A stretch of 64,000 bases of DNA, from positions 1-64,000 of the forward strand of contig CACEKE010000003.1 of the NCBI GenBank assembly GCA_902560075.1, read 5' to 3'. Under the pieces are notes generated by a model. It saw only the letters and a program-made list of their open reading frames with translations. It had not been told where the DNA came from and made no database searches. Of the stretch, positions 1 to 64,000 are shown one piece after another. Each line of letters starts with the position of its first letter. Within the stretch, counting starts at the first letter, position 1. Source of the DNA: an uncultured Pelagibacteraceae bacterium. Lineage in GTDB: Bacteria > Pseudomonadota > Alphaproteobacteria > Pelagibacterales > Pelagibacteraceae. The position numbers were made by a program, and so were the translations under genes.

Positions 1-1625
1 TTCTCAATTGAAAATTTTTCGTTAATTAATAAATATTTTTTAATTTTTTCAATTTTTGACAAATTATTATTAATTTTTTCAATTTCTTCTTTAATTTCTA
101 CTTTATCTAAATCTTTGTTGTCATCATCTAACACTAACAATGCAATTAAATAAGGTTTGTTCTCTCCAAACACAATTGCTTGATCGAAAAGATTTGAATT
201 TATAATCTCATTTTCAATCTTTAAGGGACTTATGTTGTCACCTCCAGGTGTAATTATAATATCTTTTTTTCTGTCAGTTATTTTAAGATAATTTTTTTCA
301 AAAACTCCAATATCTCCTGTGTGCAACCATCCGTCTTTCAAAACTTTATTGGTCTCTATTGTGTTATTCCAATAACCCAACATAACATTTTCACCTTTGA
401 CTAATATTTCTCCATCCTCAGCTATTCTGACCTCATTTCCTTTGAATGGAGGTCCTACTGTATCAACTCTTATGTCGTCTATTGGATTACAGCTTACCAC
501 CGGTGAAGCCTCTGTTAGACCATAGCCTTGTAAAGTAGGCAATCCTATTGCATTAAGAAAATAACCAACTTCTTTGTCCAGGGCGCCACCACCTGAAACA
601 AAAGTCTTAAGAGACCCTCCAAATTGGGCTTTAATTTTTTTTCTGATTATTTTATCTAATAGAAAATCTTGAATTTTTTCAAAAAAATTCAAGGGTATTT
701 TTTTATTTTTTTTTAAACCTAAACTGATTGTTTTGTTTATTAAAACTTTTTTAACACCTTTTATTTTTTCAAAATTAGAATTTATCTTTTGAAATAAGTT
801 TTGATAAAATCGTGGTACAGCTGTCATAATATCGGGGGAACAGTCATTCATATTCTTTATCAATTTTTCAATACTTTCTGCATAAAACACTTTTGCATTT
901 ACACTAATTTGAACAAACTGGACCGTATGCTCATAAGAATGAGAAAGAGGTAGCCATGTAAGAAATTTCGGATTGTTATTTTTAATTAGCGGATTTAAAA
1001 GTTCAATTGCTCCCTCGCAGTTATTTAAGATTCCACCATGACTTAACATAACACCTTTTGGATTTCCTTGTGTCCCAGAAGTATAAATTATGCAAGCTAC
1101 ATCTTTTCTATTCAGATTAGATGTAAGATTAAAATTGTTGTCTTTTGTTTCAATTATTAAATTATTTATATTTACATAATTTTTAGAATCTAAATCTTCT
1201 ATTTTTTCAAAAGAAAATATTTTTTTTATAAATTTTTTTTTTTTAACTATATTTTTTATCTTATTAAATTGTTCATTGTTTGAAACAAATATAACTGATG
1301 GGCTGCAATCATCAATAATGTACTCATAGTCTTTCTCAATATAAGTTGTATAGGCTGGAACAGTAATTGATTGTGAAAGCATGATTGACAAATCAGAAAT
1401 AAACCACTCAGGTCTGTTTTCAGATATAAGTAAACATCTGTCACCTTTTGTAACAAATTTGCTTAGTTCTGTAGAAAGTATATTAATTGAATTAAACACC
1501 TCTGACCAACTATAATTTTTTTTTGGTTCTTTAAGATTTGTTAACAGAATTTCATTCTTATCTTTTAGTGACGAATATTTTTCAAAGAAAAGCTGATTTA
1601 GATTATTAATATTTTTTATGTTCAT
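1..1625 (-). CDS. Long-chain acyl-CoA synthetase (AMP-forming), C-terminus beyond window
   Basis: Activates fatty acids to acyl-AMP and then acyl-CoA. About 541 residues are visible from ATG 1625; the end lies off the left edge. Seen in order: the AMP-binding loop YTSGTQGNPKG near residue 178, the adenylation motif GYGLTEASP near 366, and TGDIGVF followed by the hinge ITDRKKDII near 435-450. This order and the length fit membrane-associated FadD/ACSL-type ligases (usually about 600 residues). The start codon lies only 7 bases after the 3' end of the tRNA-Leu gene, so the mRNA probably begins by tRNA processing or by read-through. The substrate chain length is not determinable from sequence alone. 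Confidence 0.9.
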   Translation of the reverse strand, partial: MNIKNINNLNQLFFEKYSSLKDKNEILLTNLKEPKKNYSWSEVFNSINILSTELSKFVTKGDRCLLISENRPEWFISDLSIMLSQSITVPAYTTYIEKDYEYIIDDCSPSVIFVSNNEQFNKIKNIVKKKKFIKKIFSFEKIEDLDSKNYVNINNLIIETKDNNFNLTSNLNRKDVACIIYTSGTQGNPKGVMLSHGGILNNCEGAIELLNPLIKNNNPKFLTWLPLSHSYEHTVQFVQISVNAKVFYAESIEKLIKNMNDCSPDIMTAVPRFYQNLFQKINSNFEKIKGVKKVLINKTISLGLKKNKKIPLNFFEKIQDFLLDKIIRKKIKAQFGGSLKTFVSGGGALDKEVGYFLNAIGLPTLQGYGLTEASPVVSCNPIDDIRVDTVGPPFKGNEVRIAEDGEILVKGENVMLGYWNNTIETNKVLKDGWLHTGDIGVFEKNYLKITDRKKDIIITPGGDNISPLKIENEIINSNLFDQAIVFGENKPYLIALLVLDDDNKDLDKVEIKEEIEKINNNLSKIEKIKKYLLINEKFSIE

Positions 1626-1632
1626 AATATTT

Positions 1633-1719
1633 TGGTGGGCAAAGAGAGAGTCGAACTCTCACAGTATTGCTACTATTGGATTTTGAGTCCAACGCGTCTA
1701 CCAATTCCGCCATTCGCCC
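1633..1719 (-). tRNA. tRNA-Leu (anticodon CAA)
   Basis: The minus strand folds as a class II tRNA. The acceptor stem is GGGCGAA paired with TTTGCCC, followed by an encoded CCA. The anticodon stem TTGGA/TCCAA encloses loop CTCAAAA with anticodon CAA, which reads UUG. There is a long variable arm (AGTA-GCAA-TACT) and a T arm GAGAG-TTCGACT-CTCTC. The long variable arm is expected for leucine tRNAs. An acyl-CoA ligase gene starts 7 bases downstream. Confidence 0.96.
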
Positions 1720-1785
1720 ATGCATTAAATATATTAATATTTAATTTAAATAGTATAAAAAGAATATCACAAAATAAAAGTAAAT

Positions 1786-2397
1786 ATGTTTAAAGAGCTT
1801 TATAATAAAACAATTAAATTAGCAGGACATAAAAGTTCTAAATTAATACTTGGAATAATATCATTTATAGAAAGTTTTATTTTTCCAATTCCACCCGATG
1901 TGCTGATTATTCCAATGACCATAGCAAAAAAAAATGACTGGATTAAAATAGCTTTTGTAGCAACTACAGGATCTGTTTTAGGTGCTTTACTTGGATATTT
2001 AATTGGTTTTGTTTTCTTTAATGAAATTGGAATAAAAATTTTTGAACTATATGGTGTAGACAATACCTACTTTTTAAAAGAAAAGTTTTCTTCAGAGGGC
2101 GGTGTAATTGCTTGGATGACTCTTTTAGCAATTGCAGGATTTACTCCTGTTCCTTTTAAACTTTTAACGATAACTAGTGGCTTTGTAGGTTTCAATATTT
2201 TTTACTTTTTAATAGTTTCTGCTATTACAAGAGGTACAAGGTTTTTTTTAATTTCTTTTTTAATTAGTAAATTCGGTTCTGCTATGAAGGAAATAATCGA
2301 AAAAAAACTAATTAAAGTATCAATTGTTATAAGCATTATAATTATAATTGTTGCTTTTTTAGTTTATAAATTTTTAAAAGGATTTATTGTATTATGA
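1786..2397 (+). CDS. YqaA/DedA-like membrane protein (SNARE-associated Golgi family)
   Basis: A 203-residue integral membrane protein with several hydrophobic segments. The first runs about residues 18-45 with IPPDVLIIPM, a pattern like the re-entrant helix of DedA/VTT proteins. Others lie near 60-80, 108-140 and 180-200. The segment around GFTPVPFKLLTITSGF matches the second conserved half-motif of the YqaA subgroup. The family is implicated in membrane homeostasis or lipid transport; the substrate is unknown here. It overlaps dsbB by 4 bases (ATGA), suggesting one transcript with dsbB and coq7. Confidence 0.82.
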   Translation: MFKELYNKTIKLAGHKSSKLILGIISFIESFIFPIPPDVLIIPMTIAKKNDWIKIAFVATTGSVLGALLGYLIGFVFFNEIGIKIFELYGVDNTYFLKEKFSSEGGVIAWMTLLAIAGFTPVPFKLLTITSGFVGFNIFYFLIVSAITRGTRFFLISFLISKFGSAMKEIIEKKLIKVSIVISIIIIIVAFLVYKFLKGFIVL

Positions 2398-2876
2398 TTA
2401 AGGACTACATAGATGAAAAAAAATTCTTTTTAATTATATTCTTAGTAAGTATTTTTTCTTTAATAAGTGCTGTGTACATTGAATATGTTTTAAAAGTTTA
2501 TCCATGTAAACTTTGTATCTATCAAAGAATACCTTTTATATTATCTGTATTTATTTGCTTTTTTGGGTACAATTTAAACGACAAAACTATTTGGCTTTTA
2601 GCATTAGTATGTATTTTTACTTTAAATGCCTTTTTGTCAGGTTATCACGTAGGTATAGAAAACTCAATTTTTTTAGAATTTAGTGGATGTACGAATGACA
2701 GCTTAAATATTCAAGATAAGGAACAGTTATTGAACAAATTAAAGGATATAAATGTTTCCTGTAAAGATGTTGTTTTTAAGATATTTGGATTATCCCTTGC
2801 GACGATAAATTTGATCATTTCATTGACTATAATAGCTCTTGGAATTAATTATTTTAATCATGCAAAAAACAAATAA
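2394..2876 (+). CDS. dsbB: Disulfide bond formation protein B (DsbB family)
   Basis: An inner-membrane quinone reductase that reoxidises periplasmic dithiol oxidases. At 160 residues with four hydrophobic segments it is normal for the family. The first periplasmic Cys pair is in PCKLCIYQR (C38, C41), the classic CxxC-x-YQR signature. A second Cys pair is visible as C99 (SGCTND) and C123 (VSCKD). The start overlaps the preceding membrane-protein stop by 4 bases, and the end overlaps coq7 by 17 bases. No dsbA is in the window, although a TlpA-like thioredoxin lies 2 kb downstream. Confidence 0.92.
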   Translation: MIKDYIDEKKFFLIIFLVSIFSLISAVYIEYVLKVYPCKLCIYQRIPFILSVFICFFGYNLNDKTIWLLALVCIFTLNAFLSGYHVGIENSIFLEFSGCTNDSLNIQDKEQLLNKLKDINVSCKDVVFKIFGLSLATINLIISLTIIALGINYFNHAKNK

Positions 2877-3393
2877 AAAAAAACTTGAGGAATTTATAAG
2901 AGTAGATCACGCAGGTGAAAGAGGTGCGATTAAAATTTATGAAGGACAACTTTTAGCATTAAATACAATATATAAAGATAACCAATTGAAAGAAACAATT
3001 GAAGAAATGAGAGAGCATGAGAGAGAGCATTGTGATTATTTTGAAAATGAAATAAAAAAAAGAGAAATTAAACCTACTAAGTTTCTTCCATTATGGGATT
3101 TATTAGGTGTGGGTTTAGGTTTTGGAACTACACTGCTTGGTAAAAAAGCTGCAATGTTGTGTACCGCCTCTGTAGAAGAAGTAATAGATAAACATTATCA
3201 AGACCAAATAAATCAAATTAAAGACGATGAAAAAGAATTAAGGGATAAAATCATAAAATTTAGAGAAGATGAACTACATCATAAAGATATTGCATACGAA
3301 AAAGGTGCATCTAAAAAAGGATTTTACTCTATATTGGACAAAGTTATTAAAACTGGTTCAAAAATTGCAATAAATATATCTGAAAAAATATAA
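2860..3393 (+). CDS. coq7: Demethoxyubiquinone hydroxylase (Coq7/UbiF-equivalent)
   Basis: A di-iron monooxygenase catalysing the C6 hydroxylation late in ubiquinone synthesis. The ferritin-like helices show the carboxylate/His ligand sets of the Coq7 family: HAGERGA near residues 17-23, REHEREHCDYF near 51-61, SVEEVIDKHY near 104-113 and EDELHHKD near 136-143. I chose ATG 2860, giving 177 residues; an in-frame TTG at 2839 would add seven residues. The start lies inside dsbB, suggesting translational coupling. The stop abuts the convergent HNH gene with no spacer. ubiE and ubiB at 12.7-15 kb belong to the same pathway. Confidence 0.93.
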   Translation: MQKTNKKKLEEFIRVDHAGERGAIKIYEGQLLALNTIYKDNQLKETIEEMREHEREHCDYFENEIKKREIKPTKFLPLWDLLGVGLGFGTTLLGKKAAMLCTASVEEVIDKHYQDQINQIKDDEKELRDKIIKFREDELHHKDIAYEKGASKKGFYSILDKVIKTGSKIAINISEKI

Positions 3394-3963
3394 TTAGGGT
3401 TCTAACTCTACATCCCAGTATAAATAGTCCATCCAACTCTTATGAAGAAAATTGGGTGGAAAGTTTTTACCATTTCTGTGTAAATCTTCAGTACTAGGTC
3501 TGAAAGGTTTTTGACTTAAAATCATTCCCGAATTTTCATAAAGTCTTCCCCCTTTTTTAACATTGCAACTAGAACATGCCGTTACAACATTATCCCAATC
3601 AGTTTTACCGCCTTTTGATCTTGGTAGTAAATGATCAAAAGTTAATTCACTCTTACTACCACAATAGACACAACTGAATTTATCTCTTAAAAAAACGTTA
3701 AATCTTGTAAAGTTTGGATTTGATAATGGTTTCACAAATGACTTAAGTGCTATGACACTAGGAAGTTTCATACTAAATGATGGACTTCTGATGACTCTAT
3801 CATAGTAGCTTACTATAGAAACTCTATCTAAATAAACAGATTTAATTGAGTCTTGCCAACTCCATAATGATAACGGATAGTAACTTAAAGGTCTATAATC
3901 AGCATTAAGCACTAAAGCAGGGCATTTTTCTAGTGACAAACTTTCGTCCATTGTAGATATCAT
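3394..3963 (-). CDS. HNH endonuclease domain protein
   Basis: A 189-residue protein with an N-terminal region common to a family of chromosomal HNH proteins (ALVLNADYRPLSYYPLS) and a C-terminal beta-beta-alpha metal nuclease fold. Zinc-type cysteines are C98/C101 and C130/C133. The catalytic core is DHLLPRSKGG (D110, H111), with N125 in the third HNH position. No restriction or toxin partner is adjacent, so a housekeeping or repair role is more likely than mobile defence, but its biological function is not known. A second start at residue 5 is possible. Confidence 0.87.
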   Translation of the reverse strand: MISTMDESLSLEKCPALVLNADYRPLSYYPLSLWSWQDSIKSVYLDRVSIVSYYDRVIRSPSFSMKLPSVIALKSFVKPLSNPNFTRFNVFLRDKFSCVYCGSKSELTFDHLLPRSKGGKTDWDNVVTACSSCNVKKGGRLYENSGMILSQKPFRPSTEDLHRNGKNFPPNFLHKSWMDYLYWDVELEP

Positions 3964-4016
3964 TTCAAAAGACTAACCTAAATAAAATAATAATTCAATG
4001 TTACAAATTAAAAAAA

Positions 4017-4676
4017 TTAATTATTTAAATTTTCTTTTATAAAATTTATAGCCATTGAAGAAGCTTCTAATGGTATATTATGATCACAGTTATCTATCAT
4101 TTTTGTATCACAATGAATTTTATTTCTGATTAGAAAATCTTTTGCATCGAGAAGATTATCAGGAGTCACAACACTATCTAAATTACCATGAATTAACAAA
4201 ATTTTAGGCTTAGAACTTATCCTTTCTGATAGATTTTTTTTGTTTATTATTTTTCCAGAAAAACCAACTAAACAATTGAATGGTATCTTTGAAGTAAGAG
4301 CAACATTTATTGCCATCATACACCCTTGACTGAAACCTGATAAGCAAATATCAGAATTCTTCAGTTTATATTCTTTTTTAATCTCTGATAAAAAATTATT
4401 AATTCTTATTTCAGCATTTAATGACTGATTTAGAATATAATTTTCATCATCTATAGATAAATCAAACCACTGAAATCCTGATGGGTTGATTTTACACCTC
4501 TCATGACCATTTGGGCATATGATTACAGTATTTTTTAAATGTCTTTTCCAATTATGTGATAGCATACTTATGTCGCTACCATCACCTCCATAGCCATGTA
4601 ATAGTACAATTGCTTTTTTTATAGCCTCATTTTCTTTTGGTTTTATAGTAATGCTATCTAAACTAAAATTTTTCAT
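4017..4676 (-). CDS. Serine alpha/beta hydrolase (carboxylesterase/phospholipase family)
   Basis: A 219-residue single-domain esterase. The oxyanion-loop motif LLHGYGGDG lies at residues 25-33. The nucleophile elbow is GFSQG (S116), with D167 (IHGNLDSVV) and H199 (NCDHNIP) completing the triad. The size and motif spacing match the YpfH/carboxylesterase type II family, which hydrolyses short acyl esters or lysophospholipids. The natural substrate cannot be told from sequence. It lies 8 bases downstream of the TlpA-like gene on the same strand, suggesting co-transcription. Confidence 0.86.
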   Translation of the reverse strand: MKNFSLDSITIKPKENEAIKKAIVLLHGYGGDGSDISMLSHNWKRHLKNTVIICPNGHERCKINPSGFQWFDLSIDDENYILNQSLNAEIRINNFLSEIKKEYKLKNSDICLSGFSQGCMMAINVALTSKIPFNCLVGFSGKIINKKNLSERISSKPKILLIHGNLDSVVTPDNLLDAKDFLIRNKIHCDTKMIDNCDHNIPLEASSMAINFIKENLNN

Positions 4677-4684
4677 TTATTTAT

Positions 4685-5218
4685 TCAGTCAAAATTTTTT
4701 AACCATTTAATAAGTTTTTTATCTTCAAAATCTACACTGCCTAAAATTCTTGCAAATTCCTCACCTTTTTTGTTAATTAATAAAGTTGTGGGTAAACCTC
4801 TTAGCAAAAGTTTATTTGGTAACTTCATGTCAATATCGTGATAAATTTTTAAATTTTTTATTCCTACTTCTTCAAAAAATATTTTGGACTTAGAAATTTT
4901 TTCACTACCAACATTAATTGGCAAAATCTCTAAGTTGTTAAAATTTTTTTCACTGGATAATTTGTCTAATGATGGCATTTCTTCTCTACAAGGGGCACAC
5001 CAAGTCGCCCAAAAATTAATAATTAAAAATTTATCTTTAAAGTCATTCAATTTCATCAATTTATTATTGATGTTTTGAAATTCAATGTTTTCAAGTTTTT
5101 TAGGTTGTTTGTGTAAAATTAGATTTTTAATTTTGGGGACCTCTATTGAATATGCTGAACTTGATGATATTAAATATATAAAAATAATAAATAATTTAAT
5201 AAACAATGATTTCATCAA
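4685..5218 (-). CDS. TlpA-family periplasmic thiol-disulfide reductase
   Basis: A 177-residue exported thioredoxin-fold protein. The N-terminus has Lys residues followed by a hydrophobic run and SSSAYS, a Sec signal or membrane anchor. The active site is WATWCAPC (C74, C77), and the cis-proline region reads GLPTT. TlpA/ResA proteins reduce disulfides outside the cytoplasmic membrane, often for cytochrome maturation. The gene is divergent from argH with only 12 bases between start codons, an arrangement common in alphaproteobacteria. Two adjacent Met codons make the exact start uncertain by one residue. Confidence 0.9.
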   Translation of the reverse strand: MMKSLFIKLFIIFIYLISSSSAYSIEVPKIKNLILHKQPKKLENIEFQNINNKLMKLNDFKDKFLIINFWATWCAPCREEMPSLDKLSSEKNFNNLEILPINVGSEKISKSKIFFEEVGIKNLKIYHDIDMKLPNKLLLRGLPTTLLINKKGEEFARILGSVDFEDKKLIKWLKNFD

Positions 5219-5230
5219 AAAATACTTATC

Positions 5231-6622
5231 ATGACAAAAAATAAAAACAACACGTCAGTTTGGAACACGAGAATAAAAAAATCCTCCTCACTGTTTCAAA
5301 AAGTAGGGAGTTCAATAAGCTTTGATAAACGACTTTTTAAAGAGGATATACAAGCCTCAATTGCTCATGTGGAAATGTTGTTTAAAAAAAAGATAATTAC
5401 TTTCAAAGTCAAAAATAAAATTATTTTTGGACTTAACAGAATCAGAAATGAAATTGTCAAAAAAAAACATAAATTTGACAACAAAGATGAAGATATTCAT
5501 ATGAGTATTGAGAAAAGGTTGTTTGAAATTATCGGAGAAGATGCTGGATATGTTCATACGGCAAGATCTAGAAATGACCAAGTCATTACGGATTTAAAGT
5601 TATGGATGATAAAAAGCACTAATGAAATAATTAAGTTATTAAATATTTCGTCTAAATTAATAATAAAAATTTCTGAAAAAAACATTCATACGATAATGCC
5701 CGGCTTTACACATTTAAAAAATGCACAAGCTGTTTCATTCTCACATTACATGCTTGCCTATATAGAAATGTTTTCTAGAGATAAAATACGATTTAAGAAT
5801 AATTTAAAAAATTTAAAGGAAAATCCATTGGGTGTAGCTGCTTTAACAGGTACATCATTTGACATAGACCGAAATTATACTACTAAAAAACTTGGATTTA
5901 CAAATCCTACTAGAAATTCAATTGATACAGTATCAGATAGAGATTTTGTAACAGATTTTCTTTACTCGGCTTCGTTATGTTCAATGCATATATCAAGACT
6001 TTCTGAAGAATTTATTATTTGGAATTCGGATGCATACAATTTGATATTTTTAAATGATAAGATTGTTACTGGTTCGTCTATTATGCCTCAGAAAAAAAAT
6101 CCTGACCCGCTAGAGTACTTAAGAGGAAAAACAGGAGGAATTTATGGCAACCTTTTCTCTATGCTTACTATTTTAAAAGGTTTACCGTTATCATATTTTA
6201 AAGACTTGCAAGATGACAAAAAAATAGTTTTTGAAGCTTTTGATAATTTGAAAAATTGTATTTTAGTTATGAATGAAGTTTTGTCTAACTTTAGTGTTAA
6301 CAAAAAACAAATGACTAATCTAACGAAACAGGGTTTTATTACAGCGACGGATCTAGCGGATTATTTTGTGAAACAATTAAAATATCCCTTTAGAAAAGCG
6401 TATATATTAACTGCAAAAATAATAAATTTTTGCGAAAAGAATAAAAAAAATCTACAAGATTTAACTTTGAAAGAAGTGCAAAAATTTGAACCTAATATTA
6501 AAGCAGATGTATTAAAAGTTTTTGATTTAAATATTTCCATTAAATCAAAAAAATCTTTTGGTGGAACTTCTTTTGAAAATATAAAAAAAATGATAAAGTC
6601 TTATAAAAGGGATTTGAAATGA
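5231..6622 (+). CDS. argH: Argininosuccinate lyase
   Basis: Last step of arginine synthesis: argininosuccinate is cleaved to arginine and fumarate. The protein has 463 residues, normal for the family. The fumarase/lyase superfamily signature GSSIMPQKKNPDP lies near residues 280-292, and the region TARSRNDQV near 113-121 carries substrate-binding residues. It is the first gene of argH-lptM-lysA, each coupled to the next by start/stop overlap. The N-terminus continues from ATG 5231, immediately divergent from the TlpA-like gene. Confidence 0.97.
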   Translation: MTKNKNNTSVWNTRIKKSSSLFQKVGSSISFDKRLFKEDIQASIAHVEMLFKKKIITFKVKNKIIFGLNRIRNEIVKKKHKFDNKDEDIHMSIEKRLFEIIGEDAGYVHTARSRNDQVITDLKLWMIKSTNEIIKLLNISSKLIIKISEKNIHTIMPGFTHLKNAQAVSFSHYMLAYIEMFSRDKIRFKNNLKNLKENPLGVAALTGTSFDIDRNYTTKKLGFTNPTRNSIDTVSDRDFVTDFLYSASLCSMHISRLSEEFIIWNSDAYNLIFLNDKIVTGSSIMPQKKNPDPLEYLRGKTGGIYGNLFSMLTILKGLPLSYFKDLQDDKKIVFEAFDNLKNCILVMNEVLSNFSVNKKQMTNLTKQGFITATDLADYFVKQLKYPFRKAYILTAKIINFCEKNKKNLQDLTLKEVQKFEPNIKADVLKVFDLNISIKSKKSFGGTSFENIKKMIKSYKRDLK

Positions 6623-6741
6623 TTAAAAAGTTAATATTCGTTATCATTGTTTTAAATTTGGTGTTTTCTTGCGGAAAAAAAGGAGATCCTGAATATAAGG
6701 AAAGCAATTTTAAAGTATTGAAAAAAATAGTAGTTACTTAA
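6619..6741 (+). CDS. lptM: LptM/YifL-like small lipoprotein
   Basis: A 40-residue lipoprotein precursor, MIKKLIFVIIVLNLVFSCGK followed by KGDPEY and a short basic tail. The lipobox is VFSC with the lipidated Cys at 18, followed by the GKKGDP pattern of the LptM (YifL) family, which assists assembly of the LPS translocon LptDE in E. coli. The start overlaps the argH stop (ATGA), and its stop overlaps the lysA start codon by one base. argH-lptM-lysA is a conserved alphaproteobacterial arrangement, which supports the call. An lptE gene lies at 61.1 kb. Confidence 0.82.
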   Translation: MIKKLIFVIIVLNLVFSCGKKGDPEYKESNFKVLKKIVVT

Positions 6742-7955
6742 TGAAATATAAAAATGGTCATTTTTATATAGAAAAAGTGAGTGCTAGCAAGATCGCAAAA
6801 AAATATAGCACTCCAACCTATGTTTACTCATTTGAAAAAATTGTAAATAATATTAAAAAATTTAAAACAAATTTTAAAAAAATTAATCCAATAATCTGTT
6901 TTTCAGTAAAATCTAATGCAAATCTGGATATTCTAAAAATTATTAAAACTCATAATATAGGCGCTGATGTAGTATCAAAAGGTGAAATGATGATGGCTTT
7001 AAAAGCCGGTATAGATGTAAAGAAAATAGTATTTTCAGGTGTAGGAAAAACGTCAAATGAAATTGATTATGCAATTAAAAAAAATATACTATTAATAAAT
7101 GCCGAGTCAGAGGATGAAATTATTAATATCGAAAAAATTGCTAGAAAAAATAAGAAAAAAGTTAGCATTGGCATTAGGTTAAACCCTGATATTGACGCAA
7201 GGACAATAAATAAAATTTCGACAGGAAAAAAAGAAAATAAATTTGGTGTTGATATTAATACTTTTAAAAAAATAATTAGAAGCTACAAAAATTCGAAATT
7301 TTTGGAGTTCAATTGTTTAAGTGTTCATATTGGTAGTCAAATAACTAGTCATCAACCCTATAGAATAATGCTGAATGTAATTCAAAAATGCTTGAATGAA
7401 TGTAATCATAAATTCAGATTTATAGACCTTGGTGGTGGTATGGGTATTCAGTACACTAAAAATGATAATTTACTAAACTATAAAAAATATAGCTCTATGA
7501 TACAAAAATTTTTAAAAAAAAATAAAGTTAAAATAATCTTTGAACCAGGAAGATCTATAATAGGTAACACTGCAATTATTTTAACCAAAGTTACGTATAT
7601 AAAAAAAAGTGGAAGAAAAATTTTTATAATTTTAGATACTGCAATGAATGATTTTATTAGACCTGCCTTGTACGGTTCAATTCATAGAATACTTCCCTAT
7701 AAAATTAGCAAAAATAAAATTATTAAAAAACATGAATTTGTTGGACCTATTTGCGAAACAACTGACAAATTCTTAGAAACTTCAAGTTTTCAGAAACTTA
7801 CAAATGGTGATTTAATGATTATTTGTGATGTAGGCGCATATGGAATGGTACTATCATCAAATTATAATCTAAGACCTGCTTCACCAGAAATATTGGTTAA
7901 AGGCTTAAAAACCATAGTAATTAAAAAAAGACAAAAAATTACTGATTTAATTTAA
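6741..7955 (+). CDS. lysA: Diaminopimelate decarboxylase
   Basis: A PLP enzyme forming L-lysine from meso-diaminopimelate. The 404-residue length is typical. The PLP lysine is K57 in CFSVKSNAN. The glycine-rich phosphate loop LGGGMGI is near residue 232, EPGRSIIG near 267, and the catalytic Cys/Glu motif GPICETTDKF near 333-342. It is coupled to lptM and argH upstream and lies 8 bases before plsC. dapB at 52.1 kb serves the same pathway. Confidence 0.97.
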   Translation: MKYKNGHFYIEKVSASKIAKKYSTPTYVYSFEKIVNNIKKFKTNFKKINPIICFSVKSNANLDILKIIKTHNIGADVVSKGEMMMALKAGIDVKKIVFSGVGKTSNEIDYAIKKNILLINAESEDEIINIEKIARKNKKKVSIGIRLNPDIDARTINKISTGKKENKFGVDINTFKKIIRSYKNSKFLEFNCLSVHIGSQITSHQPYRIMLNVIQKCLNECNHKFRFIDLGGGMGIQYTKNDNLLNYKKYSSMIQKFLKKNKVKIIFEPGRSIIGNTAIILTKVTYIKKSGRKIFIILDTAMNDFIRPALYGSIHRILPYKISKNKIIKKHEFVGPICETTDKFLETSSFQKLTNGDLMIICDVGAYGMVLSSNYNLRPASPEILVKGLKTIVIKKRQKITDLI

Positions 7956-7963
7956 CAAATAAT

Positions 7964-8662
7964 ATGATTAGAGGATTTTTTTTTAAATTTTTTTTTTATT
8001 TGGGTTTTGTTTTAATATGTATTATTTTTTTACCATCGCTAATAATGCCAAGCAATATTGCATCATTTGGTGGTAAGCTATCAGGTTATTGGGCAAAATT
8101 TTGTTTAAGAACATTTTTATCAACAAAAATAATTATTAAAGGTCATGAAAATATTGATAGAAGTAACAAATTTTTTATTGCTTGTACCCATCAATCCCAA
8201 TTTGAAACTTTCTTTTTGCAAACAATATTTGAATCACCTTTTTTTATTTTAAAAAAGGAATTAATAAGAATTCCAATATTTGGTTTATTTTTAAAAAAAA
8301 TAGGATGTATAGAAATTACTAGAAACAAGATTAGCAAGGATAATGTTGATTTTTATGAGAGAGTAAAATTATCAATACATAAGAAAAGTAGCCCTTTAAT
8401 AATATTTCCACAAGGTACAAGATACGATGTGAAAGAAAGACCAGATTTTAAAAAGGGAGCTTCAAGAATTTATAATTTAAATATTAAATGTCTTCCAGTT
8501 GTTTTAAATTCAGGATCAGTTTGGCCTAAAAAGGGTGTAATGAAATCAAATAAAAAATTGATAGTTTCAATTTTAAAACCTTTTGAAATTGGATTAGAAA
8601 GCAATGTTTTTTTGAAAAGTTTACAAAATAAAATGTATGAAGAGTTGGATAAGATAAGCTAG
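7964..8662 (+). CDS. plsC: 1-acyl-sn-glycerol-3-phosphate acyltransferase
   Basis: Adds the second acyl chain to lysophosphatidic acid at the inner membrane. The 232-residue protein has an N-terminal hydrophobic segment (about 5-30). The catalytic block reads THQSQFET, so the HX4D motif appears as H76-X4-E81, a variant with Glu in place of Asp seen in some alphaproteobacterial PlsC proteins. The second block FPQGTR, near residue 148, corresponds to the glycerol-phosphate-binding PEGTR motif. It converges on dnaN, overlapping by 4 bases. Confidence 0.9.
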   Translation: MIRGFFFKFFFYLGFVLICIIFLPSLIMPSNIASFGGKLSGYWAKFCLRTFLSTKIIIKGHENIDRSNKFFIACTHQSQFETFFLQTIFESPFFILKKELIRIPIFGLFLKKIGCIEITRNKISKDNVDFYERVKLSIHKKSSPLIIFPQGTRYDVKERPDFKKGASRIYNLNIKCLPVVLNSGSVWPKKGVMKSNKKLIVSILKPFEIGLESNVFLKSLQNKMYEELDKIS

Positions 8663-9771
8663 CCTTTCATTGGCATTACGACATAAATACTATCAAAATC
8701 TGAAGGATCTTTTATTAGAGCGGGCGATCCAGTATCTTTCAAAAAAAATTCAATTTTATCACCATCTAATTGTGAAGCGATGTCTAAAAGATATCTAGAA
8801 TTAAAACTGATATCTAACTCATGGTCAAACTTAACATTTAAATTTTCATTGCCATCTCCGCTATTGGTATTGTTGACTGATAAATCTAATTTATCCTTTG
8901 ATAATTTAAACTTTACTCCATCTTTTTTATCTAATGAAACTGAAGCAACTCTATCTACTGAATTTAAAAATAATTTTAAATCTATTTCTAATTTTTTTTG
9001 GTTTTCTTTAGGAACAACTTGAGTATAGTTGGGAAATTTACCATCAATTAATTTTGAAATTAATACACTGGTTCCAACTTTAAACTTAATTTTTGATTTA
9101 GTTGTTGATATTTTTACATCGCCATTATTATCCTCTAATAGAGAACAAAGTTGAAATATTGTTTTTTTTGGTAGTATGAGAGATTCAATTTTCACTTCAT
9201 CTTTTAGTCTTAGTTTTGATATAGACATTCGATGACTATCAGTTGCAGCTGCAGTTAAATAACTGCTGTTGTTTATGCTTGTTATATGTAAAAAGATGCC
9301 GCTTAAATAATGTCTTGTTTCATCAGATGATATTGAAAATTTACATTTATTTAGTAATTTAAGAAGACCCTTTGAATTTATTTCGAATTCTTTTTCATTA
9401 AAATCCTCATCGGTGACAGGGAATTCAGTTGAGCTTATGCAATTTAAATTAAATACTGAATTTTCCGATTCTAAATTTAGTTTGGAGTCATTAATATTAG
9501 AAAAATTAATTTTCCTCCCAGATGAAATTTTCCTTATTATATCATACATAATTGATGAAGATGTTGTAGTTTTTCCCTCCTCTTGTATTTCCACATTCTC
9601 GATTTCATGAATAAAAATTACATCTAAATCCGTAGCTGTAAGTTTTAATTTAGAGTTTGAGGCATCCAAGAGTACATTTGATAAAATTGGTAATGTGCTT
9701 CTTTTTTCAATTACTCCCTGACAATAATTAAGGGATTTTTGAATATCTTGTTGATTTACACTAAATTTCAT
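8659..9771 (-). CDS. dnaN: DNA polymerase III beta sliding clamp
   Basis: The ring-shaped processivity clamp, 370 residues with the three-domain beta-clamp layout. The N-terminus MKFSVNQQDIQKSLNYCQGV and the C-terminal peptide region YVVMPMKG are family hallmarks; the end sits in the partner-binding cleft. Its start lies inside the dnaA stop region (11-base overlap), so dnaA and dnaN are translationally coupled. recF, often third in this operon, is absent here; the convergent plsC follows. Confidence 0.97.
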   Translation of the reverse strand: MKFSVNQQDIQKSLNYCQGVIEKRSTLPILSNVLLDASNSKLKLTATDLDVIFIHEIENVEIQEEGKTTTSSSIMYDIIRKISSGRKINFSNINDSKLNLESENSVFNLNCISSTEFPVTDEDFNEKEFEINSKGLLKLLNKCKFSISSDETRHYLSGIFLHITSINNSSYLTAAATDSHRMSISKLRLKDEVKIESLILPKKTIFQLCSLLEDNNGDVKISTTKSKIKFKVGTSVLISKLIDGKFPNYTQVVPKENQKKLEIDLKLFLNSVDRVASVSLDKKDGVKFKLSKDKLDLSVNNTNSGDGNENLNVKFDHELDISFNSRYLLDIASQLDGDKIEFFLKDTGSPALIKDPSDFDSIYVVMPMKG

Positions 9772-11170
9772 TACTCTTATTTAATAAAATTTGATTTTTT
9801 AAATTATCAATGTTGGTATTAAGTTCACTATCAATTTTTTTAAGTCTTTCAATAGTTTTTACAGAATGTATTACAGTTGTATGATCCCTATTAGCAAATG
9901 CCCTACCTATTTCTGGTAACGATTTGGATGTCAATGACTTGGCTAAATATATTGCTGTTTGCCTAGGTCTTACCAGGTATCTTGACCTTCTAGATGATAA
10001 CATCTCATTTTTACTAATTTTAAAAAATTTGCATACTTCAGTTTGTATAACATCCATTGTTACCTTATTTTCTGGAATACTTAGTAGATCTTTCAAGATG
10101 ACTTTTGTTTCTGCTAAAGAAGGCACTTTGTTATAAATTCTTGAAAATGAAACTATTCTATTTAGAGCACCTACTAGCTCTCTGATACTTGTTTTAATTT
10201 CAGTGCTAATAAAAATTTTTATTTCTTCAGATATTTCTATACTATTGGAATTGAGATATTTTAATTCATCTGATTTAATTTTAATTATTTTATATCTTAA
10301 TTCTTTATCAGGGTTTTGGATATCAACAACAAGTCCTCCAGAAAATCTTGATTTTATACGCTCTTGTATACGAACCAATTTACTTGGCGGGCGATCAGCT
10401 GAGACTATGATTTGTGACCCTTTATCAAGTAAGGCATTAAAAGTATGAAAAAATTCTTCCTGCATTGCTTCTTTTCCATTCATAAATTGAATATCATCGA
10501 TTAACAAAACATCTGCATTTCTAAAGTATTCCTTAAATTTTACCATATCATTTGATTTTATAGATTTTACAAATTGATACATAAATCTTTCTGCTGGAAT
10601 AAACATAACCTTGTTTATATTTTTTAGTTTTAGACCTATTGCATTCAATAAATGAGTTTTGCCCATACCAACTCCACCGTAAATATAAAGAGGATTATAA
10701 TGCGAAATATCATTTGAAACTTTTTTTGAAGCTTCAAATGCTAACTTGTTACTTTCTCCTATAACAAAGTTTTCGAAATTTTTATTGGGGTCTATTCTAT
10801 TATATTGTAAGTAACTATCCTTTAAAAAGGATATGTTTTTATTTTGTAATGATTTTAAATCTGTCTTATTTTCAGTAAGTTTGCTGTCCTTCACTTTGTC
10901 GATGATAAATTCAACTCTAATTATCCCTTTTTTTTGAATTTTGATTATTTGTAAAATTTGATCTAAATATCGCGAGGTAATCCAATCTCTAATGAATCTA
11001 GTTGAAACTGAAAGGAGTAAATAATTTTTGTATTCCTCAACAAAAACTATTTTCTTTAACCAACTTTCAAATATCTCACTGCCGAATTTTTCTTTGAAAA
11101 CTATTTGAACATCTTCCCAGTTAATTTTTTTAGATATTTGATCTGAATTTTGAATTAAATTATTTTTCAT
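9761..11170 (-). CDS. dnaA: Chromosomal replication initiator protein DnaA
   Basis: An AAA+ initiator that opens oriC. Its 469 residues show an N-terminal helicase-interaction domain (1-80), a short linker, Walker A GGVGMGKT at 165-172, Walker B VLLIDDIQF near 221-229, and the C-terminal DnaA-box-binding helix-turn-helix with the signature DHTTVIHSVKTI near the end. The preceding segment RYLVRPRQTAIYLAK is also typical. It is followed immediately by dnaN. A long AT-rich leader separates it from rpsT and holds a promoter candidate. Confidence 0.98.
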   Translation of the reverse strand: MKNNLIQNSDQISKKINWEDVQIVFKEKFGSEIFESWLKKIVFVEEYKNYLLLSVSTRFIRDWITSRYLDQILQIIKIQKKGIIRVEFIIDKVKDSKLTENKTDLKSLQNKNISFLKDSYLQYNRIDPNKNFENFVIGESNKLAFEASKKVSNDISHYNPLYIYGGVGMGKTHLLNAIGLKLKNINKVMFIPAERFMYQFVKSIKSNDMVKFKEYFRNADVLLIDDIQFMNGKEAMQEEFFHTFNALLDKGSQIIVSADRPPSKLVRIQERIKSRFSGGLVVDIQNPDKELRYKIIKIKSDELKYLNSNSIEISEEIKIFISTEIKTSIRELVGALNRIVSFSRIYNKVPSLAETKVILKDLLSIPENKVTMDVIQTEVCKFFKISKNEMLSSRRSRYLVRPRQTAIYLAKSLTSKSLPEIGRAFANRDHTTVIHSVKTIERLKKIDSELNTNIDNLKNQILLNKSNEI

Positions 11171-11301
11171 GGGATAATTGAGTTAAGACTTTGGAAATAA
11201 TTATTCAATAAAATTATTTTAATTTTAAAAAATATTTGAAATCTGCAATTGTAAAATTTAAACTAGAATTCAACTAATAGTTAACCTAAAATTAATTTAG
11301 T

Positions 11302-11330
11302 ACAAAAAATATTACTTAAAGATTTTTTGT
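11302..11330 (-). repeat. Inverted repeat ACAAAAAAT-N11-ATTTTTTGT upstream of dnaA
   Basis: Perfect 9-base arms (11302-11310 and 11322-11330) with an 11-base loop. Read on the minus strand it ends in a T-run, so it could weakly terminate rpsT transcription or shape the dnaA leader. The arms are nearly pure A/T, which makes chance occurrence in this genome quite possible. Confidence 0.35.
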
Positions 11331-11355
11331 CTCAGACTATATATAGATGCAAATA

Positions 11356-11383
11356 ATTATTTTTTATTTATATTTTGTGTCAA
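11356..11383 (-). promoter_or_regulatory. Candidate sigma70 promoter for dnaA
   Basis: The minus strand reads TTGACA (11378-11383, perfect -35), a 16-base spacer, then AATAAT (11356-11361) as -10. This would give a leader of roughly 180 bases for dnaA-dnaN. A perfect -35 is uncommon in such AT-rich DNA, but the -10 is degenerate and no start site is known. Confidence 0.45.
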
Positions 11384-11489
11384 ATTAAAAAGAAATATCT
11401 TCTAAGTTGAAAAGCTAAAAGTAAAAAAAAAATTTAATGTGAAAAATCCGCTGGTATTAAGACTACTTAAAGTTGTTTGTAATACCTAA

Positions 11490-11750
11490 CTAAAGGTTGT
11501 TTATTTTTTTTGTTATTCTTGAAATATTTCTTGACGCATTTTTCTTTTTAATAATGCCTGTTTTGGCTATTTTCATTAACTCAGAATTAAGTTTAGGCAA
11601 AAATTTTAAAGCTTCATTTTTATCTTTTTTTTCTAACAAAACATTCATTTTTTTTATAGCTTTTCTAAATCTATTTTTTCTTGATTTATTAACTACTGTT
11701 TGTTTAGAAATTCGCCTAATTGTTTTAATTGCAGATTTTGTATTTGCCAT
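11490..11750 (-). CDS. rpsT: 30S ribosomal protein S20
   Basis: A small basic primary 16S rRNA-binding protein. I start it at ATG 11750 (MANTKSAIKTIRRI), the universal S20 N-terminus; a frame extension of four residues upstream is unlikely to be used. The 86 residues and Lys/Arg content fit the family. It sits between mutM and dnaA, a common alphaproteobacterial order. A long apparent frame on the opposite strand is a compositional shadow. Confidence 0.96.
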   Translation of the reverse strand: MANTKSAIKTIRRISKQTVVNKSRKNRFRKAIKKMNVLLEKKDKNEALKFLPKLNSELMKIAKTGIIKKKNASRNISRITKKINNL

Positions 11751-11801
11751 AATCGCGAACATATAACTTGGTATTTATAAGTGGTCAATAAAATAATAAA
11801 T

Positions 11802-12665
11802 TTATTTTTGACAGATATTACAATAGAATGTTGATCTATTAGAAATATTAAGTTTTTTAATTTTGTTTTTACAACTACTATTGGGACAATTTTCTTTCTC
11901 TTTATTATAAACCTTAAACTCGTTTTGAAAGGACCCAGTGTTACCATCTGAGTTTTTAAAATCTCTTATAGATGATCCACCCTTTCTAATAGCTTTATTT
12001 AAAATGAATTTTGTTGATATGATTATATTACTGATTTCTTTTTGGTTTAAGCTATTTACTAATCTATTTGGTCTAATTTTTGAATGGAATAAAATTTCGC
12101 TTGCATAAATATTTCCAATTCCTGAGATAATTTTTTGATCTAATAATACATTTTTTATATTTTTTTTGGATAAATTTAATTTTTTTTTCAAGTATTCTAA
12201 ATTTAAATTTTTACTCAATGGTTCACAACCATTTCTGCTAAAGTAATTATTAAAAGTTCTTTTATTTTCAAATATTTTTATAAATCCAAATCTTCTCGGA
12301 TCGTTATAAATTATCTTAAAGTCTTTAAAATAAAAAATTAAATGATTATGTTTTTTACCTAACACAGGAGAGTGATAAAAACTCAAATTTGTTTTTTTAT
12401 TTTCAAATTTATTTTTGACTATGTGAAGCGTTCCTGACATACCAAGATGTATACAAAAAAAAGTATAGTTATCTAATGAGATCGTAATATATTTAGCTTT
12501 TCTAGAAATATTTAATATTTTTTTACCTTTAAGTTTTTTTTCAAAGTTTTTATCTACTTTGTATCTAAGGTTTCGATTATTTACTTTAACTTTTAGTATT
12601 TTTCTTAAATATACGCTTTTCTGGAGTGACCTTTTGACGATTTCTACTTCTGGCAATTCTGGCAT
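11802..12665 (-). CDS. mutM: Formamidopyrimidine-DNA glycosylase (Fpg)
   Basis: A base-excision enzyme for 8-oxoguanine and ring-opened purines. The 287-residue protein starts with the catalytic N-terminal proline and Glu (MPELPEVE; P2, E3). The helix-two-turns-helix region contains GIGNIYASEILF, followed by GGSSIRDF, and a C-terminal zinc finger with Cys pairs in CPNSSC and YCNIC. All elements of an active enzyme are present. It is divergent from ubiE by about 30 bases. Confidence 0.97.
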   Translation of the reverse strand: MPELPEVEIVKRSLQKSVYLRKILKVKVNNRNLRYKVDKNFEKKLKGKKILNISRKAKYITISLDNYTFFCIHLGMSGTLHIVKNKFENKKTNLSFYHSPVLGKKHNHLIFYFKDFKIIYNDPRRFGFIKIFENKRTFNNYFSRNGCEPLSKNLNLEYLKKKLNLSKKNIKNVLLDQKIISGIGNIYASEILFHSKIRPNRLVNSLNQKEISNIIISTKFILNKAIRKGGSSIRDFKNSDGNTGSFQNEFKVYNKEKENCPNSSCKNKIKKLNISNRSTFYCNICQK

Positions 12666-12695
12666 TTAATATTATATTACCATTTTAATAAAATT

Positions 12696-13400
12696 ATGAC
12701 CCAAAATTTACAACAAAATAGATCATTCGTCGAAAATGTTTTTAGCACGGTCTTTGAAAGATATGATGTAATGAATGACTTAATGTCTTTTGGAATGCAC
12801 AGAATATGGAAACAAAGATTACTAAACATTATGCGACCATCAAATGATCAATCTTTGATTGATGTAGGATGTGGAACAGGTGACATATGCGAATTATTTT
12901 CTAAACATACAAACAAAGACACAAAAATTTTAGCAGTTGATCCAAATATTAATATGATTGAAAAATGTAGAAAAAGATTAGGCCATCTAAAAAATTTAGA
13001 ATTAAAAATATGTAACGGAGAAAAATTGAAAGTTAAGGATAATAGTTTTGATTTTTATACAATTAGTTTTGGTCTAAGAAATACAGCAGATATTGAAAAA
13101 ACTATATCAGAAGCTTATCGTGTGCTAAGAAAAGGTGGTCGTTTTTTTTGTTTGGAATTTTCAAAAATTGATAACGAGAATTTGGATTTTGTTTACAAAC
13201 AATATTCCAAGATAATTCCAAGAATCGGTAAATATGTAGTTGGGGATAGTAAACCATATGAATACTTAATTAAAAGTATAGAAAATTTTGTAAACCAAGA
13301 AGAGTTATTAGATGTTTTAAAAAGTAAAAATTTCAAAAATTGTAACTATGTCAATTTAAATGGTGGGATAGTTGCTATACATTATGGTTGGAAAATATAA
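12696..13400 (+). CDS. ubiE: Ubiquinone/menaquinone C-methyltransferase
   Basis: A SAM-dependent methyltransferase of quinone synthesis, 234 residues. The N-terminal motif VFERYDVMNDLMSFGMHRIWK and the SAM-binding loop DVGCGTGDI near residues 55-63 are diagnostic, as is SFGLRNTADIEK near 123-134. It is the first gene of a plus-strand run with ubiB; the ubiE stop and the ubiB start share one base (TAATG), implying coupled translation. Confidence 0.97.
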   Translation: MTQNLQQNRSFVENVFSTVFERYDVMNDLMSFGMHRIWKQRLLNIMRPSNDQSLIDVGCGTGDICELFSKHTNKDTKILAVDPNINMIEKCRKRLGHLKNLELKICNGEKLKVKDNSFDFYTISFGLRNTADIEKTISEAYRVLRKGGRFFCLEFSKIDNENLDFVYKQYSKIIPRIGKYVVGDSKPYEYLIKSIENFVNQEELLDVLKSKNFKNCNYVNLNGGIVAIHYGWKI

Positions 13401-14968
13401 TGATAAAAAAAATTGTAACCCTATTTAAAATAGCGAGAACCCTGGCATTATCAGATGCCTTAGATGTTATTTACAAAATACATCAACCACCACTTAGTCT
13501 TAAAATTTTTTTTAAATTATTTTCAATTAAGTTTTCAAAAAAAAACAAAGAAACTTCGAATTTAAGTGACGAAGAAAAACTTTGTAATTCAATTCAAAAT
13601 ATGGGTACTAGCTTTATAAAACTCGGCCAATTCTTATCCACAAGACCTGACATTATTGGGGAGAAATTGTCGAATAAGTTGGAAAAATTACAAGATAGAG
13701 TTCCTGCATTTCCTTTATCAGAAGCAAAAGAAATATTGAAAAGAAATATTGGTGAACAAAATTATAATTTAGTTATAAATATTAGTGAACCAGTAGCAGC
13801 TGCGTCTATTGCACAAGTGCATAAAGCACAAATAGATGATAACGGGACAATTAAAGATGTTGCTATAAAAATTTTGAGACCAAATATAAAAAAGATTTTT
13901 AATGAACAGATTGATGCACTAATGCTTTTTGCTTATTTTATTGAAAGCACAATTAAAAGCACAAGAAGATTGAAACTTGTTGAAGTTGTATTTTTATTGA
14001 AACAAATTACTAATCACGAGATGGATCTTAGATTTGAGGCAGCTGCAGCAAACGAATTTGCTGAGAATACTAAAAACGATGTTGGATTTAAAGTTCCAAA
14101 AATTTATTGGAATTTTACAAGTGAGGAAGTCCTTACACTAGATTGGATTGAGGGAGTTTCAATAAGAGAGAAAAACGAATTAGAGAAGAAAAATATTGAC
14201 ATTAAAAGTATAGCGAATGATGTGATTCAGCATTTTTTAAGACACGCAGTTAGAGACGGGTTTTTCCATGCGGATATGCATCAAGGGAATTTATTCGTAA
14301 ATGAGAATGGTCAGATTGTACCTGTTGATTTCGGGATTATGGGTAGAATCGATAAGATTAATAGAAGATTTCTTGCTGAGATTTTATATGGTTTTATAAA
14401 AAGAGATTATAAAAAAGTTGCAGAGGTTCATATTCTAGCAGGACTGGTACCTAAAGATACTCAAGTTGAATCTCTTTCACAAGCCTTAAGATCTATAGGT
14501 GAGCCAATTTTTGGACAGAAAGTTAAGGATATTTCAGGAGGGAAATTATTAAAACAATTATTTGATATTACTGATAAGTTTAATATGCAAACTCAACCTC
14601 AACTTTTGATGTTACAGAAAACTATGGTGGTTGTAGAAGGAGTGGCAAGAAAATTAAATCCAGATACCAATATATGGGATACCTCTAAACCAGTTTTGGA
14701 AAAATGGTTAAAAGAAAGTAAAGATCCAATAAATAATTTTAAAGACACGATTAAGGATACAGCTGAAGCATTAAAAAGACTACCTGAACTTCCTGAGATA
14801 ATGGACAAAGCTAATCAGGCATTAACCTACTTGTCTAGTGGACAGATACCACAAACCTCGACATCTTATTCTGCATTTAAAGAAAAACAATTAGAAATTA
14901 AATCATTTAGAAATCAAAGTATTATTGGTATAATATTTCTTGTTTTTTTTGGTATCATAGTATTTTAA
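13400..14968 (+). CDS. ubiB: UbiB-family atypical kinase for ubiquinone biosynthesis
   Basis: An ABC1/ADCK-type membrane-associated protein needed for coenzyme Q synthesis. I start at ATG 13400 rather than an upstream in-frame TTG at 13388, giving 522 residues. The family KxGQ motif appears as FIKLGQFLSTRPD. The Ala-rich loop VAAASIAQVH, the catalytic-loop region FFHADMHQGN and VDFGIMG (DFG) are all present. A C-terminal hydrophobic helix (last 18 residues) anchors it in the membrane. Its biochemical role is as an ATPase/kinase-like factor, not a hydroxylase. Confidence 0.95.
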   Translation: MIKKIVTLFKIARTLALSDALDVIYKIHQPPLSLKIFFKLFSIKFSKKNKETSNLSDEEKLCNSIQNMGTSFIKLGQFLSTRPDIIGEKLSNKLEKLQDRVPAFPLSEAKEILKRNIGEQNYNLVINISEPVAAASIAQVHKAQIDDNGTIKDVAIKILRPNIKKIFNEQIDALMLFAYFIESTIKSTRRLKLVEVVFLLKQITNHEMDLRFEAAAANEFAENTKNDVGFKVPKIYWNFTSEEVLTLDWIEGVSIREKNELEKKNIDIKSIANDVIQHFLRHAVRDGFFHADMHQGNLFVNENGQIVPVDFGIMGRIDKINRRFLAEILYGFIKRDYKKVAEVHILAGLVPKDTQVESLSQALRSIGEPIFGQKVKDISGGKLLKQLFDITDKFNMQTQPQLLMLQKTMVVVEGVARKLNPDTNIWDTSKPVLEKWLKESKDPINNFKDTIKDTAEALKRLPELPEIMDKANQALTYLSSGQIPQTSTSYSAFKEKQLEIKSFRNQSIIGIIFLVFFGIIVF

Positions 14969-14975
14969 TCTAGAA

Positions 14976-16175
14976 ATGAATTATTTAAATAATAAAAAAG
15001 TACTTCTTATTATATGTGGAGGAATTTCTGCATATAAAAGTCTCGATTTAATAAGATTGCTAAAAAAAAATGGATCTAGTGTTAAAACAATTCTTACTAA
15101 ATCTGCAGAGAAATTTGTTACGCCTTTATCAATAGTCTCATTATCGCAAGAGAAAATTTATACAGATATATTTGATTATAATAATGAAGCTGAAATGGAT
15201 CATATATCGCTATCAAGGTGGGCTGACATAGTTTTAATCGCCCCTGCAACAGCAAATACTATAGCAAAACTAAGTAATGGAATAGCCGATGACCTTGCTA
15301 CTACGGTTGTTTTAGCCTCAAATAAAAAAATCTTTTTAGCGCCAGCGATGAATGTCAGAATGTGGGAACATATTTCCAATAAACATAATGTTCAAAAAAT
15401 ACGAGAGTTTGGATACAATGTAATAGGCCCAGATATAGGTGATATGGCTTGCGGCGAATATGGTGAGGGAAAAATGTCGAGTGTGGAAGATATTTTTAAT
15501 GAAATTAATAATTACTTTAAAATCATTAGTAATAATAAAAAACTAAAGGCTTTAGTGACTGCAGGTCCCACTGTAGAGCCAATTGATCCTATAAGATTCA
15601 TATCTAATAGATCAAGCGGAAAGCAAGGATATGAAATTGCAAGAGCATTAGCTGACAATGGATACGATACGACTCTTATAACAGGGCCAACAAACCTAAA
15701 AATTCCCTCCAATTTAAGTGTAATAAAAATTAATACTGCCGATCAAATGCTTGAACAAACATTAAAAAATTTACCAGCTGATGTAGCTATCTTTTCTGCT
15801 GCCGTTTCAGACTTTAAAATAGATAACTTTAGTGAGTCTAAAATTAAAAAATCACAAAATATGAAGTTAAACTTAGAAAGAAACATTGATATTCTGAACC
15901 TGGTATCTAAACATAACTATTTAAGACCAAAATTGGTAATTGGTTTTTCAGCAGAAACAGACAATCTCGAGAAAAATTCTAAAATTAAATTGAATGAAAA
16001 AAATTGTGACTGGATTATTGCGAATGATGTAAGTAACAATGATATAGGTTTTAATTCAGATTTAAATGAAGTTTCAATATTTTATAAAAATAGAAAATCA
16101 GAAGTCATACCTAAAATGAAAAAAGCTTTGTTAGCAAAAGAAATTGTAGAGAAAATTAATCAAGAATTAAATTAA
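14976..16175 (+). CDS. coaBC: Bifunctional phosphopantothenoylcysteine decarboxylase/phosphopantothenate-cysteine ligase
   Basis: Two consecutive steps of coenzyme A synthesis in one 399-residue protein. The N-terminal flavin-dependent CoaC domain (about 1-185) shows GGISAYKSLDLIR, the PASANT-like motif APATANTIAK and PAMNVRMWEH with the active-site Asn. The substrate clamp includes GDMACGEYGEGKM. The C-terminal CoaB domain begins LKALVTAGPTVEPIDPIRFI, with SNRSSGKQGYEIA following, and ANDVSN near the end. It lies 7 bases after ubiB and 4 bases before dut. Confidence 0.97.
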   Translation: MNYLNNKKVLLIICGGISAYKSLDLIRLLKKNGSSVKTILTKSAEKFVTPLSIVSLSQEKIYTDIFDYNNEAEMDHISLSRWADIVLIAPATANTIAKLSNGIADDLATTVVLASNKKIFLAPAMNVRMWEHISNKHNVQKIREFGYNVIGPDIGDMACGEYGEGKMSSVEDIFNEINNYFKIISNNKKLKALVTAGPTVEPIDPIRFISNRSSGKQGYEIARALADNGYDTTLITGPTNLKIPSNLSVIKINTADQMLEQTLKNLPADVAIFSAAVSDFKIDNFSESKIKKSQNMKLNLERNIDILNLVSKHNYLRPKLVIGFSAETDNLEKNSKIKLNEKNCDWIIANDVSNNDIGFNSDLNEVSIFYKNRKSEVIPKMKKALLAKEIVEKINQELN

Positions 16176-16179
16176 TAAT

Positions 16180-16617
16180 ATGATCAAGGTTATGATTAAG
16201 AGACTTGATCCTAATGTTGAGATGCCTGAATATAAAACCGCAGGGTCTTCAGGTGTTGATTTAATGGCGAATTTAAATGAGAAAATTACTCTAAAATCTG
16301 GAGAGTCGTGCATTGTACCTACTGGACTATCTATCTCTATACCTAAAGATTGCGAAGTGCAAATTAGGCCAAGATCAGGGCTAGCAGCAAAGTCTCAAAT
16401 AACAGTTTTAAATACGCCTGGAACAATTGATAGTGATTATAGGGGTGAACTTAAAATTATTCTTTTTAACCATAGTAAAAAAGAATTTATTATAAATAAT
16501 AAAGATAGGATTGCACAAATGGTTCTTGTGCCTATATTAAAATTCGATTTTCAAGAAGTAGATGATTTAGATAATAGCGTAAGAGGATCTCGCGGGTTCG
16601 GTTCGACAGGTAAATGA
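16180..16617 (+). CDS. dut: dUTP diphosphatase
   Basis: Hydrolyses dUTP to dUMP, limiting uracil incorporation and feeding dTMP synthesis. At 145 residues it carries all five trimeric dUTPase motifs: AGSSGVDLMA, RPRSGLAAK, the uridine-binding PGTIDSDYRGE, DRIAQMVLVP and the C-terminal glycine-rich RGSRGFGSTG that closes over the site. It follows coaBC directly, as in many proteobacteria, and overlaps the next gene by 4 bases (ATGA). Confidence 0.98.
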   Translation: MIKVMIKRLDPNVEMPEYKTAGSSGVDLMANLNEKITLKSGESCIVPTGLSISIPKDCEVQIRPRSGLAAKSQITVLNTPGTIDSDYRGELKIILFNHSKKEFIINNKDRIAQMVLVPILKFDFQEVDDLDNSVRGSRGFGSTGK

Positions 16618-17360
16618 GTTTTAGATTAAACAAATACCAACTTGAAAAATATTCAAGACAAATAATATTGAAAGATGTTGGTGCCTTAGGTCAAAAAAAA
16701 ATTATTAAATCAAAGGTATTAATCATAGGGATGGGTGGTTTAGGTTGCCCTGTTGCAGAATTTTTAACAAGAGCGGGCATAGGAAATATAGGTATAGTTG
16801 ATTTTGATAAAGTTGATTTATCAAATATTCATCGTCAAAGTCTTTTTAATTTAAAAGATTTAAAAAAATCAAAAGTGATAGCGGCAAAAAATAAATTAAA
16901 CAAAATTAATACTCAAACTAAAGTTAAATGTTATAATTTAAAACTAAATAAAATAAATCAAAGTAAAATTATTAAAAGATATGACTATATCGTTGACGGA
17001 TCTGATAATTTCGAAACCAAACTTTTAATAAATGATTTTTGTAAAAAATATAAAAAATTTCTTGTTACGGGAGCTATAAGTAAATTTAATGGACATATTT
17101 TTAGTTTTGATTTTAAGAATAAAAATACTCCCTGTATAAGAAGTTTTTATCAAGAAGAAAATATGTCAGACGAAATACTAAACTGTGACTATGAAGGGAT
17201 TTTAGGTACTGTTGCAAGCACGATAGGATCAATTCAATCTAATGAAATTTTAAAAAAAATATTGAATATTGGTAAAAATCTTAACGGCTATGTACTAATT
17301 TTAGATTTATTAAATTTAAATTTTAGAAAAGTTAAATATAATAAAATTAAAAGTTTTTAG
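16614..17360 (+). CDS. HesA/MoeB/ThiF-family adenylyltransferase
   Basis: An E1-like enzyme that adenylates the C-terminus of a ubiquitin-like sulfur carrier (MoaD or ThiS). 248 residues: nucleotide loop GMGGLGCP at 39-46, acidic patch VDFDKVDLSNIHRQ at 62-75, and conserved D130 in VDGSDNFETK. The zinc site of MoeB is degraded. The first CxxC position reads C174-I-R-S177 and there is no C-terminal CxxC pair, the protein ending in a basic tail. It is therefore unclear whether it serves molybdopterin or thiamine sulfur transfer. No moaD or thiS is in the window. Confidence 0.83.
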   Translation: MSFRLNKYQLEKYSRQIILKDVGALGQKKIIKSKVLIIGMGGLGCPVAEFLTRAGIGNIGIVDFDKVDLSNIHRQSLFNLKDLKKSKVIAAKNKLNKINTQTKVKCYNLKLNKINQSKIIKRYDYIVDGSDNFETKLLINDFCKKYKKFLVTGAISKFNGHIFSFDFKNKNTPCIRSFYQEENMSDEILNCDYEGILGTVASTIGSIQSNEILKKILNIGKNLNGYVLILDLLNLNFRKVKYNKIKSF

Positions 17361-17363
17361 TAA

Positions 17364-17813
17364 ATGTGGTTCAAAAAATTTTTAATATTCACTTGCTTTA
17401 TCTTTGTTTTCTCAAACCATGCATATTCATCTGAAAGTTTTTTCTTAATGTTAAAAAATAGCAAAGTAAATGTTAGGTATGGCCCAAGCTTTGACTATCC
17501 AATTAAGTTCATTTATAAAAAAAGATTTCTCCCAGTTGAAATAATTGATAAGAAAGAAAATTTTAGACGCATTATTGACCACAAAAAAAATAGCGGTTGG
17601 ATACATATATCTCAATTACAAAAAGTAAAATCTGTAATTACATTAAACGATATTAATATTTTTAAAAAACCCTCTAAATTTTCAAAACCAGTTGTAAAAG
17701 TTAAGAATGGAAGGCTTTTATTAATAAAAAAATGTGAAAAGAGTTGGTGTAAAATTGAAACGGGTAAATATTCAGGATGGGTTGAGGCCAGAAATCTTTG
17801 GGGAAGAAATTAA
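17364..17813 (+). CDS. Exported SH3-like domain protein
   Basis: A 149-residue secreted protein. The N-terminus has a signal peptide (basic WFKK, hydrophobic run, SNHAYSSE). It is followed by two bacterial SH3-like repeats: SKVNVRYGPSFDYPI near 31-45 with GWIHISQLQ near 83-91, and a second ending SWCKIETGKYSGWVEARNLWG. Such domains bind cell-wall peptides or act as scaffolds in the periplasm. It is the last gene of the ubiE run and ends 1 base from a convergent gene. The function is otherwise unknown. Confidence 0.8.
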   Translation: MWFKKFLIFTCFIFVFSNHAYSSESFFLMLKNSKVNVRYGPSFDYPIKFIYKKRFLPVEIIDKKENFRRIIDHKKNSGWIHISQLQKVKSVITLNDINIFKKPSKFSKPVVKVKNGRLLLIKKCEKSWCKIETGKYSGWVEARNLWGRN

Positions 17814-17814
17814 A

Positions 17815-18063
17815 TTAATTCTTTTTTGAGAATTTGCTGGTCCAGATTTTATCAAGCACAAAGTACCAGATTGAATTAGCTAATGGCTCAACTATTGCGT
17901 CCGTTAAAGCTATCATAAAGGAAACATCAGCAATTAACATCAAACATATTATTGCGATAGCAAAATGTCCAATTGTATAAATTAGAGTTCTTAATAACGA
18001 GCCTCTATTATTTTTAAATATACTTTTACTAGTTTGAAATATGCCTTGTGTAAGCTCTACCAT
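17815..18063 (-). CDS. DUF2061-family small membrane protein
   Basis: 82 residues with two hydrophobic helices (about 27-46 and 48-70). The pattern RTLIYTIGHFAIAI followed by an Ile/Leu-rich turn, the ALTDAIVEPLANSIWYFVLDKIW segment and a basic tail matches the DUF2061 family of predicted membrane proteins. It follows katG after 6 bases on the same strand and so is probably the last gene of an irr-katG transcript. The family has no established biochemical role. Confidence 0.72.
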   Translation of the reverse strand: MVELTQGIFQTSKSIFKNNRGSLLRTLIYTIGHFAIAIICLMLIADVSFMIALTDAIVEPLANSIWYFVLDKIWTSKFSKKN

Positions 18064-18069
18064 AACAAA

Positions 18070-20283
18070 TTAATTTATTTTTTTATCAAACCTATCAAGA
18101 TTCATTACTTTTGACCAGACTTTTACAAAATCTTTTATAAATTTTGCGTTTGAATCGTCTGAAGCATAAACTTCGGCAATAGCTCTTAATTGTGAATTTG
18201 AACCAAATATTAGGTCCACCCTCGAACCTTCCCAAATAACTTTATTTGTTTTTCTATTTTTACCCTGAAAATATTGCTCTTTATCGTCTTTATCACTCCA
18301 AGTAATGTTCATGTCCAATAAATTTTTAAAATAATCATTTGTTAGTGTGCCAACTTTTTTGGTAAAAACTCCATAATTTGATCCATCAAAATTTGTGCCT
18401 AAAACTCTCATGCCTCCAAATAATACAGTCATTTCTGGACCTGTTAATTGCATCAATTGTGCCTTGTCAATTAACATTTCTTCTGGTGAAGTTGTTGATT
18501 TGCTTTTATGATAATTTACAAACCCATCTGCTTTTGGTTCTAATAAATTAAATGAAAAGACATCTGTCTGTTCTTGTTTTGCATCACCTCTTCCTTGCAT
18601 AAACGGAACTTTTATTTTATGTCCAGATTTTTTTGCAGCTTTTTCAACTGCTGTATTTCCAGCTAAAACTATTAAATCTGCTAAAGAGACATTTTTGGTT
18701 TTTTTATCGAATTTGTTTTTAATTTTTTCTAAGACTTTTATTACCTTATCTACCTTTGCAATTTTATTTATATCCCAATCTTTTTGTGGCTGTAGCCTTA
18801 TTCTGGCACCATTCGCACCACCTCTTTTATCTGAGCCTCTAAAAGTCGATGCGGAAGCCCATGCCGTTGATACCATTTGAGAAATTGATAAACCTGATTT
18901 TAAAATTTTGTTTTTAAGAAAATTTATATCTTTGGTATTTAATTTGTATTTTTGCTTTGGAACAGGATCTTGCCAAATTAAATCTTCTTTTGGAACATCT
19001 GGTCCTAAGTAACAAACTTTTGGACCCATGTCTCTGTGAGTTAATTTAAACCATGCTCTTGCAAAAGCATCATGAAATTCTTTTGGATTTTTATGAAAAT
19101 GTTGTGTAATTGGACCGTAGCTAGGATCTACTTTTAGAGAGATATCTGTAGTTTGCATCATTGGAGGATGCATCTTGTTTTTATCATGAGCGTCTGGAAC
19201 CATTTTAATTTTTTGGCCATTTTTCTTAGGTGTCCACTGATGTGCTCCCGCAGGACTTTTTGTAAGTTCCCAATCATGTCCGTACAAACAATCTAAGTAC
19301 CCCATATCCCACTTGATTGGATTTTGTGTCCAAGCTCCTTCAATACCACTGCTTATTGTATCAATACCTTTTCCGCTTTTGTAGTTGCTATTCCAGCCAG
19401 TTGATTGTTCATGAATTTTCGAACCTTCTGGCTCAGGTCCTTTATGAGACTCTGGTGCCGCTCCGTGAGATTTTCCAAAAGTATGACCACCTGCCACTAG
19501 TGCTGCCGTCTCATAATCATTCATTGCCATTCTTCCAAAAGTTTCTCTTATATCATGAGCTGCTAATAAAGGATCTGGATTGGCGTCTGGTCCTTGTGGA
19601 TTAACATATATTAAACCCATATGTGAAGCTCCGAGAGGTTGTTCTAGATCTCTTTTCCCGCTATATCGATTTACTCCAAGCCATTCTTTTTCAGATCCCC
19701 AATAGATATCATCTTCGGGTTCCCATATGTCTTCTCTGCCTGCACCAAAGCCAAATGTTTTAAATCCCATAGAGTCCAAAGCAATATTACCAACCAAAAT
19801 AAATAAATCAGCCCAAGAAATTTTGTTTCCATATTTTTTCTTTATTGGCCACAATAATAATCTTGCTTTATCTAAGTTGACATTATCTGGCCAACTATTT
19901 AAAGGTGCAAATCTTTGATTTCCTGTTCCTGCTCCACCTCTACCATCAGCAGTTCTGTATGTACCAGCTGCATGCCAAGCTAATCTTATAAATAATGGAC
20001 CGTAATGACCATAGTCAGCTGGCCACCAGTCTTGAGAGTCAGTCATTAGATTATGTAAATCCTTCTTTAATTTTTTGTAATTTAATTTTTTAAATTCTTT
20101 TTCATACTTAAATTTTCCATCCATAGGACTGACTAAGTTTGAATGCTGACTTAAAATTTTTAAATTTAAACTGTTCGGCCACCAATCCCTATTAGATGTT
20201 CCTTTTCCAGTAGGATGTTTTGGAGGTGTTCCAGCACCAGTAAACGGACATTTTGATTTTTCTTTTAGAATTTCACTACTCAT
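18070..20283 (-). CDS. katG: Catalase-peroxidase
   Basis: A bifunctional haem enzyme that disproportionates hydrogen peroxide and oxidises donors. Its 737 residues cover both the active N-terminal and the structural C-terminal peroxidase domains. The distal triad is R100, W103, H104 (RLAWHAAG). The proximal haem ligand is H267 ([12 protein letters not shown]). The residues of the catalase-specific Trp-Tyr-Met crosslink are W103, Y226 (YVNPQGP) and M252 (RMAMND). No signal peptide is visible. It lies just downstream of the Irr-type regulator on the same strand, with a dyad overlapping the leader, suggesting iron/haem- or peroxide-linked control. Full-length catalases are unusual in highly streamlined marine alphaproteobacteria. 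Confidence 0.98.
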
Positions 20284-20285
20284 AC

Positions 20286-20305
20286 TTAGATTATAACTAT
20301 TCTAA
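20286..20305 (-). promoter_or_regulatory. Candidate Irr/Fur-type dyad upstream of katG
   Basis: TTAGATTATAACTATTCTAA is an imperfect 20-base dyad; 7 of 10 positions are symmetric, with perfect TTAGA/TCTAA ends. It sits 3-22 bases upstream of the katG start. The ends resemble the Irr-box half-site TTAGAA/TTCTAA described for alphaproteobacteria. Inference only; in AT-rich DNA such dyads arise by chance. Confidence 0.35.
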
Positions 20306-20351
20306 AGTAATAATCAAGAGAGTTGCGGCAAATTTAACTTAAATTTTATAA

Positions 20352-20765
20352 TTAATTATTCTGAACTTTAACTAATACTTCTATTGATTTAATCTTCTTA
20401 CCAGGAATTTTTTTATTAATTTTAACTGGTTCTACTTCACAATCATGAATGTCTATTAATTGATTCTTATCCTCATCATAAAAATGATGATGGTCAGAAA
20501 CATTTGTATCATAATAACTTTGTTCAGAATTTACTGCGATCTGCTTTAAGTATCCTTTGCCTAAAAATGCATGCACCGTATTATATATTGTAGCTAAAGA
20601 AATTTTCTCGTTTGTTTTTTGAGCAACAATTTTTGAAAGATCATTAATCGAAAAGTGAAAGGTTTCTTTACCACCGAATAAAATTTCACAGATCTTTATT
20701 CTTTGCTTTGTTGGCCTTAAGCCAGAATTTCTGAGTTTTGCAACAAAATCAAGGTTATTACTCAT
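20352..20765 (-). CDS. irr: Iron response regulator Irr (Fur family)
   Basis: A 137-residue Fur-superfamily repressor. The winged-helix recognition segment ISLATIYNTVHAFL is at about 55-68. The dimerisation domain carries the HHH run (H92-H94, DHHHFYDED) used by Irr for haem/metal sensing, and it lacks the C-terminal CxxC zinc pairs of classical Fur. It is divergent from fabA-fabB-fabI, a layout characteristic of alphaproteobacterial irr. katG follows 68 bases downstream on the same strand and is a likely target. A second Fur-family gene is at 35.7 kb. Confidence 0.87.
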   Translation of the reverse strand: MSNNLDFVAKLRNSGLRPTKQRIKICEILFGGKETFHFSINDLSKIVAQKTNEKISLATIYNTVHAFLGKGYLKQIAVNSEQSYYDTNVSDHHHFYDEDKNQLIDIHDCEVEPVKINKKIPGKKIKSIEVLVKVQNN

Positions 20766-20835
20766 TATAAATATACTTATCTTGAAGAAATTTATATTAA
20801 ATTATGCCATAATCAAGTACTAAGATATTTTGTTA

Positions 20836-21336
20836 ATGAAGAAAAATTCCTTCAATTATAAAGAGTTAATTAACTGTGCTAATGGCGAACTTTTTGGACC
20901 TGGAAACGCAAAACTTCCTTCTCCGCCAATGCTTATGTTTGACAGAATCACAGAAATTAAGGAAAATACAGGAGAATTTAAAAAGGGTATCATAAAAGCT
21001 GAATTAGATATTAAAGATGAACTTTGGTTTTTTGATTGTCATTTTAAAGAAGATCCAGTAATGCCAGGTTGTTTGGGTTTAGATGCAATGTGGCAATTGG
21101 TTGGTTTTTATTTAGGATGGCTTGGTAACCCTGGTAGAGGAAGAGCTTTAGGAGTTAATAGTGTTAAATTTACAGGAGAAGTTCTCAAAAACTGCAAAAC
21201 TGCTTTTTATCAAATCGATATGAAGAGAATACTTATTAAAGAAGGTACAACAGTAGGTCTTGCAAACGGAATTTTGATGGCAGATGGAAAAAAAATTTAT
21301 AGTGCTGAAAATTTAAAAGTAGGATTATTTAAATAA
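20836..21336 (+). CDS. fabA: 3-hydroxydecanoyl-ACP dehydratase/isomerase
   Basis: Introduces the cis double bond in anaerobic unsaturated fatty acid synthesis. I start at ATG 20836 (166 residues); an in-frame TTG two codons upstream is less likely. The catalytic His is H69 ([14 protein letters not shown]) and the Asp is D83 (LGLDAMWQ), spaced as in E. coli FabA. fabB follows with a one-base TAATG overlap. Its coupling to fabB implies a classic FabA-FabB unsaturated fatty acid route. Confidence 0.97.
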
Positions 21337-22547
21337 TGAAAAGAGTTGTTATCACTGGAATTGGTGTTGTTTCTTGTTTGGGAAATAATCAAGAGGAAGT
21401 TTATCAGTCTTTATTGAATTCCAAGTCAGGAATAACTTTTTCAGAAGAGTACAAAGAGTACAATTTAAAAAGTCATGTACACGGTAAACCGAATATTAAA
21501 CTTGAAGACCATGTTGACAGGAAATTTATAAGATTTATGGGCCCTGGATCTGCTTATAACTATATTTCAATGGCAGAAGCAGTGAAAGACTCTGGATTAG
21601 AGGAAAAAGAAGTTAGTCATATTTCTACAGGGATGATAATGGGTTCCGGAGGTCCTTCAATCGAAAATGTAATATTAGCGGCAGATAAGACAAGAGAAAA
21701 AAGTCCAAAAAGAATGGGTCCTTTTGTAGTACCAAGAACCATGTCAAGTACAGCTTCAGCTACTTTGGCTGTACCTTTTAAAATTAAAGGTGTTAATTAT
21801 ACAATCAGCTCTGCTTGCGCAACAAGTGGTCATTGTATTGGAAATGCGATGGAATTAATTCAATTAGGTAAACAAAATATTATATTTGCTGGTGGAAGCG
21901 ATGAAGTTCATTTTGCTATGACTGCTATGTTCGATGCAATGACAGCTCTTTCTTCAAAGTATAACGATACTCCTGAAAAAGCCTCTAGACCTTACGACAA
22001 AACTAGAGATGGATTCGTGATATCAGGAGGTGGAGGAGTTTTAGTATTAGAGGAATACGAACATGCAAAATCAAGAGGAGCTAAAATTTATGCAGAGATT
22101 ACTGGTTATGGTGCTACTTCAGATGGATACGATATGGTAGCTCCATCTGGTGAAGGAGCAGTAAGATGTATGCAAATGGCGTTAAGTACCTCTAAGAACA
22201 AAATTGATTATATTAATACTCATGGAACCTCGACACCCGTGGGTGATATAACAGAATTGAAAGCTGTGGGAAAAGTATTTAATGATTATAAACCTAAAAT
22301 AAGTTCAACGAAATCACTAGCGGGCCACTCACTTGGTGCTACTTCTGTTCATGAAGCGGTTTATAGTCTAATTATGATGAAAAATAATTTTATTGCAGCT
22401 TCCGCTAACATTAATGATATGGACAATGAAGCAAAAAATTATCCTATTGTCACAAAAGTAGAAAAAGGCATTAATTTAGATTCAGTTATGTCTAACAGTT
22501 TTGGTTTTGGAGGAACAAACGCAACATTAGTTTTTGAGAAAGTTTAA
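21336..22547 (+). CDS. fabB: 3-oxoacyl-ACP synthase I
   Basis: A condensing enzyme that elongates the FabA product. 403 residues with the thiolase-fold Cys-His-His triad: C161 ([13 protein letters not shown]), the first His in [11 protein letters not shown] and the second in [13 protein letters not shown]. The C-terminal [15 protein letters not shown] is typical. It is translationally coupled to fabA and only 3 bases before fabI. The tight fabA link argues for FabB rather than FabF. Confidence 0.97.
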
Positions 22548-22550
22548 ATT

Positions 22551-23336
22551 ATGAGTTTAATGGAAGGTAAAAAAGGTCTTGTTATGGGTGTTGCAAATGA
22601 AAGATCCATAGCCTGGGGAATAGCGCAAAAACTTTCTGAGTCTGGGGCAGAACTTGCATTCACTTATTTAGGAGATGCATTGAAAAAAAGGGTTATTCCA
22701 TTAGCAGAAAAATTAAACTCAAATTTAACATTTAGCTGCGATGTTGAAAAAAAAGATGAAGTTATTAAGTTATTTGAAGATATAAAATCAAAATGGGGAC
22801 AAATAGATTTTGTTGTACATGCAATAGCGTTTTCAGATAAATCTGAATTATCAGGAGAATATCTTAATACATCAAGGGAAAATTTTTTAAGAAGTATGTT
22901 AATTTCATGTTTTTCTTTTACAGAGGTTGCTAAAGAGGCGTCTAAAATTATGAATAAAAATGGAAGTTTGGTAACACTTAGTTATGAAGCAAGTAAAGCA
23001 ATTCCTAACTACAACGTTATGGGTGTTTGTAAAGCAGCTTTAGAGGCAAGTGTCAAATATCTGGCAAGAGATTTAGGATCAAAAGGTATGCGAGTAAACG
23101 CTATAAGTGCTGGTCCAATAAAAACACTTGCAGCATCAGCAATCGGTGATGCTAAATTTCTGTATAAATGGAATGCTGATCATTCTTTTCTAAAGAGAAA
23201 TGTAGATAATATGGATGTTGGCAATTCTGCTTTATATTTATTAAGTGATATGGCAGGAGGGGTTACTGGTGAAATTCATTATGTAGATGCAGGTTATAAT
23301 AAAGTGGGAATGCCAGATCCAAAAAATATCTCTTAG
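22551..23336 (+). CDS. fabI: Enoyl-ACP reductase (NADH)
   Basis: Last reduction of each fatty acid elongation cycle. 261 residues of the short-chain dehydrogenase fold with the divergent cofactor loop GVANERSIAWGIA typical of FabI. The catalytic residues are Y145, Y154 and K161 in SYEASKAIPNYNVMGVCK. The start could be Met1 or Met4. This is the third gene of fabA-fabB-fabI; a small basic open frame follows after 3 bases. Confidence 0.97.
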   Translation: MSLMEGKKGLVMGVANERSIAWGIAQKLSESGAELAFTYLGDALKKRVIPLAEKLNSNLTFSCDVEKKDEVIKLFEDIKSKWGQIDFVVHAIAFSDKSELSGEYLNTSRENFLRSMLISCFSFTEVAKEASKIMNKNGSLVTLSYEASKAIPNYNVMGVCKAALEASVKYLARDLGSKGMRVNAISAGPIKTLAASAIGDAKFLYKWNADHSFLKRNVDNMDVGNSALYLLSDMAGGVTGEIHYVDAGYNKVGMPDPKNIS

Positions 23337-23339
23337 ATA

Positions 23340-23453
23340 ATGTCCAAAAGATATAGTGGAAAATCATTTAAAGACTCGAGTGTTAAAAAAAAACCTAGGC
23401 TATCAATTAAAGAAAAAAGAAGATTAAAAAAGGAAAAAAAGAGAAGAAATTAA
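23340..23453 (+). CDS. Very basic 37-residue hypothetical protein
   Basis: A short frame from ATG 23340 to TAA 23453, beginning MSKRYSGKSFKDSSVKKKPR and ending in a Lys/Arg-rich helix-like tail. It follows fabI by 3 bases in the same direction and ends one base before the convergent CSCC protein, so it fills the whole gap. Composition suggests RNA or ribosome binding, but I do not recognise a family. It could be a chance frame in A-rich DNA. Confidence 0.5.
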   Translation: MSKRYSGKSFKDSSVKKKPRLSIKEKRRLKKEKKRRN

Positions 23454-23454
23454 T

Positions 23455-23679
23455 TTAACAACAGCTGCAACTTTTTTTTTCTTTTTTTTCAACTTTATCT
23501 TGGTTAACACTATTATTAATTTTATTCTCTTTTAGTTCAACAGCCTTTTTTTCTTTTAAAATTTTGTCTTCAAAGTATGCATAAAGAGATGGAAAGCCTA
23601 GTTTAGTTGCTTTCTTTTGCTCATAATTTTTTCTTCCTTTAAGATTTTCAATTATTTTAATAATTTCTTCGTTTTGCAT
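23455..23679 (-). CDS. Small hypothetical protein with C-terminal CSCC
   Basis: A 74-residue cytoplasmic protein. The N-terminal half is helical with YEQKKATKLGFPSLYAYFED. The second half is a charged, Lys/Glu-rich low-complexity stretch, and the end is KKSCSCC, three Cys in the last four residues. The terminal Cys cluster suggests metal or thiol chemistry, but this is speculative. It lies 10 bases downstream of pnp on the same strand and is likely co-transcribed. I do not recognise the family. Confidence 0.62.
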   Translation of the reverse strand: MQNEEIIKIIENLKGRKNYEQKKATKLGFPSLYAYFEDKILKEKKAVELKENKINNSVNQDKVEKKEKKSCSCC

Positions 23680-23689
23680 TTTAATTTTC

Positions 23690-25762
23690 TTAAATTGCTG
23701 CTTGTTTTATAGACAATTTAACTTTTCCCCTATCAAAGCCTATTACTTTGACTTTTACTTCATCACCTTCTTTTACTACATCTGTTACTTTTGCTACTCT
23801 TTTATCTGCAAGTTCAGAGATATGCACAAGTCCGTCTTGTTTTCCCAAAAAGTTTACAAATGCTCCAAATTCCATAATTTTCATTACTTTTCCATTGTAA
23901 ATCTTATTCAATTCAGCTTTTGCAGTTAAGTCTTTAATCATCTGCATTGCTTTGTTCCTAGACTCTTCATCTGGTGCTGAGACAATAACCTCTCCGTCAT
24001 CATTTACATCAACTTTGGCTCCAGATTTTTCAACTATTTCTCTTATTGTTGCTCCACCTTTTCCTATAACAGTTGCTATATCTTTTTTATCAACATTTAT
24101 TTTTTCCATCTTAGGAGTATGTTTTCCTACATCGTCTCTAGATTTAGATAAAGCTTTGTTCATTTCACCCAGTATGTGAATTCTTCCATCTTTAGCTTGT
24201 TTTAAAGCTTGCTCCATTATTTCAAATGTTATACCCGTGATTTTTATATCCATTTGAAGAGAAGTTATTCCATCTTTTGTTCCGGCAACTTTAAAATCCA
24301 TATCACCAAGATGATCTTCATCACCTAAAATATCAGATAAAACACTAAAATCATCTCCTTCTTTTATCAATCCCATTGCAATTCCAGCTACTGGCTCTTT
24401 AATTGGAACGCCAGCATCCATTAATGCTAGTGATGAGCCACATACTGTTGCCATTGAGGACGATCCGTTAGACTCTGTTATTTCAGATACTATTCTAAAT
24501 GTATAAGGAAAACTTTCTTTCGGAGGTAGCGAAGACCTTATTGCTCGCCATGCTAGCTTACCGTGTCCAATTTCTCTTCTCCCTGTTCCAATTCTTCCTG
24601 TCTCACCAACTGAATAAGGGGGAAAGTTGTAATGAAGCATAAATCTTTCTTTCTGTAATCCTTCTAAACTTTCGATTTTCTGCTCATCATCAGATGTTCC
24701 AAGAGTTGTTGTAACTATAGCTTGTGTTTCTCCTCTTGTAAAAAGAGCTGATCCATGGACCCTTGGTAGAAATCCTACTTCACATATAATTGGTCTCACA
24801 TCAGCTAAACCTCTTCCATCTATTCTGTTTTTATTTTTTAGTATATCTGTTCTTACTATTCTTTTTTCTAGATTTTTAAGTTCTGAATTTACATCTAGAT
24901 CCGTATAATTTTCATTTTCTTCAAAAATTTTTTTAGCTTTGTCAGTTATTTCAGATATTTTATTAGATCTCTGTTGTTTATCTATAGTAGAGAATGCTTC
25001 TTTTAATTGATCAGTAAACTCTTCTTCAAGTTTTTTAGTTATTTCAGAAAGATCCTTTTTTTCTAAGATCCAATCAGGCTTCTTGCATTCTGCTGAAAGT
25101 TCATCTATCATATTAATTATTGGCACAAAACCTTCATGTCCAAATTTTACTGCATTCAACATTTCTTCTTCAGTTAATCCATTGGCCTCAGACTCAACCA
25201 TTAAAACCGCTTCCTTGGTACCTGCTACTACCAAATCTAATTTTGAGTTTTTTAATTCCTCTTTTGATGGATTTAAGACGTATTTACCCTCTATAAATCC
25301 CACTCTCGATGCTCCAACAGGACCTAAGAAAGGCATACCAGATATTGCCAATGCCGCAGATGAGGCAATAATAGATAATATATCTGCTTCATTCTCTTTG
25401 TCATAAGAAATTACTGTTGGAAGAACCTGCACTTCATTTTTGAACTCATCCGGGAACAAAGGTCTTATTGGTCGATCTATTAATCTTGATATTAATGTTT
25501 CACTATCAGTTGGTCTTGCTTCTCTTTTAAAATAACCACCAGGTATTTTGCCTGCTGCATAGTATTTTTCTTGATAATTTACAGATAATGGGAAGTAGTC
25601 AACATCGGGATTAACTTTTTTTGCACCAACTGCAGTTGCTAATACTACAGTTTCTCCACATGTTGCAATTATTGCTCCATCTGCCTGTCTTGCAATTTTT
25701 CCTGTTTCTAAAGTTATTTTTTTTCCAGCAATTTCTATTTCTTTTTTTATAATTTTAAACAT
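23690..25762 (-). CDS. pnp: Polyribonucleotide nucleotidyltransferase (PNPase)
   Basis: A 3'-to-5' phosphorolytic exoribonuclease of the degradosome. 690 residues with two RNase PH domains, the second beginning near [12 protein letters not shown] and containing FTRGETQAI, an all-helical linker, then a KH domain ([12 protein letters not shown]) and a C-terminal S1 domain ([20 protein letters not shown]). All domains are intact. It abuts rpsO with no spacer, the conserved rpsO-pnp order, and ends the nusA-infB-rbfA-rpsO-pnp series. Confidence 0.98.
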
Positions 25763-26008
25763 TTATTTCCTTAGATTTAATTTTGACAATACTTGTTTGT
25801 AAGCATCATTTTTATTTTTTTTGAGATACTCTAATAATTTTTTTCTCTTATTAACTGCTTTGAGCAAACCTACAGAGGAATGTTTATCTTTTTTGTTGTT
25901 TTTTATATGATTTGATAAATTTTCTATTTTATCCGTAAGTTTTGCAACTTGCACTTCGGAGGATCCAGTATCCTTTTCGTGAATTGCTAATTCTTTTTTT
26001 TTATTCAT
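25763..26008 (-). CDS. rpsO: 30S ribosomal protein S15
   Basis: An 81-residue 16S rRNA-binding protein, compared with about 89 in most bacteria; the N-terminal helix is shorter by roughly eight residues. Diagnostic segments are DTGSSEVQVAKLT near 13-25 and SSVGLLKAVNKRKKLLEYLKK near 44-64. It is sandwiched between rbfA (9-base gap) and pnp (no gap). truB, normally just upstream, is not present here. Confidence 0.96.
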   Translation of the reverse strand: MNKKKELAIHEKDTGSSEVQVAKLTDKIENLSNHIKNNKKDKHSSVGLLKAVNKRKKLLEYLKKNKNDAYKQVLSKLNLRK

Positions 26009-26017
26009 TAATTCCTT

Positions 26018-26380
26018 TTACTTATTTGTTTGTTTTATTAAGTTTTCGATTTTCTCTGCATAGTCAAAAGATTCATCCTTAACAAATAAAATTTTTGGTA
26101 AAAATTTCATTGCTACCTTTTTTGACAAAACTTTTCTTATTACAAATGAGAATTCTTTTAGTTTATCAACTGCTTCATTCGAGTCTTTACCACCTAGCGG
26201 TAAAACAAATGCTTTTGCCGTTTTTAAATCCGGACTCATTCTTACTTCTGTAACTGTTATTTCTTTTGTTTCTAGATTTGGTAGTTTTGCTTCATCTCTA
26301 ATAAAAATCATACTTAAAGCCTGTTTTATCATTTCTCCAACTCTTAATTGTCTCTGCGAGACGGGCTTACTATTTTTCAT
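26018..26380 (-). CDS. rbfA: Ribosome-binding factor A
   Basis: A 120-residue KH-fold factor for 16S rRNA maturation and cold adaptation. The N-terminus has SQRQLRVGEMIKQALSMIF, and the middle contains ITVTEVRMSPDLKTAKAFV, the conserved RbfA core. The start overlaps the infB stop by 4 bases, so translation is coupled. The next gene is rpsO rather than truB. Confidence 0.95.
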   Translation of the reverse strand: MKNSKPVSQRQLRVGEMIKQALSMIFIRDEAKLPNLETKEITVTEVRMSPDLKTAKAFVLPLGGKDSNEAVDKLKEFSFVIRKVLSKKVAMKFLPKILFVKDESFDYAEKIENLIKQTNK

Positions 26381-28599
26381 TGTATAGATCTTTCAAGAAT
26401 TTTTGAGTTGTAAACCTCAATAATATCCTTTTTCTGAAAATCACTAAAATCCTTTAAGGTAATACCGCATTCAAGTCCAGCGGAAACTTGCTTGGCTTGG
26501 TTTTTTTCCCTAAAAATAGACCCTATTTTACCATTAAATATTATACTGCCATCTCTAATAACTCTTGCACTAGAGTCTTGTGTTATTTCACCCTCTAGGA
26601 CCTTAGAACCAGCAACTTTACCTACTTTTGAAACTTTAAATATTTCAAGTATTTCAGCAGAGCCTATTATTTTTTCCTCAACATCAGGTGTTAGCAAACC
26701 TGACATTTTATTTTTTATAAAATCAATTACTTCATAAATTATATTATATGAGTTGATAGATATTTTTTCTTGCTCAGCTAATTTTTTAGCTTCTTTTGTC
26801 GGTTTTACGTTAAACGCTATTAATATTGCACTCGAAGCTTTAGCTAATGTCACATCTGTCTCGGTAATCATACCAATATCAGATAATATTATTTTTGGCA
26901 AAACCTCATCATGTTTGATTTTAGATATTGCATTTTTGATTGCTTCAGAGGATCCATGAACATCTGATTTAATTATAATATTTAACTCTTCTATTTTATT
27001 TTCTTTAAATACAAATTCTTTATTTATTATAGATATGGGCCCTTTCCCTTCTTTATACTCTTGTAATCTTGCATCACTTATTGATTTGGCTTCTTTTTCA
27101 TTTTTTAAAACAATAAAATCGTCTCCAGCTTTAGCAGCTCCATTAATGCCTAAAATTTCTACAGGAGTTGCTGGTAACGCTATATCCACACTATCACCTT
27201 TATCATTAACTATTGCTCTTACCTTACCCCATTTTAGGCCACTTACAAAATAGTCTCCTTTTTTTAACGTTCCAGCTGTAAGTATAGTGCTAACAACAGG
27301 TCCCCGTCCGGTATCAATCTTCGATTCAAGCACAACTCCTTTTGCAGACTTTTCAAAATTTGTTTTTAAATCAAGCATCTCTGCTTGAAGGAGAACAGCT
27401 TCAATTAATTTATCTAAATTTTTCTGAGTTTTTGTTGATATCTCGACCATTAGAGTATCACCTGACATCTCCTCTGAAATTAATTCATATTCAAGTAATT
27501 GATTTCTTACATTTGAAGGATTTGCTTCTGGCAAATCACATTTGTTAATCGCAACTACAATTGGTACCTTTGCAGCTTTAGCATGTTGAATTGACTCTAC
27601 TGTTTGTGGTTTTACACCATCATCTGCTGCAACAACTAAAATTACTATATCAGTTAATTTTGAACCTCTCGCTCTCATTTCTGTAAAGGCTGCATGGCCA
27701 GGAGTATCTATAAAAGTAATATTATTATTTTTATAATTGATTTGATAAGCTCCAATATGTTGCGTTATGCCACCGTATTCTCCATCAATAACTTTCGTAT
27801 TTCTCAATGAGTCTAAAACTGATGTTTTGCCGTGATCAACATGCCCCATAACTGTAATAATTGGAGGTCTATTTTTCAGATTTTCGTTTTTATCCTCTAT
27901 AATCTTATCAATAATCTCATTTGTTTTTTGTTCTCTTAACGGTGTATGACCAAACTCTTTTACAAGGTATTCAGCTGTATCTTCGTCTATTGTATGATTT
28001 ATTGTAACTGTTAGACCTATACCTAATAAATGCTTAATAATATTACTAGATTGCTCTGCCATTCTATTAGCAAGCTCTCTTATTGTTATAACCTTAGGAA
28101 TTTTTATTTCTCTTTTAATGTGTTTGATTTCATTTTTTAAATCTGTTTTTTTTAATTCTCGATTTTCTTTTAATTTAGCTCTTCTAAGTGATGCTATACT
28201 TCTTGATCTTGAACCTATTTCTTCATCACTTAGTGCTCTAGATAGTGTTAGTTTGGTCTCTCTCTTATTTGTACTAAGTTTTCTCTTATTTATATCCTTG
28301 GGTACAGGCTCACCTTTAAGTCTTTTAGTAGCTCTTTGTTCAGCTAATTTCCTTTTATCAAAATCCGACTTGATATTTCTTTGATCAATAAATGAATTTT
28401 TATTTGATATTTGTCTTTCTTGGGTTTTAAAATTGTTGTTACTTCTGTTTATTTTTTGATTAGATGGTTTTCTTAGTATTCTTCCAGCTTTTCTCTCAAT
28501 AAATACTGCATTTTTTGATTGTGATTTAGCCTGCTCTATACTGCTTAAAGTTTTTCTTGAAGAACCAGTGATTGATAATTTTAACTTTTTTTTTTCCAT
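26377..28599 (-). CDS. infB: Translation initiation factor IF-2
   Basis: A GTPase that brings initiator tRNA to the ribosome. 740 residues: a basic, low-complexity N-terminal region (about 1-165), the IF2N segment ([18 protein letters not shown]), and a G domain with GHVDHGKTS near residue 250, DTPGHAAF, and NKCDLPEAN. Domains II-IV follow, ending in [20 protein letters not shown]. It is shorter than E. coli IF2 because the N-terminal extension is reduced. It lies 10 bases after nusA; ylxR, often between them, is missing. Confidence 0.98.
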
Positions 28600-28609
28600 T
28601 CCTCATGCC

Positions 28610-30163
28610 TCAAACTTTGTAAATCTTATCTCTTGCAGACATTATTAGTTCGTCAGCTTCTTTTTTTGATAAAGCAAAATCTTCTAAATATCCTCTAATT
28701 TTAACTTTTTCGCCTTTAATTTCATCTAAGCTTCCAGTCAATTCATCTGACGCTAAGTCAGCAAAATCACTTAATTTTAAAATATTTTGTTCTCCTAATG
28801 TAACTAACATTCCTGGAGTAAGTCCTTTATGGCTAATCAGATCGTTCTCTACACCTAAATCTTTAATTTTCTTTGATATTTCCTCTAGATCTTTTTGGTG
28901 ATATTCTTTTGCTCTATCTATTAATTCTTTTGCTGTTTCATCCTCTATTCCCTCAATTTTTGAAAGTTGTTCTTCAGTTGTGTCCTTTATTTCATCTATT
29001 GTTGAAAAACCCTCTGCAACAAGTAATTGTCCCAATGTTTCGTCTAACTCTAAATTTTTTATTAAATTTTCAGTTTTTTCTTTAAAGTCTATTTGTCTTC
29101 TCTCAGAATCCTCTTGATCGGTCATTATATTTATTTCATAATTTAAAAGTTTTGTTGCTAGTCTGACATTTTGACCTCTACGACCTATTGCTTTACTAAG
29201 ATTTTCCTCCGTTAAAATGACGTCTAGTTTTTTATTTTGTTGATCAACATTTACTCTCAATACTTCTGCTGGAGACAGTGCGTTAGATACCACGATTGCC
29301 GGATCTTCAGACCAATTTACAATATCAATTTTCTCACCTTGAAGCTCGTTTACAACAGCTTGAACTCTGCTACCTCTCATACCTACACAGGCTCCAACTG
29401 GGTCTAATGATGTATCTATTGCTTTTACACATATTTTAGCTCTACTACCAGGGTCACGTGAAGAAGATTTTATTTCTATGAGTCCATCATAAATTTCGGG
29501 AACTTCTTGAATAAATAATTTTTCCATAAACTTATGATTTGCCCTTGAAAGAAATATTTGTTGACCTCTTTGTTCTCTTCTTACATCTAAACAATATGCT
29601 TTAACTCTATCACCTGCTTTAATATTTTCTCTAGGTATCATCTCAGTTTTTTGAATTATTGCTTCAGTACCACCCAAATCTACAATTACGTTCCCAAATT
29701 CTAATCGTTTTACAATCCCACTCAATATACTATCTTTTTTATCTTTAAAGTCGTTGTACTGTCTTTGTCTTTCTGCCTCTCTAACACTAAATGAAATTAC
29801 TTGTTTTGCTGTTTGGGCAGCAATCCTACCAAAATCAAATGATGGCAATGGCTGAAGTATTTCATCACCAATTTTCTTTTCCTCATTTTCTTTATTAATT
29901 GAAATAGCTTCTGTTAATCCTATCTCCAAATTTAAATTCATTGGTTTTTCTACTATTTTTAATTTTCTGTAGATTCCAATATCTCCATTGTCTCTATTAA
30001 TTTGAACAGTTATTTCATTTTCTGATCCAAATTTTGATTTAGCAGCTTTCGCTATACCACTTTCCATTGAGTCAATTATTAACTCTTTATCAATAGATTT
30101 TTCTAAGGCTACAGCCTCAGCAATCCTTAACAATTCTAATTTATCTGCTCTTCTATTTAACAT
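28610..30163 (-). CDS. nusA: Transcription termination/antitermination factor NusA
   Basis: An RNA polymerase-associated factor for pausing, termination and antitermination. I start at ATG 30163 (MLNRRADKLELLRIAEAVA), giving 517 residues; the upstream extension reads through a terminator hairpin and is unlikely. Domains: N-terminal RNAP-binding (1-125), S1 (about 130-200), KH1 and KH2 (GMRGSRVQAVVNEL and AIGRRGQNVRLA), then two C-terminal helical repeats (about 365-510). A promoter and an intrinsic terminator hairpin lie directly upstream, suggesting leader attenuation. rimP is absent from its usual place upstream. Confidence 0.97.
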   Translation of the reverse strand: MLNRRADKLELLRIAEAVALEKSIDKELIIDSMESGIAKAAKSKFGSENEITVQINRDNGDIGIYRKLKIVEKPMNLNLEIGLTEAISINKENEEKKIGDEILQPLPSFDFGRIAAQTAKQVISFSVREAERQRQYNDFKDKKDSILSGIVKRLEFGNVIVDLGGTEAIIQKTEMIPRENIKAGDRVKAYCLDVRREQRGQQIFLSRANHKFMEKLFIQEVPEIYDGLIEIKSSSRDPGSRAKICVKAIDTSLDPVGACVGMRGSRVQAVVNELQGEKIDIVNWSEDPAIVVSNALSPAEVLRVNVDQQNKKLDVILTEENLSKAIGRRGQNVRLATKLLNYEINIMTDQEDSERRQIDFKEKTENLIKNLELDETLGQLLVAEGFSTIDEIKDTTEEQLSKIEGIEDETAKELIDRAKEYHQKDLEEISKKIKDLGVENDLISHKGLTPGMLVTLGEQNILKLSDFADLASDELTGSLDEIKGEKVKIRGYLEDFALSKKEADELIMSARDKIYKV

Positions 30164-30170
30164 TTTTATT

Positions 30171-30200
30171 ACAAAAAAAAATGGGCCGAAGCCCATTTTG
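30171..30200 (-). terminator. Intrinsic terminator behind metK and in the nusA leader
   Basis: The minus strand forms ATGGGC-TTCG-GCCCAT, a 6-base stem (extendable by A/T pairs) closed by a stable UUCG tetraloop, followed by about ten T residues. The T-run ends 8 bases before the nusA ATG. It can terminate metK transcription. Because a promoter candidate lies upstream of it, it may also attenuate nusA. Confidence 0.9.
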
Positions 30201-30221
30201 AAATTTCAACAATGTTAGTGA

Positions 30222-30249
30222 AATATAGATAATTTTTTTAATTATTCAA
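30222..30249 (-). promoter_or_regulatory. Candidate sigma70 promoter for the nusA operon
   Basis: The minus strand reads TTGAAT (30244-30249), a 16-base spacer and TATATT (30222-30227). It begins 7 bases past the metK stop. A transcript from here would carry the palindrome TTGAAATTTCAA (30198-30209) and the UUCG hairpin before the nusA start codon. Confidence 0.45.
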
Positions 30250-30255
30250 TATATA

Positions 30256-31419
30256 TTACTTATTAAAAATATTAGATTTATCCGTCTTTTCCCAAGAAAA
30301 TGAGCCATCTGTTTCTGCAACCCTTCCAAAATGACCATAGGCTGCTGTTTTCTGATAGATTGGTTTATTTAAACCTAACATTTCCCTGATTCCTCGAGGA
30401 CTTAAATCAAAATTCTCATTAATTAATTTTTCTACATGTCTATTTTTATCTTCATCATTATCAAAAAGATCAACATAAATTGATAGAGGTTTAGAAACTC
30501 CAATAGCATAAGCAAGCTGTATCAAACACCTTTTTGCTATTTTTGATGCAACTACATTTTTTGCAAGGTATCTTGAAGCGTAGGCTGCAGATCTATCTAC
30601 TTTTGTTGGATCTTTTCCTGAAAAGGCTCCTCCACCGTGCGGTGCTGCTCCACCATAAGTATCAACAATTATTTTTCTGCCAGTTAGTCCACTATCTCCA
30701 TCTGGTCCACCTATAACAAAATTTCCAGTAGGGTTTACATAAATTTCTTCCTCTTTTAATTCTCCTAATAAGTTTTTAGGAATAGATTTTTCAATATAAG
30801 GTTTTACAAGCTCTCTCACTTTTTTTTGATCTACATCTGCTGAATGTTGTGTGGAAATAACAACAGATTTAACTGCTGCTGGAATTCCGTCTCTATATTC
30901 AATTGTTATTTGACTTTTTGAGTCTGGTTCAATATTTTTTAATTTTCCAGATTTTCTATCTTCTGCCATAAGCCTTAATATTTTATGTGAATAATGTATC
31001 GGTGCGGGCATTAATACATCTGTTTCATCGCACGCATAACCAAACATAATACCTTGGTCTCCTGCTCCTTCATCTTTATTTCCAGATGAGTCAACGCCCA
31101 TTGCTATATCCGATGACTGAGCGTGAAGATGACTCTCTATTTTTGTTTGTTCTTTCCAACTAAACCCATCCTGGTCGTAACCAATATCTTTTATACATTC
31201 TCTAACATTATGAATAAGTTCATCATTATTTACTTTTGGACCTCTAACTTCACCGGCTAACACTACTTTATTTGTAGTCGTCAATGTTTCGCATGCTACT
31301 CTTGACTGAGGCTCTTTAGATAAAAAAGAGTCTACCACCATATCTGAAATTCTATCACATACTTTATCTGGATGACCTTCGGATACTGACTCGCTTGTAA
31401 ATAGGTAGTTTTTTTTCAT
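30256..31419 (-). CDS. metK: S-adenosylmethionine synthetase
   Basis: Makes SAM from methionine and ATP. 387 residues with the ATP-binding region [12 protein letters not shown] at 12-23, the signature [12 protein letters not shown] near 116-127, and the glycine-rich loop [16 protein letters not shown] near 260-275. The start codon overlaps the lnt stop by one base. I looked for a SAM riboswitch, but there is no leader space between lnt and metK. The product supplies the window's methyltransferases (UbiE, RsmI) and the radical-SAM enzyme MiaB. Confidence 0.98.
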
Positions 31420-32957
31420 TATAGGTCCTTTCTTTTTAAAAATGAAGCAAGCGTAATATAAATTAAAAGAAAATAAAAGAAGATCTTATTCCCTTGGTCA
31501 GAGAAAATAGTTTCTTTGATAAATTTGACATTTTTAACTTCTATAACACCACTTTGAGTTGATTTTATTTTATCTTCAATTTTACCAACAGGATTTATAT
31601 GAGCAGATATACCGTTATTAGATGATCTAAATAAATTTTTACCTTCCTCAATAGCTCTAAATATTGAATGAGAAAAATGTTGTTCGGGGCCTATGCTATT
31701 ACCAAACCAACCATCCTCTGATATGTTAATTATGTAATCAAAATCTTTAGATTTTTTATTTAATTTACCTGTGTAAATTATTTCATAACAAATCAAAGGC
31801 AAAAATTTGTATTTTCCATCACTTATAAGTTCCCTTTCTAAAGAATCAGAAAATGAGTTATATCCTTGAGTGATTTTTTTTAAACCTAGCTTACTTAAAA
31901 AATTCTCAAAAGGTAGAAATTCGCCAAAAGGTACTAGATTATTTTTATCGTATTTTGCAAGTACATCTAACTTATTATTCAATAAGACCAAAGAGTTAAA
32001 TATTTTAAAATTTTCAGTTCTATTTATGCCTAATATTATTTTATGATTTTCTGAAAAATTTTTATGAAATATATTTTTATAATTATTTAAATCCTCTAAA
32101 TATATACTAGACAAGATACCTTCTGGAAAAATAAACATTGTTTTTATATCTGTTTCTGGACGACTGATTTTTATTATTTCATAGATTTTATTTATTGGAC
32201 TTTCATCAGAAAAATACCTGTTAAGTTGTATTTTTGGTGAGACAATAACAATTTTCGATTCAAATACTTGATTTTTTATGTTCGAAAATTTCTCAATTCT
32301 TTTTAAACCATAAATATTATTTGTCACTAAAGCAATAAATATAAAAAGGAAAAATAAAATCTTTATTTTTATGTTATTTCTAAAAAATATTAATGATGGA
32401 AGGACAAATAAAGTAATAGCAAGTAAATTTAAGGAGTAAGTGCCTATTAGGGACAAAATTTGAATAGAATATGTTAACTCTGATAAACTAAAAGCAGTTA
32501 GGTTCCATGGAAAGCCTGTTAGAATTGTTCCTCTTAAATATTCGACAAATGATATGACGCTCGCAAAATATAATATTGATGAAAAATTATAATTTAGCCT
32601 AAAGAAGGACAGAACTAAAAAAGATATACCATAAAAGATTGATAGAAATAAGGGTATTAGAATTAGAGATACAGGTATTAAAAATTTAAAATTGTCGTCA
32701 AATTTTAAAGAATTAGATATCCAATATAAATTTGAAAAAAAGTAACCGAAACCAAATAATAATCCGAAAATAAATAAATTTTTTTTATTACCATTTAGAA
32801 AATTGAAAAAAATGAATAGTAAGGAGTAAACAAAAAAATTTATAATGAAGTAATTATAAGGTGGTAGCGCAAATGATGAAATAACCCCAAGCAAAATACT
32901 GAAAACAAAAATAAAGGACTTATTTTTTTTTATTTTATTTTTAAATTGTACTTTCAA
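31419..32957 (-). CDS. lnt: Apolipoprotein N-acyltransferase
   Basis: Third step of lipoprotein maturation at the inner membrane. 512 residues: an N-terminal block of six or more hydrophobic helices (to about residue 215), a periplasmic nitrilase-like domain with FPEGILSS (catalytic Glu) and the nucleophile Cys in LICYEIIY, and a C-terminal helix. The substrates in this window would include LptM, LptE, DolP and the DUF3576 lipoprotein. It overlaps ybeY by 17 bases; corC, which often sits between them, is absent. Confidence 0.95.
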
Positions 32958-33387
32958 TGTAATTTAATATTTTTTTTTCTAGTTTATGCATTTTTTCAAA
33001 TTCTCTTATTTTCTTGTGGTCATATCCAAGTAGGTGAAGATAACCGTGAACCCACATCTTATCAAACTCATAGTTAAAATTAGACTTCTTCGAGCGCTTA
33101 TTCACTATCTCATAACTAATAGCAATATCACCTAAATATCCTATTTTTTTTTTTACAATATTTATAGGAAATGAAAGAACATCAGTCGGTTTATTTTTTT
33201 TTCTAAATCTTAAATTTAATTGTCTCATTTTTTCGCTATTAGTTAAAAATATTGAAATCTCTTGTACGTTAGAGGTTATTTTAAATTTATTTAATAATTT
33301 ATTAAATTTTTTTTTTAAGTAATAATCGGGACGCTTAATTTTTTTTTTCCAAATAATTTTATCTAAAATAACATTGACTTTTATCAT
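32941..33387 (-). CDS. ybeY: Endoribonuclease YbeY
   Basis: A zinc endoribonuclease for 16S rRNA 3'-end processing and 70S quality control. 148 residues. The metal site is HGYLHLLGYDH (HX3HX5H) near residues 114-124, preceded by the conserved RKKNKPTDVLSFP near 62-74. It overlaps phoH by 4 bases and lnt by 17 bases. Confidence 0.96.
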   Translation of the reverse strand: MIKVNVILDKIIWKKKIKRPDYYLKKKFNKLLNKFKITSNVQEISIFLTNSEKMRQLNLRFRKKNKPTDVLSFPINIVKKKIGYLGDIAISYEIVNKRSKKSNFNYEFDKMWVHGYLHLLGYDHKKIREFEKMHKLEKKILNYIESTI

Positions 33388-34388
33388 TCATTATCTGAAT
33401 CTTTGTTATAAGCTTTGACTATTTTAGATACTAAAGGGTGTCTGACAACATCTTTGTAATCAAAATCAATAGTTGAAATTTCATTAATATCGCCGAGGAT
33501 TTTTTTAGATCTTTCTAATCCTGATAAAGATTTGTTGGTCAGATCTATTTGAGACGGATCACCATTAATAACTATCTTAGAATTTTCGCCAATTCTAGTT
33601 AAAAACATTTTTATTTGTGTATCAGTAGCATTTTGCGCCTCGTCTAAAATTGCAAAAGAATTTTTTAAAGTTCTTCCTCTCATGAAGGCTAATGGTGCAA
33701 TTTCTATATCTCCAATTTCGATTTTTTTTTGTATTTTTTCATAATCCAAAAGATCGTATAATGAATCGTATAATGGTCGAAGATATGGATCAACTTTTTC
33801 TCTCATATCACCAGGTAAAAATCCAAGCCTTTCTCCCGCCTCAACTGCAGGACGGGAGAGAATTATTCTTTCAATTTTTTTTTCAAGAAGCATTGTGAGA
33901 GCAACAGCTACTGCAAGAAAAGTTTTCCCTGTTCCAGCGGGTCCTGCTGAAATAATTATATCTTTCTCATTTAAAGCTCTCACATAGTTTTTCTGTTTTT
34001 CAGATCTTGGTATTACTGATTTTTTTGGTGTCTTAATAATATAATCAATTTTATTTGATTTTGTTTTATTCTCATTTATCATAAATTTAGTAATGGATGA
34101 ATGTACATCTTTTTTTTCTATTGATCCATTTATTAAAAATTGTTCAGACAAAAAAGTAATGGCATTCTTAATTAACTCATTTTTTTTAGAACTTCCTTTG
34201 ACAGATATAGAATTTCCTCTTGTATAAATACTAGTTTGGGTAATATTCTCTAATTCTTTAATATTACTGTTAAACTCACCTACTACACCTGATAACAATT
34301 CGTTACTATTAAAAATTATACTAAGCGTGTCATTGTCAGAATAAACAACTTTGATATTTGATTTAATATTTTGAATTATATTTTTCAA
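33384..34388 (-). CDS. PhoH-like ATPase (YbeZ)
   Basis: A 334-residue P-loop ATPase, partner of YbeY in rRNA metabolism. The N-terminal KH-like region (1-100) is followed by Walker A GPAGTGKT near 155, the RPAVEAGERLGFLPGD segment, and Walker B FAILDEAQNA near 245, with a C-terminal arginine-finger region (VRHPLVSKIV). phoH-ybeY adjacency is highly conserved. The start directly abuts the end of miaB. Confidence 0.95.
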   Translation of the reverse strand: MKNIIQNIKSNIKVVYSDNDTLSIIFNSNELLSGVVGEFNSNIKELENITQTSIYTRGNSISVKGSSKKNELIKNAITFLSEQFLINGSIEKKDVHSSITKFMINENKTKSNKIDYIIKTPKKSVIPRSEKQKNYVRALNEKDIIISAGPAGTGKTFLAVAVALTMLLEKKIERIILSRPAVEAGERLGFLPGDMREKVDPYLRPLYDSLYDLLDYEKIQKKIEIGDIEIAPLAFMRGRTLKNSFAILDEAQNATDTQIKMFLTRIGENSKIVINGDPSQIDLTNKSLSGLERSKKILGDINEISTIDFDYKDVVRHPLVSKIVKAYNKDSDNE

Positions 34389-35723
34389 TTATGCAGCTTT
34401 ATATTTTAAACTTGTTATTTTTCCAAATAAAGTATTTTGATTATAGTTGTCAATATGAACATTAACTAGCTTACCAATGTGTTCATCTTTCCCATCTATT
34501 ATCACAGAATTTAAATACTTATTTCTCCCAAACAGTTTATTTTGGGATTTTATTTTATTTTCAACTAAAACATTGATATTCTTTTTTACTAGACTTTTGT
34601 TTGTGTTTATTTGATGAGTAAATAAAATTTTTTGTATTTTTTCCAATCTATTTTTTGCTATCGCTTTATCTACTAAATTTAAATCTGCAGCTCTAGTTCC
34701 AGGTCTTGGACTAAAAATAAAAGAAAAAGAATTTATAAATTTAATTTTTTCAACCAAGAGAAGTGTTTCTTCAAAATCTTTATTCTCTTCACCAGGATAA
34801 CCAATTATAAAATCGCTTGAAAATTTTATTTCATCATTAATTTTTATTATTTTTTCATATATTTCTAAATATTGTTCAACAGTATGCTTTCTATTCATTG
34901 CATTTAAAATTTTATTTGATCCACTTTGGATTGGTAAATGTACGAATGGCATTAATTTATTACAATTTTTATAGCAATCAATTAAATCATCCGTCATATC
35001 TAAAGGATGTGAGGTTGTATATCTTATTCTTTCCAACTCTGAATATGTTTCAAGTTTTTTGATTAAGTCAGACAATCTAAATTCTTTCGAATTATTTTTA
35101 TCAGAATAAGCATTTACGTTTTGTCCTAATAACGTAATTTCTTTAACTCCATTTTTTATAAGTTGTTCTGCTTCGCTGATTATTTTATTAAAAGGTCTAG
35201 AATATTCAGGCCCCCTTGTGAAAGGCACAACACAAAAATGACAAAACTTATCACATCCTTCTTGTATTGTTAGAAAAGATGAAACTTTGTTACTATCATT
35301 TTTGATTGTATCAAAATGTTTAAACTTTTCTATGGTGTCAATTTCCGTTTCCTCTAAGTGATCTGACTTAACATGTTTTTTAACCAAATCACTAATTTTA
35401 TGATAAGCTTGAGGACCAATTACTATATCAATATAAGGTTCTCTTTTAAACATTTCTTCATTTTCAGCTTGAGCAACACATCCAGCAATTATTACAATTG
35501 GCTTTTTTTTATTCCTAAAGATTTTTCGTACTCTTCCAACTTCGTGATATACTTTTTCTTTAGCCTTATCTCTAATATGGCAAGTATTTAATATATAACA
35601 GTCTGCATCACTTTGATTATCTGTTTTTTCGAAATTAATGTTTTTTAAAGAGTCATAAATTCTATTAGAATCGTATTCGTTCATTTGACAACCAAATGTC
35701 TTAATGTAAATTTTTTTTTTCAT
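34389..35723 (-). CDS. miaB: tRNA-2-methylthio-N6-dimethylallyladenosine synthase
   Basis: A radical-SAM methylthiotransferase that modifies A37 of tRNAs reading U-starting codons. 444 residues: an N-terminal UPF0004 domain with FGCQMNEYDS (first cluster Cys), NTCHIRDKA and AGCVAQAE. The radical-SAM motif is GCDKFCHFC (CX3CX2C) near residue 157, with a C-terminal TRAM domain. It lies 5 bases after fur. The tRNA-Leu(CAA) in this window reads a U-starting codon and is in the class that MiaB can modify. Confidence 0.96.
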   Translation of the reverse strand: MKKKIYIKTFGCQMNEYDSNRIYDSLKNINFEKTDNQSDADCYILNTCHIRDKAKEKVYHEVGRVRKIFRNKKKPIVIIAGCVAQAENEEMFKREPYIDIVIGPQAYHKISDLVKKHVKSDHLEETEIDTIEKFKHFDTIKNDSNKVSSFLTIQEGCDKFCHFCVVPFTRGPEYSRPFNKIISEAEQLIKNGVKEITLLGQNVNAYSDKNNSKEFRLSDLIKKLETYSELERIRYTTSHPLDMTDDLIDCYKNCNKLMPFVHLPIQSGSNKILNAMNRKHTVEQYLEIYEKIIKINDEIKFSSDFIIGYPGEENKDFEETLLLVEKIKFINSFSFIFSPRPGTRAADLNLVDKAIAKNRLEKIQKILFTHQINTNKSLVKKNINVLVENKIKSQNKLFGRNKYLNSVIIDGKDEHIGKLVNVHIDNYNQNTLFGKITSLKYKAA

Positions 35724-35728
35724 TTAAG

Positions 35729-36154
35729 TTATTTTTTTTTAACGCCGTATAGCTCAAGCTTATGATCAACTAAATCATAGCCATACTTTTCTGCAATTTT
35801 TTTTTGTAAGTTATGAATATCGTTATCGCTGAACTCTATTATGTGCCCAGTCTTAACATCAATTAAATGATCATGGTGACTTTCTCTAATCTCCTCGTAT
35901 CTCGCTTTACCACCCTTAAAATCATGTTTAGTTAGTATACCAGCTTCCTCGAAAATTTTTACAGTTCTATAGACTGTTGCAATACTTATTTTTGGGTCAA
36001 TTTTTGATACCCTATTATATAATTCATCAACATCTGGATGATCGGCCTCACCGTATGTTTCTTTGGACTCCGACATTACTCTAGCAATAACTTTACGTTG
36101 ATCCGTTAATTTAATACCTTTTGCTATGCATTTATCCTCAATTGTGTCTGACAT
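35729..36154 (-). CDS. fur: Fur-family metal regulator (Fur/Mur)
   Basis: A 141-residue repressor. The DNA-binding segment is ISIATVYRTVKIFEEAGIL near 55-73. The metal-binding region has ESHHDHLIDVKTGHIIEF near 87-104, and no C-terminal CxxC pairs are present, as in alphaproteobacterial Fur/Mur. Its position between tsaB and miaB is the standard alphaproteobacterial location of fur/mur. Whether it senses iron or manganese cannot be read from sequence. It differs clearly from the Irr protein at 20.4 kb. Confidence 0.88.
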   Translation of the reverse strand: MSDTIEDKCIAKGIKLTDQRKVIARVMSESKETYGEADHPDVDELYNRVSKIDPKISIATVYRTVKIFEEAGILTKHDFKGGKARYEEIRESHHDHLIDVKTGHIIEFSDNDIHNLQKKIAEKYGYDLVDHKLELYGVKKK

Positions 36155-36162
36155 ATTATTAT

Positions 36163-36537
36163 TTAACCCGAATATATAGGATTTATCAAGTTTTTCGTTA
36201 AAAAACCTTTTTCTGATAATTCAAGTAGTTTTTTATAATCATTGTCTTCAATTTGATTGGAAGAAAAACCATACAAATTTATGTTGTTTGACATAGATAA
36301 TGCTTTACACGATACAATCGATGACCTTATGCTTGAAAATTTTCCAGGTCCTATATTTACATATAAATTTTTTATTTCCTCCAATTTGAAGTTATTTTTT
36401 TCTAAAAATTCAAATATAATTATGCCCATCTTGTCAAAGTTTTCTTTAGTATTAGAATATTCGTTAGTATAAGATTGTTTATTTGTAATGATTTTTAAAA
36501 AAACTTTATCTTTTGCAGCGTCCACTATTAAGTTCAT
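36163..36537 (-). CDS. tsaB: TsaB, shortened (tRNA t6A biosynthesis partner)
   Basis: Non-catalytic partner of TsaD in threonylcarbamoyladenosine formation. I start at ATG 36537 (MNLIVDAAKDKVFLKI), matching the family start; 124 residues against about 220 usually. The N-terminal ASKHA half is present, including VNIGPGKFSSIRSSI. After about residue 100 most of the second half is gone, and the protein closes with a short NLINPIYSG tail resembling the family's C-terminal Pro-x-Tyr motif. So this is an internal or C-terminal reduction rather than a clear pseudogene. rimI, usually next, is absent. The first 50 bases overlap the divergent deacetylase gene. Confidence 0.78.
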   Translation of the reverse strand: MNLIVDAAKDKVFLKIITNKQSYTNEYSNTKENFDKMGIIIFEFLEKNNFKLEEIKNLYVNIGPGKFSSIRSSIVSCKALSMSNNINLYGFSSNQIEDNDYKKLLELSEKGFLTKNLINPIYSG

Positions 36538-37543
36538 AATTATAATAATATTACTATCAAAATCACAAGCAGTTGGAAATACAAACAAATCTTACTCTAA
36601 AGATGAAGGGATTGTATCTATTATGTATCATAGATTCAACGAAAACAAATATCCATCTACGAATATTCAAATGGAAGTATTTAAAAAACACATTAAAATT
36701 ATTGAAAATAATAACTTGGATTATATTATACCATCAAATTTTTTAGATAATTTCAATAAACCCAAAAATAAAAAAAAGGTATTAATTACCATAGACGATG
36801 GATTTAGTTCATTTTACGAAAATGCTTGGCCATATTTAAAAAGTAAAAAAATTCCATTTATTTTGTTTATATCTACCGAACCTGTTGGATCAAATGGTTA
36901 TATGACTTGGGAACAGATAAATGAAATTGATAAGGAGGATTTTGTATTTATTGGGAATCATTCACATAGCCATGAGTATTTACTTAACATTGAGCATGAA
37001 GAATTCATCAAAGACATAAAAAAATCAATAGAAATTTTTAAAAAAAAATTGGGATATAACCCTAAATATTTTTCATATCCATTTGGTGAGTACAGCCTAA
37101 AACAAAAATTATTTATAAAAGAAAATTTTGAAATTGCATTTGGCCAACATTCTGGGGTAATTGATGTTAATAAAGATAAATTCGAGTTGCCGAGATTTCC
37201 AATTAATGAAGAGTATGGTGACTTAGAGAGATTTGATTTTTTAACTAAGTTAAAACCATTAGAATATAAAAAAGTTAATTTAAAGGATAATTACGTATTA
37301 CCATCAAATAATCCCCCAAAGCTCTCAATTGAATTTTTTGAAAACCAAAAAAATATCCAGAAAATAAATTGTTTTTCAAATGAGGGAAATAAATGGGATA
37401 AAACTAAAATTAATTTTATTGAAAATAAAATGTTTGTAGAATTTAGGGATAAATTTACTTTTAGACGAGGTAGAATAAATTGTTCAATGAAAGATGAAAC
37501 AGGTTGGAGATGGTTCGGTCTGCAGTTTTCTATTAAAAATTAA
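36488..37543 (+). CDS. Exported polysaccharide deacetylase (NodB/CE4 fold)
   Basis: 351 residues. A signal-like N-terminus (basic FKK, hydrophobic IIIIILL, SQAVG) precedes a carbohydrate esterase 4 domain. Motif 1 is ITIDDGF (D103, D104) and motif 2 is NHSHSH (H158, H162 as metal ligands), with SYPFGEYS as motif 3. A C-terminal region of about 110 residues (240-351) is unassigned. It probably removes acetyl groups from a surface or wall polysaccharide. It is divergent from and overlaps tsaB, and converges on a glucosaminidase-like gene with a 4-base overlap. Confidence 0.87.
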   Translation: MIFKKTLSFAASTIKFIIIIILLSKSQAVGNTNKSYSKDEGIVSIMYHRFNENKYPSTNIQMEVFKKHIKIIENNNLDYIIPSNFLDNFNKPKNKKKVLITIDDGFSSFYENAWPYLKSKKIPFILFISTEPVGSNGYMTWEQINEIDKEDFVFIGNHSHSHEYLLNIEHEEFIKDIKKSIEIFKKKLGYNPKYFSYPFGEYSLKQKLFIKENFEIAFGQHSGVIDVNKDKFELPRFPINEEYGDLERFDFLTKLKPLEYKKVNLKDNYVLPSNNPPKLSIEFFENQKNIQKINCFSNEGNKWDKTKINFIENKMFVEFRDKFTFRRGRINCSMKDETGWRWFGLQFSIKN

Positions 37544-38670
37544 ATGTTTTCTTTAAGATTTTTGCTTAGTGGTAGTATTTTGGCTTTATCAAAGTCTTTA
37601 AGATTATTTTGTAAAATAATCTTTTTTAGAATTTTTGTATACTCCTCACCTGTCTCCGCATAAGAATTTAGATAATTTGCAAGTTCTAGACTATTGAGTG
37701 GTTCATCATTATCTCTTTGAATAGCTCTAACTTTTCTAAACTCTTTGTAACTCGAATGTGTATTCAGATTCCTCTGATAAGCTCGTACTGAAGCTTTAAG
37801 AACACTAAATGCCATTACTTTGTGTTTGTCATTTTTATCAGAGCCAGCTGGTTTGATACCCTCTCCAGAATAAGTCCATTGACCAAAAAGTGCATTTCCC
37901 TCAATTGCAAACCTTGATGTTCCCCATCCTGTCTCTTTAGCTGCTTGAGCTATCGCTAGTGAAACAGGTATCTCGTCCATTCTGACTTTAAGGGTGGAAA
38001 CGTCTTTATTTACTACACCATATTGTTTAAATTTATTATTTAACCAATTTTTTTCCGCTTTTGAATTTATGTTTTTATTCAAGATTTTAAAAAGTGTACT
38101 TCTATCTCTTCTGATCCTGTTATTTTCACTTAAAATTAGAGGCAAAACAATCTTTATAAATAATTCTTTTCTTTCTTTGGTGCTCTGTATTTGCTTAAGC
38201 TCGACCGGCAACATTCCAACCTCGAAAGGTTTTACAATATTTTCTATTCTCACAACTTCCAAAGTATAATTTTTATCAAGAAACATTTGATTCAAAGTTG
38301 AAGCTTCAATTCTAACTGACTTCGATGGCCCTTTTTTAAATTCTATGTCCTCGACTAAATGTCTAGGATCTAAACCATCATCAACAGAGTTTTCTGTGAT
38401 TAAAGTCTCGCCAGATAAAACTTTCTCAAGATATTTCTTAGAGTAATTTTCAATGACTGCTGGTTTTTCAAATTTGTCTACGATTAATTTTGAACTCAGT
38501 GGCAACGAAAAAAATATTGATATTAAAACTAAACTAATAATGCTAGTAAAAATTAAACTTTTATAATCTTTATAAAGTGATTTATTTTTTAATTTGTAAA
38601 CTTTAAAACCTTTTTTAATTAAGATTTTTTTTAACTGATTCGTCGACATAGATTTGTATATATTTACCAT
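37540..38670 (-). CDS. Membrane-anchored Bax-like glucosaminidase
   Basis: 376 residues with one N-terminal transmembrane helix (about 36-57) and a glycosidase domain near 220-330. AIAQAAKETGWGTSRFAIEGNALFG is split by the presumed catalytic Glu in KETGWG, and is followed by FGQWTYSGEGI and a motif with RAYQRNLNTH. These match the Bax/mannosyl-glycoprotein endo-beta-N-acetylglucosaminidase family that cuts peptidoglycan or related glycans. The middle linker is of unknown fold. It pairs tail-to-tail with the deacetylase, suggesting cell-wall or glycan remodelling. Confidence 0.83.
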   Translation of the reverse strand: MVNIYKSMSTNQLKKILIKKGFKVYKLKNKSLYKDYKSLIFTSIISLVLISIFFSLPLSSKLIVDKFEKPAVIENYSKKYLEKVLSGETLITENSVDDGLDPRHLVEDIEFKKGPSKSVRIEASTLNQMFLDKNYTLEVVRIENIVKPFEVGMLPVELKQIQSTKERKELFIKIVLPLILSENNRIRRDRSTLFKILNKNINSKAEKNWLNNKFKQYGVVNKDVSTLKVRMDEIPVSLAIAQAAKETGWGTSRFAIEGNALFGQWTYSGEGIKPAGSDKNDKHKVMAFSVLKASVRAYQRNLNTHSSYKEFRKVRAIQRDNDEPLNSLELANYLNSYAETGEEYTKILKKIILQNNLKDFDKAKILPLSKNLKENI

Positions 38671-38688
38671 AAAAATAAATAATTTTCG

Positions 38689-39231
38689 TTAAATTGATAT
38701 AACTTCCTTGACTTCGGGAATATAATGACAAAGTAGATTTTCAACACCTTTTTTTAACGTAAGAGTTGAACTTGGACACCCTGAACAACTGCCTTTTAAC
38801 TTTACAGTTACGACGCCCTCAGAAAATTTTTGAAAAACTATATCGCCACCATCTCTTGAAACCGCGGGTCGAATTTTAGTTTCGAGCAAATTGACTATTT
38901 TCTTTTCAAGTTCACTTAAATTTTCAGTTTCATTTTTAGATTCCTCATCCTGAATTACACAGTCATTACCTTTAGAATAATAATCATTTATATAAGAAAT
39001 AATAATATGTTTTGCCTCAGACCATTCTATACTATTCTTTTTATTAACAGATAAAAAATCTTCATAGAGAAATACGCTTAAAATTCCATTTATTGAAAGT
39101 ATATTTCTTATAAGCTCATTATTTGTATCTTTTAAGTCTAAAACCTCGACAGGACCAATCTTTGAAACTTTTTTTCCAGGGATAAATTTTAAAGAATTTG
39201 GGTTCGGTGTATTTTGGGTCTGCACAAACAT
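38689..39231 (-). CDS. NfuA/Nfu1-type Fe-S cluster carrier
   Basis: 180 residues: an N-terminal Nfu_N domain (MFVQTQNTPNPNSLKF) and a C-terminal NifU domain with RPAVSRDGGDIVF and the cluster motif GSCSGCPSS (C149, C152). It delivers Fe4S4 clusters to targets such as radical-SAM and dehydratase enzymes; MiaB and Nth in this window are possible clients. trpS is downstream-to-upstream on the same strand with a 47-base gap, matching the alphaproteobacterial trpS-nifU order. Confidence 0.93.
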   Translation of the reverse strand: MFVQTQNTPNPNSLKFIPGKKVSKIGPVEVLDLKDTNNELIRNILSINGILSVFLYEDFLSVNKKNSIEWSEAKHIIISYINDYYSKGNDCVIQDEESKNETENLSELEKKIVNLLETKIRPAVSRDGGDIVFQKFSEGVVTVKLKGSCSGCPSSTLTLKKGVENLLCHYIPEVKEVISI

Positions 39232-39278
39232 GAAACTTATATAGACGTTATTTTGTAAAATTAAAGATCTAATTGTTG

Positions 39279-40280
39279 TTAAAAACCAATAATTTTCTTT
39301 ATCTCACTAACTTTTTTTGATGAAATTGTATCAGCTTTAACATTTCCATCTGTTAATACACTATCAATAAAAGTAAAATCTTTTTTAAGCTTGCTCATTT
39401 CAAGAGATATTGGGTAAATTTTTTCAATTGCTATTTCTGAGAGTTTTTTTTTAAATTCAGAAAAACTCTTTCCTGAAAATTCTTTGATTGTTTTATTAAT
39501 TTCTTGATTATTTAATGAAGAATAAATTCCAAGTAAATTTTTAGCCTCAGGCCTATTTTCTAATTCCTTAATGTTATCTGGCAAAGCCAAAGTGTCAGTT
39601 TTAGCTTTTTTTATTTTATTCTCAATTTCCTCTTTTGAATCATTTAAGTTTATCCTGCTCATTTCAGATGGATCAGATTTGCTCATTTTTTTGGTTCCAT
39701 CCTTTAAACTCATAATTCTAGCAAATTCCTTTTGAATCATGGGTTCTGGTATTTTTAAGAAATCATTTGAGTTGAAGTCTAAATTAAATTTTTGAGCAAT
39801 GTCTCTTGTCAATTCTAAATGTTGTTTTTGATCTTCACCAACTGGAACATGTGTTGTATCATACAGCAATATATCAGCAGCCATTAGAACAGGGTAAACA
39901 TATAAACCAATACTTGCTTTCTCTTTATCTTTTCCAGCCTTTTCTTTAAATTGCGTCATCCTATTTAACCAACCCATTCGTGCAGAACACCCTAAAATCC
40001 AAGAAAACTCAGAATGTGCAGCGACCATTGATTGTTGAAAAATTATACTTTTTTTGTGATCAAGACCGCTTGCAATAAATGCTGCTGTAGTTTCTCTAAT
40101 GTTAGCTTTTAATTTACCTGGGTCTTGTTTTACTGTGATCGCGTGCAGGTCTACCACGCAATAAATGCAATCTGTATTTTTTTGATTTTGAAAATTTACA
40201 AAATTTTTTATGGCGCCAAGATAGTTTCCAAGATGAAGATTTCCAGTAGGCTGAACTCCAGAAAAAATTTTTTTACTCAT
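39279..40280 (-). CDS. trpS: Tryptophan-tRNA ligase
   Basis: A class I aminoacyl-tRNA synthetase, 333 residues. The HIGH-equivalent is HLGN (H16-N19) in PTGNLHLGNYLGA, and the KMSKS loop is KKMSKSDPSE near 198. The specificity region YPVLMAADILLYDTTHVPVGEDQKQH is conserved. It lies 3 bases after murJ. No attenuator is visible in the short gap. Confidence 0.97.
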   Translation of the reverse strand: MSKKIFSGVQPTGNLHLGNYLGAIKNFVNFQNQKNTDCIYCVVDLHAITVKQDPGKLKANIRETTAAFIASGLDHKKSIIFQQSMVAAHSEFSWILGCSARMGWLNRMTQFKEKAGKDKEKASIGLYVYPVLMAADILLYDTTHVPVGEDQKQHLELTRDIAQKFNLDFNSNDFLKIPEPMIQKEFARIMSLKDGTKKMSKSDPSEMSRINLNDSKEEIENKIKKAKTDTLALPDNIKELENRPEAKNLLGIYSSLNNQEINKTIKEFSGKSFSEFKKKLSEIAIEKIYPISLEMSKLKKDFTFIDSVLTDGNVKADTISSKKVSEIKKIIGF

Positions 40281-40283
40281 GAT

Positions 40284-41813
40284 TTAATAGTTTAATTTAA
40301 TATCAGACAATTTGAAAGCTTTTGTAAAAATTGATAACAAAATGTATGAGAATAAAGTTATTATTACAATAATTATCATACTGGGAAGTTTATAATTACT
40401 GTTATAGATTAAGCTATCTGAAAAGTTACTTATCATAAAATAAAAGAAATAAGAGGATATGAAAACTATACACATGATTTTAAGTAATGATAAGATTAAG
40501 TTTAATTTTACATTATAAAAACTTTTTTTGTTTAAATAATAAAATAATAATAATACATTAATCCAAGAAGATATTGTTGTAGCAATAGGAATTATTATAA
40601 ATCCAACTTCTTTAAAGAAAAAGACACTTATAACGATGTTAAATATTACAGAAACCAAAGAATAATAAAAAGGTATTTTTGTATTTTGTCGTGCAAATAA
40701 AAAAGATGAAAAAATTTTTATCAAGGCAAATGCTGGTAATCCAAAAGCAAAATAATATAAAGCTCTAGCGGAATTTTTTACACTTGCCTCATCAAATGAA
40801 CCATATCCAAATAGACTTGAAGTAATTTCTTCAGATGCAATTATTAAAGCAAACATCGCTGGTAAACTTAAGAATAAGCTCAATTCAACTGATTTATTTT
40901 GTATAAACTCAATTTTTTTTTTATCTTTAGATTGAATATATTTACTAAGACTAGGTAACAGCACAGTACCAATTGCTATGCCTGCAATTGCTAAATTTAT
41001 TTGGTAAATTCTGTCAGCATAATATAAATATGAAACAGCATTAGCCTGAAATGATGCTATAATAGTCCCTACTAATATATTTATTTGGGTAACACCAGAA
41101 GAAAATATACTTGGTATTAGTTTGTTAAAAAATATTTTAACTTTTTTTGTGATCTTAAAATCTAATTTTAATTTTGGTAAAAAATATTTTTTAACAACAT
41201 TAAAAAGTATAATAAGTTGAACAATACCAGCAAAAGAAACTCCATATGCTAAATAAATTACTAGAGTATCATTTTCGTGTTTTAAAAAAAACAAGATAAA
41301 TATTAATATTATATTCAATACTATCGGAGTTGCTGCAGCTATTCCAAATCTATTATGAGAGTTTAATATAGCAGAAAAAAAAGATGCTAAACTAATAAAC
41401 AATAAAAAGGGAAATGTGATTCTTGTAAGTAGTATAGTTAACTCAAGTTTATCACTACTTTCATTAAATCCTGGAGCAATTACAAAGATAAATAAAGGCA
41501 TCAATAGCTCTACAACTAAAGTTATCAACAAAAGACCTAGTAATAAAAATTTAAAAATATCGTTAGAGAAATCTTCAGCATTTTTTTTTGATCTGACCAT
41601 TTCTGATGAATAAATTGGGACGAATGCAGCATTGAATGTTCCCTCTGAAAATAGCCTTCTAAATGTGTTTGGAATTCTAAACGCAACAAAAAAAGCGTCA
41701 GCAATTGGACCCGATCCCAAGTTTATAGCTATCAGAAAATCCCTTAGATAACCCAAAATCCTACTCAATATAGTATAAAAACTAAAGGTGCCGGTTGACT
41801 TAATTAGATTCAT
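40284..41813 (-). CDS. murJ: Lipid II flippase MurJ
   Basis: Flips the peptidoglycan precursor lipid II across the inner membrane. 509 residues with about 14 hydrophobic helices. The N-terminus ILGYLRDFLIAINLGSGPIADAFFVAFRIPN and FRRLFSEGTFNAAFVPI are the conserved MviN/MurJ signature. murJ-trpS is a conserved alphaproteobacterial pair; glnD, commonly upstream, is not here. It is divergent from maeB by 48 bases. Confidence 0.96.
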   Translation of the reverse strand: MNLIKSTGTFSFYTILSRILGYLRDFLIAINLGSGPIADAFFVAFRIPNTFRRLFSEGTFNAAFVPIYSSEMVRSKKNAEDFSNDIFKFLLLGLLLITLVVELLMPLFIFVIAPGFNESSDKLELTILLTRITFPFLLFISLASFFSAILNSHNRFGIAAATPIVLNIILIFILFFLKHENDTLVIYLAYGVSFAGIVQLIILFNVVKKYFLPKLKLDFKITKKVKIFFNKLIPSIFSSGVTQINILVGTIIASFQANAVSYLYYADRIYQINLAIAGIAIGTVLLPSLSKYIQSKDKKKIEFIQNKSVELSLFLSLPAMFALIIASEEITSSLFGYGSFDEASVKNSARALYYFAFGLPAFALIKIFSSFLFARQNTKIPFYYSLVSVIFNIVISVFFFKEVGFIIIPIATTISSWINVLLLFYYLNKKSFYNVKLNLILSLLKIMCIVFISSYFFYFMISNFSDSLIYNSNYKLPSMIIIVIITLFSYILLSIFTKAFKLSDIKLNY

Positions 41814-41861
41814 AAATCATATTAGTGATAACTTAGTTCTATTTTTATATCTAATAAAAAA

Positions 41862-44150
41862 ATGAAAAAAAAAAATATTGAGCATTATTCAGATAAGGAA
41901 GCATTAGATTTTCATAATAGTAATAAATCTGGCAAGATTGAGATCATATCGTCGAAACCAATGACCACCAAAAGAGATTTGGCGTTAGCATATTCGCCAG
42001 GAGTTGCAGCACCTGTAAAAGCTATATCCGCAAATCCTGAGCTTGCTTATGATTATACAACAAAAGGAAACCTTGTGGCTGTAATAAGTAATGGTTCTGC
42101 GATACTTGGATTAGGTAACTTAGGGGCTATTGCCTCAAAGCCTGTAATGGAAGGAAAGGCTGTACTGTTTAAAAGATTTGCAGATATAGATGCTATTGAT
42201 CTTGAAATAGATTCAAACGACACAGATGAGATTATTAATTCTATAAAAAACTTTGCAAAAAGCTTTGGTGGGATAAATCTTGAAGATATAGCTGCTCCTG
42301 CTTGCTTTATTATAGAGGATAAATTAAAAAAATTATTAGATATCCCAGTCTTCCATGATGATCAGCATGGTACTGCAATTATTACATATGCTGCATTAAT
42401 GAACGCATTAGATATTCAAAAAAAAGATAAAAAAAAAATAAGAATTGTTGTAAATGGAGCTGGAGCATCAGCAATGGCTTGTACAAATTTGCTCCTCAAG
42501 TCGGGTGTTAAAAAATCAAATATAATAATGTTAGATAGTAAAGGTGTAATTAACAAGAAAAGAAAAAATCTTAACAAATGGAAGTCTTTCTATGCATCCA
42601 ACACTAAAGCTAAAAATTTAAAAGAAGCAATAAAAGACGCAGATGTTTTTTTAGGTTTATCTTCTGCAGGCGTATTAAGTAAAGAAAATGTTATTAGCAT
42701 GTCGAAAAATCCAATTATTTTTGCTTGTGCTAATCCTGATCCTGAGATTACTCCTGAGGAAGTAGAGGATGTAAGAAAAGATGCTATTATAGCAACAGGA
42801 AGATCTGATTATCCAAATCAAGTGAATAACTTAATAGGTTTCCCTTACATTTTTAGGGGCGCCTTAGATGTTAGGGCCAAAACAATTAATGATGAAATGA
42901 AAATAGCAGCGGCAAATGCAATTGCATCACTTGCTAGGGAAAGAGTTCCAGATGAAGTTGTTGCAGCTATGGGTGGTGAAAGGCCTAAATATGGTAAAGA
43001 GTATATAATTCCATCAACTTTTGACCCTAGACTTATTAATGTAATTCCCGTTGCTGTCGCAAAAGCTGCAATCAAAACCGGTGTTGCTAGAAAAAAAATA
43101 GATAATTTTGATTTATATTCTGAACAACTTAAACAAAGACTGGACCCTTCGGTTACAATTATGCAAGGAATTAATTCTCAAATCAAAAAAACTCAAAAGA
43201 AAGTTGTTTTCGCAGATGGGGAAGATGAAAATACATTGAAAGCTGCGATAGCTTTTAAAAATAGTGGATTAGGTATACCAATATTAGTTGCGAAAGACAA
43301 AGTTGTGAAAGAGAGACTTAAAGATATAGGTTATAGTGAAAACTTTAATATCGAAATTATAAATTCTACAAAAAAAAGTTTAAGAGAAAAATATTCTAAT
43401 TATATATTTAAAAAACTACATAGATCTCAAGGACTTTTGGAAAGAGACTGTGATCGTCTAATTAGAAATGACAGGGTAATATGGGGTTCTTGCATGGTTG
43501 CATGTGGAGATGCAGATGCAATGGTAACTGGAAATACGAGAAGATATGGACAATCTTTGCAAAAAATTATCAAGGTAGTGGATCCTAGACCTGGAGAAAT
43601 TATGTTTGGATTAAATATGGTTGTTAATAAAGGCAGAACTGTTTTCATTGGAGATACAAGTGTTCATGAGTACCCTTCATCAAAACAATTGGCTGAAATA
43701 GCAATTTCATCTGCTAGAGTAGTTAGACTTTTCGGTTTCACTCCTAAAATTGCATTTTTATCTCATTCTACATTTGGTCAACCCATGACTAGTCGTACTA
43801 AACATATAAGGGATGCTGTAGAAATTTTAAAAAAAATGAAAGTAGATTTCAAATTTGATGGAGATATGCAACCTGATGTGGCACTTAATGATGAGTACAA
43901 AGAATTATATCCTTTATCCGATATTGTTGGAAATGCTAACGTATTAATAATGCCGGGTCAACATAGTGCTGCTATATCTTATAAAATTATGAAATCAATG
44001 AGCAGCGCGAAAGTTATTGGACCACTCTTAATTGGTTTAGGTGCTGCAATTGAAATTGCACCTTTAAGATGTTCAACATCGGAAATCTTAAATCTAGCAT
44101 CAGTGGCTGCTTACTCGGCGGGTGTTATTGATTATAACAAAAAGAATTAA
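41862..44150 (+). CDS. maeB: NADP-type malic enzyme with phosphotransacetylase-like domain
   Basis: Oxidative decarboxylation of malate to pyruvate. 762 residues: the malic enzyme domain (about 1-430) with LAYSPGVAAPVKAI, the metal/substrate region FHDDQHGTAII and the NAD(P) loop VVNGAGASAMA. The C-terminal phosphate acetyl/butyryl transferase-like domain (about 440-760) generally acts as an allosteric acetyl-CoA sensor rather than an enzyme. This length and order are those of MaeB/TME proteins. The stop overlaps the convergent dolP-like gene by 4 bases. Confidence 0.95.
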   Translation: MKKKNIEHYSDKEALDFHNSNKSGKIEIISSKPMTTKRDLALAYSPGVAAPVKAISANPELAYDYTTKGNLVAVISNGSAILGLGNLGAIASKPVMEGKAVLFKRFADIDAIDLEIDSNDTDEIINSIKNFAKSFGGINLEDIAAPACFIIEDKLKKLLDIPVFHDDQHGTAIITYAALMNALDIQKKDKKKIRIVVNGAGASAMACTNLLLKSGVKKSNIIMLDSKGVINKKRKNLNKWKSFYASNTKAKNLKEAIKDADVFLGLSSAGVLSKENVISMSKNPIIFACANPDPEITPEEVEDVRKDAIIATGRSDYPNQVNNLIGFPYIFRGALDVRAKTINDEMKIAAANAIASLARERVPDEVVAAMGGERPKYGKEYIIPSTFDPRLINVIPVAVAKAAIKTGVARKKIDNFDLYSEQLKQRLDPSVTIMQGINSQIKKTQKKVVFADGEDENTLKAAIAFKNSGLGIPILVAKDKVVKERLKDIGYSENFNIEIINSTKKSLREKYSNYIFKKLHRSQGLLERDCDRLIRNDRVIWGSCMVACGDADAMVTGNTRRYGQSLQKIIKVVDPRPGEIMFGLNMVVNKGRTVFIGDTSVHEYPSSKQLAEIAISSARVVRLFGFTPKIAFLSHSTFGQPMTSRTKHIRDAVEILKKMKVDFKFDGDMQPDVALNDEYKELYPLSDIVGNANVLIMPGQHSAAISYKIMKSMSSAKVIGPLLIGLGAAIEIAPLRCSTSEILNLASVAAYSAGVIDYNKKN

Positions 44151-44740
44151 TCTTTTTTAATTCTTAAGTCTTCGACTAATAGAATACTAGTTATTACATC
44201 TTTTACGTCTAAGATTTCTTTAGCTTCCTTAACAATCTCATCTTTTTCGTCTTCAGATTGGGCTATTCCATATACATAAATAACTTTTTTAAAAGTATCT
44301 ATATTATAGTTAACTGCTTTGATTTTTTTATTAAATATCATTGCAGATCTAAGTTGAGAAGTAATTAAAATATCTTTTGCTGATTGCTGAAAATTAAATT
44401 CCTCTTTAATTTTTAAATCGTTTTTAACAGATCTTGCTCCCTTTGTTTCCCAAGCAAGTTTTGTTATTTGTAATTTTTCCTCAGGGGTATCAATCTTTCC
44501 TGTTAGAAAAATTCTTCCATCTAGGACTTTTGTCTTAACATTAAGTAGATAGTTTTTGTTCATGGCAACTAATCTTGCATCTAGACTTTTGTCCATAATA
44601 GAGTCATCAATTTGTGTTCCTAAAGTTCTAGGATCCATAGCTATAGATACACCCGTACCAAAAACTCCAGTAGAAGAGGCCCCTATGCATCCTGATAATA
44701 AAAATAAAATAATTAAATTTAAAATATATTTATTTTTCAT
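44147..44740 (-). CDS. BON-domain outer-membrane lipoprotein (DolP-like)
   Basis: 197 residues. Lipobox LLSGC with the lipidated Cys at 18, then two BON domains (about 45-115 and 120-190), each with the LNVKTKVLDGRIFLTG or YNIDTFKKVIYVYG type of beta pattern. DolP (YraP) supports outer-membrane integrity in proteobacteria. The start overlaps rsmI by 11 bases, and lpoA is divergent beyond it, recreating the yraP-rsmI-lpoA neighbourhood. The yraN and diaA genes seen in other bacteria are missing. Confidence 0.84.
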   Translation of the reverse strand: MKNKYILNLIILFLLSGCIGASSTGVFGTGVSIAMDPRTLGTQIDDSIMDKSLDARLVAMNKNYLLNVKTKVLDGRIFLTGKIDTPEEKLQITKLAWETKGARSVKNDLKIKEEFNFQQSAKDILITSQLRSAMIFNKKIKAVNYNIDTFKKVIYVYGIAQSEDEKDEIVKEAKEILDVKDVITSILLVEDLRIKKD

Positions 44741-45587
44741 TTTTTATTTCAAGGCAGTATTTGTATATTTCTGATTTTGATATTTTATTATCATTATCTA
44801 AAATTTTTAAAATATCTTTTATACTTAATTTTTTTATTAATATTTTTATTTTGTTTTTATCAGATTCGGAAAGATTTCCTGAGTAATTTTTGATTTTTTT
44901 CTCTTCAGAAATCACAATTGTTATTTCACCTTTTAAGGTATAATCGTTCTTATTTAAATCTTTAACATCGCATCTAAAGTATTCCTCATAATACTTGGTA
45001 ATTTCTTTACAAATAACTATTTTTCTAGAGTAAAAATATTTCTGAATTAATTTACAAATTTTATTAAATTTTTTTGATGATATAAAAAATACAATTGTAG
45101 AAGATATGCTTGATAAAAATTTAAAATCTTTTTCGATTTCATTTTTTTTATCAGATATGAAACCATTAAAGAAAAAATTACTTGAAAAACCACTTACCGA
45201 TACTGCTGCTGTAACTGAAGAGGGTCCAGGAATTGGAAATATATTTATTTTTTTTTTAACGCACTCCTCGATTATTAGCCTGCCTGGATCAGATAACGCA
45301 GGTGTGCCCGCATCTGATACCAATGAAACAATTTGACCTGAATTAAGTAATTCAATTATTTTTTTTATGTTTTTGGTCTCGTTAAACTTATGGTTCGAAA
45401 TAAGTGTTGATTTGATATTAAAATGGCTTGTTAATTTTTTTGTTACTCTAGTATCCTCACAAAAAATATGTTTGGAATTTTTTAATACCTCTATTGCTCT
45501 AAAAGTAATATCGCCAAGATTTCCAATAGGAGTAGATACGATATATAAACCATTTTTAAACTTATTTTTGTCTATTTCTGGGTGCAT
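44730..45587 (-). CDS. rsmI: 16S rRNA 2'-O-ribose C1402 methyltransferase
   Basis: A SAM-dependent tetrapyrrole-methylase-fold enzyme. I start at ATG 45587 (MHPEIDKNKF), giving 285 residues; an upstream frame start adds MMII only. Motifs: GLYIVSTPIGNLGDITFRA near the start, FCEDTRVTKKL, SDAGTPALSDPG and PGPSSVTAAVSVSGF. All are diagnostic of RsmI. It is divergent from the lpoA-like gene by 30 bases. Confidence 0.95.
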   Translation of the reverse strand: MHPEIDKNKFKNGLYIVSTPIGNLGDITFRAIEVLKNSKHIFCEDTRVTKKLTSHFNIKSTLISNHKFNETKNIKKIIELLNSGQIVSLVSDAGTPALSDPGRLIIEECVKKKINIFPIPGPSSVTAAVSVSGFSSNFFFNGFISDKKNEIEKDFKFLSSISSTIVFFISSKKFNKICKLIQKYFYSRKIVICKEITKYYEEYFRCDVKDLNKNDYTLKGEITIVISEEKKIKNYSGNLSESDKNKIKILIKKLSIKDILKILDNDNKISKSEIYKYCLEIKNEK

Positions 45588-45617
45588 AATAATCATCAAT
45601 ATATTATTAGATTGGTC

Positions 45618-46769
45618 ATGAAAACTTTTAAAAAAATAATTTTAATTTTTTTTGTCATTTTTGGATTTAACAAACAAGTTTTTTCATCTGAAATAATAAA
45701 TATTGGACTTCTTGTTCCTCTTTCAGGGGAATATAGAGATATCGGAAATTCTATAGTTAACTCTATAAGACTAGCACTAAACTCTATAGATAATAAAAGA
45801 ATTAAAATATTGCCAAGAGATACAAAATCAGACCCAACTGAGGCTTTAAAAGTTGCTAAAGAATTATATACAAACTATGGTACAAAAATTGTTATTGGAC
45901 CCATTTTTAATTCTAGTACAAAATTCTTATTCAATTTACCTGAAGTAACCTTTCTTTCTTTTACAAATAAATTAACAAATAATAAATCCAATGTAATAAG
46001 CGCAGGTGTAAACGCAGTCTCCCAAATCGACGCGATAAAAAAATTTCAAGAAATAAATAATTTAGAAAGAACTTTTTTCTTAGTACCCAATAATGATTTT
46101 AAATTAGAAATTGAAAATGCGATTTCAAAAACGAAAATAAAATTAAAAGATAAATTTGTTTACGATTCTGACCCAACAAAATTAACTGCACAGATCGAAA
46201 AAATAACAAGATATTCCCAAAGAAAACAAAATTTAATTGATGAAATTAAGAGATTAGAAAAATCAAATGATCCAAATAAAGAAGTTAAAATCGAAAAATT
46301 AGAAAAAAAAGATACATTGGGTGGTATTAACTTCGACTCAATCGTAATCGGTGACTTTGATGAGAATTTAAAAAGTGTAGCTACATCTTTGCTTTATACT
46401 GATGTTTCCTCAAAAAGAGTTAACTATATTAGTCTCAATCAATGGTTTGATAGAAGTTTATTAGAGGAAACGTCTTTGCAACCAATATTTTTTCCATCTG
46501 TTAATAAATCAAACTACGATAGTTTTATTAAAGATTATAAAAAAGAGTTTGATGATACTCCTAATCAAATTTCATTTTTAAGTTATGACATATTGGGACT
46601 TGTATATTATTTGCTCTTACAAAATAATTTTGAAATAGACAATAAAATATTTACAAAAAAAAATAAATTTAAGGGTAAAATTGGAGTTTTTAAAATCAAC
46701 AAAAATAATATTACACATGATCTAAGTTTTTATTCTGTTGAAAATAAAAAATTTAAAAAAATTTTCTGA
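45618..46769 (+). CDS. Penicillin-binding protein activator/LpoA-like periplasmic binding-fold protein
   Basis: 383 residues from ATG 45618. A signal peptide (KTFKKIILIFFVIFGF...VFSS) precedes a type I periplasmic binding fold: IGLLVPLSGEYRDIGNSIVNSIRLAL and KIVIGPIFNSSTK. In proteobacteria this family next to rsmI is LpoA, an activator of PBP1A; here the N-terminal TPR part of E. coli LpoA is missing. A substrate-binding protein for an ABC transporter is the alternative, but no permease genes are nearby. It converges on rdgB with a 17-base overlap. Confidence 0.78.
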   Translation: MKTFKKIILIFFVIFGFNKQVFSSEIINIGLLVPLSGEYRDIGNSIVNSIRLALNSIDNKRIKILPRDTKSDPTEALKVAKELYTNYGTKIVIGPIFNSSTKFLFNLPEVTFLSFTNKLTNNKSNVISAGVNAVSQIDAIKKFQEINNLERTFFLVPNNDFKLEIENAISKTKIKLKDKFVYDSDPTKLTAQIEKITRYSQRKQNLIDEIKRLEKSNDPNKEVKIEKLEKKDTLGGINFDSIVIGDFDENLKSVATSLLYTDVSSKRVNYISLNQWFDRSLLEETSLQPIFFPSVNKSNYDSFIKDYKKEFDDTPNQISFLSYDILGLVYYLLLQNNFEIDNKIFTKKNKFKGKIGVFKINKNNITHDLSFYSVENKKFKKIF

Positions 46770-47355
46770 TTTTTTTAAATGCTTTAAATCTATGATCAAT
46801 CTTATGTTTCATTTTAGGTCTCATTTGTCCAAATGTAATTTTTTTTCCTATTGGAATAAATATTGGATCATAGCCAAATCCTCGACTCCCTAATTTTTTT
46901 TTAGAAATCGTTCCTTCAATTTTACCAATTACACTTACAGTTTTGAAACCAGGTCCATAGATTGATAATGCACATTTAAACCTGGCTTTTATATTTCTCT
47001 TTCTCCAATTTTTATCTTTAAGGTTAATTTTTTTAAACACTTTTTCTATAGCCGAATTAAAATTATTTTTTTTTCCAGACCATCTTGCTGAATAAATCCC
47101 AGGTGCTTTATTTAACAAATCGATTTCGAGACCAGAGTCATCAGCTAAGCAGATCTTACCTGTCAGTTTGGAGTAATATTTTGCTTTTAATAATGCATTA
47201 CCTTTAAATGTTTTACGGGTCTCCTTGGGACTTTTAGCTGTGATGTTTTTTAAACTCAAAACTTTTACTTTTTTAGGAATAAGGTCTCTAATTTCTCTTA
47301 ATTTTCCCTTATTATTTGTACCAATTAATATTTCTCTAATTTTTTGTCTTTGCAT
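46753..47355 (-). CDS. rdgB: XTP/dITP diphosphatase (Ham1/RdgB)
   Basis: A house-cleaning nucleotidase for non-canonical purine triphosphates. 200 residues: ILIGTNNKGKLREI near 9-22, the catalytic ADDSGLEID near 72-80, and LGSRGFGYDPIFIP near 156-169. It is divergent from grpE by 36 bases. rph and hrcA, frequent neighbours in alphaproteobacteria, are absent. Confidence 0.95.
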   Translation of the reverse strand: MQRQKIREILIGTNNKGKLREIRDLIPKKVKVLSLKNITAKSPKETRKTFKGNALLKAKYYSKLTGKICLADDSGLEIDLLNKAPGIYSARWSGKKNNFNSAIEKVFKKINLKDKNWRKRNIKARFKCALSIYGPGFKTVSVIGKIEGTISKKKLGSRGFGYDPIFIPIGKKITFGQMRPKMKHKIDHRFKAFKKIRKFF

Positions 47356-47391
47356 CTAGAAATTAATAATTTACTTACCATATAGATAACT

Positions 47392-48024
47392 ATGAACAAA
47401 GAAGAAACCTCAAAAAAAGAAGATAAGTCTAACGATACCAAAAATAATCAAACTGATAAAAAAAACATAGACCAACCGGAGAAAGAAAACGCAGAGGAAG
47501 CTAAAGAACTCTCTTTAGATGAAAAAATAAAGGAGTTAGAAGAGAAAATTGTTAGACTTTACGCGGAAATGGAAAATCAAAGAAGACGGTATGATAAAGA
47601 AAAAGATGAGGCCTTTGAATACGGTGGTTTTTCTTTTGCAAAAGAGGCATTAAATTTATTAGATAACCTAGAACGTTCGAAAGAGTCACTTAACAATGAT
47701 GAGACTATAAAAGATCAAGATATTTTAAAAAAAGTAATTAGTCATTTAGATATTATTTACAAAGATATGCTTTCAATATTCAAGAAAAATAATATTGAGC
47801 CCATAAAATCTATAGATCAAAAACTTGATCCAAATTTACATCAAGCAATGATGGAAATTGAGGATAATTCGAAAGAACCGGGTACTATTGTGCAAGAAAT
47901 ACAAAAAGGATTTTTAATGAAAGATAGACTTTTAAGACCATCTTTGGTTGGAGTATCAAAGAAAGAAGTCCGAGAGGATCTTGAGAAAGCAGAAAAGCCT
48001 CAAAAAAACGAGGAAATACAATGA
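47392..48024 (+). CDS. grpE: Nucleotide exchange factor GrpE
   Basis: Releases ADP from DnaK. 210 residues: a charged disordered N-terminus (1-50), a long coiled-coil (about 50-110) containing AEMENQRRRYDKEKD, and the C-terminal beta domain with KLDPNLHQAMMEIED and RLLRPSLVGVSK. It is followed by dnaK after 70 bases that carry a heat-shock-type promoter. Confidence 0.95.
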   Translation: MNKEETSKKEDKSNDTKNNQTDKKNIDQPEKENAEEAKELSLDEKIKELEEKIVRLYAEMENQRRRYDKEKDEAFEYGGFSFAKEALNLLDNLERSKESLNNDETIKDQDILKKVISHLDIIYKDMLSIFKKNNIEPIKSIDQKLDPNLHQAMMEIEDNSKEPGTIVQEIQKGFLMKDRLLRPSLVGVSKKEVREDLEKAEKPQKNEEIQ

Positions 48025-48045
48025 AAAATTTAATTTTTAGAATAT

Positions 48046-48073
48046 CTTGTACTGCGAAAATTAACACTTATAT
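48046..48073 (+). promoter_or_regulatory. Candidate RpoH (sigma32-type) promoter for dnaK
   Basis: CTTG (48046-48049), a 17-base spacer, then CTTATAT (48067-48073), about 20 bases before the dnaK ATG. This agrees with the alphaproteobacterial RpoH pattern CTTG-N17-CYTATNT. It lies in the only sizeable gap of the chaperone operon. Confidence 0.6.
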
Positions 48074-48094
48074 GAACTTCAGACACGATATTAT

Positions 48095-50017
48095 ATGAGC
48101 AAAGTAATTGGAATAGATTTAGGAACAACAAACTCTTGCGTAGCCGTTATGGAAGGTTCGCAAGCTAAAGTTTTGGAAAACGCCGAAGGTGCGAGAACAA
48201 CTCCTTCTGTAGTAGCATTTACTGACAATGATGAAAAGTTAATTGGACAACCAGCAAAAAGACAGGCTGTTACAAACCCAGAAAATACAATTTTTGCTGT
48301 TAAGAGATTGATTGGAAGAAATTTCAATGATGCTTCGGTTAAGAAAGATGTTGAGACATCACCCTTTAAGATAATTAATTCTGAAAAAGGTGATGCTTGG
48401 ATAGAAGCAAAAGGACAAAAATATTCTCCTTCACAAATTTCTGCTTTTGTTCTTCAAAAAATGAAAGAGACAGCAGAAAAATATCTAGGTCAAGAAGTAA
48501 ACAAAGCAGTAATAACTGTACCTGCGTACTTTAATGACGCGCAGAGGCAGGCGACAAAAGATGCTGGAAAAATTGCAGGTCTAGAAGTGCTTAGAATTAT
48601 CAATGAACCAACTGCAGCATCATTAGCTTATGGACTTGATAAAAAAACAAATAAAAAAATTGCTGTTTACGACTTAGGCGGTGGAACATTTGATGTTTCA
48701 ATTCTAGAACTTGGAGACGGTGTATTTGAAGTAAAATCTACAAATGGAGATACATTTCTAGGTGGTGAGGATTTTGATAATGCAATAGTTGAATATTTAT
48801 TATCTGAATTTAAAAAGGAAAATGGTATTGATTTAAAATCAGACAAATTAGCTTTACAAAGATTGAAGGAAGCAGCGGAAAAAGCAAAAATTGAATTATC
48901 TTCAGCTGCTCAAACAGAGATAAATTTACCATTTATAACTGCTGACAAAACAGGTCCAAAGCACATAAATTTAAAAATGACTAGAGCAAAATTAGAGGCT
49001 TTAGTTGAAGATTTAATAACAAGAACTATTCCACCATGTCAAACAGCTCTTAAAGATGCCGGCTTGTCAGCATCAGATATAAATGAGGTAATATTAGTTG
49101 GTGGTATGACTAGAATGCCAAAAGTAATTGAAGAAGTTAAAAATTTCTTTGGCAAAGAGCCAAATAAAAGTGTTAACCCAGATGAAGTAGTTGCTATGGG
49201 AGCTGCTATTCAAGCTGGAGTTCTTCAAGGTGATGTGAAGGATGTATTGTTACTTGACGTTACTCCACTTTCACTTGGTATTGAAACACTAGGTGGAGTA
49301 TCTACAAAATTAATTGAAAAAAATACGACTATACCAACAAAAAAAAGTCAGGTATTTTCTACAGCTGAGGATAATCAGCCAGCTGTTTCGATAAGAGTTT
49401 TACAAGGTGAGAGAGAGATGGCTTCAGATAACAAAATTTTAGGTAATTTTGAACTAGTTGGTATTGCACCAGCTCCAAGAGGGGTTCCACAAATAGAAGT
49501 AACATTTGATATAGATGCAAATGGTATTGTTAATGTTTCTGCAAAAGATAAAGGAACAGGAAAAGAACAAAAAATTCAAATTCAAGCTTCAGGAGGACTT
49601 AGCGATGAGGAAATCAATAAGATGGTTAAAGAAGCAGAATCTAATAAAGAGGCAGACAAAAAGAAAAGAGAGGCTGTTGATGCAAGAAACCAAGCTGATA
49701 CATTGTTGCACTCAACTGAGAAAAATTTAAAAGATCATGGTTCGAAAGTTTCTGATGCTGATAAGAAAGCTATTGAAACTGCATCTGCAAATTTAAGAAA
49801 TTCTTTAAAGGGTACGGACGTTGAAGATATAAAAAAAAAAACACAAGATTTGGTTCAGGCTTCTATGAAATTAGGTGAAGCAATATATAAGTCGCAACAG
49901 AATACAAAGCCAGGAGATACACCTAAAGAAGCAAAAAAAGAGGATAAGAAAGACGAAAATGTTGTTGATGCAGACTTCGAGGAAGTAAAAGACGAGAATA
50001 AAGAAAAAAGCGCCTAA
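48095..50017 (+). CDS. dnaK: Molecular chaperone DnaK (Hsp70)
   Basis: 640 residues. The nucleotide-binding domain has [33 protein letters not shown] and [13 protein letters not shown]. The substrate-binding domain begins near [14 protein letters not shown], and a helical lid and acidic tail ending in VVDADFEEV close the protein. It is complete and normal in length. The order grpE-dnaK-dnaJ is intact, with a probable own heat-shock promoter. Confidence 0.99.
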
Positions 50018-50045
50018 GCTAGCAACAATTTGTCTGTAATTAGTT

Positions 50046-51173
50046 ATGGCAAAAAGAGATTACTACGACGTCTTAGGTGTTGATAAAAGTTCAAGCGCAG
50101 ATCAAATAAAATCAGCTTACAGAAAGTTAGCAGTCAAATTCCACCCAGATAAAAATAAAGGTGATAAAGCTGCCGAAGAAAAATTTAAAGAAGCATCTGA
50201 GGCTTATCACGTTCTCTCTAATTCTGAAAGAAAACAAAATTATGATAATTTTGGTCACGCAGCTTTTGAAAACGGAGGAGGTGGAAGAGGTGGTTTTAGT
50301 AATTTTGATTTTTCAGGAAGTTTTTCAGATATATTTGAGGATTTTTTTGGTGAAGGATTTGGTGGAGGTGGCAGAAGATCTAGAAAGTCAAATTACCGTG
50401 GATCAGATTTAAGATACGACTTAACAATTAGTCTTGAAGAAGCATACTCAGGAAAAAAACAAGATATAAAATTTACCACTTCTGACAAATGTGAAACATG
50501 TAGCGGTACAGGCTCAAAACCAGGATATAATGCAGGATCTTGTTCTATGTGTGGGGGTCATGGTCAGATTAGATCTAGTCAAGGATTTTTCACTGTTCAA
50601 CAAACTTGTCCTCAATGCTCAGGTTCTGGAGAGGAAATTACACACCCATGTTCCTCATGTAGTGGGCAGGGGAAAAAGCAGGCTAGTAAGAGGCTATCTG
50701 TTACTATTCCTAAGGGTGTTGATGATGGAACAAGAATAAGGCTCGCAGGAAAAGGTGAGGCTGGCTCTAGAGGCGCAGGCAATGGAGACTTATATCTTTT
50801 CATTAACGTAAACTCACACGATCTATTTAAAAGATCAGACGAAAACTTATTTTTTGAGTGTCCAATATCAATAACTGATGCTGCATTAGGATCATCAATA
50901 GAAATTCCCACTATAGATGGAGGAAGAGCGAAAATTAAAATACCGGCAGGAACACAAACCGGTAAACAATTTAGATTAAAAGGTAAAGGAATGCCATATA
51001 TGAGAGGAAGTGGCATTGGAGACTTGTATGTTCAGGTCAATACAGAGGTACCAATATCCCTTAATAAAGAACAAAAAGAGTTACTGGAAAAATTTAGAGA
51101 AATCGAGAACGATAAGTCAAACCCTAGTATTAAACAATTTTTCAACAAAGCTAAAAATTTTTGGAGCAATTAA
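50046..51173 (+). CDS. dnaJ: Co-chaperone DnaJ (Hsp40)
   Basis: 375 residues with all domains: J domain with HPD (KFHPDKN, about residue 33), a Gly/Phe region, four zinc-finger repeats (CETCSGTG, CSMCGGHG, CPQCSGSG, CSSCSGQG) and the C-terminal substrate-binding domains. It follows dnaK after 28 bases. The next plus-strand gene is an inserted sulfotransferase rather than dapB. Confidence 0.98.
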   Translation: MAKRDYYDVLGVDKSSSADQIKSAYRKLAVKFHPDKNKGDKAAEEKFKEASEAYHVLSNSERKQNYDNFGHAAFENGGGGRGGFSNFDFSGSFSDIFEDFFGEGFGGGGRRSRKSNYRGSDLRYDLTISLEEAYSGKKQDIKFTTSDKCETCSGTGSKPGYNAGSCSMCGGHGQIRSSQGFFTVQQTCPQCSGSGEEITHPCSSCSGQGKKQASKRLSVTIPKGVDDGTRIRLAGKGEAGSRGAGNGDLYLFINVNSHDLFKRSDENLFFECPISITDAALGSSIEIPTIDGGRAKIKIPAGTQTGKQFRLKGKGMPYMRGSGIGDLYVQVNTEVPISLNKEQKELLEKFREIENDKSNPSIKQFFNKAKNFWSN

Positions 51174-51253
51174 TTACATATAATTAAAAAAGTTAATTAA
51201 TTTTGACAAATTAAATTGTATATATTGCTAAATAATTTTTTAATTATAATTAT

Positions 51254-52096
51254 ATGATAATTTGGTTAGCTTCATATCCAAAAAGTGGTAACACCTGGTT
51301 GAGATCTTTTTTAGTTTCGTACTATTTTTCAAATGATGGTAATTTTCGTTTTGAAGATTTAAGCAGAATTCCTGACTATCCAAATAAGATTTTCTTTGAT
51401 GAAAATATTGATATTAAAAATATCAAAAAAGGTGAAATATATAACTATTGGGAAAGTACACAAAATAATATTCGCAAAAAAAATAAGGCCAAATTTTTAA
51501 AAACTCATAACTCTTTAAAACCGATAAATAATATTCCTTTTACTAAAAGTAAAAATACTCTTGGTGTGATCCATATTGTTAGAGATCCAAGAAATGTTAT
51601 CACTTCAATTAAAAACCATTTTGGATTTAGTGATTACGAAATTGCATTAAAATTTATGCAAACTGAGGGTGCTTATATGGAAGGAGAAGATAATGCTAGA
51701 TATGCAATTATAGACTCTTGGAAAACTCATTTTATATCATGGATGAAAAATCAATCTTTAAAAAGAATATCGATTAGATATGAAGATTTAGTAAATTATC
51801 CTGAAAAAGAGTTTACTAAAGTCGTAGAATTTGTTGATGCCCTATTAAATATAAATGTAGGGTTAAATAGAGATAAGTTTATTAAATCTTTGAATTCAAC
51901 AAAATTCGATATTTTACAAAAAGGTGAAGAAGTGGGAAAATTTAACGAAAATGTCATTAGAAATGACAAAAAAGTAAAATTTTTTAATATGGGGCCAAAA
52001 AATAATTGGAAAAATGTATTACCGAAAGATATTCAGATAAAAATGAATAATTATTATAAAGAAGATTTAAAAAATTTAGGATATGAGGATAATTAA
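51254..52096 (+). CDS. Sulfotransferase family protein
   Basis: 280 residues. The 5'-phosphosulfate loop of PAPS enzymes, YPKSGNTWLR, is at residues 8-17. The 3'-phosphate motif is IVRDPRNVITSI near 108-119, and the typical RISIRYEDLVNYP follows near 173-185. It would transfer sulfate from PAPS to an unidentified acceptor (lipid, glycan or small metabolite). An 80-base upstream gap has a TTGACA at 51203. It overlaps dapB by one base. It interrupts the usual dnaJ-dapB succession and may have been acquired, though its AT-richness matches the neighbours. Confidence 0.86.
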   Translation: MIIWLASYPKSGNTWLRSFLVSYYFSNDGNFRFEDLSRIPDYPNKIFFDENIDIKNIKKGEIYNYWESTQNNIRKKNKAKFLKTHNSLKPINNIPFTKSKNTLGVIHIVRDPRNVITSIKNHFGFSDYEIALKFMQTEGAYMEGEDNARYAIIDSWKTHFISWMKNQSLKRISIRYEDLVNYPEKEFTKVVEFVDALLNINVGLNRDKFIKSLNSTKFDILQKGEEVGKFNENVIRNDKKVKFFNMGPKNNWKNVLPKDIQIKMNNYYKEDLKNLGYEDN

Positions 52097-52872
52097 TGGC
52101 CAAAATTAATCTAGCAATAACAGGTTGCCTTGGCAGAATGGGTAGACAACTTATTAAAACAGCGGTTAAAGATAGATCTGTGAAAATAGTTTCACTAACG
52201 GAAAACATATTTTTAAACAAAAAGATTTCGGGCATCTATATTGAAAAGAATAGTGAAAAAGCATTCCATAATGCTCATGTCATAATCGATTTTACAAGTC
52301 CTAAATGCACATTTGAAGTTTTAAAGATCGCGAGTAAATTAAAAAAAAAAGTTGTAATTGGTACTACTGGTTTTAGTAAAACAGAGGAAAATCATATAAA
52401 AAAAATTTCTAGGAAGATATCAATTTTGAAAGCAGGAAACATGAGTTTGGGTATAAACTTATTAATGTTTTTAACAGAAATAACTTCAAAAACTCTTGGG
52501 AACAACTATTTAAGTAAAGTATTTGAAGTACATCATAAACATAAAAAAGATCACCCCTCAGGAACAGCATTGATGTTAGGAAAGGGAATAGCTAATGGAA
52601 AAGGTAAAGATTTTTATAAAATTATTGGAAAAAAATATTTAAACAAAAAGGCTTTTCCTTATGGAAAAAAAATTAATTTTAATTCATTAAGAAAAGGTGA
52701 GATTATAGGAGAACACGAAGTTAGATTTTCAAGTGGCAAAGAAATAATTACTTTAAATCACGAAGCTTTTGATAGATCCTTATATTCAGAGGGAGCTTTA
52801 GAGGCCGCAAAATGGATAAGTTCTAAAAAATCAGGACTATATTCAATGAGAGATCTTTTGAACCTTAAATAA
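52096..52872 (+). CDS. dapB: 4-hydroxy-tetrahydrodipicolinate reductase
   Basis: A lysine/diaminopimelate pathway enzyme, 258 residues. The NAD(P) loop is ITGCLGRMGRQLI near 8-20. The catalytic segment EVHHKHKKDHPSGTAL, near 148-163, contains the conserved His and Lys. It shares one base with nth downstream and one with the sulfotransferase upstream (TAATG pattern). lysA is at 6.7 kb. Confidence 0.96.
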   Translation: MAKINLAITGCLGRMGRQLIKTAVKDRSVKIVSLTENIFLNKKISGIYIEKNSEKAFHNAHVIIDFTSPKCTFEVLKIASKLKKKVVIGTTGFSKTEENHIKKISRKISILKAGNMSLGINLLMFLTEITSKTLGNNYLSKVFEVHHKHKKDHPSGTALMLGKGIANGKGKDFYKIIGKKYLNKKAFPYGKKINFNSLRKGEIIGEHEVRFSSGKEIITLNHEAFDRSLYSEGALEAAKWISSKKSGLYSMRDLLNLK

Positions 52873-53525
52873 TGAACAATGTTCAAAAAGCAAAATTAAT
52901 ATTAAAAATTTTAAATAAAATTTATCCTAAAACACCTGTTCCTTTAAAACATAGAAATATTTTTACACTTCTTGTATCTGTACTTCTGTCAGCACAATGT
53001 ACTGATGTTAATGTTAATAATGTTACAAAAAATATTTATCCAAAATACAATAAACCAGAGCACTTTGTTAAACTTGGCAGAAAAAAAATTGAGAGATTGA
53101 TAAAAAGCATTGGTATATTTAGAGTTAAAGCAAAAAGTGTTTACAATTTGTCAAAAACATTAGTTGAAAAGTATGGAGGTAAAGTTCCTAAAACGTTTGA
53201 ACAACTAGAGGAGTTGCCTGGAGTAGGACATAAAACTGCTAGTGTTGTGATGTCTCAAGGGTTTGGCTACCCTGCATTTCCAGTAGATACTCATATCCAC
53301 CGATTAGCTCAAAGATGGGGTCTAACAAATGGAAAAAATGTTATTCAAACTGAAAAGGATTTAAAAAGATTATTCCCCAAAAAAAATTGGAATAAATTAC
53401 ATTTACAAATCATTTATTATGGAAGAGAATATTGTAAAGCCAGAGATTGTTATGGAATAACTTGTAAAATTTGTACCACTTGTTATCCTACAAGAAAAAA
53501 ACCAATTATAACAAAGAAAGCATAA
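52872..53525 (+). CDS. nth: Endonuclease III
   Basis: A DNA glycosylase/AP-lyase for oxidised pyrimidines, 217 residues. The helix-hairpin-helix is LPGVGHKTASVV with the catalytic Lys near residue 122, and the catalytic Asp is in VDTHIHRLAQRWG near 140. The C-terminal Cys cluster for Fe4S4 is present but unusually spaced: CX4CX4CX2CX2C in EYCKARDCYGITCKICTTC, against CX6CX2CX5C in the canonical enzyme. This leaves some doubt about which four Cys hold the cluster. Confidence 0.94.
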   Translation: MNNVQKAKLILKILNKIYPKTPVPLKHRNIFTLLVSVLLSAQCTDVNVNNVTKNIYPKYNKPEHFVKLGRKKIERLIKSIGIFRVKAKSVYNLSKTLVEKYGGKVPKTFEQLEELPGVGHKTASVVMSQGFGYPAFPVDTHIHRLAQRWGLTNGKNVIQTEKDLKRLFPKKNWNKLHLQIIYYGREYCKARDCYGITCKICTTCYPTRKKPIITKKA

Positions 53526-53526
53526 T

Positions 53527-54456
53527 ATGAAAATTTTAGGTATAGGTAATGCTATTGTAGATGTAATTTGTAAAGTTGATGAAGATTTCTTAGATAAGAA
53601 TAAACTTACAAAAAGCACGATGAAATTAATTTTTGATGAAAAAGAATTCAAAAATTTGTTATCAAATTTAAAAATTGAAAAGACTGTGTCTGGTGGTTCT
53701 GTAGCCAATTCTGTAGTAGGTTTATCTCAACTTGGAAATAAAGTTGGTTTTATTGGAAAAGTTTGTGACGACGATCTAGGGGCTAAATATGAGGAAGGTT
53801 TAAAAAATGAAAATGTTGAGTATTTTTACTCAAAAAAAAAAGAGGAGTTGCCTACTGGAACTTGTTTAATACTTGTAACACCTGACTCAGAGAGAACAAT
53901 GTGCACATTTTTAGGAACTGCAGGTAAAATAAATGAAAATGATGTTAATTCTGATATTATTACAAATAGTGAAGTAATTCTTTTAGAGGGATATCTTTGG
54001 GACGAAGGCGACCCGAAAAAAGCTTTTGATAAAGCTATAAGTAGTGCAAAAAAAGTTGCTATGTCTTTATCTGATCAATTTTGCGTTGATAGACATAAAC
54101 CTCATTTTCTTGATCTAGTAAAAAATAAACTTGATATAACATTTGCTAATGAACAAGAAATATTATCTTTGATTGACGCTAAAAGCTTCGATGATGTAAT
54201 TAGCTTTGGTAAAGAACTTGGAAAAATTATTGTAGTGACCAGAGGGGACAAAGGGGCAATAGCTATAAAAGGTAATGAGGTTTCTGAATGCGGAATTAAA
54301 GAAGGTTTAAAGGTTGTGGATTTAACTGGAGCTGGAGATCTTTTTGCAGCAGGTTTTCTTCATGGTTACATAAATAACTTATCTTTAAAGGATAGTTTAG
54401 AAAAAGGGACAGAAATGTCTGCAAAAGTGATCCAGCAGATTGGGGCTAGACTATAG
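53527..54456 (+). CDS. PfkB-family sugar/nucleoside kinase (adenosine kinase-like)
   Basis: 309 residues of the ribokinase superfamily. The N-terminus MKILGIGNAIVDVICKVDE and the VSGGSVANSVVGLSQLG signature are typical of adenosine kinases. The catalytic C-terminal motif is VDLTGAGDLFAAGFLHG with the Asp base near 273. It likely phosphorylates adenosine or a related nucleoside, recovering material from SAM turnover. It follows nth by one base. The sugar or nucleoside specificity is inferred, not proven. Confidence 0.87.
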   Translation: MKILGIGNAIVDVICKVDEDFLDKNKLTKSTMKLIFDEKEFKNLLSNLKIEKTVSGGSVANSVVGLSQLGNKVGFIGKVCDDDLGAKYEEGLKNENVEYFYSKKKEELPTGTCLILVTPDSERTMCTFLGTAGKINENDVNSDIITNSEVILLEGYLWDEGDPKKAFDKAISSAKKVAMSLSDQFCVDRHKPHFLDLVKNKLDITFANEQEILSLIDAKSFDDVISFGKELGKIIVVTRGDKGAIAIKGNEVSECGIKEGLKVVDLTGAGDLFAAGFLHGYINNLSLKDSLEKGTEMSAKVIQQIGARL

Positions 54457-54462
54457 ATAGCT

Positions 54463-54585
54463 TTATTTTTTAATTCTTTTAAAACTTCCTTTGCCTTTTT
54501 TAGGTTTTATAACCTTTTGACTAAATTTTCTTGAAGTTAATGTCTTAGCAGTAAAATTCCTTCTTTTTTTAAATTTTATAACCAT
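54463..54585 (-). CDS. ArfA-like 40-residue basic protein (putative ribosome-rescue factor)
   Basis: A short frame from ATG 54585 to TAA 54463. The core NFTAKTLTSRKF is followed by VIKPKKGKGSFKR, which closely resembles the ArfA family core pattern (N..A..L....F..rVvk.KKGKGSYkR), including the KKGKGS hallmark. ArfA recruits RF2 to ribosomes stalled on non-stop mRNA in gamma- and betaproteobacteria. Here it lacks the long C-terminal tail of E. coli ArfA, as in processed or short forms. Its start overlaps the stop of the regulator gene upstream by 17 bases, so the two are co-transcribed. Assignment is from motif recognition only. Confidence 0.62.
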   Translation of the reverse strand: MVIKFKKRRNFTAKTLTSRKFSQKVIKPKKGKGSFKRIKK

Positions 54586-55138
54586 TATCAGTGCTTTTTA
54601 TAAATGTACTGTCATTAAAAAAATCCTTAATTTTTTTTCTAAGTCTATAAACATGTGTTTCGACTGTGTGTGTTTCAAGTTCAGAGGAATGTCCCCAAAC
54701 ATTTTTCTTTAAACTTGAAATAGATACTTCTTTGTTTGAATTTTTTATAAAAAATATAATTTCAGTTTCTTTTTGTGTAAGTTTAAGTTTTTTTTTACCT
54801 ATTTTTAAAGCCCTGGAATTTACGTCTAATTGATAATCATTTATGTTAATTTTAGATTGTGTAACAAAGTTTTTTTTAAGAAGAAATATATTAATATTTT
54901 CAATAAGATTGAAAACTTTAATAGGAAAATTAGATAAGATAATATTGTTATCTCCTTGAATCTCACTTATTTTATTCTCAGAAATAACAACAAAAGTTTT
55001 TTTTTTATCACTTATAATATTACTCAGTTCGAGTTCATCTAATGAACTTTGAAGCTCAAAATTTAATAAATCATTTATTTCATGTAAAATTTCATATAAT
55101 GTTGGAAGTTTGTATATTAGTACAATCGTTTTACTCAT
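54569..55138 (-). CDS. OmpR/PhoB-type DNA-binding protein with degenerate receiver
   Basis: 189 residues. The C-terminal half (about 95-189) is a winged helix: KLTQKETEIIFFI, a recognition region with THTVETHVYRLRKKI, and the wing STDNGYKI. The N-terminal half has a receiver-like fold length, but the acidic pair near residue 8 reads Tyr-Lys and the phosphoacceptor position reads VVISEN rather than an Asp strand end. It is therefore probably phosphorylation-independent. No histidine kinase is adjacent. It is divergent from the YkuD gene by 12 bases and overlaps the ArfA-like gene. Confidence 0.82.
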   Translation of the reverse strand: MSKTIVLIYKLPTLYEILHEINDLLNFELQSSLDELELSNIISDKKKTFVVISENKISEIQGDNNIILSNFPIKVFNLIENINIFLLKKNFVTQSKININDYQLDVNSRALKIGKKKLKLTQKETEIIFFIKNSNKEVSISSLKKNVWGHSSELETHTVETHVYRLRKKIKDFFNDSTFIKSTDNGYKI

Positions 55139-55150
55139 TGTTTAAACATT

Positions 55151-55636
55151 ATGATATTAAAATTAATAAATAAAGATACCTTAATAATTGATGAATTTAA
55201 ATTTAAGTGTTGCATTGGTAAAAATGGTTTAAAAACCAGCAAGATAGAGGGTGACAAAAGCACACCAAAAGGCAAGTTTGAGCTAGGAACTCTATATTGG
55301 AGAAAAGACAGAATAAATAAAATAGAGACAAGTCTAAATAAAAAAATAATAAAAAAAAATATGCGTTGGTGTAATGATATAAATCATTCAAATTACAATA
55401 AAGAGATTACAAATAGACGAATAAAATCTGAAAAATTATTCAGAAAAGATAACAAATATGATTGCTTTATTTTAATTAAATATAATTACAATAGGCCAAT
55501 TAAAAACAAGGGTAGTGCAATATTTCTGCATTTGACAAAAGACTATAAAAAAACTGCTGGATGTATAGCGGTCAATAAAAAAGATTTTTTTATAATTGCT
55601 AAAATATTAACTAAAAAAAGTAGAATTATAATTTAA
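55151..55636 (+). CDS. L,D-transpeptidase (YkuD) domain protein
   Basis: 161 residues. A YkuD fold is indicated by KSTPKGKFELG near 36-46 (start of the catalytic barrel) and FLHLTKDYKKTAGCIAV near 125-141, giving the His and nucleophile Cys of the HX(n)GC motif. There is no obvious signal peptide, unlike most cell-wall L,D-transpeptidases, though similar leaderless homologues exist. The usual Ser/Thr-His before GC reads TAGC, a mild deviation. It ends 4 bases inside the convergent yggS. Confidence 0.82.
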   Translation: MILKLINKDTLIIDEFKFKCCIGKNGLKTSKIEGDKSTPKGKFELGTLYWRKDRINKIETSLNKKIIKKNMRWCNDINHSNYNKEITNRRIKSEKLFRKDNKYDCFILIKYNYNRPIKNKGSAIFLHLTKDYKKTAGCIAVNKKDFFIIAKILTKKSRIII

Positions 55637-56295
55637 TTTCTTTTACCAAAAATACTAGAGCCGATTCTTAGAAAGGTAGAACAATATTTTATTGCTTTGA
55701 TATAATCGTTTGACATTCCCATACTTATCTCTTTTAACTCAAGACTATCATTTAATTTTTTTAATTCTTTAAAATAATCCTCTGGATCTTCATCAAAAGG
55801 AGGTAAGCACATTAAACCTAGAACTTCTAATTTCATACTTTTACAAAAATCTAATAATTCCCTTGTATGATCTATGTTAATACCTGATTTTTGTATTTCA
55901 TTTCCTAAATTAACTTGTATAAAAATTTTTATTTTTTTGTTAACTTTAGATTCCTCGTCTGCAATTTTTTGAGCAATTTTTTTACTATCTACAGAATGAA
56001 TATAATCAAAGATTTTCACAGCAAATTTAACTTTATTTGATTGTAATTTACCCAGCATATGTAATTTAATCTTTTTATTATTTTGTTTAATATTTGACCA
56101 CTTCTCTAAAGCTTCTTGAACTTTATTCTCTCCATAATGAAAATGTCCAAAATCTATTAAGTGTGAAATATGTTCAATTTTGAATGTTTTTGATACTGCA
56201 ATAACATTTGGTTCGTAATCTCCTATATTATTTTTAATTATTTCCTCTTTAATTTCTTCTTTGATTTGAATAAGATTTTGAACAGTTTGATGCAT
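55633..56295 (-). CDS. YggS-family PLP homeostasis protein
   Basis: 220 residues, a single-domain alanine-racemase-type barrel that binds and buffers pyridoxal phosphate. The PLP Lys is in NVIAVSKTF near residue 36. GENKVQEALEKW near 75-86 and the HMLGKLQSNKVKF segment near 99-111 are diagnostic; the phosphate-binding end is SMGMSNDYIKAI and RIGSSIFGKRN. Its start codon forms one half of the palindrome ATGCAT shared with the divergent ThiE-like gene. Confidence 0.94.
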   Translation of the reverse strand: MHQTVQNLIQIKEEIKEEIIKNNIGDYEPNVIAVSKTFKIEHISHLIDFGHFHYGENKVQEALEKWSNIKQNNKKIKLHMLGKLQSNKVKFAVKIFDYIHSVDSKKIAQKIADEESKVNKKIKIFIQVNLGNEIQKSGINIDHTRELLDFCKSMKLEVLGLMCLPPFDEDPEDYFKELKKLNDSLELKEISMGMSNDYIKAIKYCSTFLRIGSSIFGKRN

Positions 56296-56832
56296 AATAA
56301 ATTTCTAAAAAAATATTACTTTATTAACAAATTCAATAAAAATCATTTAGAAAAATTGGACAATAGTGTTCATATTATTTACAGAAATTACAAAAATCCA
56401 CTTAATATAAAAATATTAATAAATTTGAGAAATTTTTGCAAAAAAAAAGGAATAAAGTTGTATTTATCTAATAATTTTAAGTTAGCTCTTAAGCTTCGAC
56501 TGGATGGTGTTTATTTGCCCTCATTTAATAAAAATACTAGATACAACTGTTTTAAGTTTAATAAAAATTTCGATATTATAGGCTCAGCACACAATTTGGC
56601 AGAATTAAATATCAAGATAAGACAAAGAGTAAAAAGTATTTTTATTGCACCTGTATTCAAAAAAAAAAGATTTAAGCTTGGTATTTATGGTTTCTTAAAG
56701 TTAAGGAATTTTACTAATCAAAAGTTGATCGTTTTAGGTGGTGTAACAGAAAAAGAAATGAACATGATAAGTTTCCTAAAAGCAGGGGGTTTTGCTGCTA
56801 TTAACTACTTCCAAAAAAAAAGGCCCCTTTAA
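56290..56832 (+). CDS. ThiE/TenI-like TIM-barrel protein
   Basis: 180 residues from ATG 56290. It resembles thiamine-phosphate synthases in GSAHNLAELN (compare the family's CSxHxLEE), IFIAPVFKKKRFKLG (compare SPVFPT..K) and VLGGVTEKEMNMI..GAxG. Several catalytic positions are altered, for instance no clear HMP-pyrophosphate Lys/Asp set, and it is shorter than ThiE (about 210). It may be a divergent ThiE or a TenI-like protein. The last codons (KKRPL) run into the terminator serving the porin. Confidence 0.72.
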   Translation: MHNKFLKKYYFINKFNKNHLEKLDNSVHIIYRNYKNPLNIKILINLRNFCKKKGIKLYLSNNFKLALKLRLDGVYLPSFNKNTRYNCFKFNKNFDIIGSAHNLAELNIKIRQRVKSIFIAPVFKKKRFKLGIYGFLKLRNFTNQKLIVLGGVTEKEMNMISFLKAGGFAAINYFQKKRPL

Positions 56833-56845
56833 AAAAAGGGGCCTT
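56813..56845 (-). terminator. Strong hairpin terminator of the porin gene
   Basis: AAGGCCCCTTT (56820-56830), AAAA loop, AAAGGGGCCTT (56835-56845): an 11-base perfect stem. On the minus strand it is followed by eight or more T residues, making an intrinsic terminator about 23 bases after the porin stop. The plus-strand side overlaps the stop codon of the ThiE-like gene and may also stop that transcript. Confidence 0.93.
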
Positions 56846-56868
56846 AAATTTATTTAACTATTTATAAC

Positions 56869-57780
56869 TTAGAATGCAAATGCGATTGTAACTTCTCTGT
56901 AAGCATCGTTACTTGCATCTGTTCCACCTACGTTATCAGTTGAGTTAGAAATACCAGTGATAGTCATACTTCCCATTGTGTAAGAAGCTGAAACACCAGC
57001 TGATTCCTCGTCAGCACTACCAGTGCTTCCAAAATCAACATCATGAGTACCGTAAGATACTGATAGATTCTCATTGATTGCGAATGATACACCTATTGCA
57101 TCTGAGTCTTGGTCGCTTGATGTACCAGCTTGGTCTAGTTCAGATCTTTGGAACGCAGCAGTGATACCACCAACTGTATATTTCACAAAGAATGTCTCTA
57201 GGTCTTCATCAACTGAGTCTTCACCTAGACCATATCCAAGTTGTAAACCATCCATTAAGCCATCATATGTTATTACCGCAGATGAGTCTGATGATCCGCC
57301 TGAACCGTCGTTCACGTATGCAACACTAACACCGAAACCACCAAAAGTACCAATATAATCTATTGAATTAACTTTTGAGTGCATTACGACACCATTGTCG
57401 ACTGTGTCAACATCATCCCAAACTTCTTCACCAGCAGTTGGAATTACTGAGTCGAATGCCGGAATACCAGCAGCACCAGCACTGTTACCAATACCAATCG
57501 ATCCCATATCACCCATGTCAATCATTACTGATGTAGATGAAAATGCAGCATCTGTCATTGTGTATGTGTATGACATTGTCATACCGTTGTCTAAGTCACC
57601 AGATCCAGAGAATGTAATCCCTTTTGATGTACTGAAACTGTTTCCAGTTGTTTCATCTTCATCTTGTGACTTGTAAGTCATCTTCGCTGAACCAGATACA
57701 TCTAATGCACCCGCGTAAGCAGCAGAAGTAACTAAAGATCCTGCTAATGCAGTTAATCCTAGTTTTTTTAAGTTGTTCAT
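56869..57780 (-). CDS. Major outer-membrane porin
   Basis: 303 residues. A signal peptide (NNLKKLGLTALAGSLVTSAAYA, cleaved near residue 23) precedes a beta-barrel of alternating strands with Gly/Asp/Ser-rich loops, ending in a terminal Phe (VTIAFAF), the C-terminal sorting signal recognised by BamA. The gene is visibly richer in G/C and in Gly/Asp/Ser codons than anything around it, and has a strong AGGAG ribosome site at 57787-57791 and a strong terminator. These features fit a very highly expressed general porin. Substrate specificity is not deducible. Confidence 0.88.
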   Translation of the reverse strand: MNNLKKLGLTALAGSLVTSAAYAGALDVSGSAKMTYKSQDEDETTGNSFSTSKGITFSGSGDLDNGMTMSYTYTMTDAAFSSTSVMIDMGDMGSIGIGNSAGAAGIPAFDSVIPTAGEEVWDDVDTVDNGVVMHSKVNSIDYIGTFGGFGVSVAYVNDGSGGSSDSSAVITYDGLMDGLQLGYGLGEDSVDEDLETFFVKYTVGGITAAFQRSELDQAGTSSDQDSDAIGVSFAINENLSVSYGTHDVDFGSTGSADEESAGVSASYTMGSMTITGISNSTDNVGGTDASNDAYREVTIAFAF

Positions 57781-57786
57781 AAATTT

Positions 57787-57813
57787 ACTCCTAATTGTTA
57801 ATAATTAATTATA
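57787..57813 (-). promoter_or_regulatory. Porin -10 element and strong ribosome-binding site
   Basis: The minus strand shows a perfect TATAAT at 57808-57813 and AGGAG at 57787-57791, seven bases before the porin ATG. A convincing -35 at normal spacing was not found. The 220 bases between the porin and the next gene hold nothing else I can support. Confidence 0.45.
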
Positions 57814-58000
57814 AACATGCCATTTCTAACAAAACCTATCTAAAATATGAGTTTTTTTTTGTCTTTTTGTCTATAATTTTAAATATAGTTGCAAAAATAC
57901 ATCACCTAAATTACGCCTAATTTATAGGTTTTTTTTGATGATTCATTATTAATTGCTTATTATTAAAAAAATATTAGAACAATTTCAATATTTTAGCATT

Positions 58001-58579
58001 ATGAAATACAAAAAAACTTTTGTTGCATCAATTTTATTATTATCTTTTTTATACTTTCTAAATTCTTGCGGAATTTATAGACCTGTAAGCGCTAAAGAAT
58101 ACCCGCCTGACCCTGCAAAAAGAGTTGCAAAAAATATAGAGGAAGGTCGAGGATTTAGGTTAATGGGTGGTGATAAAAAAGGTGGAACTTTTGACTTTGC
58201 GAGTTCAAACGAGTTATGGAGAGCAAGTTTAGACACAATAGATTTTATGCCCCTTGCTTCAGCTAATTACAGTGGTGGTATAATAATTACAGATTGGTAT
58301 AGCGACGAGGGCAATTCTAATGAGTCGATCAAAATCATAATAAGATTTCTTACAAATGAAATTAGATCTGATGCATTAGAAATTAAAATTTTTAAGAAAG
58401 ATTGTGACACCAATCAAAACTGCAGTATGTACGAAGAACAAGGTGAAATAAACCTAGAAATAAAAAAAAGTATTCTTAAAAAAGCTGCTTTATACGAAAG
58501 ACAAAAAAGAAAAAATAATAAAAAATATAAAGGACCAACCTTTGAAGGAAAAGGTAAAGAGGGTGGCGGCCTGTTCTAG
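58001..58579 (+). CDS. DUF3576 lipoprotein
   Basis: 192 residues from ATG 58001. The lipobox is FLNSC (C23), giving an exported lipoprotein. The body contains [26 protein letters not shown] split around a hydrophobic core and [18 protein letters not shown], matching the alphaproteobacterial DUF3576 family that sits just upstream of leuS. The role is unknown; location in the outer membrane or periplasm is inferred. leuS begins 14 bases later. Confidence 0.85.
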
Positions 58580-58593
58580 TTTCTTTAACTAAA

Positions 58594-61140
58594 GTGAATA
58601 GATATAATTTTAAACTTGTTGAAAAAAAATGGCAAGATCATTGGAAAAAAAATAATACCTACAAATCTAGAATAGATAAAAATAAAAAAAAATTTTATTG
58701 TTTAGAAATGTTTCCATATCCATCTGGAAAAATTCATATGGGGCATGTTAGAAACTATACTATTGGTGACGTTCTATCACGACATAAGATTTTACAAAAT
58801 TATAATGTTTTACATCCAATGGGCTGGGATTCATTTGGCATGCCTGCTGAGAATGCGGCTAAAGAAAATAAGTTAGATCCAAAGGTTTGGACGGAAAAAA
58901 ATATATCTGTAATGAAAAATCAGCTACAAATGTTGGGTTTATCTATAGATTGGGACAGAGAAATTTCAACTTGTTCAGAAGATTATTATACGCATCAACA
59001 GAATTTCTTTTTAGAAATGTATAAAAAAGGTTTAGTTTATAGAAAAGAGAATTATGTAAATTGGGACCCGATTGATGAAACGGTTTTAGCAAATGAACAG
59101 GTTATTGATGGTAAGGGGTGGAGATCCGGAGCAGTAGTTCAAAGGAAAAAGTTAAATCAATGGTTTTTTAATATTTCTAAATTTTCAGAAAATTTATTAG
59201 ACGAACTAGATAATTTATCGAATTGGCCAAACAAAGTTAAAACTATGCAAAAAAATTGGATTGGAAAATCCTTTGGATGTGAGATAGATTTTAAAATAGA
59301 AGGAAGCCAAAAAGTAAAATCGATAAGATGTTTTACTACAAGGCCAGACACACTTTTTGGCTTTTCATTTTTAGCATTATCTGTAGATCATCCAATATCA
59401 AAATATTTTGAGCATGATGAAAAATTTATCAATTTCAGAAAAGAATGTTCGAAGACTGGTACTACTGAGGAGTCGATTGCCCAAGGAGAAAAAATTGGGT
59501 TTAAAACTAATCTTATAGCCGTTAATCCATTCGATGAGGAAAAAAAAGTCCCTGTATTCTTTGCTAACTTTGTTTTAATGGATTATGGTTTCGGAGCTGT
59601 TTTTGGATGTCCTGCTCATGACCAAAGAGATATGGATTTTGCTCTTAAATATAAATTAGAGATTAAGACTGTTGTTAAACCATTTGATAAAGACGAAACC
59701 TTTAAAGTTAAAGAGAAAGCATATGTAGATGGAGGTGAGATAATTAACTCAAAATTTTTAAATGGTTTAAAAGTCCCAGAAGAATCAATTATTAAAACTA
59801 TTAATATTCTTGAAGAAAGGAAGCTAGGGGAAAAAAAAATAAACTTTAGATTAAAAGATTGGGGTGTTTCTCGACAAAGATACTGGGGATGCCCTATTCC
59901 TATAATGTACGACAATACAGGCAATCCTCACCCTATACCAAATGAGCTATTACCGGTTAAATTGCCAGAAAATATTGATTTAGATACAAAGGGAAATCCA
60001 CTAGACCATATAAAAGATTGGAAATTCATTGAATACAACGGAGAAAAATTCACCAGGGAAACTGATACCCTAGATACTTTCGTAGACTCATCGTGGTACT
60101 TCCTAAGATTTTGTTCCCCTAATGAAAAAAATTACGGTTACAACGATGATGAAATAAATTATTGGATGCCAGTTGATCAATATATAGGAGGTGTTGAACA
60201 TGCAATACTTCATTTGCTTTATTCAAGATTTTTTATGAGAGCTATAGGTTATAAAAAAGATAATTTTAAATTTAATGAGCCGTTTCAAGGATTATTTACT
60301 CAGGGAATGGTATGTCACGAAACATATAAAGACGAAAAAGGAAATTGGTTAAGCCCTGAAGAAGTTGATACAAAAGATGGTAAAAAATATTTTGTAAAAA
60401 ATAATTTAGAAAATGTTGTCACAGTAGGACCATCTGAGTCCATGTCGAAGTCAAAGAAAAATACTATAGATCCAGAACAAATAATTAAAAATTATGGAGC
60501 CGATGCGGTAAGATTATTTATTTTATCTGATAGTCCCCCGGAAAAAGATATACAATGGTCTGAGCAAGGTATGGTAGCCTCTTACAAGTTTATACAAAAA
60601 TTATGGGTTCTTCACGGAAAAATTAAAAATAAAATAAATAATAAATCGAGTAATTTAGACTTAGAAAATAACTTTGAAAGATTTATAAACGAAACAATAA
60701 GTAAATTTGATTACAATTTAGAGAAATTTAATTATAATGTTTTAATTGCCAGACTTTACGAAACATATAATTTTTTAAGCAATATTTTGGAAAGTGAAAT
60801 TAATGGTGAAATTTTGTTTAAAAATTATGTAAAAATTCTAACTATTCTTTCACCCATTATACCTCATTTTGCAACCGAGTGTTTCGATAATTTAGGTATA
60901 AACAAAATTCCAAATTGGCCAGAGGTAGACAAAAATAAGACTAAAGTTGATAAAGTAAATTTTGTAGTTCAAATAAACGGGAAGAAGAAAGGCACAATTT
61001 CATCAAAATACAATATTAACGAAAAAGATCTTTTAGATCAGGTTACAAATGATAAAAATTTAAGTAAACTGATTGTAGGAAAAGAAATAAACAAAAGTTT
61101 TTTTGTTAAAAACAGATTAATAAATATATTATTAAAATGA
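58594..61140 (+). CDS. leuS: Leucine-tRNA ligase
   Basis: A class I synthetase, 848 residues, starting at GTG 58594 ([13 protein letters not shown]). HIGH-type motif HMGH in [14 protein letters not shown] near residue 49; CP1 editing domain with [15 protein letters not shown] near 250 and the conserved editing Asp region; KMSKS loop [13 protein letters not shown] near 617. It charges tRNA-Leu such as the one at 1.6 kb. It is the first of leuS-lptE-holA, with ATGA and TAATG overlaps. Confidence 0.98.
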
Positions 61141-61580
61141 TTAGATTTGCACAACATTTTATTATTTTCTTATTTTTAGTTTCTTGTGGATTTCAATCCA
61201 TATATGTGAGTGATAAATCGGACTTTAGTTTTAATAAAAGTAACGCTCTTGGAGAAATAAAAATTTCAAAAGATATTATTAGCAATTTAAGTGGTCTTAA
61301 AAAAGACGACGGAAAATATGAATTAATAATTGAAACTGCTTTTAAAAAAGAAATCACTTCAAAAAATAAAAAAGGCGATCCTGAAGTATTTGATATGAGT
61401 TTAAATGTAAATGTGACATTAAAAAAAGATAATGATATTTTAAGAAATAGGTTCAGAGAAAAACTTAGTTATAACAACTTAAAAAGTAAATTTGAGCTCA
61501 AACAATATGAAAATAATTTAAAATCAAATTTAGTTCAGGAGATAACACAGGATATATTAATTTATCTTAAATCTATTTAA
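61137..61580 (+). CDS. lptE: LptE-like LPS-assembly lipoprotein
   Basis: 147 residues. The lipobox LVSC puts the lipidated Cys at 17, followed by GFQSIYV, as in LptE (CGF.P.Y). LptE plugs LptD in the outer membrane to deliver LPS. Sequence similarity in this family is low, so the call rests on the lipobox, length and the conserved leuS-lptE-holA order. It overlaps leuS by 4 bases and holA by one base. The LptM-like protein at 6.6 kb would act on the same complex. Confidence 0.85.
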
Positions 61581-62569
61581 TGATTATTAAATTTTTCGAA
61601 AAAGAGAAAATTGGAAAAATTGATTTAGATTTTTATTTAGTTTATGGTGATAATGAAGGCCAAAAAAAAGAGGTTTTAGAAAATATTTTAAAAGACTTTA
61701 AGGGATTAACACAAAAATATGATGAAAAAGAACTACTAGAAAATAAAAATGAGTTTCTATCAAGTCTTTTAAATCAATCTTTTTTCGAGGATAACAAAGC
61801 ATTTATAATATTTAGATCTACCGATAAATCACTTGAATTTATTGAGGAGATTTTAGAAAAGAAAATAACTGATACAAAAATAATTTTACTGTCTGAAAGA
61901 TTAGACAAAAAATCCAAAATTAGAAACTTTTTTGAAAAAGGTAAAAAAACCGGATGTGTGCCTGTTTATCCAGACGATAACAACGCTCTATCAAAAATTG
62001 CAACTTCGCGTTTTAAAGAAAACCAGATATCTGTTTCTAGAGAGTGCATAGATATGATTGTTCAAAAATCTAGCGGGGACAGAAATAACTTAAAAAATGA
62101 AATAGATAAAATTATTTCCTACTTAGATAAAAATAAAATTATCAAAATCGATGAAATTTATAAAATTGTAAATTTATCTGAAAATTATAGTGTCAGTGAG
62201 TTAGTTGATAATTGTTTAAGCAAAAATTTAAATAGAACAATTAAAATCTTGAATGAAAACAATTATTCGACAGAAGATTGTATATTAATTATAAGAACAT
62301 TAATCTTAAAGTCTAAAAGACTAAGCAAAATATTAAAAGATTACGAAAATAATAAAAATCTGGACAAAATTATATCAGCCTATAAACCTCCTATTTTTTG
62401 GAAAGATAAAGATGCTGTCAAAATGCAGGTTAAAGCATGGAATTCAATAAAAATTGATAATTTAGTATTTAAAATAAATGATCTTGAATTATTAATTAAA
62501 AAGAATTCATCTAGATCCTTAAATATTCTGTACGATTTTCTAATTGATACTGCTAAAGCAAAAATTTAA
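61580..62569 (+). CDS. holA: DNA polymerase III delta subunit
   Basis: Clamp-loader subunit that opens the beta clamp. 329 residues with a degenerate AAA+ fold: YLVYGDNEGQKKEV near 14-27, LLNQSFFEDNKAFIIF near 60-75 (clamp-interaction hydrophobics), and a C-terminal helical collar domain. Position after lptE supports the call. It converges on parB with a 4-base overlap. Confidence 0.92.
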   Translation: MIIKFFEKEKIGKIDLDFYLVYGDNEGQKKEVLENILKDFKGLTQKYDEKELLENKNEFLSSLLNQSFFEDNKAFIIFRSTDKSLEFIEEILEKKITDTKIILLSERLDKKSKIRNFFEKGKKTGCVPVYPDDNNALSKIATSRFKENQISVSRECIDMIVQKSSGDRNNLKNEIDKIISYLDKNKIIKIDEIYKIVNLSENYSVSELVDNCLSKNLNRTIKILNENNYSTEDCILIIRTLILKSKRLSKILKDYENNKNLDKIISAYKPPIFWKDKDAVKMQVKAWNSIKIDNLVFKINDLELLIKKNSSRSLNILYDFLIDTAKAKI

Positions 62570-63414
62570 TAGTTTGCTTTTACAACCATAATTAATCTAT
62601 TTAGCTGATCTAAATCTTTGTAATCAAATATTAAATTTCCATTATTATTTTTTTTATTATTAATACGTACATTTATACCAATCTTATCTTTTAAAGAGTC
62701 CTCTAAACTTGATAAATTAGGATCTTTTGATTTTTTTGAAATCTTGCCACTATTTCGAATTGATCTTATTAAGCTCTCTGTTTGTCTTACAGACAAATTT
62801 TTTTTAATTATTGTCTTAGCTAAAAATAAATTATTTTCTAAACCTACTAATATTTTACAATGGCCTTGTGAAAGCTTATTTTCTATGATCATATCTTTTA
62901 TCTCTTTTGGTAAAGTCAAAAGTCTTAAAGAATTAGATATATGTGATCTACTTTTGCCTATGAATTTAGCTACCTTTTCCTGATCATAATTAAAATTGTC
63001 TATTAATTTTTTATAACCCTCAGCCTCTTCAATTGCATTTAAATCTGATCTTTGTACATTTTCTACAATAGCAAACTCTAGTGATTTTAAATCATCAGCC
63101 ACAATTTCAACAATTGGAACTTCATGCAATCCAGCATTTTGAGCTGCTTGCCACCTTCGCTCTCCAGCTATCAATTCATATTTATTTTGCTCTTTAGACT
63201 TTCTGACAATTAAAGGTTGGATTATACCTCTTTCTTTTATGGAGTTTGTTAAGTCTGATAATTTTTCTTTATCAAAATTTTTTCGAGGTTGAAATTTATT
63301 TGGCAATATGGAACTTATAGAAATCTTATTTTTTTCAGTCTTAATTTCATTATCACCAATTAGAGATGATAGACCTCTACCTAAACCTTTTCTATTTTTA
63401 AAGGGGTTCATCAT
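62566..63414 (-). CDS. parB: Chromosome partitioning protein ParB
   Basis: A 282-residue CTPase and centromere-binding protein. The N-terminus KGLGRGLSSLIGD is typical; the CTP-binding region contains PRKNFDKEKLSDLTNSIKERG and AGERRWQAAQNAG. The helix-turn-helix is KVAKFIGKSRSHISNSLRLL near 160-179, and a C-terminal dimerisation domain ends the protein. It overlaps parA by 4 bases. I found no obvious parS palindrome in the window. Confidence 0.97.
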   Translation of the reverse strand: MMNPFKNRKGLGRGLSSLIGDNEIKTEKNKISISSILPNKFQPRKNFDKEKLSDLTNSIKERGIIQPLIVRKSKEQNKYELIAGERRWQAAQNAGLHEVPIVEIVADDLKSLEFAIVENVQRSDLNAIEEAEGYKKLIDNFNYDQEKVAKFIGKSRSHISNSLRLLTLPKEIKDMIIENKLSQGHCKILVGLENNLFLAKTIIKKNLSVRQTESLIRSIRNSGKISKKSKDPNLSSLEDSLKDKIGINVRINNKKNNNGNLIFDYKDLDQLNRLIMVVKANY

Positions 63415-64000
63415 GCAGCACTTTCAACTAATTTGTCTTTATTTAAAAACTCATCTGTTAAGTTAAAGTATGCTTTGCTTCCTGGGCAAGCTTTATCATA
63501 TATCAATACTGGTACTCCATGCGAGGGTGCTTCCGATAGTCTGACATTTCTTGGGACTATAGTTGAGTAAACTTTTTCTCTAAAAAAATTTCTAGCTTCC
63601 TGCTCAACCTCATTTGAAAGTTTATTTCTCTTATCATACATCGTTAAGAGTATTCCTTTAATCTCTAGGGATGGGTTTAGATTAGATTTAATTCTCTCAA
63701 TTGTTTTCATTAGTTGAGTTAAACCTTCAAGAGCAAAGAATTCTGTTTGCAAAGGCACTATCAATGAATTCGATGATACTAGTGCCATAATTGTTAAAAG
63801 ACTAAGTGATGGAGGACAATCAATAAGGATATAATCATAAAATGCTCTAGAATCATTTAAAATAGAGGCTAATTCATCCTTTAATTTAAAGGCTCTACGA
63901 TTGTCCCCTGCAGTCTCGACCTCCAGTCCCGACAAATCTACATTTGAAGTTACTAAATCAAGATTCTCCAATTTAGTTTTTTGGATTACCTCAAAAATTT
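63411..64000 (-). CDS. parA: Chromosome partitioning ATPase ParA (partial)
   Basis: The frame continues past the right edge; 196 residues of the C-terminal part are visible. NVDLSGLEVE, the Walker A'/B-type segment YDYILIDCPPSLSLLT and VPLQTEFFALEGLTQL are characteristic of Soj/ParA. The Walker A loop lies outside the window. It drives ParB-DNA complexes and hence origin segregation. parA and parB are co-transcribed with coupled translation. Confidence 0.96.
   Translation of the reverse strand, partial: IFEVIQKTKLENLDLVTSNVDLSGLEVETAGDNRRAFKLKDELASILNDSRAFYDYILIDCPPSLSLLTIMALVSSNSLIVPLQTEFFALEGLTQLMKTIERIKSNLNPSLEIKGILLTMYDKRNKLSNEVEQEARNFFREKVYSTIVPRNVRLSEAPSHGVPVLIYDKACPGSKAYFNLTDEFLNKDKLVESAA

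Follow-up and report, generated by a model that had tools for sequence, protein, structure and literature searches.

E. coli ArfA frees stuck ribosomes. In its cryo-EM description the C-terminal part of the protein fills the empty mRNA tunnel, with residues 31-48, which include the KKGKGS core, lying inside that tunnel, and Leu19, Leu24 and Phe25 form a hydrophobic patch that holds RF2 by W319 (PMC5378476). A KH pair in the tail is reported in a second source, and is taken here as non-defining for the family; the same text describes an E. coli arfA gene in which an internal hairpin leads to a non-stop message and which also encodes an unstable hydrophobic tail, active ArfA appearing only upon failure of trans-translation (PMC8012679). 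The recorded range of the gene, as given in an mBio 2024 survey, is restricted to Gammaproteobacteria, part of the Betaproteobacteria and ten species in the Bacillus subtilis group, with arfA in 0 of 2,376 Alphaproteobacteria (PMC11633108), and a Life Science Alliance 2023 survey, which applied the Pfam ArfA model to annotated proteomes, lists ArfA as 'not present' in Alphaproteobacteria (PMC10070815). No report of ArfA in SAR11 cells was found in the open-licence literature, the alphaproteobacterial cases found there being those of phages: gp30 of pelagiphage HTVC027P (PMC12753301) and g10 of Citromicrobium phage RXM (PMC8953757) are named ArfA by their authors. In that literature ArfA occurs together with SAR11 or Pelagibacter only in PMC12753301.

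The DNA studied here, called the window, is a whole stretch of 64,000 nucleotides from an uncultured Pelagibacteraceae bacterium (assembly GCA_902560075.1, contig CACEKE010000003.1, positions 1-64,000 of the forward strand). An earlier note made from the sequence alone had pointed to an ArfA-like frame of 40 codons at 54463-54585. The frame is real and lies on the minus strand, which had been left unstated; the plus strand over the same interval contains stops in the frame tried. Its translation is MVIKFKKRRNFTAKTLTSRKFSQKVIKPKKGKGSFKRIKK (40 residues, minus strand), in which the two quoted motifs, N-F-T-A-K-T-L and KKGKGS, are both present, and the 17-base overlap with a regulator gene is exact. 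The features of the locus are these:

54463..54585, minus strand: arfA-like gene, 40 aa, ATG start, TAA stop (frame reading, Pfam, PDB profile, conservation, selection)
54484..54501, minus strand: codons of the KKGKGS core, residues 29-34 (sequence and alignment)
54569..54585, minus strand: 17 bases shared by the arfA start and the end of the regulator gene (frame reading)
54569..55138, minus strand: regulator gene with a winged-helix domain (Trans_reg_C, 189 aa), immediately upstream of arfA (Pfam; 102 of 117 loci)
53527..54456, plus strand: pfkB-family sugar kinase gene, convergent with arfA (Pfam; neighbour comparison)

The stops of arfA and of the convergent pfkB-family gene are 6 bases apart, and pfkB and the regulator served as markers of the empty site in genomes without arfA.

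The window protein matches the Pfam ArfA family (PF03889) at 26.9 bits, against a cut-off of 25.5, and ArfA is the sole family returned at E <= 10. This score is barely above the cut-off, which 22 of the 84 Pfam-matching family genomes fail to reach. A six-frame PF03889 search of the window's genome gave a single match, this frame (E = 4.8e-6), and the same family found a match in E. coli only among 14 control genomes; an NCBIfam search of the window protein returned no match. A profile made from an alignment of 28 SAR11 copies, the SAR11 profile, was run against 177,635 distinct PDB sequences and gave 6 matches up to E = 10, every one of them ArfA (best 4e-6), the three displayed alignments all being gapless. 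The KKGKGS[YF].R core is present and aligned in the window protein, its placement in the tunnel coming from E. coli only. The ArfA identity proposed earlier is thus borne out by the PF03889 search and the PDB profile search. The host is alphaproteobacterial, as had been supposed, the closest of the named loci kept belonging to uncultured Pelagibacteraceae with 95 and 93% protein identity and the same neighbours. It was concluded with good confidence that the frame is a true ArfA of SAR11 (Pelagibacteraceae), which most likely binds non-stop ribosomes, places KKGKGS in the mRNA channel and recruits RF2. The gene belongs to the ArfA family, is under selection and keeps its synteny, and it is this family and context that point to the function.

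Purifying selection acts on the arfA-like gene. From 46 disjoint pairs of host copies, pN/pS for the 28 core codons was 0.121, and for the 13 codons fixed by neither the search motif nor the scan pattern it was 0.226; in the two shifted frames the same pairs gave 1.2 and 2.5, where stops caused 77 and 240 codons to be skipped. Residues K30-G31-K32-G33-S34 are invariant across 117 distinct host loci (of loci with the same sequence around the gene, one was kept), an invariance partly imposed, because a search pattern and a motif selected the loci. The 117 do not include eight scanned loci that failed to match the motif; all eight read as clear ArfA frames, with KGKGS in seven and KGKGA in one.

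The gene is found throughout much of the window's family. PF03889 at E <= 1e-3 matched 84 of 118 family genomes, 62 of them above the cut-off, and the SAR11 profile found copies in 95 of the 118 (38 of 46 good genomes), comprising 85 canonical matches, one of which is a contig-end fragment, and 10 weak ones (22-26 bits), all from genus g5. PF03889 matches 119 of 197 genomes in the order sample and 10 of 385 in the class sample, three of the ten belonging to the window's family. Seven alphaproteobacterial genomes outside the family have an ArfA match (L032-L038), and two of these share one family (f123). Among named records, picked by the pattern PKKGKGS[FY], the best 80 of at least 382 relatives are titled Pelagibacteraceae, Candidatus Pelagibacter or Pelagibacterales, which places the window in SAR11. 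The expectation that ArfA would be unusual for the class agrees with the two surveys, which report none (PMC11633108, PMC10070815); one of them worked from annotated proteins and the other with nucleotide profiles, and either method may overlook a frame of some 40 codons in an AT-rich genome.

The regulator gene lies upstream in 102 of the 117 distinct host loci, and 91 of the 102 also have the convergent pfkB. The 15 loci without the regulator, in which some that end at a contig edge are counted together with the rest, divide into six with pfkB only and nine with neither. A likely arfA start within the end of the regulator gene is seen in 89 of the 102, 46 times as a four-base NTGA overlap; other starts lie within 5 bases of the regulator end (six loci) or farther from it (six), and one was not found. 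The start codon in these regulator loci is ATG in 66 and GTG or TTG in 35. The linked control that the earlier note read from the overlap therefore stands as a shared locus, 102 of 117 with 89 overlapping; this is linkage only, and some genera carry the gene elsewhere. Genera g9 and g7 (L006, L017, L073) have arfA behind another gene, again with a four-base overlap, ATGA; the one upstream protein scored from g9 matches the photolyase-related family DPRP and the one scored from g7 matches DUF4174. Overlaps of the start with upstream genes suggest translational coupling, through which arfA would be expressed with the upstream regulator.

Loss of the frame in close relatives that keep the adjacent genes, the outcome which the earlier note had set against its own reading, does occur in part, as absence of the whole gene with no decay. 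Six of 19 same-genus genomes in the family sample (G003, G017, G026, G035, G074, G097) gave no match with either the Pfam or the SAR11 profile. All six keep five neighbours (nth, pfkB, the regulator, ykuD and a PLP-binding gene), with a short gap between regulator and pfkB that holds no visible arfA remnant, and all six have tmRNA and SmpB. At least 20 same-genus genomes in the order sample, the six included, are without a Pfam match. On a pfkB protein tree made by a quick method, with 49 of 114 inner branches below 80% support and with changes counted on rows other than those of g5 and g9, three changes are needed for the six absences. The six clean absences and the three tree changes imply that these bacteria can do without the gene and that its loss, or gain, happened more than once.

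Relatives are also carried by viruses. A pattern scan of IMG/VR gave at least 200 loci encoding a relative of the SAR11 profile, from which the best 80, all distinct, were kept; 66 of these are short frames (<70 aa) and 14 lie inside longer proteins. The longer viral proteins (L171-L173, L180, L182, L184, L190, L198, L204, L226, L228, L230, L232, L235) measure 91-163 aa, some being clipped by contig ends. All eight different viral proteins scored pass the ArfA cut-off, and the two long ones among the eight match phrog_17747 as well, a phage family with no known function. For four low-GC viral loci the best match among phage records is a pelagiphage (4 of 4); locus L183 matches phage records in short tRNA stretches only (the best rows cover 3% of the query), and loci L196 and L173 are matched over at most 7%, best by roseophages. 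A cultured pelagiphage, HTVC034P, encodes as gp63 (MW273922, L265 35184-35309) the protein MKYKNILVKELHSRKYRNRIKRSKKGKGSFKRLKKVKAEGE, annotated as hypothetical, which scores 25.7 bits with ArfA, barely above the cut-off, and shares 53% identity with the window protein over 34 residues. The parts of HTVC010P, HTVC008M and Mosig that were read contain no such frame. A tblastn search of phage records with the 40-aa protein found no match, an uninformative outcome, since the low-complexity filter probably masks the Lys-rich query.

The closeness of host and viral forms bears on the origin of the gene. One viral core is identical to a host core at 26 of 28 residues, and a host/virus tree on these 28 columns, read without branch supports, contains nine host/virus switches (98 host and 47 viral rows; duplicates and viral or alphaproteobacterial cores off the simple pattern were left out). 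The window gene could be a recent pelagiphage gift, fixed downstream of a host regulator and serving phages rather than the cell, a reading favoured by that near-identical core, by the relatives in the best 80 of at least 200 viral loci and by the HTVC034P copy with its passing Pfam score. Against it, many lineages have the gene at one and the same host locus (the regulator being present in 102 of 117 loci), the host copies are under selection, and the direction of transfer between phage and host is not readable from 28 columns; a recent gift of this kind is considered unlikely. Why phages carry arfA is a testable question raised by these data.

Under the preferred reading, a cellular ArfA that works through RF2, the SAR11 protein would bind ribosomes stalled at the 3' end of stop-less mRNA, its Lys-rich KKGKGS tail would occupy the empty mRNA channel, and RF2, kept open by the N-terminal part of the protein, would cut the peptidyl-tRNA. 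Between the Asn and the Arg that follows GKGS the core aligns gap-free with E. coli ArfA (YhdL), N10 corresponding to E. coli N14. Of the E. coli hydrophobic patch the Phe25 position alone is kept, as Phe or Tyr, whereas Leu19 is replaced by Thr in the window and mostly by Asp or Glu in other SAR11 copies, and Leu24 by Lys in the window and by Lys or Arg across SAR11 copies. The KH pair is absent from the window protein, which ends before that position. Since the tunnel core and the Phe25 position are kept, RF2-dependent rescue is the best reading, and since Leu19 and Leu24 are replaced and the KH pair is absent, the contacts with RF2 must differ in detail; ribosome binding and RF2 recruitment by SAR11 ArfA are what the comparison points to. 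Two RF-1-domain proteins in the window's genome were read as RF1 and RF2, and its RF2 keeps W319, F217, RHTSF, the 213-217 strand and GGQ, with V198 as Ile. These kept residues are ordinary for RF2 and are not specific evidence.

The same substitutions, two of the three RF2-contacting patch residues being changed in a protein with a short tail, could instead mark an ArfA-derived gene that has lost RF2-dependent rescue and has some other ribosome role, for example recruitment of RF1 as well, or a phage-type modulation of translation. A homologue without GKGS in genus g5 and the frequency of relatives in viral contigs lean the same way. The unchanged K30-S34 in the 117 loci, though partly imposed, the KGKGS of seven of the eight loci outside the motif, and the ArfA-contacting residues of RF2, kept apart from one Val to Ile, weigh against such a loss, which is judged quite improbable. 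That the frame is a chance Lys-rich one in an AT-rich genome, as a short, Lys-rich frame overlapping another gene and scoring close to the cut-off might be, is countered by conservation, synteny and ArfA-specific PDB matches and ruled out by pN/pS and the conserved locus, leaving it a negligible probability.

A rescuing ArfA would work beside the trans-translation system, the window's genome having tmRNA, SmpB and RF2. Of the 118 genomes in the family sample, 95 gave a tmRNA (43 of the 46 good genomes) and 100 an SmpB (45 of the 46). ArfB (NF006718) is above its cut-off in 0 of the 118 family genomes, by a profile that 2 of 14 control genomes pass. The class sample has ArfB above the cut-off in 128 of 385 genomes, and in 0 of the 5 window-family genomes included; as just 128 of 385 pass, absence of ArfB is common and no proof of a swap. 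A strict exchange of ArfA for ArfB was rejected, as four of the seven non-family genomes with an ArfA match also have ArfB (G197, G342, G396, G449). How SAR11 cells manage without ArfB is a question opened by this distribution.

The control of the gene probably differs from that of E. coli arfA, which has a strong internal hairpin and a hydrophobic tail, neither of which is found in SAR11. In a hairpin test the E. coli control gave -24.3 kcal/mol (z -5.0), whereas 0 of 117 SAR11 loci were at or below -10 kcal/mol, with a mean best window of -4.3 and z below -2 in one locus of the 117. No terminator-like site occurs at 54200-55400, and an E. coli-type internal terminator or hairpin was rejected, none being found in the window region or in the 117 SAR11 loci. 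The tail after the core Arg is 1-14 residues long (median 3) in those 117 loci, and SAR11 ArfA is already the short form. With a stop codon in the message and with neither hairpin nor unstable tail, expression would not be gated by trans-translation; the E. coli gate is thus probably absent in SAR11, and control through the regulator operon likely replaces it. A natural ArfA without this gate makes the need for gating testable.

In genus g5 an ArfA-like microprotein without GKGS was observed (L250 2176-2274, in G005, and L251-L253 and L255-L260; example MKRNPIAKALRTPKFKKKVIKDKKKYNRKKVKKYF). GKGS is absent in all eight g5 genomes read, of the ten with a weak match, and the homologue sits elsewhere, behind an ABC ATPase gene in three of four loci examined, a gene that resembles lptB. 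One g5 copy without GKGS resembles DUF7230 (PF23876), scoring 27.0 bits, at that family's cut-off, whereas the window protein has no match to DUF7230 up to E = 10 and a search of its whole genome (G000) gave none. DUF7230 as a second protein across the family was rejected, with matches in 8 of 118 genomes, seven from g5 and one weak in g10; it is unnamed in the open-licence literature. A broader scheme can tentatively be drawn, and as a whole is possible rather than probable: SAR11 rescue would consist of tmRNA together with an ungated ArfA cotranslated with the regulator, repeatedly lost or moved and traded with pelagiphages, whose copies would free host ribosomes during infection, and the g5 form without GKGS would merge with DUF7230. 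If true, DUF7230, of unknown function, would be a branch of the ArfA family.

PMC12753301 describes SAR11 as the most abundant microorganisms of the sea, and from this abundance a large part of the bacteria in the ocean, and their phages with them, would have ArfA. Among known systems, ArfB (YaeJ) is also a backup of ribosome rescue but has the GGQ motif (PMC8012679), which is absent from the 40 residues of the window protein. BrfA of Bacillus, compared by description, is likewise small and RF2-dependent but probably of unrelated origin, and is made from a truncated message (PMC8012679). The phage ArfA proteins, HTVC027P gp30 and RXM g10, share the ArfA name and differ in being viral; 66 of the best 80 IMG/VR relatives are short like the SAR11 gene, and some viral forms sit in longer proteins. 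E. coli ArfA has 72 aa, against 40 in the window, and its gene (L266 4432-4650) has a similar layout, behind a regulator gene, zntR, and end-to-end with convergent mscL, but with neighbours that are different genes from those in SAR11. Beside these systems SAR11 holds a real and widespread ArfA lineage of different regulatory design, unreported by the two surveys.
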